Source: Candidatus Levyibacteriota bacterium (lineage in GTDB: Bacteria > Patescibacteriota > Microgenomatia > Levybacterales > UBA12049). From it: a stretch of DNA of 41,451 bases. Location of the stretch: assembly GCA_013816255.1 (NCBI GenBank), contig JACDET010000009.1, forward strand, positions 979 to 42,429, in the 5' to 3' direction. The notes beneath the pieces were generated by a model. It was not told where the DNA came from. It made no database searches and saw only the letters and a list, made by a program, of their open reading frames with translations. Each line of letters begins with the position of its first letter. Position 1 is the stretch's first letter. Positions 1 through 41,451 of the stretch are shown in pieces. A program made the position numbers and the translations under genes.

Positions 1-387
1 GTTCGTAAGCTTCAGGCAGAAGGGAAACGAGTTGCTATGGTTGGAGATGGTATCAATGACGCTCCTGCCATTGCTGCTGCAGATATTGGCATTGCTATGG
101 GAACAGGAACAGATATTGCTATCGAAGCTGCTGATATAACACTTATCAATAAAGACTTACGAAGTGTCGCTGCTGCCTTTGAATTATCAAAGAAAACGAT
201 GCGGACAATACGACTTAATCTTTTCTGGGCATTTGGATATAACATAGTTCTCATTCCTGTCGCAATGGGTGTGTTATATCCCTTTGGCGGGCCACTCCTT
301 AATCCTATTTTTGCATCAGTTGCAATGGCGAGTAGTTCAATATCTGTCGTTGCCAATTCGTTACTTTTAAAGCGGGTGAAAATATAA
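1..387 (+). CDS. copA: Heavy-metal P1B-type ATPase, C-terminal part (probably copper)
   Basis: The gene runs in from the left edge; the frame is open from base 1 and the ORF-track Met at 37 is internal. Visible are the P-type ATPase hinge motif VGDGINDAP, then [19 protein letters not shown], then two hydrophobic segments near the end, which is the normal C-terminus of CopA-like P1B ATPases. Such pumps export Cu(I) or related metals at the cost of ATP. The metal-selecting CPC helix lies outside the window, so copper is inferred from the DUF305, cupredoxin and HMA neighbours. The stop lies 2 nt before the next gene, so the two are probably cotranscribed. Confidence 0.9.
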
Positions 388-389
388 TT

Positions 390-1289
390 ATGAATAGAAA
401 AATATTTAATATAATGCTTGTGGTGGTGCTTCTTATTGGAAGCGGCCTTATTTGGCTTAACACTACAACGAAAGGTTCAAATACGCAAAAGCACGTTAAT
501 CAGGAATTAATCCCTGCAGATGCTATAACTCATGGTCATGGGTTAAGTGTCGATGTGAATGATCCAAATAAGCTTTATATTGCTACGCATCACGGGTTGA
601 TGGTTTTGGTCAATGACAAAGATCTGTATAGTCTTAGTAATAAAAAAGATGATTATATGGGATTTTCACCAAATCCTACTAATCCCCAAATTCTTTATAG
701 TAGCGGGCATCCAGAATCAGGAGGAAATATTGGTTTTCAAAGATCGCAAGACGGTGGTTACACTTGGGAGAAAATTTCTGATGGAGTCAATGGTCCGGTA
801 GACTTTCATGCAATGGCAGTGAGCCCATCTAATCCAAAGGTTATCTATGGTTGGTATAAAGGAGCCTTGCAACGAACAAATGATGAAGGAAGAAATTGGA
901 ATATCGTCAGTATGACAAGCTCTCCTATAGTCAATTTAGCTGTTGACCCAAAGAATGAAAATATTCTTTATGCCGCTAGCCCTCAAGGATTAATGATCAG
1001 CAAAAACGCAGGGAGGGATTGGATTACCGTATTGGAAGGATACGTCTCAGCAATTGCAATTAATCCGGCAGATTCAAATGAAATTATTACCTATTCTGAA
1101 AAGCATCAGCTTGCTCGAAGTAATGACGGAGGGGAAAATTGGGAAACGCTACAAATTGAACTCGGAGACGAATCACCGTTATATATTTCTTATAGCGCTC
1201 AAGAGTCGAAAATCATCTATCTGCTTACAGAAAAAAATAGTATCTATAAAAGTACGGATAGTGCAAAATCATGGGAAAAAATCCGGTAA
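390..1289 (+). CDS. BNR-repeat beta-propeller protein, membrane-anchored
   Basis: 299 aa. An N-terminal hydrophobic segment (residues about 5-24) acts as signal anchor, so the rest should face outside. At least five Asp-box motifs of the S/N-x-D-x-G-x-x-W type are visible (SQDGGYTW, NDEGRNW, SKNAGRDW, SNDGGENW, STDSAKSW), spaced as in sortilin/BNR propellers. It resembles the F510_1955-type proteins annotated as glycosyl hydrolases, but no catalytic residues can be assigned and a binding or scaffold role is equally possible. It lies 2 nt after the P1B ATPase stop, so a metal-stress role is likely by context. Confidence 0.75.
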   Translation: MNRKIFNIMLVVVLLIGSGLIWLNTTTKGSNTQKHVNQELIPADAITHGHGLSVDVNDPNKLYIATHHGLMVLVNDKDLYSLSNKKDDYMGFSPNPTNPQILYSSGHPESGGNIGFQRSQDGGYTWEKISDGVNGPVDFHAMAVSPSNPKVIYGWYKGALQRTNDEGRNWNIVSMTSSPIVNLAVDPKNENILYAASPQGLMISKNAGRDWITVLEGYVSAIAINPADSNEIITYSEKHQLARSNDGGENWETLQIELGDESPLYISYSAQESKIIYLLTEKNSIYKSTDSAKSWEKIR

Positions 1290-1305
1290 CTAATACAGTC
1301 AATAT

Positions 1306-1506
1306 TCAATGAACCAAACCTTGCGGTAAAGAAAAATAGAATATGCTTCCTTTTCCTTTTTCACTCTCAACCCACATTTTTCCATTGTGGATTTTTATGA
1401 TTTCTGCTGCAATATGTAGTCCAAGCCCAAAACCAGAAATCTTCCGAACTTCTTATTTTTTGTCTCCATGAAAATCAGACTTACTCTTAAATAAAGTAAA
1501 TAGCAT
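1306..1506 (-). pseudogene. Histidine kinase C-terminal remnant (HATPase_c)
   Basis: Read on the minus strand this stretch gives MLFTLFKSKSDFHGDKK, an in-frame stop, then EVRKISGFGLGLHIAAEI and an ending KGKGSIFYFSLPQGLVH. That is the G box and C-terminus of a histidine kinase ATPase domain. It closely parallels the end of the intact kinase at 31695-33818 (GFGLGLYISAEIVKRHGG, KGKGSTFCFTIP). Only about 65 codons survive, interrupted by TAA, with no upstream kinase domains. It is too broken for the ORF track. It is probably the residue of a deleted sensor kinase gene of the metal block. Confidence 0.8.
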
Positions 1507-1573
1507 CCTTACACAATGCATATTAATACTCAGGAATATACGTGTACAATGAGATCATAAGTAGGTGGATGAA

Positions 1574-2203
1574 ATGAAACAAAATGATAAATTAATATAT
1601 GGTATTGTTGGCGCACTGATTGGCGGTATTATTGTGTGGTTCGTGGCAGGTAATGTTGCAAACGGTACTATGATGGGAACGCGAAATCAAAATAATATGA
1701 GTAATACTTCCCAAGGAAATATGATGGCGGGCAATATTGACCGTCGCTTTATTGAGCAGATGATTCCACATCACGAAAGTGCTATTACTATGGCAAAACT
1801 TGCACAAACAAAAGCACAGAGACCTGAGGTAAAACAGTTAGCAAATAACATTATTGATTCTCAAGGAAAAGAGATAATCTTAATGGAAGATTGGTATAAG
1901 ACTTGGTATGGGAGTGATGTGCCAAAATCTGATCAAGCAGGAAATCAACATGGGATGATGGGAAATAATTCTGGAATGATGGGTGATTCATCTGATATGA
2001 CTAAACTTGAACAAGCAGAAGATTTTGATAAAGTATTTGTTGAAGAAATGATCCCACATCATCAGATGGCAGTGATGATGGCAACTATGCTTAAAAGTGG
2101 AACAGAGCGAATTGAAATGAAAAAGCTTGCTGATGACATCAGCAAATCACAAACGCAAGAGATTGATCAAATGCAACAATGGTTAAATGATTGGGAAAAG
2201 TAA
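1574..2203 (+). CDS. DUF305 protein, membrane-anchored, two DUF305 copies
   Basis: The track starts at a GTG (1565), but the ATG at 1574 has AGGTGG 5 nt upstream and is preferred (209 aa). A single N-terminal membrane segment (IYGIVGALIGGIIVWFVAG) is followed by two DUF305 units, each with the signature M-I-P-H-H: IEQMIPHHESAITMAKLA and VEEMIPHHQMAVMMA. A Met/Gly-rich linker (GMMGNNSGMMGDSSDM) separates them. DUF305 (ferritin-like fold) proteins are often found with copper resistance genes, and the His and Met residues suggest metal binding at the cell surface. The exact biochemical role is not established. Confidence 0.85.
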   Translation: MKQNDKLIYGIVGALIGGIIVWFVAGNVANGTMMGTRNQNNMSNTSQGNMMAGNIDRRFIEQMIPHHESAITMAKLAQTKAQRPEVKQLANNIIDSQGKEIILMEDWYKTWYGSDVPKSDQAGNQHGMMGNNSGMMGDSSDMTKLEQAEDFDKVFVEEMIPHHQMAVMMATMLKSGTERIEMKKLADDISKSQTQEIDQMQQWLNDWEK

Positions 2204-2234
2204 ATAAAAACAGATAACAGTATTCTGTTTTTAT
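2204..2234. terminator. Terminator hairpin between convergent genes
   Basis: ATAAAAACAG and CTGTTTTTAT form a 10-bp perfect stem around an 11-nt loop, with A-rich and T-rich flanks on the two sides. It sits directly after the DUF305 stop and before the end of the convergent hydrolase gene, so it may serve both strands. The stem is A/T rich and therefore weak. Confidence 0.6.
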
Positions 2235-2255
2235 CATTGATATATTGGCTCTATA

Positions 2256-3620
2256 TTAATTAGCAACTTCAAATAAGTTTTTACAATTTGAATCAGGAGA
2301 TTTCCCTTTGCGGATATTTTGCATCCACAACAAGCTATCTTTGAAACTATTTTGTCTCACAGTAAAATGATTTGTATTTGGATATTCGTTATAGATAACA
2401 GGATTCCCTGAAGCACATAATTTCCTCGTAACATCTTTCACCGTTTGTGCGGAAACTATCGTATCTGAATCTCCCTGTAAAATGAGTTGGGGTATAGTGC
2501 TTGCTTCCATACCGACATAATTTTTACTCAAACGTTCGCTAAACGCTGGATACTCTACGGCAAGTTTACCAGTGAATAGTACATCATGAAACGCAGGAGA
2601 ATAGATCTGTGTCGCGTCAGAGCCATAATAATTATAGATTCTATCGACACATAGGTTTGTAACATCTTGTTCAAGTGTCCCTGTCCATTTCTCGTTGAGA
2701 ACCGATAGAGGATCTATAACATCTTTACCATAGAGATCTGCATATGTATAAAGTATATAGGGAGCAAGCGCTGGTGCTTCTCTGAGGAGTGCCTCAACAT
2801 TTGATGCCGGAGCATAGGATACAATCCCGCGAATGGTTAATTCAGGAGCATACACTGGAGCATAATCTTTGGCCGCGATTGCTGCATGGCCGCCTTGTGA
2901 AAAACCAGCCAAAAAGATTGCTGAAGTTGGTTTGGCGTGGAGTAATTCACCCTCTGAGAATTTATACAATGAGCGTGCTGCATCTAACAACACTTTACTT
3001 TCCATCTCAGCATTGAAATAGTGATGGACTCTCTGCGGATTATTGAAACCTTCATAATCCGGGAAAACAACAATATATCCTTGGGATGCATACGCAAGCA
3101 TGTGAGCTCTATAGTTTGCCCAATTTGCCTCTTCAGGAACCTCATTTGAAGGCGCACATATATCTCCTATCCCTGTTGTCCCTGAGCCAAAAACATAGAG
3201 AGGAAATTCTGTCTCTTCCGTAACAGAAGGTATAAAGTATTGAGTCGTAATTGTAATCGGCTCTCCTTTCTCATCAGTGCTTTTAAATGTAATCACATAA
3301 CGGTTTACAGCATAGTATGGCTTGACTAGCTGTTCGCTAGGTAACGTCTGACTCATTAAAGCTGCAATAGCATCGTGGGTAAATGCATCTTCAAGTCTCG
3401 AAGTAAGAACTTCGCCCAGGTGGTTTTCTATTACAGGAGAAATAACCGGGTCGGAAATAGGAGATATTTTCTCAACGACAACGGACTTTGGAGCTAAAAC
3501 AAAACCCCAAAAAATACCCACAGCAACAATTAGAAAAATACCTGAAAGGATTTTTACTACTTTATTCCGTTTCTTTTCTTTTGTATGTTTTCTTTTATCA
3601 TGAAACTCGTAGTATTTCAC
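2256..3620 (-). CDS. Secreted or anchored alpha/beta hydrolase, secretory-lipase-like
   Basis: 454 aa. GTG start, with TATAAT 6 nt upstream (a leaderless layout). Basic N-terminus followed by a membrane segment near residues 22-44 (IFLIVAVGIFWGFVLAP), so the catalytic domain faces out. The nucleophile elbow GFSQGGHA lies near residue 241, a likely acid is in LILQGDSDTIV and the His in PNTNHFT. The pattern resembles the fungal/bacterial secretory lipase family (LIP, PF03583). Substrate is unknown: a lipid or other ester is expected. It sits between metal-handling genes but on the opposite strand, so it is probably an independent unit. Confidence 0.75.
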   Translation of the reverse strand: MKYYEFHDKRKHTKEKKRNKVVKILSGIFLIVAVGIFWGFVLAPKSVVVEKISPISDPVISPVIENHLGEVLTSRLEDAFTHDAIAALMSQTLPSEQLVKPYYAVNRYVITFKSTDEKGEPITITTQYFIPSVTEETEFPLYVFGSGTTGIGDICAPSNEVPEEANWANYRAHMLAYASQGYIVVFPDYEGFNNPQRVHHYFNAEMESKVLLDAARSLYKFSEGELLHAKPTSAIFLAGFSQGGHAAIAAKDYAPVYAPELTIRGIVSYAPASNVEALLREAPALAPYILYTYADLYGKDVIDPLSVLNEKWTGTLEQDVTNLCVDRIYNYYGSDATQIYSPAFHDVLFTGKLAVEYPAFSERLSKNYVGMEASTIPQLILQGDSDTIVSAQTVKDVTRKLCASGNPVIYNEYPNTNHFTVRQNSFKDSLLWMQNIRKGKSPDSNCKNLFEVAN

Positions 3621-3777
3621 TGATACATTATATACTCCACGTAAATCTTTTTACAAATAACGTCGTATGCCTTGTTATGCTTCATTGTTTTTTATATCTT
3701 CTATCCGCTTCACATAACACGCATACTCAATAACTTTGTAATATCTTGCTTTACATGGTATTATAAGGGTACTACTA

Positions 3778-4491
3778 ATGAATAAAAAATTACTTGTATT
3801 CGTATCAAAAATTCCTGGATGGTTATCAACTGCTGAAGGGAGCTTTCTTGAACAATCCACAAAAAAAACTGCGAGATTAGAAGGAACTGTTGTTGAAATT
3901 GGGAGCTTTTGTGGTAAATCAACTATTTGGCTTGCGCAAGGTAAAAATAAAGTCTATGCAATAGATCCGCATAAAGGCAACGTCGGAGAAGACGAGAAGT
4001 ATCCTCCTACCTATAAAACATTTATAAAAAATCTCCAAACAGCCAACGTCCGCACATCAGTTGTTCCACTTGTCAAAACATCAGAAGAAGCTGCCACGAA
4101 ATGGAATAAAAAGATAAAAGTTCTTTTCATTGATGGTCTTCATGATGAAAAGAACGCGGGACGTGACTTTGAGCTTTGGAGTAAGCACGTAGTCAATGGT
4201 GGTGTCATAGCAATACATGACAGTTTTAAAAAATGGTGCGGATCAGAAAAAACTGCTATTAAGATGATTATTAATTCACCACATTTCTATAAGATAGGTG
4301 CTGTCGGATCCATAGTATATGGTATAAAAGGGAGAGGTACTATGCTTCAAAGATTACAAAAATCTTTTTACAGAATAGTTCTCTTAATTGCTATCTATTT
4401 GAACCGCTTAAAAATCACTTTCTTTCATTTTCCAAAGATTATTAAAACGCAATTAACAGTCTCAGTACTTATTAACTTGATTACTCTTTAG
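3778..4491 (+). CDS. Class I SAM-dependent methyltransferase (Methyltransf_24-like)
   Basis: 237 aa. SAM-binding motif I reads VVEIGSFCGKSTIWLAQG (residues about 38-55). An acidic strand end (VYAIDPHKG) follows, and LFIDGLHDEKNAGRDFELW plus GGVIAIHDSF match the Methyltransf_24 group, which includes sugar and macrocin-type O-methyltransferases. The last 60 residues are hydrophobic and basic (FYRIVLLIAIYLNRLKITFF) and may tether it to the membrane. The stop codon directly abuts the ATG of the next gene, so the two are translationally coupled. The acceptor molecule is unknown. Confidence 0.75.
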   Translation: MNKKLLVFVSKIPGWLSTAEGSFLEQSTKKTARLEGTVVEIGSFCGKSTIWLAQGKNKVYAIDPHKGNVGEDEKYPPTYKTFIKNLQTANVRTSVVPLVKTSEEAATKWNKKIKVLFIDGLHDEKNAGRDFELWSKHVVNGGVIAIHDSFKKWCGSEKTAIKMIINSPHFYKIGAVGSIVYGIKGRGTMLQRLQKSFYRIVLLIAIYLNRLKITFFHFPKIIKTQLTVSVLINLITL

Positions 4492-5541
4492 ATGAATTTA
4501 GTAACAATATTTTTAACAGGTCTATTTACCGGAGCATTAACATGTATTGCCGTCCAAGGGGGTCTCCTGGCCGCAACAATTGCGCAACGGCATGAACAAT
4601 CGTTACAAGAAAAAACCAAAAAAACAGGCAAAGCTCTCCCGATCCTTTCTTTCTTAGCTGCCAAGCTTGTGGCCTATACAATCCTTGGATTATTACTTGG
4701 ATGGTTTGGTTCTTTTTTCCAGTTATCACTTACTGCCAATATAATTTTGCAATTGGCTGTGGGTATTTTTATGCTGGGAACCGCGGGAAATTTACTGAAT
4801 ATCCATCCACTATTTCGTTACTTTATTCTTCAACCACCACGATTTTTGACACGGCTTGTGAGGAAAGAATCAAAAAGTAAAAGTATTATGGCACCAGCAA
4901 TTCTTGGTGCTTTTACTGTATTTATTCCATGTGGTGCGACACAAGCCATGATGGCACTTGCGATTGCCTCAGGTAATCCATTATCAGGAGCTGCAATTAT
5001 GTTTGCCTTTGTCCTTGGTACTTCGCCACTATTCTTTCTCTTTGGCTATTTGGCAACACGGCTTGGTGAAAGTATGCAACAGAAATTTACTAAAGTCGCA
5101 GCATACGCGCTTATCTTGCTTGCAGTCTTCAATCTCAATAACGTGCTCGCGCTTACAGGAAGCAAAGTGACGCTTGAGAGTTTTGGTAAAGAAGTTTACT
5201 GCGCACTTAGCTATTGTGAGAATTATTCGGCATATGCGAGTAGTGGAATTCCCAAAGATATAAAAGTGCTGCCTGTTGATAAAGCAACGATTACTATTGA
5301 AGAGACAGGATATAATCCAGATAACCTAACAGTGAAAGCTGGAACTGAAGTCACACTGAATCTGAAAAACGTCGGAGGAGGAGGATGTACACAAGCATTT
5401 ACAGTACCTTCACTGAACATTCAAAAAATTGTTCCGATCGGTGCATCAGATAAAATTACATTTACTGCACCAACTGAACCAGGAGAACTTGCTTTTATGT
5501 GCAGCATGGGAATGTATCGGGGGACAATAAACGTTATATGA
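4492..5541 (+). CDS. TauE/SafE (DsbD-like) membrane protein fused to a cupredoxin domain
   Basis: 349 aa. Residues 1-225 hold about six membrane helices of the UreH/DsbD_2-like type (TGLFTGALTCIAVQGGLLAA; LGAFTVFIPCGATQAMMALA), each half with a conserved Cys. Residues about 260-349 form a cupredoxin-like domain: EETGYNPDNLTVKAGTEVTL, then GGGCTQAF and ELAFMCSMGMYRG. The usual His ligand positions are partly replaced (Cys and Gln), so metal ligation may differ from plastocyanin. Fusions of this type are found with copper P-type ATPases and HMA chaperones. It overlaps the downstream HMA gene by 4 nt, strong evidence of joint function in periplasm-side metal delivery. Confidence 0.85.
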   Translation: MNLVTIFLTGLFTGALTCIAVQGGLLAATIAQRHEQSLQEKTKKTGKALPILSFLAAKLVAYTILGLLLGWFGSFFQLSLTANIILQLAVGIFMLGTAGNLLNIHPLFRYFILQPPRFLTRLVRKESKSKSIMAPAILGAFTVFIPCGATQAMMALAIASGNPLSGAAIMFAFVLGTSPLFFLFGYLATRLGESMQQKFTKVAAYALILLAVFNLNNVLALTGSKVTLESFGKEVYCALSYCENYSAYASSGIPKDIKVLPVDKATITIEETGYNPDNLTVKAGTEVTLNLKNVGGGGCTQAFTVPSLNIQKIVPIGASDKITFTAPTEPGELAFMCSMGMYRGTINVI

Positions 5542-5756
5542 AAAAGATTACGTTAAAAATTAATGGCATGCATTGTGTGAGTTGTGCTATGACTATTGAT
5601 GGAGATTTAGAAGAGTATGTCTCAGGTGTCAAATCCGCGAAAACAAACTATGCAAAACAAGAATGTGAAGTTGCATTTGATGAGACCAAAGCATCTGTTG
5701 CACGTATTACAAAACAAATAAAACAAACAGGCTATACATCAGAGATTACTTCATAA
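5538..5756 (+). CDS. copZ: Heavy-metal-associated (HMA) protein, CopZ-like
   Basis: 72 aa. The track start (5499) is too early. The ATG at 5538 overlaps the previous stop as ATGA and gives a normal HMA domain, MKKITLKINGMHCVSC. The metal-binding M-x-C-x-x-C loop is present (MHCVSC), followed by the usual beta-alpha-beta pattern and an ending KQIKQTGYTSEI. Such proteins carry Cu(I) in the cytosol to P1B ATPases. Here it is coupled to the TauE-cupredoxin gene rather than to the ATPase, about 5 kb away. Confidence 0.9.
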   Translation: MKKITLKINGMHCVSCAMTIDGDLEEYVSGVKSAKTNYAKQECEVAFDETKASVARITKQIKQTGYTSEITS

Positions 5757-5769
5757 CTATTCCTATACT

Positions 5770-7059
5770 GTGGCAACAAATCCAAAGCAATCATTTGCAT
5801 ATGACTCAATACTCAAAAAACTGACAGTACGTCATGCGGCATCTTTTCCTCAAGAAGTTTTTGATTATGCCGCCGATGTAGAGATTCTCGATATGTCCTA
5901 TGGACACATAACGTCGTTGCCGGATAGTATAGGAAAACTAACAAAACTGCGGATCGCTTTTTTATCACATAATGATTTTGAAGAAATGCCTGCGCAATTA
6001 GCATTTTGTGAGAATCTCGAAATGGTAGGGTTGAAATCATGCAAGATTAGCAGCATATCCGAGCATGCTCTTCCGACTAGTATTCGTGGATTGATTCTCA
6101 CGGACAATCGTCTTTCAAGTTTGCCGTCATCACTTGGTACATACACAAATCTACAAAAGTTAATGCTTGCTGGAAATCAATTACAGTCACTTCCCGAATC
6201 AATACTCATGTGTCAGAATCTGCAATTGCTTCGATTAGCTGGAAACAAATGTACTACTTCACCTGATTGGCTATTCCAGCTTCCTAAATTAGGTTGGTAT
6301 ACCGATGCTGGTAATCTATTTCATGGGACAGATAGAATACACGCCCAAGGGCTCAAAGAAATTTCTTGGAGGGACATTGTCTTTGGAGAAAAGTTGGGGG
6401 AGAGTGCCAATAATAAAGTGTACAAGGCAAAGTTATCTGGTGGTGAAGACGTTGCTGTAAAAATGTACGGCGCAGGAATAACGACAGATGGTGATCCTCT
6501 GGATGATATGAATGCATGTCTTCTTGCAGGAGTACACCCAAATATCATTGGCGGCATAGGAAAAATTGTTGATGCTCCAGAAAATGCACAAGGTCTTGTT
6601 ATGCCTTTGGTCCCAAACACGTTTAAAAAATTAGGCGATCCTCCAGACCTAAAGACATTGACAAGAGATGTCTATCCGCGTACAGAATCATTTTCGCTTC
6701 CGTACATACTGCAGGTTCTGAAAGATGTTGCATCAGCAATGCATCATTGTCACCGTAAAGGTATCATGCATGGCGATATCTATGCGCACAATGTGCTGAG
6801 TAGTCCTAGTGGTCAAAGTTATATCGGAGATTTCGGTGCAGCATCACTTTATAATCCAGAGACTGCGGGGGGGAAATTACGTGAGCAAGTAGATGTCAAA
6901 GGATTCGGATATTTGATCGAAGATCTTTTGAATAATTCGGTCGATGACCAAAACCAAAACACACAAAAAAAGCTTCAGGAGGTGCTGGAGAGATGTCTTG
7001 AGCCAAATGTAACGAATAGGCCGACATTTGCAGATATTCACGGATCATTATTACCTTAA
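5770..7059 (+). CDS. Leucine-rich-repeat protein kinase
   Basis: 429 aa from a GTG start 13 nt after the HMA stop. Residues about 30-190 carry LRR units of the L-x-x-L-x-L-x-x-N type (TSLPDSIGKLTKLRIAFLSH, LSSLPSSLGTYTNLQKLML). From about residue 203 a protein kinase domain begins: glycine-loop-like GEKLGESANNKVYKA, the lysine strand VAVKMY, catalytic loop MHGDIYAHNVL (HRD replaced by HGD) near residue 334, and metal motif GDFGAAS near 353. The HGD-x-YAHN signature matches LRR kinases known in proteobacteria such as Pseudomonas. All catalytic residues appear present, so it is probably active. Target unknown; no membrane segment is seen, so it is cytosolic. Confidence 0.85.
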   Translation: MATNPKQSFAYDSILKKLTVRHAASFPQEVFDYAADVEILDMSYGHITSLPDSIGKLTKLRIAFLSHNDFEEMPAQLAFCENLEMVGLKSCKISSISEHALPTSIRGLILTDNRLSSLPSSLGTYTNLQKLMLAGNQLQSLPESILMCQNLQLLRLAGNKCTTSPDWLFQLPKLGWYTDAGNLFHGTDRIHAQGLKEISWRDIVFGEKLGESANNKVYKAKLSGGEDVAVKMYGAGITTDGDPLDDMNACLLAGVHPNIIGGIGKIVDAPENAQGLVMPLVPNTFKKLGDPPDLKTLTRDVYPRTESFSLPYILQVLKDVASAMHHCHRKGIMHGDIYAHNVLSSPSGQSYIGDFGAASLYNPETAGGKLREQVDVKGFGYLIEDLLNNSVDDQNQNTQKKLQEVLERCLEPNVTNRPTFADIHGSLLP

Positions 7060-7082
7060 AGTTTTTTTGATATAATTTCTAT

Positions 7083-7370
7083 ATGGCTCTTAAAATCTGT
7101 AAAAATGGACATAGATTTGAAAAAAATAGTGCCTGTCTTGTGTGTCCTAAATGTTCTTCTGAAGAGATGAAGAATAAGTATGCGCAAGAACTTCCCTTTA
7201 TCGGTTCCCCTGCTTTCAGAGCTTTCGACAATAGTGGTATTGAAAAGCTTGCTGATCTAACCAAGTATACTGAAAAAGAATTATTAGCTCTGCATGGATT
7301 TGGTCCGAAAGCATTGGGGTTATTACGTGAGAGACTCAAAACAAAAAAATTATCTTTTGCCACAAAATAA
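7083..7370 (+). CDS. RNA polymerase alpha-CTD-like helix-hairpin-helix protein
   Basis: 95 aa. TATAAT lies 6 nt before the ATG. The N-terminus has a small Cys cluster (CKNGH, CLVCPKC) that may bind zinc. The C-terminal half (GIEKLADLTKYTEKELLALHGFGPKALGLLRERLK) is the HhH fold of the RNA polymerase alpha C-terminal domain, a DNA and protein contact module. Free-standing proteins of this kind are common in Firmicutes and Chloroflexi. Role unknown; DNA binding is likely. Confidence 0.75.
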   Translation: MALKICKNGHRFEKNSACLVCPKCSSEEMKNKYAQELPFIGSPAFRAFDNSGIEKLADLTKYTEKELLALHGFGPKALGLLRERLKTKKLSFATK

Positions 7371-7485
7371 TCATATGCTACTGCTGCAGGTGTTATTGCA
7401 CCTAAGCATTTTAGGGAATAACAAAGAATAATGGCTAATCAATCAATATACTGTCGTGGCAATCTGTGATCAGATAGCGCGATTC

Positions 7486-7515
7486 ATTGACATTTAGTGG
7501 GAATTTCTATATCAT
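7486..7515 (+). promoter_or_regulatory. Sigma70-type promoter of the 7522 gene
   Basis: A perfect TTGACA (7486-7491), 18-nt spacer and TATCAT (7510-7515) stand exactly 6 nt before an ATG. The promoter fixes the start at 7522 rather than the TTG at 7516 used by the ORF track and supports the reality of the orphan gene. Confidence 0.75.
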
Positions 7516-7521
7516 TTGCAC

Positions 7522-7887
7522 ATGATTGAAGGAATTAATGCATCAGGTAAGCCGGATATTTATCCTGGATATAGTGATGATGAAAGAGCAAAACAAGCAA
7601 AAAATCCATTAGATTATGTGAGAAGATATCCAAATCTTCTTACTAATGAGAGTGGGGTATTAGCTATGCTACGAGGTCGATCATCAGAACCTATGTCTCA
7701 TCCTGGCGCACTCCCTGTTGTACTATTAAGAAATGAGAAGTATACTATCGCAGATCTTGTGGGAGATCGAGGGATGGTGGTACCTAGGAAGGGTACTTCC
7801 GCTGATGACACACAAAAGTATCCTCTTGGAATGACAGTTGGAGAGTATGCAGAAAAAAAGCTTGGACCAAGGCCAGGTAAAAAATAA
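7522..7887 (+). CDS. Orphan protein, 121 aa
   Basis: Not recognised. Soluble, no membrane segment or signal. It is rich in Gly, Pro and charged residues (PDIYPGYSDDERAKQAKNP; VVPRKGTSADDTQKYPLGMT). A good sigma70-type promoter 6 nt upstream of the ATG argues that it is expressed. It stands alone between the alpha-CTD-like gene and a tRNA on the other strand. No function can be proposed. Confidence 0.6.
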   Translation: MIEGINASGKPDIYPGYSDDERAKQAKNPLDYVRRYPNLLTNESGVLAMLRGRSSEPMSHPGALPVVLLRNEKYTIADLVGDRGMVVPRKGTSADDTQKYPLGMTVGEYAEKKLGPRPGKK

Positions 7888-8002
7888 AAGACCGCGTATT
7901 TAAATAGTTTGTATTTTCTAGACGTGCAACAAAAAAATAGCGTCTCGTAAAAAATATGTTTTCGAAGAGATTCGAACTCTTCAGGTTACATTTACCTTCC
8001 AG

Positions 8003-8075
8003 TGCCCCGTGAGGGAATCGCACCCCCGACCCTCTGTTCCGAAGACAGATGCTCTATCTGCTGAGCTAACGGGGC
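8003..8075 (-). tRNA. tRNA-Arg (anticodon TCG)
   Basis: Minus strand reads GCCCCGTTAGCTCAGCAGAT, an anticodon arm TCTGT-CTTCGGA-ACAGA with anticodon TCG, a T arm with TGCGATT, and an acceptor ACGGGGC plus discriminator A. All four stems pair. CCA is not encoded (CTG follows), so it must be added after transcription. Confidence 0.93.
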
Positions 8076-8204
8076 AAATAATGCCTCTATGGCAATTTGC
8101 ACATCTAACTAATGCAATTCTAACAGACTGAAGATCTAAATTCAAAAGATAGTATTTACAAACTCTCCGTGCTTACCGTACAATGAGTATACTAGGTACC
8201 CATT

Positions 8205-8858
8205 ATGCCCAAAACTGCTCAATCATCAAAAACTGTTAAAGCTGTCAAATCAACCAAATCAGCAAAGAAGACCGCTCCAAAAGGGAAGAAATCTATGGCA
8301 CGCGGGCTTATTAAAAAGAAGCCGTATATAGAATTTCTTACGGCATTTTTAAGTATTCCTGTACTTATTTCAGTTCTTCTTCTTAATTCGAATAGCTTAA
8401 AAAACCTTAATGCCAAACCAACTCCGACTCCAATGCCAAGTGTGAATGCGCAATCAGGCTTTTATGCAGAGCCAATAGGAACTGAAAAACCTGTTGAACC
8501 AACTTCTGTTGGTGCGCCGGATGAGCCTTGTGAACGAGGACTTGGACCAGCTGCAATCAGTTCTCCACAGGAAAATGACGTCGTTTCGGATAATCCTGTG
8601 ACAATTGATATTTCTTATGATGATTCACGGTTTTGTGAAGCTGCTTGGGCTTATCGGATTAATGGCGGGAGTTGGTCTGGATATGATGACCGGTCAGTTG
8701 CGCTTTATAATTTACCACAAGGTCCTATCAGGTTTGACTTGCGGGTTAAAAGTATTGTCGGATCTGAGGAAGAAACAGTGACACGCAACTTCACATATAA
8801 TGGTCGTGGAATGATTCTTATCCCGACAAGTCAGACAGGTTCTGATTCTGCACGATAG
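8205..8858 (+). CDS. Membrane-anchored protein with basic N-terminus and Ig-like outer domain
   Basis: 217 aa, not assigned to a family. Residues 1-45 are rich in Lys, Ala, Ser and Thr, resembling histone-like tails. A membrane helix follows (about 46-66, FLTAFLSIPVLISVLLL), then a Pro/Thr linker (KPTPTPMPS), then a domain of about 100 residues with two Cys (EPCERGLG, RFCEAAWAY) and beta-strand pattern ending in an Ig-like VTRNFTYNG. The long cytosolic basic tail could touch nucleic acid while the outer domain is exposed. TATACT occurs 11 nt before the ATG. Confidence 0.6.
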   Translation: MPKTAQSSKTVKAVKSTKSAKKTAPKGKKSMARGLIKKKPYIEFLTAFLSIPVLISVLLLNSNSLKNLNAKPTPTPMPSVNAQSGFYAEPIGTEKPVEPTSVGAPDEPCERGLGPAAISSPQENDVVSDNPVTIDISYDDSRFCEAAWAYRINGGSWSGYDDRSVALYNLPQGPIRFDLRVKSIVGSEEETVTRNFTYNGRGMILIPTSQTGSDSAR

Positions 8859-8861
8859 TTT

Positions 8862-9083
8862 GCTTAGTGCTTAGTGCTTAGTGCTTAGTGCTTAGTGCTT
8901 AGTGCTTAGTGCTTAGTGCTTAGTGCTTAGTGCTTAGTGCTTAGTACTTAGTACTTAGTACTTAGTGCTCAGTGTTTAGTTCTTAGTTCTTAGTCTTCGG
9001 TACTAGTTTTAATACTAACGACTAATCACTAAAGACTAACTACTATGCACTAACCACTAACGACTAAGCACTGACGACTGAAA
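8862..9083. repeat. Heptanucleotide tandem array with an inverted-complement arm
   Basis: Twelve perfect GCTTAGT units (8862-8945) are followed by about seven diverged units (ACTTAGT, GTTTAGT, TCTTAGT). After a short centre come ten units of the complementary type (ACTAACG, ACTAATC, ACTAAGC and others, 9014-9083). The whole forms an imperfect palindrome of about 220 bp. TTAG/CTAA is the constant core while the other three bases vary. It fills the gap before the flippase/DUF2079 gene and runs up to its promoter. It resembles in kind the short tandemly repeated heptamers (STRR) of cyanobacteria. Confidence 0.95.
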
Positions 9084-9112
9084 CAAAAAGCAAAGTGCGG
9101 TATAATACAGTA

Positions 9113-11494
9113 ATGAAATCCCGTCTTTATTCGATTCTCAAATTTGTTATCGGCTGGCCACTCTCAGTTATTGCTTTTGTTTTTATAGCAAAGATACTCA
9201 TAGATCAAGCGCCGACGCTTCAGCCAAATCTTACGTCCATTCAACCGCTTTTGTTTGCAACTGGCATCATCTGTTTTCTCATATTTTATTTCCTCAGAAG
9301 TTATATATGGTATAGGATAGTACGCGGTTTTCATCCTGGGATCTCTTTTAAAGACTCATCCTATATGTGGTCTGTCTCAGAACTTAAACGCTATATACCA
9401 GGTAATGTGTGGTCTTTTTTGGGACGGACGGTCTTATTCGCCAAGAGGGGAGTTGCTAAAAAAGATATTGGCCATGGGCTTATTATTGAAGCAGAAGTAT
9501 TTGTTTGGGGGTGCCTTGTTGTTTCGCTCCTATCGTTACCTTTTTTACTCGCAAATTATTCTGTTTTCTTAGGACAGCTAGCAGGAGGATTACTTGCGCT
9601 TCTTATTGCTTTGTATATTTTTAGCAACCATGTAAGTAAGACGCTTCCTTCCAAACTCCGCTCAGTTACAGCTTTCTTATTTCCACCTTTTGCAGCATCT
9701 GAAAGTTTATTCTTAATTTTCATAAGTACAATTGCGCTATTCTTTTTTGGTTTGGGGAATTATCTCGTTATGAGTTCGGCATTTGGTACTGACCCGCAAC
9801 TTATGTGGCAATTGATTGGTGTTTTCGTTCTTGCGTTTGTAGCAGGATATTTGTCTATTGTTACACCAGCAGGTTTTGGCGTCCGTGAAGGAGTCGTTAT
9901 CTATGCATTATCGAAAATAACATCATCTGGGCTCGCAGCTTTTGCTGCACTTTTTACACGAATTGTTTTAATCTTGGCGGAACTTATCTTTATTCTTCTG
10001 AGTTACATTTGGTACAAAACTGAAAATAAATATGTCCATAACGTTGAAAAAGTGATTAACAAATATCCATATGAAGCAATTGTCTTGAGTATGAGTGCCT
10101 TGTACGCAATCTATATTACCGCTGCTTCTTTTCTCCGCTATGACAATTATTACACTGGTAGATTTGATTTGGGAAACATGGTGCAAACGGTTTGGAATAC
10201 CTTACATGGCAATTTCTTCATGCTGACCAATCCTGATGGAATAGAGCAGATATCCCGCTTGGCATTCCATGCTGATTTTATTCTCATTTTACTTACACCG
10301 TTTTATCTCCTTTGGCAAGATCCTAAGATGCTTCTTCTTATCCAAACTATTGTTGTTTCATGTGGTGCTTTATTTGTCTATCTGATCGCAAAAGAAGTTT
10401 TGAAAAACAACTATATTGGTGTTGTTCTGGCTTTTGCGTATCTTATCAATCCAAGTCTTCAGCGGGCAAATCTTTATGACTTCCATGCAGTCGTTCTCGC
10501 GACCACGTTTCTTTTGGCGACATTTTACTTTTACCTCAAGCGGAAGTATTTGCACTTTATTATCTTTGCCATCTTAGCGGCCCTTTGTAAAGAGCAGATA
10601 TGGTTGATTGTTGCATTGTTCGGACCGTTGATTGCTTTGCATCATAGGAAATGGATATGGGGCGCGGGCATTTTTGCTGTCAGCACAGGAATGTTTTTCT
10701 TTCTTCTTGAATATGCTATCCCAAGCTCCTTGGGCGCAAATCACTTTGCTCTGGAATACTATTCAGGCTTTGGCAGCAGTCCGACCGATATTATAAAAGC
10801 AATCATTCTTTCTCCTGACAAAGTCATGGCTATTGTTATGGAGCCAGAACGTATGCGGTTCTTGACGCAAATATTCTCGCCACTTGGATATCTGTCATAC
10901 GTGTTTCCCTTCACACTTATCTTTGCTGGACCTGATTTACTGATTAGTTTGCTCAGCAGCAACAGTAATCTCTATCAGATTTACTATCAGTATACAGCGA
11001 CAATGACACCATTCATTTTTATCAGTGCTATTTATGGAATGTGGATAATTATAAAAGTAAGTAATTATTTGTCATTCCTTCGTAGGCAGGAATCTAGATT
11101 CCGGATCAAGTCCGGAATGACAATTAGCGTCGTACTTATTTTATATATTTTATATAATGCGTTGCATACCGCCTACGCTTTTGGCCCGATGCCGGGGTCA
11201 AAAGAGCCAAATATTGCTATGTTCACCAAGCCTTTTGGTGATAGAGAATATATCGACACGTTCATTGCTACGATTCCTGAAGAATATAGTGTCGCTGCGT
11301 CCAATAATCTCGGCTCACACCTTTCACAACGTGAGGTAATTTACGTCTTGCCGTATGGTATCGATAGGGCAGATATGGTTTTGGTTTCAGCCAAAGATAA
11401 TTATGCGAAAGAAACCATTGTAATAATGGAAAAGAATTCTCAATATCGAAAGGTTGCTGATAAAGATGGATTTGTGGTTTTTCAAAAGAAGTAG
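9113..11494 (+). CDS. Flippase-like (UPF0104/LPG synthase TM) and DUF2079 fusion membrane protein
   Basis: 793 aa from the ATG at 9113 (the track start 9095 lies before the -10 box TATAAT at 9101-9106). Residues about 1-310 match the UPF0104/YbhN/AglD-type transporter fold: SELKRYIPGNVWSFLGR and TPAGFGVREGVVIYAL. Residues about 320-790 match DUF2079, a polytopic, glycosyltransferase-C-like membrane domain (YTGRFDLGNMVQTVWNT; LCKEQIWLIVALFGP). A role in moving or modifying lipid-linked molecules is inferred from the families only. Residues 654-670 are encoded by an inserted palindromic repeat. Confidence 0.8.
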   Translation: MKSRLYSILKFVIGWPLSVIAFVFIAKILIDQAPTLQPNLTSIQPLLFATGIICFLIFYFLRSYIWYRIVRGFHPGISFKDSSYMWSVSELKRYIPGNVWSFLGRTVLFAKRGVAKKDIGHGLIIEAEVFVWGCLVVSLLSLPFLLANYSVFLGQLAGGLLALLIALYIFSNHVSKTLPSKLRSVTAFLFPPFAASESLFLIFISTIALFFFGLGNYLVMSSAFGTDPQLMWQLIGVFVLAFVAGYLSIVTPAGFGVREGVVIYALSKITSSGLAAFAALFTRIVLILAELIFILLSYIWYKTENKYVHNVEKVINKYPYEAIVLSMSALYAIYITAASFLRYDNYYTGRFDLGNMVQTVWNTLHGNFFMLTNPDGIEQISRLAFHADFILILLTPFYLLWQDPKMLLLIQTIVVSCGALFVYLIAKEVLKNNYIGVVLAFAYLINPSLQRANLYDFHAVVLATTFLLATFYFYLKRKYLHFIIFAILAALCKEQIWLIVALFGPLIALHHRKWIWGAGIFAVSTGMFFFLLEYAIPSSLGANHFALEYYSGFGSSPTDIIKAIILSPDKVMAIVMEPERMRFLTQIFSPLGYLSYVFPFTLIFAGPDLLISLLSSNSNLYQIYYQYTATMTPFIFISAIYGMWIIIKVSNYLSFLRRQESRFRIKSGMTISVVLILYILYNALHTAYAFGPMPGSKEPNIAMFTKPFGDREYIDTFIATIPEEYSVAASNNLGSHLSQREVIYVLPYGIDRADMVLVSAKDNYAKETIVIMEKNSQYRKVADKDGFVVFQKK
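11071..11121. repeat. Palindromic element inside a coding sequence (copy 1)
   Basis: 51 bp bounded by GTCATTCC and GGAATGAC with inner hairpins. It is a multiple of three and stays in frame, adding SFLRRQESRFRIKSGMT to the DUF2079 part of the host protein between hydrophobic segments. Relatives lie between genes at 11500, 14306, 15010, 36903, 38413 and 40553. Confidence 0.9.
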
Positions 11495-11499
11495 TACTT

Positions 11500-11569
11500 G
11501 TCATCCTGAACTAAGTGAAGGATCCCAGAACGGTGAGATTCTTCACCCGATAAACGGGTTCAGAATGAC
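11500..11569. repeat. Intergenic palindromic element
   Basis: Starts GTCATCCTGAA and ends TTCAGAATGAC, with an inner hairpin around GTGAAG/CTTCAC. It lies just after the flippase/DUF2079 stop, where it could also act as a processing or termination hairpin. Confidence 0.85.
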
Positions 11570-11612
11570 ATGGTCTTTGACTTTATACCTCGTACTTTCT
11601 TATACTTAATAC

Positions 11613-12425
11613 ATGATCCATGTGATTAAAGCAGATAGACGCCATGAACCTTTTAGTGAAAGTAAAGTCATGGATTCTATACGACGTGCCAGAATCCCGC
11701 AATCTCTCCAAGGGTCTGTACTCACGCATGTCAAAAGCAAAATATATGATGGCATCTCAACAGCTGAAATTTATCAGCACATTCTTGAATTTCTTGACCA
11801 ATCACCCAAGCCTTTCGTCAAAGCGCGCTACAGCCTCAAAGAAGCAATTATGCTTCTAGGCCCAAGCGGGTATCCTTTTGAGGACTTCGTCGCAAAGCTT
11901 TTGGAGTCGCAAGGATACCAAACGCAAGTCCGACAGATTCTTTCAGGCCGCTGTGTGACCCATGAGATAGACGTTCTCGCCGAGAAAGACGGGCGGACAG
12001 CTGTTATTGAAACAAAGTTCCATAACAGCCCTGGTACGCGTTCTGAGATCCAAGTAGCGTTATATACACATGCGCGGTTTAATGATGTGAAAGTACGCAA
12101 CAGCGTCCATGAGTCATGGATCATAACCAACACCAAAACGACCGTAGACGCCAATAGCTACGCGCACTGTTCCGGGATGAAAATTATCAGCTGGGATTAC
12201 CCGGCGGGGAATAGTCTTCGTGAGATGATTGAGCGGTCAGGTCTGCATCCAATTACCATGGTAACCTCACTTGCTCCGTCACATAAGATGACACTTTTGG
12301 AAAATCATGTCGTACTTTGTCGTGATATTGCCGAAAATCCTGAACTTCTTGATATGCTCTATCTCGGGCGCGCCGACCGTGAAAGGGTACTCGAAGAGGT
12401 AAATGCTTTAAGTAGCACAGAGTGA
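11613..12425 (+). CDS. ATP-cone domain fused to a PD-(D/E)XK nuclease
   Basis: 270 aa. TATACT lies 6 nt before the ATG. Residues 1-85 are an ATP-cone as in NrdR and ribonucleotide reductase (VIKADRRHEPFSESKVMDSI; STAEIYQHILEFL). Residues about 88-200 are a restriction-endonuclease-like (Mrr/Hjc class) core: YPFEDFVAKLLESQGY, then HEIDVLAE and VIETKFHN, giving the E...D...ExK metal site. The family suggests a nucleotide-responsive DNA nuclease. A standalone pair of these domains fits a DNA repair or defence role, but no partner gene is adjacent. Confidence 0.8.
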   Translation: MIHVIKADRRHEPFSESKVMDSIRRARIPQSLQGSVLTHVKSKIYDGISTAEIYQHILEFLDQSPKPFVKARYSLKEAIMLLGPSGYPFEDFVAKLLESQGYQTQVRQILSGRCVTHEIDVLAEKDGRTAVIETKFHNSPGTRSEIQVALYTHARFNDVKVRNSVHESWIITNTKTTVDANSYAHCSGMKIISWDYPAGNSLREMIERSGLHPITMVTSLAPSHKMTLLENHVVLCRDIAENPELLDMLYLGRADRERVLEEVNALSSTE

Positions 12426-12520
12426 AGCTTTTATCTTGTCATCCTCTCTTTTCTCATATTCTTCTTACACGTGACTCATCCATTTCTTACTACAGAGCGA
12501 TAAGATAGTAATTAATGAGT

Positions 12521-12634
12521 GGGGGGCTTAGCCCTCCGAAGCCAGAACCTCAACTGGTTACATTATAAATGCAATAGAGGTGCGAAACTATCCATCGCAT
12601 AAAGCTACGGATGGCGAAGGGGGGTGAGTAAATT
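12521..12634 (+). promoter_or_regulatory. Structured 5' leader candidate upstream of the GlsB-like gene
   Basis: GGGGGG (12521-12526) can pair with CCCTCC (12532-12537). The same CCCTCC can instead pair with the GGGGGG of the ribosome-binding region (12619-12624). Other stems are GGCTT/AAGCC, AACC/GGTT, ATAG/CTAT and CCATC/GATGG. Two competing pairings that mask or free the Shine-Dalgarno are the layout of a translational switch. I could not match it to a known riboswitch class. Confidence 0.45.
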
Positions 12635-12892
12635 ATGGATTTGTTACTTTATGTAGTATTCGGAGGAATTGTTGGTTGGATCGCTTCCATGGTTATGGGG
12701 CGTGACGCACAACAAGGAATCCTTGGAAATATTATCGTCGGTATCGTCGGTGCATTCCTTGGTGGATTCATCATGAATACATTTGGTCAAACAGGGGTAA
12801 GTGGATTTAACCTTTACAGTTTTATCGTCGCTTTACTCGGATCAGTTGTACTTCTCTGGCTTTACAGTATGTTTACGAGCAGAAGAGCGTAA
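12635..12892 (+). CDS. GlsB/YeaQ/YmgE family stress-response membrane protein
   Basis: 85 aa, with three hydrophobic segments and the family pattern GGIVGWIASMVMGRDAQQGILGNIIVGIVGAFLGG. It is preceded by a strong GGGGGGTGAG ribosome-binding region, unlike most genes here. Members are small inner-membrane proteins linked to general stress, with unknown molecular function. The long structured leader suggests control at translation. Confidence 0.88.
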   Translation: MDLLLYVVFGGIVGWIASMVMGRDAQQGILGNIIVGIVGAFLGGFIMNTFGQTGVSGFNLYSFIVALLGSVVLLWLYSMFTSRRA

Positions 12893-12914
12893 ACTAAACA
12901 CGAAGGAATCATTA

Positions 12915-12948
12915 AAAACAAGCTTGGTCGCAAGATCAGGCTTGTTTT
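12915..12948 (+). terminator. Rho-independent terminator after the GlsB-like gene
   Basis: AAAACAAGC (12915-12923) pairs with GCTTGTTTT (12940-12948), with an inner CTTG/CAAG hairpin and the T run at the end. It sits 23 nt after the stop and just before the convergent orphan gene. Confidence 0.75.
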
Positions 12949-12953
12949 GTAGT

Positions 12954-13856
12954 TTATTCGGCTTTATTGTGGCGTGCTTTGGAAGGGATATATTGTTCAG
13001 GGCGTAGTGGTCTATTAATAACTGCTAATCGTGGAGGAGTACCGTTTTGTCGTCCATCTGTGAGTCTAATATCAGCATGTCCAAAAACTACGTGTTGGTC
13101 AGTGCCAAAAACGCGTGTATTTGTGACAACATCTTTCGAATTCCCGTTTTTTACAACTGCAACTAATCCTGCTTCACGAGCACTAACCGGTTTGATAGAA
13201 TACTCATCTGCATTAAGTCCGAGACTTCGTAATGCTTTTGCACTTCTGCGGCGGACTGTACTTCGGAGTTCAGCAATTGGGGTATGTGCCAAATTTTGAA
13301 CTCCCATATTTGAGGCGAGAGGCGTTGTAAGTTTTTTACTCTCAGGGCGACTATCTACTTCTGCGTCAACAAAAAGTACATATGGATCTTTATGTGGTAG
13401 CGGTAAATCACCCCTTGCAACACCATCTAAGTATGCTCTAGGTAATACATTATCGAATCGGCTTGGCTTTCCATCTTCAATCCTACTCAATTCTGCTTGG
13501 TCTAATTCAGCAAAACTAGGGACAACTATTGGACGAAGTTTTGCATCAGTCATAGTTTGGACGCCTTCTGGCTCCAATAAAAAGCCTGGGACTTGTGGAA
13601 GTACAACTGCACCATCCAATCGATCTGCAAGTATTTCTCCTTGTCTTGCAAATTCGCCAAGAACCGATCTTTCTGTTGATAATATTCGTGAAATTCGGCT
13701 ATCAGCAGAAGCATTACCTTTATCATATCCTGTACCAAGAAGACGTTTCATTCTATCAGCTTGTGCATCATGTGCACCCATTGCAGCGACGTTGCGCTTA
13801 ACTTTTCCTTGAAGTTCTCCTAATGATAATCCTCTTTCTGCTACGTTTGCTGGCAT
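12954..13856 (-). CDS. Orphan soluble protein, 300 aa
   Basis: No family recognised. The track start (13898) adds 14 residues, but the ATG at 13856 has AAAGGA 7 nt upstream and is preferred. No membrane segment. The N-terminal 110 residues are charged and helical (GELQGKVKRNVAAMGAHDAQ); the middle has strand-like PYVLFVDAEVD; the C-terminus is basic (RPEQYIPSKARHNKAE). It stands alone, convergent with the GlsB-like gene. Confidence 0.65.
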   Translation of the reverse strand: MPANVAERGLSLGELQGKVKRNVAAMGAHDAQADRMKRLLGTGYDKGNASADSRISRILSTERSVLGEFARQGEILADRLDGAVVLPQVPGFLLEPEGVQTMTDAKLRPIVVPSFAELDQAELSRIEDGKPSRFDNVLPRAYLDGVARGDLPLPHKDPYVLFVDAEVDSRPESKKLTTPLASNMGVQNLAHTPIAELRSTVRRRSAKALRSLGLNADEYSIKPVSAREAGLVAVVKNGNSKDVVTNTRVFGTDQHVVFGHADIRLTDGRQNGTPPRLAVINRPLRPEQYIPSKARHNKAE

Positions 13857-14243
13857 AAATATTCCTTTCGAATAATTTAATTCTACTCTTGTTGTCAAAT
13901 TTTGTCAACAGTCAAATTAGACTTATAGTATTATAACAATTAAGTTAATATAGATAATCATTTGCAGTATGAGAAGCAGTATTGTGACTAGAAAACTATT
14001 TACTTTTATCGCAACCTTTTTCTCAAACTATTTCTTTAAACAAATGACAATGTTTTATTCTTAATTAATCTTTTAGTAAATAATTTTGTCGATCCTTTGA
14101 GAGGAGGGGCAAAATATTTGATTCTTACGTGAATCTTACTAAAGTATACTCTCACTTTTTATGCCTGTCAACATACAGTAAATCTGACAGTAGATCTACT
14201 TTTAGACGATATTAGCCATAAAAGTAAGAAAATAAAAAAGGTA
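13857..14243. other. Gene-free AT-rich stretch
   Basis: The gap between the orphan gene and the lexA promoter holds no convincing ORF or RNA gene. It is strongly AT-rich and includes the upstream region of the orphan gene and short motifs such as AAAGTATACT and AACATACAGTAA; the last recurs near 40.66 kb, perhaps by chance. Confidence 0.5.
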
Positions 14244-14273
14244 TTGACAGTGAACAGATGTTCACTGTATATT
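14244..14273 (+). promoter_or_regulatory. lexA promoter with embedded LexA operator
   Basis: TTGACA (14244-14249), 18-nt spacer, TATATT (14268-14273). The spacer contains the perfect palindrome GTGAACAGATGTTCAC (14250-14265), whose core GAACAGATGTTC fits the Gram-positive LexA (Cheo) box GAACRNRYGTTC. LexA bound here would block RNA polymerase, so the gene is autoregulated. Confidence 0.88.
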
Positions 14274-14279
14274 AGAGAA

Positions 14280-14295
14280 GTAAACATTTGTTCAC
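14280..14295 (+). promoter_or_regulatory. Second, imperfect LexA operator
   Basis: GTAAACATTTGTTCAC repeats the operator 30 bp downstream, with one half site altered. A centre-to-centre spacing of 30 bp is about three helix turns, suited to two dimers on one DNA face. Confidence 0.6.
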
Positions 14296-14305
14296 CATAT
14301 TTAAT

Positions 14306-14377
14306 GTCATCCTCGCGAAGGCGGGGATCCAGAAATAAAAGTGACTAGAGCTAGATTCCCGCCTTCGCGGGAATGAC
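14306..14377. repeat. Intergenic palindromic element in the lexA leader
   Basis: Starts GTCATCCTCGCGAAGGCGGG and ends CCCGCCTTCGCGGGAATGAC, a near-perfect hairpin with about 20-bp arms. It lies between the SOS promoter and the lexA ATG and would form a strong hairpin in the mRNA leader. Confidence 0.9.
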
Positions 14378-14394
14378 AAAAAATTAAATTAATT

Positions 14395-14964
14395 ATGAAA
14401 TTAGATGATGCTATTAAGAAGTTACGGAGGTTTTACCGCTTTGAGAAGCGGCTTCCTACCTATGAAGAGATGTCGGAGCTCTTTGGATTTTCTTCAAAGA
14501 ACGCCAGTTTTAAATTAATAGCCAAATTGATAGAAGCAGGGATTTTGGAGAAAGGGGACAAGGGTAAACTCCTTCCCAAAAATCTCTTCGCAATTCCCCA
14601 TCTGGGGACAATTAAAGCAGGTTATCCAATGCCTGCATTTGAAGCTCATCACGATAACATTGATCTCTTTAGGTATTTGTACGATGTGCAAGGAGATATA
14701 TACTTTCTCACTGTTTCAGGAGATTCAATGATCGACGCACTTATCGGTGAAGGAGACAAAATCATCGTTGATCCGAGTAGGACACCCAAAAATGGTGATA
14801 TCGTCGCAGCCATTGTCGATAATGAATGGACAGTCAAATACTATTACAAAAGAAATGGCGCAGTAGAACTCGTTCCTGCAAATAAGAATTACCCGGTAAT
14901 CTATCCGAGAGAAAGTTTGGAAATTGGTGGAGTAATCATCAGCGTCATACGAAAGTACCATTGA
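14395..14964 (+). CDS. lexA: LexA SOS repressor
   Basis: 189 aa. N-terminal winged-helix region with LPTYEEMSELFGFSSKNASF and KLIEAGIL. The C-terminal S24 peptidase domain has the Ala75-Gly76 cleavage site (GTIKAGYPMP), nucleophile Ser111 (SGDSMID) and Lys148 (EWTVKYYYK). On DNA damage RecA filaments should trigger self-cleavage and release SOS genes. A matching operator lies in its own promoter and a Y-family polymerase follows. It is somewhat shorter than E. coli LexA (202 aa) but complete. Confidence 0.93.
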   Translation: MKLDDAIKKLRRFYRFEKRLPTYEEMSELFGFSSKNASFKLIAKLIEAGILEKGDKGKLLPKNLFAIPHLGTIKAGYPMPAFEAHHDNIDLFRYLYDVQGDIYFLTVSGDSMIDALIGEGDKIIVDPSRTPKNGDIVAAIVDNEWTVKYYYKRNGAVELVPANKNYPVIYPRESLEIGGVIISVIRKYH

Positions 14965-14965
14965 T

Positions 14966-14993
14966 TTAGGGGTTAGGGGTTAGGGGTTAGGGG
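14966..14993 (+). repeat. TTAGGGG heptamer x4
   Basis: Four perfect TTAGGGG units start 2 nt after the lexA stop. Same unit length and TTAG core as the array at 8862-9083. Confidence 0.95.
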
Positions 14994-15009
14994 TTAAAGT
15001 CTGTTTAGT

Positions 15010-15093
15010 GTCATATCGAACACTAGTGAGAGATCTCAATCACTTGCATTAAAACCTCAGTGGTAGGAGATTTCTCCCTTCACTCGAAATGAC
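15010..15093. repeat. Intergenic palindromic element
   Basis: Starts GTCATATCGA and ends TCGAAATGAC, with an inner pair GAGAGATCTC / GGAGATTTCTCC. It separates lexA from the small ORF and the polymerase. Confidence 0.85.
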
Positions 15094-15103
15094 AAATTAT
15101 ATT

Positions 15104-15274
15104 ATGAAAAGAATGCTATTTTTACAATCGATACAAGGACTTCATGGGAAGTCATTACACATTCGTTTGGATGGAACTGTGGGGATTATTTCTATGAGAA
15201 AACCTAGTTTTGTCACGAGATTTGTCCAATCTCTACAAGCAGTCATTGCTTTTATACTTGCTCCGATTCCGTAA
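15104..15274 (+). CDS. Possible small protein in the SOS cassette
   Basis: 56 aa from the ATG at 15104 (the track start at 15089 lies in the palindromic element). It ends 10 nt before the polymerase gene. Basic N-terminal half (LHGKSLHIRLDGTVGIISMRKP) and a hydrophobic C-terminus (FVQSLQAVIAFILAPIP). No family recognised. The tight spacing to dinB favours a real gene; the weak start context does not. Confidence 0.4.
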   Translation: MKRMLFLQSIQGLHGKSLHIRLDGTVGIISMRKPSFVTRFVQSLQAVIAFILAPIP

Positions 15275-15284
15275 GTAGCATATT

Positions 15285-16625
15285 ATGCAAAGAATTATTC
15301 TGCACATCGACTTTGATTCATTCTTTGCGAGTGTTGAGCAGCAAGATAATCTTTTGCTTCGCAATCGTCCGATTGGTGTAACCGCAACCAATGGGAGAAC
15401 GTGCATTATTGCCGCAAGCCGTGAAGCAAAAAGGCTTGGCATCAAATCCCCATCACGGACGTCAGAAGCCAAACAAATTTGTTCCAGTATTATTTTTGTT
15501 CCTGCGCACTTTGTGCATTATTGGGAAATAAGTCGTAAGTTCGTCGCACTCTGTGCCAACTTTTCTCCTACTGTTGAAGTTTTTTCACTTGATGAGGTTT
15601 TTATGGATGTGACATATACTGCGCCACTCTTTGGTGGTGTGTACCCATTAATTACAGAGTTTAAGAAACGCCTTCGCGAAGAAGTGGGAGAATGTATTAC
15701 AGCGTCGGTTGGTGTTGCATCAAATAAAATCCTCGCCAAATTAGCTTCAGGTATGCGTAAGCCCGATGGTGTCATGACTATCACAAAAGAGAATTTGTGG
15801 AATGTTTATAAAGAAATGAAGCTTACAGCTATTTGCGGTATTGGAGGCAGGATTGAAAGCCGCTTACAGCAAATGGGTATTTACACATTGCATCATTTAC
15901 AAAAAGCCCCATTATCCGCATTGATTGCCGAATTTGGAAATGTAGAGGGACATTTCTTGTGGAATGTCGGGCAAGGCGAAGATGACCGTCAAGTTATCCC
16001 GCACGAGTTAAAGCCTGATGTAAAATCTGTCGGAAGACAATACTGTCTGCCGCAGAATGAATATGATAGCCGGAAAGTTTTACAGAATTTATATGAACTT
16101 TGTGAAGAAGTGACATTAAAATTGCGCAGACTTGATAAGAAGGCGAGAAGTATTGGGTTTTATTTGGGTGGAGAAAAAGTATATTCTGGAAAGTATACAT
16201 TTGATCATTATATTAATACTGGAAGTGACTTGTTCAACGGATGTCTTTATTTGCTAAATCGTCATTGCGAAGAAACCACAATAGTGGCTGATGAAGCAAT
16301 CCCCATCAGGTGCAGAACCGAGCAGGGGATTGCACCCTACGGGCACAAGACCGCAGCCATTGCATGGCTTCGCAATGACGGGAATTATATCAGGCATGTA
16401 AGCGTATGGATGTCACATCTAGAAGATAATGCTAATATCCCTTCATCAATCTTCCCAATCGATCAGAAACAACAAAAGGTAATTAAAGTAATTGATAGAT
16501 TAAATGATAAGTATGGGGATCACACGATACGAAATGCATTTTTACTTTATGCAGATAGACTGACAACGGTTCCTAACGGGTATACTGTGAATAGATATGA
16601 GTTAAGAGTAGATCAAAAAGTGTAA
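15285..16625 (+). CDS. dinB: Y-family DNA polymerase (DinB/Pol IV-like)
   Basis: 446 aa. Palm motifs are present: HIDFDSFFASVEQ at residues 7-19 and FSLDEVFMDVT near 103-113, giving the catalytic Asp/Asp-Glu set. The HhH region reads ICGIGGRIESRLQQMGI. The enzyme copies damaged DNA and is SOS-induced in other bacteria; here it follows lexA in the same direction. The C-terminal little-finger region carries about 41 extra residues (326-366, RHCEETTIVADEAIP to AIAWLRNDG) encoded by a palindromic repeat. The frame stays open, so it may be tolerated on the surface. Confidence 0.88.
   Translation: MQRIILHIDFDSFFASVEQQDNLLLRNRPIGVTATNGRTCIIAASREAKRLGIKSPSRTSEAKQICSSIIFVPAHFVHYWEISRKFVALCANFSPTVEVFSLDEVFMDVTYTAPLFGGVYPLITEFKKRLREEVGECITASVGVASNKILAKLASGMRKPDGVMTITKENLWNVYKEMKLTAICGIGGRIESRLQQMGIYTLHHLQKAPLSALIAEFGNVEGHFLWNVGQGEDDRQVIPHELKPDVKSVGRQYCLPQNEYDSRKVLQNLYELCEEVTLKLRRLDKKARSIGFYLGGEKVYSGKYTFDHYINTGSDLFNGCLYLLNRHCEETTIVADEAIPIRCRTEQGIAPYGHKTAAIAWLRNDGNYIRHVSVWMSHLEDNANIPSSIFPIDQKQQKVIKVIDRLNDKYGDHTIRNAFLLYADRLTTVPNGYTVNRYELRVDQKV
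16260..16380. repeat. Palindromic element inside dinB (copy 2)
   Basis: 121 bp with 11-bp perfect ends, CGTCATTGCGA and TCGCAATGACG, and an inner AGCAATCCCC / GGGGATTGCA pair. It is read through in frame. Its RHCEE...AIAWLRND translation is the typical reading of this repeat type. An intergenic relative is at 36903-36989. Confidence 0.93.
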
Positions 16626-16632
16626 AGGAAAC

Positions 16633-17055
16633 TCAAGATTGAATTCTCTTTATACTATCAATTTGCTTTCTTAAACCTACTATTTCTCTATCAAAGTATC
16701 CGATGATAAGGTTAAGTTTTCTTGTAAACGTTCGTCCTTGCTGCTTTAGTAATTTTTCAAAACTTGCTAACCGCTCTTTGGTCGCTAACGATTCAAAGTC
16801 AACTTTATCAGCTATAGCTTTCAGTTGTTCCTTAGTAGTTAAAGATTTAAGTTCTTCCTTGGTCGCTAACAGTTTCAAGTCATCTTTAGTTGCCAGAAAT
16901 TTCAATTCTTCTTTAGTGGCTAATAACTCTAGTTGGTCTTTTGTTGCAAGAGGTTTTATTGCACGGTGTATATCTTCTCGAAGCTCTTCGCGTAAGCGGT
17001 CATTATTTTTATCAAAGAGTTGTTGTAAGAGCTTTACATCACTGGCAGTTAACAT
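16633..17055 (-). CDS. Coiled-coil protein with nonapeptide repeats
   Basis: 140 aa. Residues about 33-97 consist of seven 9-residue units of the form A-T-K-E-E-L-K-x-L (ATKDQLELL, ATKEELKFL, ATKDDLKLL, ATKEELKSL, TTKEQLKAI, ADKVDFESL, ATKERLASF), flanked by charged helices. It should form an extended or coiled-coil rod. No membrane segment. TATATT lies 7 nt before the ATG. Proteins of this kind are frequent in CPR genomes; function unknown. Confidence 0.7.
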   Translation of the reverse strand: MLTASDVKLLQQLFDKNNDRLREELREDIHRAIKPLATKDQLELLATKEELKFLATKDDLKLLATKEELKSLTTKEQLKAIADKVDFESLATKERLASFEKLLKQQGRTFTRKLNLIIGYFDREIVGLRKQIDSIKRIQS

Positions 17056-17128
17056 AGCTCTAAATATATTCGATTACTAGACTTTTTGCAATACGCAAAA
17101 TAAAAGAAGCTAAAGAGGTCTATTTATA

Positions 17129-18058
17129 TTAGAATCCATAAAAGTTCATCGGGGCATTTCCAATTCTCATTCTTGGTAGTTTCATGATATTTGAAAGACA
17201 ATGTGTCCTCCCATTATCGGTTGAAAAGGCTGCACTTATGTCCAGTTCTTGCAGCGTTTGTACAGCTTCATCATCATATGCTCCATATGGGTAGGTAACG
17301 ATTTTATTTTCCAAACCTAAATGGAGAGCAAGTTGTTCATTCGCAGTTGTCACTTCATTTATTATGTTGTCCTTTGTTATGTAACCTAACGGTGCATGTG
17401 AGTTTGTGTGGTTATAGATAGTAGCGTATGGACTTTCTTTTAATTCTTGCAGATGTTCCCATTGCATATATCCTGATTTTCCGATGAGTCCTGTCGGAAT
17501 CATGAAGTTCATGATAAATTGATATTTTTTCGCAACCATAAAGGCATAGGTATAATTATCATCGTAACCGTCATCGATGGTGATAATAATACTTTTTTCA
17601 GGAAGTGGAGTTTGGGTCTGCAACGCATACACGAGATCATGTGCATCCAGAGCTGTGTAACCATTTTCTGAAAGGTATTTAATTTGGTTCTCAAACATCT
17701 GATTATCTACCGTCAATACTTTATGTCCAAGCTTTTCAGCCATTTCGAGTGGTTGGATATGATGGTACGTGACGACAGGAACATCAATACAGTAATCCTT
17801 ATTAAGATTTGCTTCTTCACTTGCTGATTGCGATGTTATGATTTCCGCAAGTGATTGCTCTACATTTGCCGCCAGCGGAAGTTCTGCATAGGGAGTAGGA
17901 GATGCAAGTATACTTGATGCAAAGACAACTGGTGTTTGATTATCGGCAAGTAATTGATTTGCCATAACAAATGGAGTTTTAAATAATTCTAATCCTATCA
18001 GAGAAAAGAGAACCAGAACAATAATTCCATATATAACTTTCGTTTGTCTTTTCGGCAT
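17129..18058 (-). CDS. Polysaccharide deacetylase (NodB domain), membrane-anchored
   Basis: 309 aa from the ATG at 18058 (the track TTG at 18109 adds 17 unlikely residues). A membrane anchor is near the start (VIYGIIVLVLFSLIGLELF). The NodB domain shows PVVTYHHIQP, IIITIDDGYDDNYTYA (metal Asp and catalytic Asp), IYNHTNSHAPL (two metal His) and TYPYGAYDDEA. Such enzymes remove acetyl groups from N-acetylglucosamine polymers such as peptidoglycan or PgaB-type exopolysaccharide outside the cell. Substrate not determinable. Divergent from the WhiB gene. Confidence 0.88.
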   Translation of the reverse strand: MPKRQTKVIYGIIVLVLFSLIGLELFKTPFVMANQLLADNQTPVVFASSILASPTPYAELPLAANVEQSLAEIITSQSASEEANLNKDYCIDVPVVTYHHIQPLEMAEKLGHKVLTVDNQMFENQIKYLSENGYTALDAHDLVYALQTQTPLPEKSIIITIDDGYDDNYTYAFMVAKKYQFIMNFMIPTGLIGKSGYMQWEHLQELKESPYATIYNHTNSHAPLGYITKDNIINEVTTANEQLALHLGLENKIVTYPYGAYDDEAVQTLQELDISAAFSTDNGRTHCLSNIMKLPRMRIGNAPMNFYGF

Positions 18059-18141
18059 AATCAAATCTGTTTCATTGTAATAGTAAGCTCTTGAAATGAC
18101 AACGAGCAAAAGGCATGGCTAAATGATATACTATGGGCACA

Positions 18142-19795
<1,654 letters not shown>

Positions 19796-19837
19796 TCAAG
19801 TGGGGCAATTCTAGCATCATTTTCAGTCTTGTATCCT

Positions 19838-19856
19838 AGGGGCTAAGCAACTATGT
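19838..19856 (+). repeat. Short direct repeat, copy A
   Basis: AGGGGCTAAGCAACTATGT. It matches AGGGGCTGAGTAACTATGT at 20722-20740 in 17 of 19 bases. The two copies flank the kinase-like gene. Confidence 0.7.
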
Positions 19857-19876
19857 TGGAATGTATTATTACAGCT

Positions 19877-20671
19877 TCATCTAGCAATAGTATTAAGAAC
19901 AAATGGTAACTTTTCTCCTAAGCGCGGAATCTTAGTTTTCTTAAATTTACCTACAGGGTGTTCTCTAAGGTATATATCGTAATTTTGCATAAGTACTGCG
20001 ATTCTTCCCCAATCATACCGATCTCTTTGATCTTCAGTAAACTGTCCAACGAGAGCTGTTGTTTCTTCAAATTTTGATGAAACACCTGCCATGGCATATA
20101 TTAAATGGGTTAACTCAAGATTTTCAGCATCTGGCCCATGGGTAGCAACTTCAAAATCAATATGCATTACATTTCCATCTGGTTGGATAATTATATTACG
20201 TGGATGCCTATCACCGTGTCTTAAACCTAAATTATGTCCTCGCTTAATTGAATTTAAGGTAGGCAGTATCGAATCTGTTTCTCCTTGTTCTAGCTTTGCT
20301 CGTAATGTTTCGCCTTCGATATACGGATAAAGCATAGAAGTTTCATCCGTATACACAGGCACTGCTGAACCCAATCTAAGTAATGCAAGACGTCTCATAT
20401 GCATAGCTTGTTCATGCATTGTTCTTCCTCGAACTGTTCCAACAAACCCTACGGCGGGAAACTCTTGCGTTGCTAAATAATTAATTAGGACTGTATGGTT
20501 ATTTTCATAGTCTGCAAGTGATCGCTTCACATAACGTTTACCATTATCTGATTGCAGAACAGAAATATCATTTGTTTCGCTAATGAGAAAGGTGTTTGTA
20601 CTTTTCAATTCTGCAATATTAATTTGAGACAGAATATGTCTCTCACTTTGCGGATGCTCTGGCGAATTCAT
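19877..20671 (-). CDS. Bud32/RIO-like small-molecule or protein kinase
   Basis: 264 aa. TATAAT lies 6 nt before the ATG. The catalytic loop LRHGDRHPRNIII (residues about 152-164) and the metal motif MHIDFEVA are clear. The ATP lysine is probably in GKRYVKRSL, and YPYIEGETL resembles the hinge of aminoglycoside-phosphotransferase, Bud32 and LPS kinases. No membrane segment. It lacks the context of a t6A operon, so a Bud32 role is not certain. It is bounded by two copies of a 19-bp direct repeat, which hints at past movement. Confidence 0.7.
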   Translation of the reverse strand: MNSPEHPQSERHILSQINIAELKSTNTFLISETNDISVLQSDNGKRYVKRSLADYENNHTVLINYLATQEFPAVGFVGTVRGRTMHEQAMHMRRLALLRLGSAVPVYTDETSMLYPYIEGETLRAKLEQGETDSILPTLNSIKRGHNLGLRHGDRHPRNIIIQPDGNVMHIDFEVATHGPDAENLELTHLIYAMAGVSSKFEETTALVGQFTEDQRDRYDWGRIAVLMQNYDIYLREHPVGKFKKTKIPRLGEKLPFVLNTIAR

Positions 20672-20721
20672 TGATGGATTATAACAAAAAAGTGGAACTA
20701 TTTAATCTATAGGATTCTGGC

Positions 20722-20740
20722 AGGGGCTGAGTAACTATGT
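20722..20740 (+). repeat. Short direct repeat, copy B
   Basis: AGGGGCTGAGTAACTATGT, partner of the copy at 19838-19856. Confidence 0.7.
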
Positions 20741-20750
20741 AGAACCTATT

Positions 20751-21314
20751 TCAACTATATTTGCCCGAGATCGGATCAAAGAATGTTTTGTGGACGCTTT
20801 GGACGTGGGATAATTTAATGAGTTCATTTCGTAGATATTGCACTTTTTCTTGCGTGAGTCCTGGGATCAGTTCCCCATGGGCTTTGCGGAAAATGCCTGC
20901 AGTATTTGTGAGTTCGCGGGTTCTTATATGCAGTCCGTATAATCCCATGAAACGCACAACAAAAGGATTTACATATTGTTCGATATTCTCAATTGCTGCG
21001 TAGGGAATGATTATATGTCTTCTGATGATAACACCACGTCGGATATGCAATCCATCGTTTTGTAATTCGTAGGTAAAATTTGCAACATATAACACCGCCC
21101 AGTAATATGTAGAAATAAGAATGAGAAAGAAAAAAATGATTCCTGCACCATAGAGAATAAGTATGATTTGTTCAGTTGGTATTATTGCCGTTTCGTCAAC
21201 CCAAATTTTTTCAAAGATACTTACTCCAAGAAACCAAATCGGTACGATATACACGGTCGTAATGAAGTTTTTTATAAAGTAAAGGTAGATTACTTTTGGA
21301 TTAATATGTTCCAT
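20751..21314 (-). CDS. Bacterial PH-domain (bPH2, YdbS/YdbT-like) membrane protein
   Basis: 187 aa. Two membrane helices in residues 10-80 (FITTVYIVPIWFLGVSIF; IILILYGAGIIFFFLILIST) are followed by the bPH2 pattern: FTYELQNDGLHIRRGVIIRRHIIIPYAAIENIEQYVNPFVVRFMGLYGL. Members (PF03703) are membrane proteins of poorly known role, sometimes linked to envelope stress. It starts 3 nt after the stop of the upstream membrane protein, so the pair is an operon. Confidence 0.8.
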   Translation of the reverse strand: MEHINPKVIYLYFIKNFITTVYIVPIWFLGVSIFEKIWVDETAIIPTEQIILILYGAGIIFFFLILISTYYWAVLYVANFTYELQNDGLHIRRGVIIRRHIIIPYAAIENIEQYVNPFVVRFMGLYGLHIRTRELTNTAGIFRKAHGELIPGLTQEKVQYLRNELIKLSHVQSVHKTFFDPISGKYS

Positions 21315-21317
21315 CTG

Positions 21318-21641
21318 TTAAATGAATGAGAAGAGCAAATAGAGGATCAAGATGATAAGAAAGATATAAGCGATTCCTCCTAAAGCCGGAAATACAAATG
21401 TTGATAAGAGCCAAAGGGCGATAAGAATGACGACGACAGTTTGTAGCATACTTGGGAGAAAGCGGATGATATAGCCAAGGAGTAATAGGATGAGCAAATG
21501 GTGTAGTGTAAACGCTCGGCCAAAGAGATTAAATATTTGGGTATTAAGAAGAGGAATTTGGATAAATCCAGCCAACCACAAGATGACAAAAAATCCCAAA
21601 ATCCATTTGACCATATCAGGTACTTGTATGTTTCGTTTCAT
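21318..21641 (-). CDS. Small polytopic membrane protein
   Basis: 107 aa from the ATG at 21641 (AGAG a few bases upstream); the track start at 21671 adds ten residues. Three to four hydrophobic helices and almost no soluble part (VKWILGFFVILWLAGFI; LLILLLLGYIIRFLP). No family recognised. First gene of a pair with the bPH2 protein and divergent from murI. Confidence 0.6.
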   Translation of the reverse strand: MKRNIQVPDMVKWILGFFVILWLAGFIQIPLLNTQIFNLFGRAFTLHHLLILLLLGYIIRFLPSMLQTVVVILIALWLLSTFVFPALGGIAYIFLIILILYLLFSFI

Positions 21642-21696
21642 AGCTCTGCAATCATTTTGACAAGTATTCAAAGAAAATGCAATAATTACTCACTCG

Positions 21697-22494
21697 ATGA
21701 ATAATCAATCAATAGGTATCTTAGACTCAGGAATCGGTGGTTTAACCGTCGCGAAAGAAGTAATCGCACTACTTCCACATGAATCCGTCATCTATATCGG
21801 TGACTCAACGAATGCTCCATATGGTGCTTTGTCTGCTGAAGTAATTCATCAAAATGCCCGTGCGCTTGTACAGTTCTTATTAAAGAAAGATGTCAAACTT
21901 ATTGTTGTCGCCTGTAATACGATTACAGTGAACTGTATTGATGCTTTACGGGAAGAGTTTACCGAAATCCCGATTATAGGGGCCGTTCCTGTTGTTAAGA
22001 ATGCTGCTGCATTAAGTAGAAACAAGCGCATTGGTATTCTTTCGACATCGCAAACAACCCGCAGCCCGTATCAAAAGCAGCTTATCGATATGTACGCAAA
22101 TGGTTGTACTGTTTTTACTCATGGGACAGATGCTCTTGTGCCATTAATTGAGCAAATGATATTGGATGGAGAAGTAATGGAGAGTGTGCTGACACGGGTT
22201 TTAGAAAAGTTCAAAACTGAAAAGATAGATACACTGGCTCTTGGATGTACGCATTTTCCACTTGTCAGAAATTCTATTCAAAAAATTTTGGGTAACGATG
22301 TTTTACTTCTTGATTCAGGTGCAGCGATTGCACGGCACGTGCAGCGAATTCTTAGCAACAACAAAGTTATGAGCAGTACTGCCCAGCCTCGACATATGTT
22401 CTATACAACAGGCGAAACCATACTTATGCAGTCAGTTGCAGATCGATTAGCGCTCCCGATACATTCTCGTGATCTTCATAAAATGATACTATAG
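21697..22494 (+). CDS. murI: Glutamate racemase
   Basis: 265 aa, full length. It makes D-glutamate for peptidoglycan. Motifs: GILDSGIGGLTVAKEV, IYIGDSTNAPYG, VVACNTITVN with the first catalytic Cys, IIGAVPVVKNAA, and LALGCTHFPLV with the second catalytic Cys and His. Cytosolic. It implies that this organism makes its own wall precursors. Confidence 0.96.
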   Translation: MNNQSIGILDSGIGGLTVAKEVIALLPHESVIYIGDSTNAPYGALSAEVIHQNARALVQFLLKKDVKLIVVACNTITVNCIDALREEFTEIPIIGAVPVVKNAAALSRNKRIGILSTSQTTRSPYQKQLIDMYANGCTVFTHGTDALVPLIEQMILDGEVMESVLTRVLEKFKTEKIDTLALGCTHFPLVRNSIQKILGNDVLLLDSGAAIARHVQRILSNNKVMSSTAQPRHMFYTTGETILMQSVADRLALPIHSRDLHKMIL

Positions 22495-22560
22495 CTTTCC
22501 CTTACCACATCTTTACGAAATCACCATGTAATTTTCACGCTGTGCCGTTATCATAGATTT

Positions 22561-22674
22561 ATGATTAATGATGACAATAAAAATAATTTGCCAGATGGCA
22601 TTTCTGAACCGCAATCTACTGATGATACCGGCCGTAGGCTCCCAGAAGAATTTGATAGTATTGATGATAGATAA
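22561..22674 (+). CDS. Small acidic protein, 37 aa, possible
   Basis: Too short for the track. Sequence begins MINDDNKNNLPDG and ends EEFDSIDDR; it is very acidic. Support: TATCAT (22549-22554) stands exactly 6 nt before the ATG, the same layout as larger genes here. No homologue recognised. May be a small protein or a chance ORF. Confidence 0.4.
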   Translation: MINDDNKNNLPDGISEPQSTDDTGRRLPEEFDSIDDR

Positions 22675-22789
22675 CATAGAACAAGATCTCTTCACTAAAT
22701 AACCCCGCACTTTCAACTTTCAAGCAAAATTGGTATACTACATCTGTGGTTTGGTGGATCAGCAAAGCTGAACTTCATTAGCCTAAGGT

Positions 22790-22862
22790 GGTGGTTGTAG
22801 CTCAGTGGTAGAGCATCAGTTTGTGGTACTGAATGTCGCGGGTCCGATTCCCGTCAGCCACC
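22790..22862 (+). tRNA. tRNA-His (anticodon GTG), copy 1
   Basis: Starts with the extra G-1 typical of tRNA-His, then GTGGTTG paired to CAGCCAC. Anticodon arm TCAGT-TTGTGGT-ACTGA carries GTG; discriminator C73. CCA is encoded directly after (22863-22865). The body is identical to the copy at 24359. Confidence 0.95.
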
Positions 22863-22941
22863 CCAATTTTTTTATCCACAATTTTGTATATCAAACCATT
22901 TCACCTCAAGACAGTATTTGGACCTCTGGTATAATATAAAA

Positions 22942-23601
22942 ATGAAGGTAAACATTATCCATGATGCAAAACAAGCAAAGGGTCTTGCAGTAATCATAGA
23001 TATTCTTCGAGCAGCCACTGTAGAAGCATTTATCCTTGGCAATAATGCTAACTGCATTATTCCCGTAAAAACAAGTGCAGAAGCATTTGCTCTCCGTGAA
23101 AAAAATCCTAGGATTGTTTTAATTGGTGAGAGTAATGGGCTTAAAATCGAAGGGTTTGATTATGGTAATAGTCCTTCAGAAATAAAAAATGTGAATTTTG
23201 AAGGAAAAATAGTTGTGCATCGAAGTTCTCACGGCACGCAAGGACTTGTTGATGCTCAGGGTGCTGATCAAGTCATCTTTGGTAGTTTTGTAACCTTTTC
23301 AGCAATTAAAAAATTTATTGAAAAAACAAACCCAAAAGTTGTTTCTTTAGTTCCAACGCTTGATGAAGGCGATGACGAATTATTTGCAAATTACTTATAT
23401 AGAGATCTTTATGGTTACGACAATAATTTTGAGGAGGTAAAAGAACGAACAAAAGGATTAAATAGCATATTCCTTGATCCTGAACATCCAGAATTTCCTG
23501 AAGAAGACTTTCACTTAGCGCTCACATTGGATACGTTTCCTTTCTTATGCATCACTGATAAAAAAGATGATCAACTAATTGTTAAAAAACAAGAAGTATA
23601 A
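22942..23601 (+). CDS. 2-phosphosulfolactate phosphatase (ComB)-like protein
   Basis: 219 aa from the ATG at 22942, 6 nt after TATAAT (22930-22935); the track start 22918 lies upstream of the promoter. The ComB pattern (PF04029) is clear: VIIDILRAATVEAFIL, IVLIGESNGLKIEGFDYGNSP, GKIVVHRSSHGTQGLVDA, VSLVPTLDEGDDELFANYL. In archaea ComB dephosphorylates phosphosulfolactate for coenzyme M. No other coenzyme M gene is here, so the true substrate in this bacterium is uncertain. Confidence 0.75.
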   Translation: MKVNIIHDAKQAKGLAVIIDILRAATVEAFILGNNANCIIPVKTSAEAFALREKNPRIVLIGESNGLKIEGFDYGNSPSEIKNVNFEGKIVVHRSSHGTQGLVDAQGADQVIFGSFVTFSAIKKFIEKTNPKVVSLVPTLDEGDDELFANYLYRDLYGYDNNFEEVKERTKGLNSIFLDPEHPEFPEEDFHLALTLDTFPFLCITDKKDDQLIVKKQEV

Positions 23602-23635
23602 AACTCTAATTCTTTAAGCATTATTTTGCTATAAT

Positions 23636-23677
23636 AGCTTTGGACATCATTTGGAAGGCGACCCATAAAAATAAATT
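23636..23677 (+). repeat. Dispersed repeat fragment A (CATCATTTGGAAGGC type)
   Basis: GACATCATTTGGAAGGCGACCCATAAAA-like stretch, similar to GAACATCGTTCGGTAGGCTACCCAAAAG at 24966-24999 and to CATCGTTTGGTAGTCT at 25083. Lies between the ComB-like and VOC genes. Confidence 0.45.
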
Positions 23678-23680
23678 ATC

Positions 23681-23708
23681 TTGTAAAATTAGCATAATAT
23701 GCTATTAT
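23681..23708 (+). promoter_or_regulatory. Promoter of the VOC gene
   Basis: TTGTAA (23681-23686), 16-nt spacer, TATTAT (23703-23708), then 6 nt to the ATG at 23715. It excludes the longer track start. Confidence 0.6.
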
Positions 23709-23714
23709 TACTCC

Positions 23715-24143
23715 ATGGCTACAATAAATCCATGGATTAACTTCAATGGCAATGCTGAAGAGGCATTTACTTTTTATAAATCAATTTTTGGTGGAGAATT
23801 CGCAAAAGTAATACGGTTCAAAGATATCGCGAGTGATGAATTTCCTGTGGCAGAAAAAGAGGAAAATAAAATAATGCATATTGCTTTACCTATTGGTAAC
23901 AATACTATGTTGATAGCCAATGATGTTCCGGAAGTTCTTGGGCGAGTAAATGAGAACGAAAACAGAAGCAAAATTTTGGTAAACACAGAAAGTAAAGAAG
24001 AGGCGGACAGATTATTTCATGGCCTTTCGGCTGGAGGAGAAGTAGAAGGACCTCCAGGAGAGAGTCCATGGGGCTCATATGCTGGTATGTTTCGAGATAA
24101 ATACGGTATCGAGTGGATAATTGAATTTTCTCCTAATAAATAG
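23715..24143 (+). CDS. VOC-superfamily protein (PhnB / 3-dmu-9_3-mt-like)
   Basis: 142 aa. The track start at 23640 is replaced by the ATG at 23715 because of the promoter just upstream. Typical PhnB-like opening: INPWINFNGNAEEAFTFYKSIFGGEF. Later NKIMHIALPIGNNTMLIANDVP and the ending GSYAGMFRDKYGIEWIIEF with the usual metal-site Glu. Such glyoxalase-fold proteins are widespread with unclear substrates; no function can be named. Confidence 0.85.
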   Translation: MATINPWINFNGNAEEAFTFYKSIFGGEFAKVIRFKDIASDEFPVAEKEENKIMHIALPIGNNTMLIANDVPEVLGRVNENENRSKILVNTESKEEADRLFHGLSAGGEVEGPPGESPWGSYAGMFRDKYGIEWIIEFSPNK

Positions 24144-24198
24144 TTCCTCAAAGTCACATAATTTCTCCTTTGACACTGATCTAAAACATATCCTCAAA

Positions 24199-24262
24199 AG
24201 TTTATAGATAGAAAATGAGATAAACAAGGTATGAACCTAGTCCAAATGGAAGATGGAGGCAT
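24199..24262 (+). repeat. Dispersed repeat B (TGAACCTAGTCCAAATGGAAG)
   Basis: AGTTTATAGATAGAAA, a variable spacer and the 21-mer TGAACCTAGTCCAAATGGAAG (24232-24252). The same order recurs at 25019-25078 with an identical 21-mer. Lies between the VOC gene and the second tRNA-His. Confidence 0.8.
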
Positions 24263-24358
24263 TTTCCGCGTCCTAAAACTATAATTCACCCAAGGTTCAA
24301 AGCTAGTTAACCCCCGGAGTTGCATATAGCTTAGCTGATCTTCACCGCGCTTAGCGTG

Positions 24359-24431
24359 GTGGTTGTAGCTCAGTGGTAGAGCATCAGTTTGTGGTACTGA
24401 ATGTCGCGGGTCCGATTCCCGTCAGCCACCG
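24359..24431 (+). tRNA. tRNA-His (anticodon GTG), copy 2
   Basis: Identical over the whole tRNA to the copy at 22790, with G-1 and anticodon GTG. It is followed by GCA instead of CCA, so its 3' end must be completed by CCA-adding enzyme. The upstream 35 bp are also related to copy 1, which points to a segmental duplication. Confidence 0.95.
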
Positions 24432-24506
24432 CAAAAAACTATAGATTAATTTTAGGCTCTTCTTTTAACACTTGTAATTCATTCTACATTTTGCATTAAT
24501 AAATTA

Positions 24507-24905
24507 ATGGAAAAAACGTCGGTTAAGAATAGAGGATTATTGTTAACCATTTTATTAGTAGTTTATACTGGATGGATTATCGTTACCGCTTATAGTCTTG
24601 TTACAAGTTATAACTTTATTGTAAGTAATTTATTTATTCCTGATTTTATCTTTACATTCAAAGCATTCTTTTTTTTACCTCTTCATATAGCAATACTGAT
24701 CGGACTTTATAAATGGAAAAAAATCGCGATATACAGCTTTTTTATCATTTTTTATTGTGAGTCAATTTATAAAAATTTTATATTTTTCTCCAACATAGGG
24801 AATAGCTCATCCTTATCTGCATCGTTAGTTGTATTAAGTATATTAAGCATATTACTGATTCCATTCTACATCGCATTTAGACGTAAATGGCAAATGTTCA
24901 CCTAA
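24507..24905 (+). CDS. Small polytopic membrane protein, orphan
   Basis: 132 aa with four hydrophobic helices (LLLTILLVVYTGWIIVTAYS; FTFKAFFFLPLHIAILIGLY; IAIYSFFIIFYCESIY; LVVLSILSILLIPFYIAF) and a basic end RRKWQ. No family recognised. Very AT-rich. Surrounded by repeat copies and a tRNA, so possibly an acquired gene. Confidence 0.6.
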   Translation: MEKTSVKNRGLLLTILLVVYTGWIIVTAYSLVTSYNFIVSNLFIPDFIFTFKAFFFLPLHIAILIGLYKWKKIAIYSFFIIFYCESIYKNFIFFSNIGNSSSLSASLVVLSILSILLIPFYIAFRRKWQMFT

Positions 24906-24965
24906 TATTATAAGATTTTTATATTGTATTTTATAAACTCCCACTTTCAAATGGATTATTAAAGT

Positions 24966-25104
24966 AATAGGTTCGAACATCGTTCGGTAGGCTACCCAAA
25001 AGTAAAGAAAGCGGCAAGAGTTTATAAATAGAAACTAAATATAGGAGGTGTGAACCTAGTCCAAATGGAAGGTGGGGAAACCCATCGTTTGGTAGTCTAT
25101 TTTA
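24966..25104 (+). repeat. Dispersed repeat C (compound)
   Basis: Contains GAACATCGTTCGGTAGGCT (24973 on), then AGTTTATAAATAGAAA and the 21-mer TGAACCTAGTCCAAATGGAAG (25051-25071), then CATCGTTTGGTAGTCT (25083 on), a second, diverged version of the first motif. It lies upstream of the methyltransferase promoter. Confidence 0.75.
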
Positions 25105-25116
25105 AGTCTTATAGTG

Positions 25117-25145
25117 TTGACTCTGTGGTCTTTTTCTGTTATATT
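25117..25145 (+). promoter_or_regulatory. Promoter of the 25152 methyltransferase
   Basis: TTGACT (25117-25122), 17-nt spacer, TATATT (25140-25145), 6 nt, ATG. A near-consensus sigma70-type promoter and a clear case of a leaderless start. Confidence 0.8.
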
Positions 25146-25151
25146 TCCCTT

Positions 25152-25880
25152 ATGATTGAACGTGCAACTTTTCATGCTGGGAGATACCACTTGGCTCAAG
25201 AACAGGAAATGGCTGTCGCGGATCGTCGAGAGCGCCATGAGCAAACGCTAAAAAGGTTTTATGCACACTCTATGGACTTAGTGGTAGAGCAGGGTTGGCA
25301 ACATCCGCTTTTTTCAGAAGCTCCAAATGTTCTACAGATGGGGACTGCAACTGCTTCTACAACTAAAACATTTGTTGATTTTGTCCATGACATTAATTCT
25401 AAAGCGCATATTACTGTAGCTGATTTTTCGGACTATCCTTTACAGCAGTCTCAGGATGAGGGATTACGATGTGAACCAAATGTAAACTTTGTCAGAACCG
25501 ATACAACTAAATTAGGATTTGTAGATAACACATTTGATTTAATAGAAACGGATGGTCTATTGCAATTCCTAAGTCCAGAACAGAAAACGCAAGCAGTTGC
25601 TGAATGGTATCGTACACTAAAACCTGGAGGAGTTGTAACAACCAGAGACCGATTTGTCAGTGTTAATGATGCACCAAAAGAATGGGATACATTAAATAAA
25701 ATTCGGAAACACTTTAGCCAGAGGTTTGGCGTTTATTCATATCCAACAACTACTGAAGTCATGCGGTACAAATTTAATGCGCAGGGGTTTTCTACGCTTA
25801 TTGAAAATACACAGGTCATAGATCCAAGAATGCTTTTAATTCATGATATTGTTGCACAAAAACCAAAGATTATAAAATAA
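25152..25880 (+). CDS. Class I SAM-dependent methyltransferase
   Basis: 242 aa from the ATG at 25152; the track start (25050) lies inside a repeat and before the promoter. N-terminal charged helix, then NVLQMGTATASTTKTFVDFV as an unusual motif I (usual G-x-G-x-G not kept), ITVADFSDYPL (acidic ribose contact), FVDNTFDLIETDGLLQF and EWYRTLKPGGVVTTRD. Methyltransferase fold is likely; the altered motif I means SAM binding is not assured. Substrate unknown. Confidence 0.7.
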   Translation: MIERATFHAGRYHLAQEQEMAVADRRERHEQTLKRFYAHSMDLVVEQGWQHPLFSEAPNVLQMGTATASTTKTFVDFVHDINSKAHITVADFSDYPLQQSQDEGLRCEPNVNFVRTDTTKLGFVDNTFDLIETDGLLQFLSPEQKTQAVAEWYRTLKPGGVVTTRDRFVSVNDAPKEWDTLNKIRKHFSQRFGVYSYPTTTEVMRYKFNAQGFSTLIENTQVIDPRMLLIHDIVAQKPKIIK

Positions 25881-25971
25881 TATTTAATTAAGTAGATAAT
25901 GATTGATAATAAGCCCCAAATATGATATTTGTCTATCTAAAATATTAAATTCAATCGCACAGAACTAAAAC

Positions 25972-26547
25972 TTACTTGGAGAAAAGGAGTTTTATTGCTT
26001 TATACTTTGGCTCTACTTCTTTTCTATATTCTTCAAAGAATATCTTTTTATTAAAATGTTTTTCAATTTTTATAAGTACCCATTTTTTTAGCTCCGATAA
26101 ATCTTTCCCACCCAAATGCTGCCAAGCAAAGTATAAGAAAAAGTCTGTTTGGAAGTGTGCCATTGCATCAGCTGTCGCAAGTACTTTCCCTTCTAATGCA
26201 GTTGGTATAGTGTGCGAGCAGCTATGCGGGGCGATTATCTCATTAACGATAAAGTTGCGTTCTTGATCTGTATAACCACTCTTCTCCAGGATTTCGTTTG
26301 CAATTCTCAGACTTTCTTTTTCATGACCTTTAGAGAATCTCGTCATAACAGCATCAGCTATATCATGGAGAAGTGCCCCAGATACACAATGTTCAATGTT
26401 TGCATTTTGTTCCTGAGCTATTCTTTCAGCATTTTTCGCAACTACTTGTACATGATTAAGATATGCCCACACATTCCATTGATCAGCATTTGGATGCTGA
26501 TATGTATAAAGAGCTTCTACTTCTTTTTTTACTTTCTCAAGTCTCAT
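25972..26547 (-). CDS. HD-domain phosphohydrolase
   Basis: 191 aa. TATACT is 6 nt before the ATG. HD motif ALLHDIADAVMT, upstream metal His in YLNHVQVVAKNAERIA, and the later IIAPHSCS and ATADAMAHFQTD. Members cleave phosphate esters of nucleotides or related compounds. Cytosolic. No neighbour gives a substrate. Confidence 0.8.
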   Translation of the reverse strand: MRLEKVKKEVEALYTYQHPNADQWNVWAYLNHVQVVAKNAERIAQEQNANIEHCVSGALLHDIADAVMTRFSKGHEKESLRIANEILEKSGYTDQERNFIVNEIIAPHSCSHTIPTALEGKVLATADAMAHFQTDFFLYFAWQHLGGKDLSELKKWVLIKIEKHFNKKIFFEEYRKEVEPKYKAIKLLFSK

Positions 26548-26637
26548 ACCGTCAGTATATCAAAAATGATTAAATGCTTCTTGAGTACACTTAATAATCA
26601 GGTGCAAATTCTCTTGCTGTAACTTATTTTATAGATT

Positions 26638-27105
26638 ATGATAGAGAGTATGAGTATAGCTAAAGAAAATTATTTTTACTGGGCAATGGTTCTGAACGTA
26701 ATTACTGTTCTTGCTCTCGCACTTATGGAGTTCTCTGGTAACAATCAAGCGTATGATCCTCAATCTTCACTTTTCATAGCCTATCAATTTATTATCCCAG
26801 TTATCGTTTGGTATCTCGGCATCCGGGCGAAGAAAAAGCAACTGAAAAATAAACTGACCTTTAAACAAGGCATGATTGAGGGGACATTGATTGGCCTTGT
26901 CTTTGGCCTTACATCGCCGTTCATATTTCTGATCTACTATACACTGATTAATCCTGGTATTGTTGATTCGATCAGACATGGTGCAGATCCCACCTGGTTA
27001 GTAATAGGCAAAGATATGATGTTGAGTTTAGTAGTTTGTTTTGTCACAGGTTTAATCCTCAGTCCTCCAATAGCATTCTTGCTTAGATCAAAAAAGAAAA
27101 AATAA
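26638..27105 (+). CDS. DUF4199-like membrane protein
   Basis: 155 aa with four hydrophobic helices, a basic loop (RAKKKQLKNKLTFKQGMIEG) after the second helix and a Lys-rich end (RSKKKK). The arrangement TFKQGMIEGTLIGLVFGL resembles DUF4199 proteins of Bacteroidetes. An internal ATG at 26650 with GAGAG upstream is an alternative start. Function unknown. Confidence 0.6.
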   Translation: MIESMSIAKENYFYWAMVLNVITVLALALMEFSGNNQAYDPQSSLFIAYQFIIPVIVWYLGIRAKKKQLKNKLTFKQGMIEGTLIGLVFGLTSPFIFLIYYTLINPGIVDSIRHGADPTWLVIGKDMMLSLVVCFVTGLILSPPIAFLLRSKKKK

Positions 27106-27122
27106 CACATTTCAAATGGTCG

Positions 27123-27320
27123 CTAGAATCTTTTTTTATTTTTTGTTTCATCTTTCAAAAGTATAGGTTTCAGTATATAAATACTTGCAACAACAACAGC
27201 TAAGCTTAAGAGAAACGCAAAGAAGAAAATTCGATGTGGACGTGTGGCCGAAAGGCCGCCTAACAAAAAAAAGTATGGTATTGCGAGCAAAAAACTACCA
27301 ATAAAAATTTTATACTGCAT
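27123..27320 (-). CDS. Small two-helix membrane protein
   Basis: 65 aa. TACAAT is exactly 6 nt before the ATG, which supports a real gene. Two hydrophobic helices (FIGSFLLAIPYFFLLGGLS; IFFFAFLLSLAVVVASIYIL) and a Lys-rich tail. No family recognised. Convergent with the DUF4199-like gene, 17 nt apart. Confidence 0.6.
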   Translation of the reverse strand: MQYKIFIGSFLLAIPYFFLLGGLSATRPHRIFFFAFLLSLAVVVASIYILKPILLKDETKNKKRF

Positions 27321-27393
27321 ACATATATTGTAGATAGTTCACTCGTAAAAGCAACGTTTAAATAGCAATTATAAGATTTGGTATAATAACTCT

Positions 27394-27978
27394 ATGGGAG
27401 CAAATAAAGATAAAAGACATGTGTCGCCAATTTGTTTTGAAGCAAAGCTGTTTAAAATAAATTCTTGGACGATTCTCAGATTGCCGGAAGATGCTTCTGC
27501 ACAACTTCCATCACGTGGTATGACAATGGTTTCAGGAACGCTTAATGATATACCCTTTAAAACTTTACTTGAGCCGGATGGAGTATATTCACCAGATCAA
27601 CGGCCGAGTCACTGGTTCCGGCCTGATGAAAAGTTGCTTGGTGCTGCAAAAGCAGCTGTAGGTGATACTGTACAAGTCTCTCTCCAACCGACCAAAGAGT
27701 GGATTGAGCCGGAAGTACCTGAAGATGTTACAAAAGCACTCGCTTCTTCTCCCAAAGCTAAAGCATTGTGGGACGATATCACTCCAATGGCTCGCTGGGA
27801 TTGGATTCGTTGGATACGTGCAGTTAAAACATCTGAGACGCGGCAAAAGCATCTAGACGTTATGCTGGATAAACTAAACAAGGATATGCGCCGTCCATGT
27901 TGTTTTAATCGCAGTCTCTGTAGTGAACCGTATATATCAAAAAATTGGGTCCTCCTCGAGCCGACGCAAATGACATAG
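27394..27978 (+). CDS. YdeI/OmdA-type protein with DUF1905 domain
   Basis: 194 aa. TATAAT (27382-27387) is 6 nt before the ATG. Residues about 8-105 match DUF1905 (FEAKLFKINSWTILRLPEDA; VSGTLNDIPFKTLLEPDG). The C-terminal part (VPEDVTKALASSPKAKALWDDITPMARWDWIRWI; ETRQKHLDVMLDKLNKDMRRPCCFN) matches the bacteriocin-protection YdeI/OmpD-associated family. Role not established biochemically. Cytosolic. Confidence 0.85.
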   Translation: MGANKDKRHVSPICFEAKLFKINSWTILRLPEDASAQLPSRGMTMVSGTLNDIPFKTLLEPDGVYSPDQRPSHWFRPDEKLLGAAKAAVGDTVQVSLQPTKEWIEPEVPEDVTKALASSPKAKALWDDITPMARWDWIRWIRAVKTSETRQKHLDVMLDKLNKDMRRPCCFNRSLCSEPYISKNWVLLEPTQMT

Positions 27979-28040
27979 TATTTCTATAAAATTTTGAATG
28001 GCTCTATCTCTCAAGCAAGAATCCCGATGTCCGAACCTAG

Positions 28041-28187
28041 TTGACTCCTGGTGTCGAAGTGAAAATGAAAGGTTTTGGTGGGCGGAAGTTGTTGCGACGA
28101 AAAATCGGTGCTAAACTGTTGGAAGTGGTTATGAAAACTGAAGATTCTCGGATTACTGTTATAACTGCTTATTATTTGAAGGAATAA
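28041..28187 (+). pseudogene. DUF4258-like remnant
   Basis: An in-frame stop (28038-28040) is followed by about 48 codons ending LLEVVMKTEDSRITVITAYYLKE, the usual C-terminus of DUF4258 proteins, 2 nt before a DUF2283 gene. DUF4258 and DUF2283 genes normally stand side by side. The N-terminal half is missing and the region before it resembles the dispersed repeat (GAACCTAGTTGACTCC), so the gene was probably cut by rearrangement. A short peptide could still be made from the ATG at 28065. Confidence 0.6.
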
Positions 28188-28189
28188 AT

Positions 28190-28396
28190 ATGAAATTACA
28201 GTACGACTCAAAAGAAGATATTGTCTATATTAATTTGGCAAAAGGTGTTTATAATAAAACGAGAAAAATTTCTAATGCAGTATTAATTGACGAAGATATA
28301 GATGGTAAAGTGTTAGGTATTGAGATATTGGATGCAAAAGAAAATATTACAGCTTTTGATCCTCTTCAAACAAAACTCCAAATTCAAAATAGATAG
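28190..28396 (+). CDS. DUF2283 protein
   Basis: 68 aa. AAGGA lies 7 nt before the ATG. Typical DUF2283 text: MKLQYDSKEDIVYINLAKG and VLIDEDIDGKVLGIEILDAKENI. These small proteins often follow DUF4258 in a pair suspected, not shown, to be toxin-antitoxin-like; here the partner is truncated. Confidence 0.85.
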   Translation: MKLQYDSKEDIVYINLAKGVYNKTRKISNAVLIDEDIDGKVLGIEILDAKENITAFDPLQTKLQIQNR

Positions 28397-28427
28397 TTTT
28401 ACTTTATAATTTTGAAGTAAATTAATA

Positions 28428-29645
28428 TTATTTTCTCACCAAAAAGAATGGTTTCATTAGGTGGTGGAATTTGTTGAGGTATTTTTTTCTGTATCCTGGC
28501 GGTTTTGCTGAAGCTTCTTTTATAAGTGCTGCATACACTTTCTCTAAATTATCAGCTGTTTGTTGGATAGAAAACTTTTTGGCTGTTTCCAAACTATTTT
28601 TGGCAAACATATCACGTAATTTTTTATCACTCAGTAATAGATGTATACTTTCTGCAAAAGTCTTGGCGTCCTTTTTTACCATGTAGCTATTTTTTCCATG
28701 ATCAAGTATCTCGTGAAAGACAGCATCTTTTACAGCGACAATCGGGAGAGACGATGCTAATGCTTCAAGTATCACTAGACCTTGTGTTTCAGTTTGTGAC
28801 GCAAAAATAAAAATGTCTGCATCTGCATAAATTTGCGGAAGTGTTTCCGGAGGAAATGCTCCAAGGAAAAAAACAGAATCAGATAGTTGTAAAGATTCGA
28901 CTTGGTTTTTAAGGGTTTGTTCTTCAGCTCCCGCGCCAACAAGAACTAATACTGCATCAGGTGATTTTTTCTTTAATTGCCAAAAGGCTGAGATAAGAAA
29001 ATCTATTGCTTTCTCCTGGCCAAGTCTTCCCACATGTAATAGTATCTTTTTGTTTTTTCCTACACCTATCTTTTCGCGTATAAAACCTTTTGTGTGATCT
29101 TTATATTCATCAAGTTCAATCCCTGTTGGATCAACATGCATTTTTTTGGTTACACCGTAAGAAAGGAGTTCTTTTCTGACAGAACCTGTCGGGACAAGAA
29201 GATAATCACAATAATTGCAAATGATTTTGCTCAAAATTTTCATAAATCTTGGATTACCAAGCCACTTCCCGAGATAATGCGTATATTGTACGAGTAGTGT
29301 GCAATAGGTGAAGACATAGGGGATATCTTTTGTTTTGGCGATTTCCCACCCGAGAAGACTGATTGGTCCACCGTTGTAGGCATGGATTACATCAAAATCT
29401 AATCTGACAATATCCAGAAGCGTTTTGTTCGGAATATGGAGAGCAAAGCGGGTTCCGGTAGCTAAAAAATTAATTGAAGGAAGTCTGTAGATATTCTTTT
29501 TATTATCTTTATGTCCTGGTACATTGGGCGCAATAATGGTTACTGTGTGTCCCTTTTTCTCAAGCGCGCGGGCAGTTCTATCAACTGCTGTTGATACACC
29601 ATTTGGTAAAGGCAGATACGCGTCTGTAAATATTCCAATCTTCAC
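28428..29645 (-). CDS. Glycosyltransferase family 4
   Basis: 405 aa, GTG start. N-terminal fold MKIGIFTDAYLPLPNGVSTAVDRTARAL; C-terminal nucleotide-sugar half with ILLHVGRLGQEKAIDFLISAF and the E-x7-E region FIFASQTETQGLVILEALA. It resembles enzymes that glycosylate diacylglycerol or phosphatidylinositol at the cytosolic membrane face. Acceptor unknown; the DAG-kinase-like protein nearby makes a lipid acceptor plausible. Confidence 0.88.
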   Translation of the reverse strand: MKIGIFTDAYLPLPNGVSTAVDRTARALEKKGHTVTIIAPNVPGHKDNKKNIYRLPSINFLATGTRFALHIPNKTLLDIVRLDFDVIHAYNGGPISLLGWEIAKTKDIPYVFTYCTLLVQYTHYLGKWLGNPRFMKILSKIICNYCDYLLVPTGSVRKELLSYGVTKKMHVDPTGIELDEYKDHTKGFIREKIGVGKNKKILLHVGRLGQEKAIDFLISAFWQLKKKSPDAVLVLVGAGAEEQTLKNQVESLQLSDSVFFLGAFPPETLPQIYADADIFIFASQTETQGLVILEALASSLPIVAVKDAVFHEILDHGKNSYMVKKDAKTFAESIHLLLSDKKLRDMFAKNSLETAKKFSIQQTADNLEKVYAALIKEASAKPPGYRKKYLNKFHHLMKPFFLVRK

Positions 29646-29754
29646 AATAATGAACTCTGTCTATTATAGCGTACAGCGGAGTTTACGACAAATTCTTCCA
29701 TAATTATTGCATAGAAATGGTACACTTTATTAGTGCTTTAGGGAGGTGATATTT

Positions 29755-30054
29755 ATGGCAGATGCAAAATCAAAAGCAGAAGATAAAAAAGAAAAGAAAG
29801 AAGAGACAAAAAATGAATCAGGAAAGAATGAATCTTTTCGTGTTCAAGGAGAAAATCTTTTGAAAAAAGTAAATGAGCTTATCAAAGAGGGTAATGTCAG
29901 ACGCATTACTATTAAAGATAAGAATGGAAAAAATGTTATCGTGATCCCTTTAACATTTGGTGTTGTTGGAGCTGTGATCGCACCGGTTCTTGCGGGAATT
30001 GGAGCAATAGCGGCGTTAATTGGTGAATGTACGATTACGGTTGAGCGCGAATAG
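29755..30054 (+). CDS. DUF4342 protein
   Basis: 99 aa from the ATG at 29755, with an excellent GGGAGGTGAT Shine-Dalgarno; the track GTG at 29746 is part of that site. Lys/Glu-rich N-terminus (residues 1-30), then NLLKKVNELIKEGNVRRITIKDKNGKNVIVIPL and a hydrophobic GVVGAVIAPVLAGIGAIAALI. This matches DUF4342, in which the end inserts in the membrane. Function unknown. Confidence 0.85.
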   Translation: MADAKSKAEDKKEKKEETKNESGKNESFRVQGENLLKKVNELIKEGNVRRITIKDKNGKNVIVIPLTFGVVGAVIAPVLAGIGAIAALIGECTITVERE

Positions 30055-30057
30055 CGC

Positions 30058-30291
30058 TTAGCCTAAATCGTATCCACCTGGGGGAGGTTCTGCGGATTCT
30101 GTCATTGCTGAGGCAACTTCTTGTGTATCAACTGAAGCACCATCATCAAAGTCATGTTCTTTATGATCTTCATCATAGTCCTGAAGATGTTTTTTTATCC
30201 CTGCATAAAGTGTGGCTGCAGCGCGGTACTTATCTGTGTCATAGACGTAGAAGAGTTTGTGGCAATAAGAACAAGGGTGTGTGTAATACAT
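30058..30291 (-). CDS. Small CxxC protein with acidic tail
   Basis: 77 aa. N-terminus HPCSYCHKLFYVYD has one CxxC, half of a zinc ribbon. Middle HLQDYDEDHKEHDFDD is acidic and His-rich; the end EPPPGGYDLG is flexible. TATACT is 10 nt before the ATG. No family named; a metal-binding adaptor is possible. Confidence 0.6.
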   Translation of the reverse strand: MYYTHPCSYCHKLFYVYDTDKYRAAATLYAGIKKHLQDYDEDHKEHDFDDGASVDTQEVASAMTESAEPPPGGYDLG

Positions 30292-30330
30292 AATTATGCA
30301 TAGTATAGCACTACCTACTTGATTTGCAAG

Positions 30331-31320
30331 CTAAGGATTATAAACCCGAATTTTTTGGAAATTTAAAATCGGGGAAAAGATATTGTTTGTTCCGGGCTTG
30401 GAACCTTTATCAATAAGTACTGTTGCTGCTTGAGGAAAAATTTCGACAGATAACTTTTTTGTTGGCGGAAAATGATTTCCATCACATTGGTATGCCTTGG
30501 GGCCGCTAAGTGATTCAACAGTAATCTTTTTTCCTTTAAGAAGTGTGTAATGTGGACTCTTATTGATATTGCCAAGTAACGCATTTCCCAAAAGACTCAA
30601 CCAAGCAGGATATCCTGATGCTTGGATGATGCCAACGCGCAAAACTCCATTTTGAGGATAAGCTTTTGGCACTGCTTCAATGCCTCCCTGTAATTGTCCC
30701 ATGTTGGCTATCATAATACCTTTGGCTGTATATGTCACACTCTTTTTTCCGTCGATTGTAACTTTATACTTTCCTGCTCTCCGGTGAAGATTATTAAATC
30801 CACTGACGAGATACGCCAAAGGACCAAATTTGGTTTTCAAACTTCTTTTGGCTTGCCGCATCACGTCTGCATCAAATCCCATTCCAGCAATAATTGCAAA
30901 GATAGTATCATTTGCCCGTCCGACATCTACTTTATGTTTGGTGCCAAATAATGCCCTTTGTATCATGTCTTTTCTTGAGCCAGTAATAGTAAGATTTTGT
31001 GCAAACAGATTACCTGTACCTAATGGCACAATGCCGAGTGTGATATCTTTATTAATTATAACTTGAAGAGCTTCCATAATAGTTCCATCCCCACCGCAAA
31101 CAACAATATGCGTAATCCCTTTGTTCATCTCTTCAATAGCTATGTCACTAGCACTGAGCGTTTTCGTTGTTTCAACAACGTTTCCTCTCCATCCTAACTC
31201 TTTGGCAATATGCAAAATTTCATCTTTTCTTTTTTTCTTGTCACCTTGTCCACTAACCGGGTTGATGATAAAGAGTGCATCTTTTGGTTCAGTTTTTGTT
31301 TGATTTTTTTTCGCTTTCAT
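30331..31320 (-). CDS. Diacylglycerol/sphingosine kinase family (YegS/DagK-like)
   Basis: 329 aa. TATTAT lies 6 nt before the ATG. DAGK catalytic domain: ALFIINPVSGQGDKKKR, then HIVVCGGDGTIMEALQ with the GGDGT nucleotide site near residue 79, PLGTGNLFAQNL, and AGMGFDADVMRQAKRSLK. It should phosphorylate a lipid alcohol such as diacylglycerol using ATP at the inner membrane. Neighbouring GT4 and PspC genes fit membrane lipid metabolism or stress. Confidence 0.9.
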   Translation of the reverse strand: MKAKKNQTKTEPKDALFIINPVSGQGDKKKRKDEILHIAKELGWRGNVVETTKTLSASDIAIEEMNKGITHIVVCGGDGTIMEALQVIINKDITLGIVPLGTGNLFAQNLTITGSRKDMIQRALFGTKHKVDVGRANDTIFAIIAGMGFDADVMRQAKRSLKTKFGPLAYLVSGFNNLHRRAGKYKVTIDGKKSVTYTAKGIMIANMGQLQGGIEAVPKAYPQNGVLRVGIIQASGYPAWLSLLGNALLGNINKSPHYTLLKGKKITVESLSGPKAYQCDGNHFPPTKKLSVEIFPQAATVLIDKGSKPGTNNIFSPILNFQKIRVYNP

Positions 31321-31355
31321 AATGCCATAATAGCATATATGAGAAGCGTATATTG

Positions 31356-31387
31356 TTAGTAATTAGGGGCAAGTGCTCAGTAATGAG
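31356..31387 (+). repeat. Degenerate TTAG-type heptamers
   Basis: TTAGTAA-TTAGGGG-CAAGTGC-TCAGTAA-TGAG can be read as four diverged 7-bp units of the type seen at 8862 and 14966. Lies between the DAGK and PspC genes. Confidence 0.5.
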
Positions 31388-31409
31388 TTTTGTTATTGAT
31401 CACTGGATC

Positions 31410-31622
31410 TTATTTCATTTTTACTAAATCAGAGGAGTTTTTTTCTGAAGGAATAAGGATCCAAAGAATAACATAGGGAATAAATCCTGGAAATCCTCCC
31501 GGTAAAAATAATAGCACCCAGATGAGCCGGATGAAGATAACATTTATGTGAAAATAGTTTGCAAGCGCTGCTGCTACTCCAGCAATCATTTTTCCTTCTT
31601 TAGGCCGTTCTAACGTATTCAT
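31410..31622 (-). CDS. PspC-domain membrane protein
   Basis: 70 aa from the ATG at 31622, 6 nt after TATAAT; the track start (31640) overlaps the promoter. Core LERPKEGKMIAGVAAALANYFHINVIFIRLIWVLL then GGFPGFIPYVILWILIP, the classic PspC domain. Members sit in the membrane and relay envelope stress. Confidence 0.9.
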   Translation of the reverse strand: MNTLERPKEGKMIAGVAAALANYFHINVIFIRLIWVLLFLPGGFPGFIPYVILWILIPSEKNSSDLVKMK

Positions 31623-31694
31623 CTCATTATTATACATCATTAAATAAAAAAAATTCTAAGAAATTGGTAAGAGCGAAGCAAGAGGTTAAGCACC

Positions 31695-33818
31695 TTACTT
31701 ATTTATATAGGGAATCGTAAAACAAAAAGTTGATCCTTTTCCTTTGACACTTTCTACCCAAATATCGCCACCATGACGCTTTACTATTTCCGCTGAAATA
31801 TAGAGTCCTAGTCCAAAACCCGCAATATTTTTATCTTCATGATCTTTTGTTCTATAAAATCTATCAAATATTTTTTGCTGATCTTCCAGACCGATTCCTG
31901 GACCCAAATCAATTACGCAAATAAGCGTATTTTCTTTATCTTCTTGCACTTTCACAATGACTTTATTAGCGCGCGGAGAATATTTAATAGCATTTGTGAG
32001 AAGGTTTGATATGACTTGCGAGATTCTATCTGCATCTCCGCACATTTGTTTTTGTAATTTCCCTTCAACTTTTATTTGATGTTTGTCTGAAGTGTACTGC
32101 ATATCAGAAACTGTTTTTGCAATTAACTTATTTCCATCAAACATCTCTTTCTCCAAAACTAATTTGCCAGCTTCTATATTACTGACGTTAAGCAGATCAT
32201 TGATAAGTTTGGTGACTTTATCTGTTTGTGTATTTATATTGTCCAACAGTCTTCCATATTCACCATTTTTATGGTCTTTAAGTTTTTTGTACAACACTTG
32301 TGAAAAAGCTTTTATTGAAGTTATAGGCGTTTTTAATTCATGTGATGCCATACCCAAAAATTTATCTTTTTGCCGGTCAAGCACTTGCAGTTTTGCATGA
32401 GAAATTTGTAACTCTTTTGTGGCATATGCGACATTATCACTTAATGTTTTATTAAAACTTTTAATCTCTTCATATGACTTGGCATTTTGAATAGCAATCG
32501 AAATCACCGGTCCGAAAATTTCTAATATTTTTATATCCTGAGGTGTATAAATTTCTCCTGACTTTTTACTTCCCAAAACGAGTAACCCTTCATTATAAGC
32601 TCTGTCAGTGAGCGGCACCGCGATAACTATTCCTAATTTATGCATGAGATGTTTTATGTCAGCATCTTTTTCTTCGTCAAGAATTACCATGCGATTTAAT
32701 GTATATACAGCATCGACAAGATCTTTCTTAAAGGTCGGCAATTTTTTATATCCATCCGCGCTTATGGTAAATCTATTCTGCTTGCGGTAAATGATAAATG
32801 CACCTTTTTCAATTTGTAATGTTGTGATTAGTTTATAAAGGGTTTTTTGTGTAAGATCTTTCAGTTTTACATTGGATGCTAAGATTGTTGTCAGATTTAG
32901 AATAACTTCATCAGAGTTATATTTACTGCTGAAGAATACATTATCGGTTGCTCTTTGTAAAATACTTTTTATCTTGTCAAAGGTGAGAACAATAATGACC
33001 GCGAGTATAGCAGATATAAACTGTTGATCACTTCCACTTTCTCCTTGGAAGACATATCTGCTCAAGAAGAAAATACCCAAAGTGTACATTGAAGCTAATA
33101 CTGCAATTAAGAATGTATATGATACAGAACGGGCAAGAATCAGTCTGATTGCCAGGAGTCTATGTTTGACTATGGCATAAAAGATAAGGCCGACAAAGAT
33201 AATCGAGAATATTGGGCCATAGATTACGAAGTCAGAAAGATTAAAAAGTACTACAAAAATAAAGTTGGTTAAAATAAGAAGTGAAAATGTCACGCTGATG
33301 CCAAAGACCAAAAATTTCAGTTGTTGTTTTTCAATTCCAGCAGAACGTTTATATTTTTTGATAACCTCCCATATTCCAGCTATTGGAAGCCCTATAAAGA
33401 GAATTGCGAATAATATAATTGCTGGTCCTGGCGTTGGTGTAATTTGGGATCCTACTATTGTTACACCTGAGAATAGTAAAGGAGTAAATGCTAATCCCTG
33501 TACCAGAAGGGTTAGCACTACTATCGCATTGAGGAATTTTTTATTGATCTGTAATTCTTTATTGGGAAAAGCTTTAATAAAGAAATAGAGTACTGGACCC
33601 AAAGGAGCTGTGATAAACATAACCGCGCGTATCCAGAACAGTGTACCTTCTGGGGTAGGGGAATTAAGTGAAAAATAGTTAGCTACCGTCCAGAGGGCAA
33701 AAATGACTGTTAAACCGGTGAGCAAGCGGTTCGTGGCGCTGTTTGAATTCTTTTTATAGCTTATTATCCCCAAAAGGACATTGATAAAAGCTGTCAGCAA
33801 AATAATTGCTAATGTCAT
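31695..33818 (-). CDS. Sensor histidine kinase (7TM-type sensor, GAF, HisKA, HATPase)
   Basis: 707 aa. Residues 1-250 contain about eight membrane helices of the HisKA_7TM type. A linker and a GAF-like domain follow at about 300-445 (LQIEKGAFIIYRK; LGIVIAVPLTDRAYNEGLLVLGSK). The dimerisation/phosphorylation helix has MASHELKTPITSIKAFSQVL with the His near 492. The ATPase domain has NLLTNAIKYSPRA, VIDLGPGIGLEDQQ and AGFGLGLYISAEIV. It should sense a membrane-soluble or small ligand. No response regulator is in the window. Its ATPase end has a dead relative at 1306-1506. Confidence 0.93.
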   Translation of the reverse strand: MTLAIILLTAFINVLLGIISYKKNSNSATNRLLTGLTVIFALWTVANYFSLNSPTPEGTLFWIRAVMFITAPLGPVLYFFIKAFPNKELQINKKFLNAIVVLTLLVQGLAFTPLLFSGVTIVGSQITPTPGPAIILFAILFIGLPIAGIWEVIKKYKRSAGIEKQQLKFLVFGISVTFSLLILTNFIFVVLFNLSDFVIYGPIFSIIFVGLIFYAIVKHRLLAIRLILARSVSYTFLIAVLASMYTLGIFFLSRYVFQGESGSDQQFISAILAVIIVLTFDKIKSILQRATDNVFFSSKYNSDEVILNLTTILASNVKLKDLTQKTLYKLITTLQIEKGAFIIYRKQNRFTISADGYKKLPTFKKDLVDAVYTLNRMVILDEEKDADIKHLMHKLGIVIAVPLTDRAYNEGLLVLGSKKSGEIYTPQDIKILEIFGPVISIAIQNAKSYEEIKSFNKTLSDNVAYATKELQISHAKLQVLDRQKDKFLGMASHELKTPITSIKAFSQVLYKKLKDHKNGEYGRLLDNINTQTDKVTKLINDLLNVSNIEAGKLVLEKEMFDGNKLIAKTVSDMQYTSDKHQIKVEGKLQKQMCGDADRISQVISNLLTNAIKYSPRANKVIVKVQEDKENTLICVIDLGPGIGLEDQQKIFDRFYRTKDHEDKNIAGFGLGLYISAEIVKRHGGDIWVESVKGKGSTFCFTIPYINK

Positions 33819-33870
33819 TGTATCCAGAGCTTACTCATTTTGGATCAAAAATGCAAGTATCTATATCATT

Positions 33871-35145
33871 CTATGCAGCTTTTAAGTCATCAAGCATATA
33901 AGCTTTATTTGTAGGGACAAGTTTCTTCCCTTCTAAACGTTCTTTTCGTATCTCCAGCATTGTCTTTACTACTGCTCCAGCGGATGCATCAGCAGATGCT
34001 CCTGTCTGGGCCCAGAAACTTCGACCTTCTTCGGCTGCTTTATTAAAGTAATCAGCTTTTATGTATTCTGGCCCAATAATTCTAGTAGCCATAGCAGATG
34101 CTTTCTCAAATGAAATTTTGGTGTCGGAATTAATAATATTCCAATCTTCTTCTGTGAGTCCAGGGAAGATGGGATCATCAGGACGTTGAACGTTAATAAC
34201 AGTTCCAAACCCAACGTCTGTAGCCATGATGACGGTAATACCAAGTCTTTGCGCTTCTTGTCGTAAACGTACTTTCTCGCGAATATCATCAACTTCTTCA
34301 AAAAGGAAATCAGCACCTTGCATGAATTTGGTTCTATTAGACGTTTTATTTGAGCCATCGCCAAGATTTTGCGGAATACACTCAATATTCAAATGAGGAT
34401 TTCGATGGTATGCTTTAACAGTCCAGTCAATTGCATGGTTTTCCATTAGATTAGCAACATCTGCATCTGTTACTCTGTTTTCATCATGAAGAATTACAGT
34501 TCCCCCATCTGCGACACGAAAGTTTTGCACACCTGCTTTAACCAAGCCTTTTGCAGCAGATCCACCTACACCCATTCCTGCATGAGCTGTTGTTAATCCA
34601 GCAAGCCATTCTTGTTCTTCTTTGGAAATGATAGGAAAGTTTCTTGAATATAGTGTCTCATTAAAAGGCTCTTTTGCAAGTATTGGAACAAAGAGTCCCT
34701 CTCCATCTTTTCCTGGCAATTCTGCAACAACCATATGTCTAGGCTTATTAAACCACTTCAGATATATTTCCAATACCTTTGCCTTTGGCTTTTTTTCAAA
34801 AAAATCTTTTTTTCTTTTTGACTTCGCACGGTCCGTTAACTGTTCTTTAAAAGTATCTTTGATAACGTTTTTTTCAAGTGCTTCATCAAAAAGTGTAAAA
34901 TCATCTTTCATTGATTCTGGCTTCCAAGGAGCGAGTGTTTTGATTCTATCAGGAGCAGTTCTAAGAGAAGTAATAAAATTTTTCCATCCGTCGAGACTTC
35001 CAAGTGGGTAAATAGGACATTTTGGAATAATTAATTCTCGAGGTCGATCTATCTCTCTTGCTCTTTGAAATTCAGCTAATCCTGCGTTATGTAGTTGTTC
35101 TCTATTATCTTCAGAGGGTATTCCTGCTAAACGTTCACTATTCAT
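33871..35145 (-). CDS. ThiF-like E1 adenylyltransferase
   Basis: 424 aa. Residues 1-185 form an unassigned N-terminal region (RELIIPKCPIYPLGSLDGW; MVVAELPGKDGEGLFVPILA). The Rossmann ATP fold follows: TAHAGMGVGGSAAKGLVKAGVQNFRVADGGTVILHDENRV, with Asn-Arg kept in HDENR where sNLNR is usual, then NPHLNIECIPQNL. The protein ends AQTGASADASAGAVVKTMLEI. The usual CxxC zinc knuckles are not seen. E1-like enzymes adenylate a carboxyl terminus or a small acid. It begins 2 nt after the stop of the acyltransferase-like gene (TAATTATG), so the two are coupled. Confidence 0.75.
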   Translation of the reverse strand: MNSERLAGIPSEDNREQLHNAGLAEFQRAREIDRPRELIIPKCPIYPLGSLDGWKNFITSLRTAPDRIKTLAPWKPESMKDDFTLFDEALEKNVIKDTFKEQLTDRAKSKRKKDFFEKKPKAKVLEIYLKWFNKPRHMVVAELPGKDGEGLFVPILAKEPFNETLYSRNFPIISKEEQEWLAGLTTAHAGMGVGGSAAKGLVKAGVQNFRVADGGTVILHDENRVTDADVANLMENHAIDWTVKAYHRNPHLNIECIPQNLGDGSNKTSNRTKFMQGADFLFEEVDDIREKVRLRQEAQRLGITVIMATDVGFGTVINVQRPDDPIFPGLTEEDWNIINSDTKISFEKASAMATRIIGPEYIKADYFNKAAEEGRSFWAQTGASADASAGAVVKTMLEIRKERLEGKKLVPTNKAYMLDDLKAA

Positions 35146-35147
35146 AA

Positions 35148-35903
35148 TTATGCAGCTTTGAGTGGGACTTCAGCAGTATATCTTTTGGGAGGATCCTTAG
35201 GATCGTACCAATGAGGTCTAAAAATTTCTGCTGTTCTTCTTCCATCCTTAGACAATATAATTTCCTCTCCCTCACCAAAGTCAAGCTGTGTTGAGCGAGT
35301 ATGCCTTATAAATTCATTTTTTGCAACTGTCACAATTTTCTTTTTACCGAGTGTCTGAGCGACTTCAACTATACCGTTTGGGGCATCAATGAGTTCTTCC
35401 AGTAATTCTGTTGTTTGATTGATTCCATCTTCACGTGTTCCACGAAAATCTTGAACCGCAACTATTCTTCCAAGTTCACAGAACGTATCATCAAGTTCGT
35501 CTTGTTCAATAAGTTTATTAATCTCAAGGTTCTCATACGCTACTCTGCCTGTTACTGCTAAATTATTACCCCATGGATGTCCATTATGTGCAAAAGTGCA
35601 TATTGTTATTGCAGTACCGCTCTTTGCAATATCATCCATATACATTATCCCAGCAACTTCTAATTTGAAATCTCCTAATTCAGGGATCTCAATTGTAAGA
35701 CCCTGTATCTTAAGTTCTTTTATACGGTCCAAAAGCGGAACGTATCTTGGTGCGTATCCTTCACCCACAGCAATAGGAGCAGTACCAAGCCGTAAGTCGC
35801 TTGGTGATGTCAAAGAATTTACCGTTTCGAGCCGGGAATAGGTAAACTTGGGTACTCTATGTTCCAAACTATGAAATGCGCCTGATTCAGGATTGAGTGC
35901 CAT
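35148..35903 (-). CDS. GNAT / autoinducer-synthase-like N-acyltransferase, tentative
   Basis: 251 aa, soluble. TATAAT is 10 nt before the ATG. The central part GNNLAVTGRVAYENLEINKL, then DTFCELGRIVAVQDFRGT, resembles the strand-Arg and E-x-x-R-x-x-V core of LuxI- and FeeM-type N-acyl synthases, followed by a helix with LLEELI and a closing strand (KKKIVTVAKNEFIRHTRSTQLDFGE). The match is by eye and modest. If right, the product would be an N-acyl amino acid or similar small molecule. The coupled ThiF-like gene could activate the acid. Otherwise an orphan gene. Confidence 0.45.
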   Translation of the reverse strand: MALNPESGAFHSLEHRVPKFTYSRLETVNSLTSPSDLRLGTAPIAVGEGYAPRYVPLLDRIKELKIQGLTIEIPELGDFKLEVAGIMYMDDIAKSGTAITICTFAHNGHPWGNNLAVTGRVAYENLEINKLIEQDELDDTFCELGRIVAVQDFRGTREDGINQTTELLEELIDAPNGIVEVAQTLGKKKIVTVAKNEFIRHTRSTQLDFGEGEEIILSKDGRRTAEIFRPHWYDPKDPPKRYTAEVPLKAA

Positions 35904-35957
35904 AAACTTACTTATTATACTAGTTTTATGAGAGTGTGCAAGTTTGTGGCTGATTAG

Positions 35958-36176
35958 TTATTTTCTGAAGAATAAATAAAAGAGTAATGACAAGACAGCG
36001 CTGATGACAAGAGAGGTTACCCAAGGGAAGTAGAATGTGAAATTGTCATTTTTAATGAGGATATCTCCTGGGAGTTTTGGGAGAGATGGTAGTTTGGGTA
36101 GCGCGACGAAAATGATGCCTACTATGATAATGATGATGCCCATAAGGATGAGCATTTTACCTATGCTTTCATTCAT
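35958..36176 (-). CDS. DUF2905 small membrane protein
   Basis: 72 aa. Two membrane helices around the family signature LPGDILIKNDNFTFYFPWVTSLVIS. It overlaps the end of the rhomboid gene by 8 nt, so the two are cotranscribed. Function unknown. Confidence 0.88.
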   Translation of the reverse strand: MNESIGKMLILMGIIIIIVGIIFVALPKLPSLPKLPGDILIKNDNFTFYFPWVTSLVISAVLSLLFYLFFRK

Positions 36177-36840
36177 GCGTGATACCTGCTTCCTCTCCTT
36201 TGTTTTTATTCATAAAGCCGAAAAGTAACCCGACGATAAATCCCCCAATATGTGCGATGTACGCGACACCGCCTTGACTGGTATCAGCACCCAAAGATCC
36301 AACACCTGAAAATAGCTGCAGCGCAAACCAATAGCCAAGCATCAGTAGCGCACTGATTTCAATAATCGTGACAAAAAAGACAATAAAGACAAGAGTTTTA
36401 ATTTTGGCATGGGGGAATAGCACTGCGTAACAACCAAGTACACCAGCGACTGCACCGGAAGCGCCAAGCATGGGAATCGTGTCTGTAGGCATGAAAAGAT
36501 ATTGTGCTAAACCACCGACAACACCTGCTGTAAGGTACAACAAAAGAAAACCGATAGGAGATAATCGTGTATTTACGTTATCTCCAAAAACAATCAAAAA
36601 CCACATATTGGAAAGAATATGCAAAATACCGCCGTGGAGAAAGATAGATGTTACAAAAGGAATTAATGTCATGTAGTCACTGAAATTTACTGTTTGCGGG
36701 ATAAGCGCGTATTGGTTGATAAATGCTATTTGATCTGGCGCAAGAAGCTGCTGGATAAAAACATAGACAGTAATTCCCACGATGAGAAAGTTCAAAAAAG
36801 GAAAACTCGTGGCTTTGATCGAATCTTTTAAAGGAAACAT
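36169..36840 (-). CDS. Rhomboid-family intramembrane serine protease
   Basis: 223 aa with six to seven helices. HILSNMWFLIVFGDNV (oxyanion region), GASGAVAGVLGCYAV with the catalytic Ser near residue 128, and AYIAHIGGFIVGLLFGF with the catalytic His. It cleaves membrane proteins within the bilayer. TATACT is 8 nt before the ATG. Both catalytic residues are present, so it should be active. Confidence 0.93.
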   Translation of the reverse strand: MFPLKDSIKATSFPFLNFLIVGITVYVFIQQLLAPDQIAFINQYALIPQTVNFSDYMTLIPFVTSIFLHGGILHILSNMWFLIVFGDNVNTRLSPIGFLLLYLTAGVVGGLAQYLFMPTDTIPMLGASGAVAGVLGCYAVLFPHAKIKTLVFIVFFVTIIEISALLMLGYWFALQLFSGVGSLGADTSQGGVAYIAHIGGFIVGLLFGFMNKNKGEEAGITHE

Positions 36841-36902
36841 ATCTTTCTAGTATAGATACTGTGTGTAAAAAATGTATAAGAATTGTTGAGTTGTTTCTTT
36901 TT

Positions 36903-36989
36903 GTCATTGCAAGGGAGTGTATCGACCGAAGCAATCCCTACTAGTAGAGATTGCTTCGTCATGCATTACCATGATTTCCTCGCAATGAC
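36903..36989. repeat. Intergenic palindromic element
   Basis: Starts GTCATTGCAAGG and ends CCTCGCAATGAC with an inner GAAGCAATCCC / GATTGCTTC pair. Same class as the element inside dinB. Lies between divergent rhomboid and flavoprotein genes. Confidence 0.9.
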
Positions 36990-37018
36990 AATCTACTTGC
37001 TATGCTAAAATAAAAGAT

Positions 37019-38401
37019 ATGAGAAAAAAAGCAATTATTATTGGAGCTGGAATGGCTGGGTGTTTCATGGCAATTTGTTTGGCCAAAAGGAATTACGATG
37101 TCATTGTTTATGAATCTCGCCCTGATGTACGGCTGGAAAATTATGATTCTGGTCGTTCATTTAATTTGACGCTTTACTATCGAGGTATTAAGGCAATGAA
37201 AGAGCTCGGGGTATGGGGTGAAGCGAAAAAGGTTGCTGTTATTGCCCAGGGGAATGTCGCTCATTATGAAAATCGTAAAGTATATGACTCTTTTGATGCT
37301 AAGGGCAACGAAATTCTATATACAGTGCATAGAAATAAACTAAATGGAGCACTGCTTACATCTGCTGAAAAATATGAAAATATTGAGTTTCAATTTAATA
37401 CAAAATGTGTAGGAGTTGATAGTAGGAAGCGGGAAGTAGAGCTTGAAAAACAATATTCTTCGAGTGACCAAAGGGAATCGAGAAGCGGTTCTCGACAAGC
37501 TCGAACAATAAGCACTACCGTTAAAGCAGATATCGTTATAGGGGCGGATGGGGTTAATTCTGTTGTCAGATCTTTTATTCCAACAGAGAGCGAACAGCCT
37601 TGGGTAAAACAATACGAGGATTGGGGATATAAAGAAGTGCACATTTCTGCTGAAAAGACGAAGGCGTTACAACTCAGACTGCTCTCGACACATACATGGC
37701 CGAGACCTGATTCATTGTTGATCGCTTTCCCAAATCCTGATGCATCGTTTACGCTCATGTTCAATTTGCAACTTGAGGGGGGAAAAAGTTTTGTGTCGCT
37801 CGTAAGTGAAAAGGATATTACAGCTTTTATTACTGCTGATTTTCCTGATCTCAAGCCGTTACTTCCTGAGATTATTGACGCATTTCAACAAAAGAAAATT
37901 GGAACATTTGTGACCTTATATAATCCTCTTTGGCATGATCAAGATTTTATGGTTTTGATTGGAGATGCGGCACATGCATTTATACCATTCTATGGACAGG
38001 GAATGTGCGCAGCTTTTGATGATTGTTTGAAATTTGCCGAATTGTTTGATAGACATAATGGTGATGTTGCAAAAGTGTTCCCACTCTATCAAGAGAATCG
38101 GAAGCGGAATACAGATCTTATGGCAGAACTTGCGAAAGAGAATTTCATTGAGTTACGAGATAAAAGCCGGTCCCCATTCTTTGTATTCAAAGATAAAGCT
38201 GATACGCTCCTTCATATGCTTTTTCCGAAGTTTTGGCAGCCGCCGCTGTATGTTTTGATTGCGCATGGGGATTTGGAATATCATGAGGCGTATGCGAAGT
38301 ATCAAAAACAGTTGCTGTTGTCGAAGAAGATTGGGCTGGATGCTGCGCTGTATGCTTTGGCTTTGCCTTTGATTATTTCTGGTAGGTTTAAGAAGAAATA
38401 G
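37019..38401 (+). CDS. FAD-dependent monooxygenase, kynurenine-3-monooxygenase-like
   Basis: 460 aa. TAAAAT is 7 nt before the ATG. FAD motif KAIIIGAGMAGCFMAICLAKR, substrate-side GRSFNLTLYYRGIKAM (KMO-type), DIVIGADGVNSVVRS, and VLIGDAAHAFIPFYGQGMCAAFDDC, very close to the KMO pattern. KMO hydroxylates kynurenine with NADPH and O2. A hydrophobic C-terminus (LDAALYALALPLIISG) could anchor it, as in mitochondrial KMO. Residues 147-163 (SSSDQRESRSGSRQART) are encoded by a palindromic repeat. No kynurenine-pathway neighbours, so the substrate is uncertain. Confidence 0.82.
   Translation: MRKKAIIIGAGMAGCFMAICLAKRNYDVIVYESRPDVRLENYDSGRSFNLTLYYRGIKAMKELGVWGEAKKVAVIAQGNVAHYENRKVYDSFDAKGNEILYTVHRNKLNGALLTSAEKYENIEFQFNTKCVGVDSRKREVELEKQYSSSDQRESRSGSRQARTISTTVKADIVIGADGVNSVVRSFIPTESEQPWVKQYEDWGYKEVHISAEKTKALQLRLLSTHTWPRPDSLLIAFPNPDASFTLMFNLQLEGGKSFVSLVSEKDITAFITADFPDLKPLLPEIIDAFQQKKIGTFVTLYNPLWHDQDFMVLIGDAAHAFIPFYGQGMCAAFDDCLKFAELFDRHNGDVAKVFPLYQENRKRNTDLMAELAKENFIELRDKSRSPFFVFKDKADTLLHMLFPKFWQPPLYVLIAHGDLEYHEAYAKYQKQLLLSKKIGLDAALYALALPLIISGRFKKK
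37459..37505. repeat. Palindromic element inside a coding sequence (copy 3)
   Basis: Outer arms TTCGAG / CTCGAA and inner arms TCGAGAA / TTCTCGA within about 47 bp, read in frame as a Ser/Arg-rich loop of the flavoprotein. A different sequence class from the GTCAT...ATGAC elements. Confidence 0.75.
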
Positions 38402-38412
38402 ATTTTCCTCCT

Positions 38413-38591
38413 GTCATCCTGAACTTGTTTCAGGATCTCCTATGAAAATTTCCACCAGTCTGCAATTCAGCGTAAAAATCATTGTAGCAATATACGACCG
38501 TTAATAGTGCTGGATTCCCGCCTTCTCGCCTCGCGGCGAAGCGGGCGCGGGAATGACAAATGAGTAGATCCTGAATCAAGTTCAGGATGAC
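38413..38591. repeat. Nested intergenic palindromic elements
   Basis: Outer ends GTCATCCTGAACTTGTTTCAGGAT and ATCCTGAATCAAGTTCAGGATGAC enclose a second element (GGATTCCCGCC to GGGAATGAC). One element appears to have inserted in another. Lies between the convergent flavoprotein and ICMT-like genes. Confidence 0.88.
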
Positions 38592-38594
38592 AAT

Positions 38595-39131
38595 TTATAT
38601 AAAAAGCGGGACTCTTTTTTTGTAGTCTAGGTATTCTTTGCCGAAGATTTTGGCTAGATTTTCTTCTTCTTTTTTTGCTGATTTGTAGAAATAGATTGCG
38701 AGTGGGATTCTGAGGATGATAAGCCAGCTTTGGATGGCTATCGCAAAACCGAAGTAGAGCATGATGAAGGCGAGGTAAATTGGATTTCTTGAAAAACCGA
38801 ATGGTCCGTCAGTAACGAGTTTGTCTTGTTTTTTATGATGGACTCCAGGTACTCCCCACGATTTGCTCATGACGTTTTTGGCCCAGATTGCCAGGATAAA
38901 GCCTCCCAAATACATCCCGATACCAGATACGGTAATAAGTAGCGATAGCGGGCCTTGGGGAAGAGGCATATAGATTGCGGCAAGAATTTGCAGTATCAAA
39001 ATGAGTGCTTCAATGCTATTTGTTTTGAGCATTTCAAAGTTCAAACGCTCTTTGGCAAAACGTAATTCTGTCCGTATCCACAGTACTTTTATGATGATAA
39101 TACCAAGTGTGAGTAGTGTAATAAGTGTCAT
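38595..39131 (-). CDS. Isoprenylcysteine carboxyl methyltransferase-like (ICMT/PEMT fold) membrane protein
   Basis: 178 aa with four to five helices. Signature LVTDGPFGFSRNPIYLAFIMLYFGF and the ending KKEEENLAKIFGKEYLDYKKRVP, matching bacterial ICMT/PEMT-type methyltransferases that use SAM at the membrane. Acceptor unknown. Downstream of, and possibly cotranscribed with, the PP-loop gene, with a small hairpin between. Confidence 0.85.
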   Translation of the reverse strand: MTLITLLTLGIIIIKVLWIRTELRFAKERLNFEMLKTNSIEALILILQILAAIYMPLPQGPLSLLITVSGIGMYLGGFILAIWAKNVMSKSWGVPGVHHKKQDKLVTDGPFGFSRNPIYLAFIMLYFGFAIAIQSWLIILRIPLAIYFYKSAKKEEENLAKIFGKEYLDYKKRVPLFI

Positions 39132-39142
39132 AGTTTAGACTG

Positions 39143-39161
39143 ATTCTGGACAGGCCAGAAT
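39143..39161. terminator. Short hairpin between PP-loop and ICMT-like genes
   Basis: ATTCTGG and CCAGAAT form a perfect 7-bp stem around ACAGG, followed by ATGAC. Probably the half-lost end of a palindromic element; it could attenuate read-through into the ICMT-like gene. Confidence 0.4.
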
Positions 39162-39170
39162 GACGAGTAG

Positions 39171-40409
39171 TTATTTCAATATACCTTTTTTGAATAAATA
39201 TTTAAAGAGTATATTGCGATCACCATTGTTCATTTGAAAAACGAATTGATAGAGTCTCCGGTCATTATACTTTTGATCGTAGGCTGCAATTTTTTGATAC
39301 GCGCGCTTGGTTATACTCGGATGTTTACTCTTTTCAAGACTATACGCAATTGCTTCTTGCAGCTGCGCGTTCTGTCCGTTTTTACCCAAAAGTGCCAACG
39401 CCTGTTCTCCTTGTATATTATACTTGAGTTTGTAATCATAGTACATATTGCGGACAGCCTGAAGATCTATTGTGTGATCAAATGTTTTCGCTTTAACTAG
39501 TGCATCTGAACCTTGCAGATAAAACATCGTCATCAAACATTTAAAGCAACGTGAGCAGTTGTATTTCCCTTTAATGTTTTGTGTGCAAACCCGGAGATAT
39601 TGTAATGCAAGTGGAGATGTACTGACAAGTGTTGTAATCTTACCAATTCTATCATGTTCACCACCGTCACTGTTAATGCTCACAGTTTCTGTTGACCAAA
39701 GCGGATCAAGATCTGGATGTGTACCATACGGAAATAACTGATCATTGCGGACAGCTCCCGGAATAAGTACTTGTTTAAGTTCACGTCGGAGGAAAAGTGC
39801 TATGGCTGCCAGCGCTCCACCGTGAGCAAAATCCCAAATCAAACGTTTTTCAATAATTTCTCCAATGTTTGTTTTGAGAATAATTGCTTCAATTTTTTCC
39901 TCTTTTGCAACTAACTCAACTGTTTCACGTACTTGCTTAAAAAAAGGCTCATTTGTTAACGGAATATCAAAACCGTGCACAAGTATCAGGTGGGATATTT
40001 TTGTTTCTTTTTTGTCTCTATTATGTAAATAGGTATAGAAAGAATCAACTCCGGCCGTAAAAAAACTGGCTGTATGCTTTGGTGTATGTACATCTGGAAC
40101 TATTTGCGTTGCTTTAATTTCTATTGCTGAGAAACCAATCTTCCAGCTGAGAATAAGCTTTTGGATTCTGTTCATATTCTCGAGAAGCTGCTTGGAGACC
40201 GAACCATCAACAGATATATTTTCTCCAGTCTTCATACAGGGAAGAAGTACAGCGGCGAGAAATGGACTTGCATCCTTTGCAACAAAATTCTCATACTTGT
40301 TATCAACAGAAATGTAGGCCTGTTCTGTTTTCTTACCACGGAAAGTAATAGCAGCAGATACTATGACTCCATTTGCTTCTTTGGTATATTTTATATTTGT
40401 AATATACAT
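39171..40409 (-). CDS. PP-loop ATPase-like protein (QueC/asparagine-synthase-like fold)
   Basis: 412 aa. Central motif ASFFTAGVDSFYTYLHN is a variant of the PP-loop SGGxDS. It is followed by LILVHGFDIPL and IIEKRLIWDFAHGGALAAIALF. A Cys cluster YNCSRCFKCLMTMF near residue 290 resembles the zinc site of QueC. The N-terminal 100 residues are a beta-rich extra domain and the C-terminal 110 are helical. ATP-dependent adenylation of a substrate is likely; the product is unknown. Confidence 0.65.
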   Translation of the reverse strand: MYITNIKYTKEANGVIVSAAITFRGKKTEQAYISVDNKYENFVAKDASPFLAAVLLPCMKTGENISVDGSVSKQLLENMNRIQKLILSWKIGFSAIEIKATQIVPDVHTPKHTASFFTAGVDSFYTYLHNRDKKETKISHLILVHGFDIPLTNEPFFKQVRETVELVAKEEKIEAIILKTNIGEIIEKRLIWDFAHGGALAAIALFLRRELKQVLIPGAVRNDQLFPYGTHPDLDPLWSTETVSINSDGGEHDRIGKITTLVSTSPLALQYLRVCTQNIKGKYNCSRCFKCLMTMFYLQGSDALVKAKTFDHTIDLQAVRNMYYDYKLKYNIQGEQALALLGKNGQNAQLQEAIAYSLEKSKHPSITKRAYQKIAAYDQKYNDRRLYQFVFQMNNGDRNILFKYLFKKGILK

Positions 40410-40736
40410 ATGTTTTTATGACCCATGTATACTATACCTATCTTTACCGATTTTGCAAATTGCGATGAGGCATTCTCAAGTATGTAAGCTATCTAACTGA
40501 ATGTTGTTGTCAGGGGATGTAGACTAGATTTAGGAAATTTAGAGCAAAAAAGATCATCCCTCAACATTGAATATTGTTTCGCTAGAGCTCCTTGCTACTA
40601 CGCCCTTCTTTGTTTTGGGATGACTTACTGATCATGATACTGTATCAAAGTAGTATATCCTGTTAACATACAGTAAGAAGGCCGTAAGACTTCCCGGAGT
40701 CTAGTTTCCTCAATCGAAATAGGCTACAATAAAAAG
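40410..40736. other. Gene-free stretch with a palindromic element
   Basis: About 330 bp between divergent genes. No ORF or RNA gene is convincing. A diverged palindromic element starts ATCATCCCTCAA near 40553 and ends TTGGGATGAC near 40624. The rest holds the two divergent promoters, including TACAAT (40725-40730). Confidence 0.6.
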
Positions 40737-41451
40737 ATGGAAACAATAGCATTTTTTGAAATTGAAGACTGGGAGAAAGACTATATTGCCAAAGCATTCC
40801 CACAAGATACACTCTATTTCTCCTCCGATAAAGGGCACGATGTAACGGATGAAACTATCCTGAAGTCGACTATCATTTCAACGTTTATTTATTCACAAAT
40901 GACGGCTGAGGTTCTTTCAAAGTTTCCTAACCTTAAAGTCATCGCCACAAGATCTACTGGTTATGATCATATCGATCTTGCCTATTGCAAGGAAAAGAAT
41001 ATAACTATTGTTAATGTACCTACATATGGCGCGCATACGGTGGCTGAGCATACATTTGCTCTTATCCTTGCATTAAGTCGCAAACTTGTCAGGACCGTCA
41101 ATAGAGGCAAAAGAGGGGATTTCGAACTCCATGATCTAACCGGATTTGATCTCGCTGGTAAGACGATTGGTGTTGTCGGAGCCGGCAAAATTGGTGACAA
41201 AGTAATCCGTTTATCAAGAGCATTTGAAATGAATGTGCTTCTTTATACACGTCACCCTGAAGAAGTTGCGGGACAGGAAGGTATTAAGTCTGTGGGTCTT
41301 GATGAACTCTATGCAAACTCCGATATCGTTACATTACATGTACCCCATACCCCCGAAACCCATCACATCGTTAATAAAGAAAATATTCAGAAATTCAAGA
41401 AGGGCAGTATTCTTATCAATACAGCGCGTGGACCATTGGTAGAAACAGAAG
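40737..41451 (+). CDS. D-2-hydroxyacid dehydrogenase, N-terminal part
   Basis: 238 codons to the right edge; missing from the track because it has no stop. TACAAT is 6 nt before the ATG. The N-terminal catalytic half has VIATRSTGYDHIDLAYCKEKNI and the NAD fold KTIGVVGAGKIGDKVIRLSRAF, with TLHVPHTPETHHIVN and GSILINTARGPLVET, the usual Arg motif. Likely an NAD-dependent D-lactate dehydrogenase-like enzyme; the catalytic Glu and His lie beyond the window. Confidence 0.92.
   Translation, partial: METIAFFEIEDWEKDYIAKAFPQDTLYFSSDKGHDVTDETILKSTIISTFIYSQMTAEVLSKFPNLKVIATRSTGYDHIDLAYCKEKNITIVNVPTYGAHTVAEHTFALILALSRKLVRTVNRGKRGDFELHDLTGFDLAGKTIGVVGAGKIGDKVIRLSRAFEMNVLLYTRHPEEVAGQEGIKSVGLDELYANSDIVTLHVPHTPETHHIVNKENIQKFKKGSILINTARGPLVETE

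Follow-up and report, generated by a model that had tools for sequence, protein, structure and literature searches.

A putative acyltransferase, a ThiF-like enzyme and a 7TM sensor kinase form a candidate synthase-receptor module in Patescibacteria

Results

Organization of the locus

The stretch of DNA analyzed here, which we call the window (41,451 nt of contig JACDET010000009.1, Candidatus Levyibacteriota assembly GCA_013816255.1), contains three adjacent open reading frames on one strand, in the order A, B, C, with gaps of 2 nt between A and B and 52 nt between B and C, as described in an earlier reading made from the sequence alone (Table 1). The host genome is 1.55 Mb and 80% complete. 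The final base of a TATAAT-like box is 10 nt upstream of the A in the start codon of gene A, weakly suggesting a possible leaderless operon start. Since the box is absent from the list produced by our sigma-70 scan, in which promoter-like sites were no more numerous than in shuffled sequences, we treat it as a lead only. There is no response regulator beside gene C, and no Ubl gene was noticed among the open reading frames beside gene B.

Table 1. Positions within the window of the three genes and of other features mentioned in the text
Feature	Position	Strand	Description
Gene A	35148-35903	-	251 aa; putative FeeM/LuxI-like (GNAT-fold) N-acyltransferase
Gene B	33871-35145	-	424 aa; ThiF/E1-like enzyme, putative adenylating cyclase (TyzB/TrzS-like)
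Gene C	31695-33818	-	707 aa; HisKA_7TM sensor histidine kinase, putative receptor
TATAAT-like box	just upstream of 35912 (entry 35903-35912)	-	read in the sequence
Diacylglycerol-kinase-like gene	30331-31320	-	two genes downstream of gene C
tRNA-His gene	22791-22865		anticodon GTG
tRNA-His gene	24358-24432		anticodon GTG

Elsewhere in the window, two tRNA-His genes sharing one anticodon lie 1.5 kb apart. Like the diacylglycerol-kinase-like (DAGK-like) gene listed in Table 1, DAGK-like genes occur near the 7TM kinase in six of the other loci (L062, L066, L070, L170, L183 and L187). A role for the locus in defense was dropped, there being no PADLOC match.

The sensor kinase and the ThiF-like enzyme

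The product of gene C matches HisKA_7TM (PF16927; 2.4e-14, 54.2 bits against a cut-off of 28.6), HisKA (1.4e-16, 60.7 bits) and HATPase_c (2.3e-30, 105.7 bits), the latter two also above cut-off. It had been read as a 7TM sensor kinase with a GAF domain; the 7TM part of that description stands, whereas the GAF match is weak (21.3 bits against a cut-off of 27). Among the 20 HisKA kinases of the incomplete host genome, gene C is the sole match to HisKA_7TM.

The ThiF domain of gene B (PF00899, 9.6e-13) spans residues 166-328, and its best NCBIfam relatives are PRK08223 and the Rv1355c/TrzS family (3.8e-16), under the curated cut-off. Approximately 165 residues precede this domain. They had been described as a long, novel N-terminal region; long the region is, but much of it is common to the long-ThiF family of the operons described below, and the idea that it is unique to the 424-aa protein was rejected when relatives were found to align over much of it. 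Because the protein has only two cysteines (43 and 256), it lacks CxxC zinc knuckles, as had been noted. In this respect, and in that no Ubl gene was noticed beside it, it differs from ubiquitin-like E1 systems, which possess both features.

Several conserved residues are kept in gene B, including the invariant R168-N169, G190 and G194 of the glycine loop, D213, R224 and D286. However, D221 and H237 replace an Asn and a Lys that are present in 39 of 41 relatives, at positions that we take to correspond to MoeB N70 and K86, and the activity of gene B may be altered or lost. Its earlier description as acid-activating is placed in doubt by the replacement of two usual adenylation residues. In a search of 100 relatives, gene B matched four others.

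Is gene A an acyltransferase?

The ELGRIV motif on which the acyltransferase call was based is present at residues 143-148, and its ELGR (143-146) aligns with the EVSR/EISR of FeeM/LuxI-like proteins, which forms their E-x-x-R core motif. Gene A alone gave no match in Pfam, NCBIfam, PADLOC or, by sequence, the PDB, and among 100 relatives its sole match was itself. HMM searches for GNAT and autoinducer synthase families, which the sequence-only reading had proposed as a check, also found no match in Pfam or NCBIfam; for PF21926, PF00765 and TIGR03694 this held with E up to 10 (Pfam) and up to 1 (NCBIfam).

A link to this group comes through a second genome of the same family, G047, in which one 641-aa protein consists of an N-terminal domain with AELGRFAIPSEFR and a ThiF part that aligns with gene B over about 400 residues (5e-38). 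Since a 7TM kinase gene lies 82 nt downstream of this fused gene, the window seems to contain a split form with the same kinase neighbor, and gene C is sister to the G047 kinase in a tree of 7TM domains (SH-aLRT 98). Gene A aligns weakly with the first 265 residues of the fused protein (23% identity), at a score reached by 8 of 1000 shuffles and by nine of 649 unrelated open reading frames, and its link to the G047 domain comes largely from position. A profile of gene A plus the G047 domain matched a profile of 11 FeeM/LuxI-like proteins at 88% (2.8e-6); the G047 domain alone gave 77%, and gene A alone gave 0.2%, confined to the ELGR segment, with two unrelated profiles giving 0.1-0.2% as a control.

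A structure model of gene A made from a 13-row alignment (pTM 0.51, core pLDDT about 70-80) arranges its elements in a GNAT-like order. The highest-ranking matches to it in a fold search were nearly all acetyltransferases, with a best E of 3.8e-3 and none below 0.001. This model is of low confidence and, because the alignment includes FeeM-like rows and is therefore family-biased, it counts as support and not as proof; with a two-sequence alignment the pLDDT was 28. The proposed structural check thus returned a GNAT-like fold at low confidence, and a non-GNAT fold was not found. Taken with the motif and the fused homolog, and set against the missing family match, the model leaves the assignment of gene A as an acyltransferase moderately supported.

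ThiF genes and 7TM kinases are linked across many families

Apart from the window, the exact pair of A and B turned up in a single genome, G047; searches of the family and the class yielded no third copy, and the organism of G047 was the sole hit when contigs were searched with a profile of the two-row ThiF alignment. The wider arrangement is common. The two-row ThiF profile matched 67 of 380 Patescibacteria genomes, and HisKA_7TM lay within 8 kb of at least 48 of 70 ThiF places, with all 48 kinases downstream, on the same strand and in many families. HisKA_7TM occurred in 55 of the 67 ThiF genomes and in 110 of the 313 others (odds ratio 8.5, p = 1.3e-12), a statistic that ignores kinship and treats related genomes as independent. 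Close examination of 41 ThiF loci identified a nearby histidine kinase of one sequence cluster, often only a few nucleotides away, in 35, and 29 of these 35 kinases matched HisKA_7TM. The domain was found in 34 of the 41 genomes, usually once, and this usually single gene sits in the ThiF operon. These counts confirm that the ThiF-kinase arrangement is not due to chance. The expectation that the pair and the kinase would be linked in relatives is borne out for ThiF and the kinase; the pairing of the 251-aa protein with ThiF was seen in these two genomes only.

Other ThiF operons combine a PaaK-like ligase, ThiF, a nitroreductase-type oxidase and the kinase. The oxidase, present in most of them, is of the Rv1355c/Acg type (about 4e-54), and further partners include an aminotransferase, a methyltransferase and response regulators. 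The first gene of these operons often encodes a tryptophan dehydrogenase resembling ScyB (6e-88) or an enzyme resembling tyrosine ammonia-lyase (4e-176), and such enzymes look like a supply of aromatic precursors; examples are L045:3224-4273 and L037:8583-10133.

FeeM/LuxI-like and other enzymes also precede 7TM kinases

FeeM (PF21926) was detected in 12 of the 380 genomes. Four have the order ThiF, FeeM, 7TM kinase (G198, G217, G226 and G343), and one has FeeM, ThiF, kinase, as in the window (G256). FeeM adjoins a 7TM kinase without ThiF in five (G119, G415, G146, G154 and G181) and has no adjoining kinase in two (G369 and G276). The proteins at L286 (G198) and L167 (G119) score above the TIGR03694 and Autoind_synth cut-offs, respectively. 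At L291:6068-7984, a 638-aa protein with a FeeM-like region (a weak match) and a methyltransferase-like region lies directly before a 7TM kinase and is a possible fused synthase.

We also chose 40 loci in which a HisKA_7TM kinase lies away from any ThiF gene, and 39 of them were recovered. In 33, a same-strand gene lies directly upstream of the kinase, in many cases encoding a small-molecule enzyme: by best model, methyltransferases in 8 of the 33, HAD proteins in three and FeeM in two, as well as CqsA-like PLP synthase, ketosynthase III-like, DDAH-like and DUF362 proteins. Most often, this partner is a SAM methyltransferase, divergent and about 300 aa long (L169, L173, L175, L176, L179, L185, L190 and L192); we know of no signal made by such an enzyme. 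At L177 and L187, two tandem 7TM kinases follow one enzyme gene. By contrast, 35 control kinases without a 7TM domain were preceded by response regulators, PAS/Cache sensors and assorted housekeeping genes; the one synthase in the control draw (AONS-like, L244) preceded a kinase that turned out to be 7TM.

Sensor domains track the synthase and kinase cores the lineage

In a tree of 85 7TM domains, which like that of the kinase cores is a quick one with long branches, one branch of 36 consists of 35 kinases linked to long-ThiF genes and one linked to PaaK (SH-aLRT 99). The window kinase falls inside this branch and the kinases of FeeM-type ThiF operons fall outside it. With synthase classes assigned by hand, the nearest neighbor by 7TM domain had the same synthase class for 58 of 67 kinases (mean 22 and maximum 40 in shuffles), as compared with 33 of 67 by kinase core. 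Outside the ThiF class, the synthase class was shared by 25 of 32 neighbors for the 7TM domain versus 6 of 32 for the core. Nearest neighbors by kinase core belonged to the same family in 33 of 43 comparisons, versus 11 of 43. Within one family, 7TM domains beside different synthases were about as distant (median 4.91) as random pairs (4.96), and across families those beside the same synthase were closer (3.69). Since 7TM neighbors sort by synthase and core neighbors by family, these sequence comparisons indicate that the sensing region follows the synthase, and the transmitting region the lineage.

Discussion

The signal-and-sense circuit proposed from the sequence alone is well supported by comparison: by gene order and strand, by the usually single 7TM gene within the operon, by the FeeM/LuxI-like triads and by the tracking of synthase by sensor. 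We consider the locus to be probably a synthase-receptor module, and the balance tips toward A and B as its synthase. We infer the reactions of A and B, their product and its binding by C as follows. Gene A would join an acyl group to an amino acid. Gene B, like TyzB and TrzS, would then activate the carboxylate of the N-acyl amino acid and close it into a ring, either an oxazolone or something similar. The lipophilic product would be bound by gene C in or at the membrane, and the state of the kinase would pass by phosphotransfer to an unlinked response regulator. Exact acyl-oxazolone chemistry at this locus is a tentative assignment, with odds below even. As no nitroreductase (PF00881) was found in the operon or elsewhere in the 80% complete genome, the product, if any, is probably not desaturated. 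Similarly, since no acyl carrier protein was found in this genome, the acyl donor would be acyl-CoA or come from outside. Acyl-CoA is the donor for TyzA and TrzA.

Could the enzymes have a different function? If gene A is no acyltransferase or gene B is non-catalytic, they might form another amide or modify a protein or peptide, with the kinase perceiving the product of other chemistry. The absence of a significant family match for gene A alone, the loss of the usual Lys and Asn from gene B and the failure to find an acyl carrier protein in the incomplete genome would all fit. Nonetheless, we think this rather unlikely, as the motif and element order of gene A fit the FeeM/LuxI group and FeeM-like genes fill the same slot by ThiF and a 7TM kinase in five other genomes.

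Another possibility, which we regard as unlikely, is that the kinase regulates its own pathway, sensing an environmental or membrane cue such as redox or envelope state and switching on enzymes for a protective lipid or pigment, without binding the product. Oxazolones have been tied to stress physiology (PMC12856293), and the precursor enzymes of the relatives resemble pigment enzymes (the tyrosine ammonia-lyase of flexirubin and the ScyB of scytonemin). However, one common cue would not be expected to sort sensors by synthase and cores by family, and kinases of this family are also preceded by genes of the FeeM/LuxI, CqsA-like and methyltransferase types. That the kinase lies near these enzymes by chance or wider synteny is very improbable: in small genomes, genes often run in one direction, and there are loci here with further neighbors in common (arginyl-tRNA synthetase, bactofilin and DAGK), but all 48 listed kinases lie downstream of ThiF on its strand, in many families, and different synthases and sensors occur within one family.

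How does the proposed synthase-receptor module compare with known systems? In Vibrio CqsA-CqsS, a synthase gene lies next to the gene for a membrane histidine kinase, which senses the compound that the synthase makes, an outline similar to that of the proposed module with different enzyme chemistry. The closest enzymatic parallels are TyzACB, TrzAS and OxzAB, in which a FeeM/LuxI-type N-acyl amino acid synthase adjoins a ThiF-like cyclase, as the putative synthase A adjoins B, and a ThiF and oxidase pair is the enzyme set of acyl-oxazolone synthesis (PMC10404671, PMC12856293). Oxazolones themselves do not survive acid or methanol (PMC12856293). Relatives of the window operon likewise carry an Rv1355c/Acg-type oxidase. 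The window differs from these pathways in that no oxidase was found in its genome, its gene A is too divergent for a family match, its ThiF protein lacks two usual residues and a 7TM kinase is linked; the trz locus of Mtb adjoins cyclic-di-GMP genes (PMC12856293). Published gene sets of an N-acyl amino acid synthase, a ThiF-like cyclase or adenylyltransferase and a nitroreductase resemble these operons, and no linked 7TM kinase is described in the section consulted.

In the same bacterial group (CPR), the main text of a previous survey predicts signal synthase genes adjoining membrane sensor kinases, as in the window, comprising 51 CqsA/CqsS-like, 18 LuxI/kinase and three PpyS/kinase pairs (PMC7567580). 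That main text makes no mention of ThiF, oxazolone or 7TM. The present receptors differ from those pairs, as far as they are described there, in that all belong to a single domain family, in which the sensor part varies with the class of synthase. We found no open-access papers on ThiF-type synthase-kinase loci in Patescibacteria. Thus, adjacent synthase-kinase pairs (CqsA, LuxI) were already predicted, whereas the ThiF type and the co-variation of sensor and synthase appear to be new.

A broader reading, somewhat short of an even bet, is that HisKA_7TM kinases are modular receptors throughout the phylum, in which the sensor is exchanged together with the synthase onto a lineage-typical core, giving many private signals. 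The synthases would include the ThiF/oxazolone, FeeM/LuxI, CqsA-like, ketosynthase, methyltransferase and other types, and the window would represent a minimal acyltransferase and ThiF version making a non-desaturated cyclic N-acyl amino acid signal.

If the proposed chemistry is true, acyl-oxazolones, whose physiological role has been called unresolved (PMC12856293), would acquire a possible function in signaling. The tracking of the adjacent synthase by the sensor domain also provides a direct list of candidate signal-receptor pairs that can be tested in E. coli. Patescibacteria are mostly uncultured and depend on neighbors, so it has long been asked how they sense others, and our reading would make chemical signaling in these ultra-small bacteria testable.
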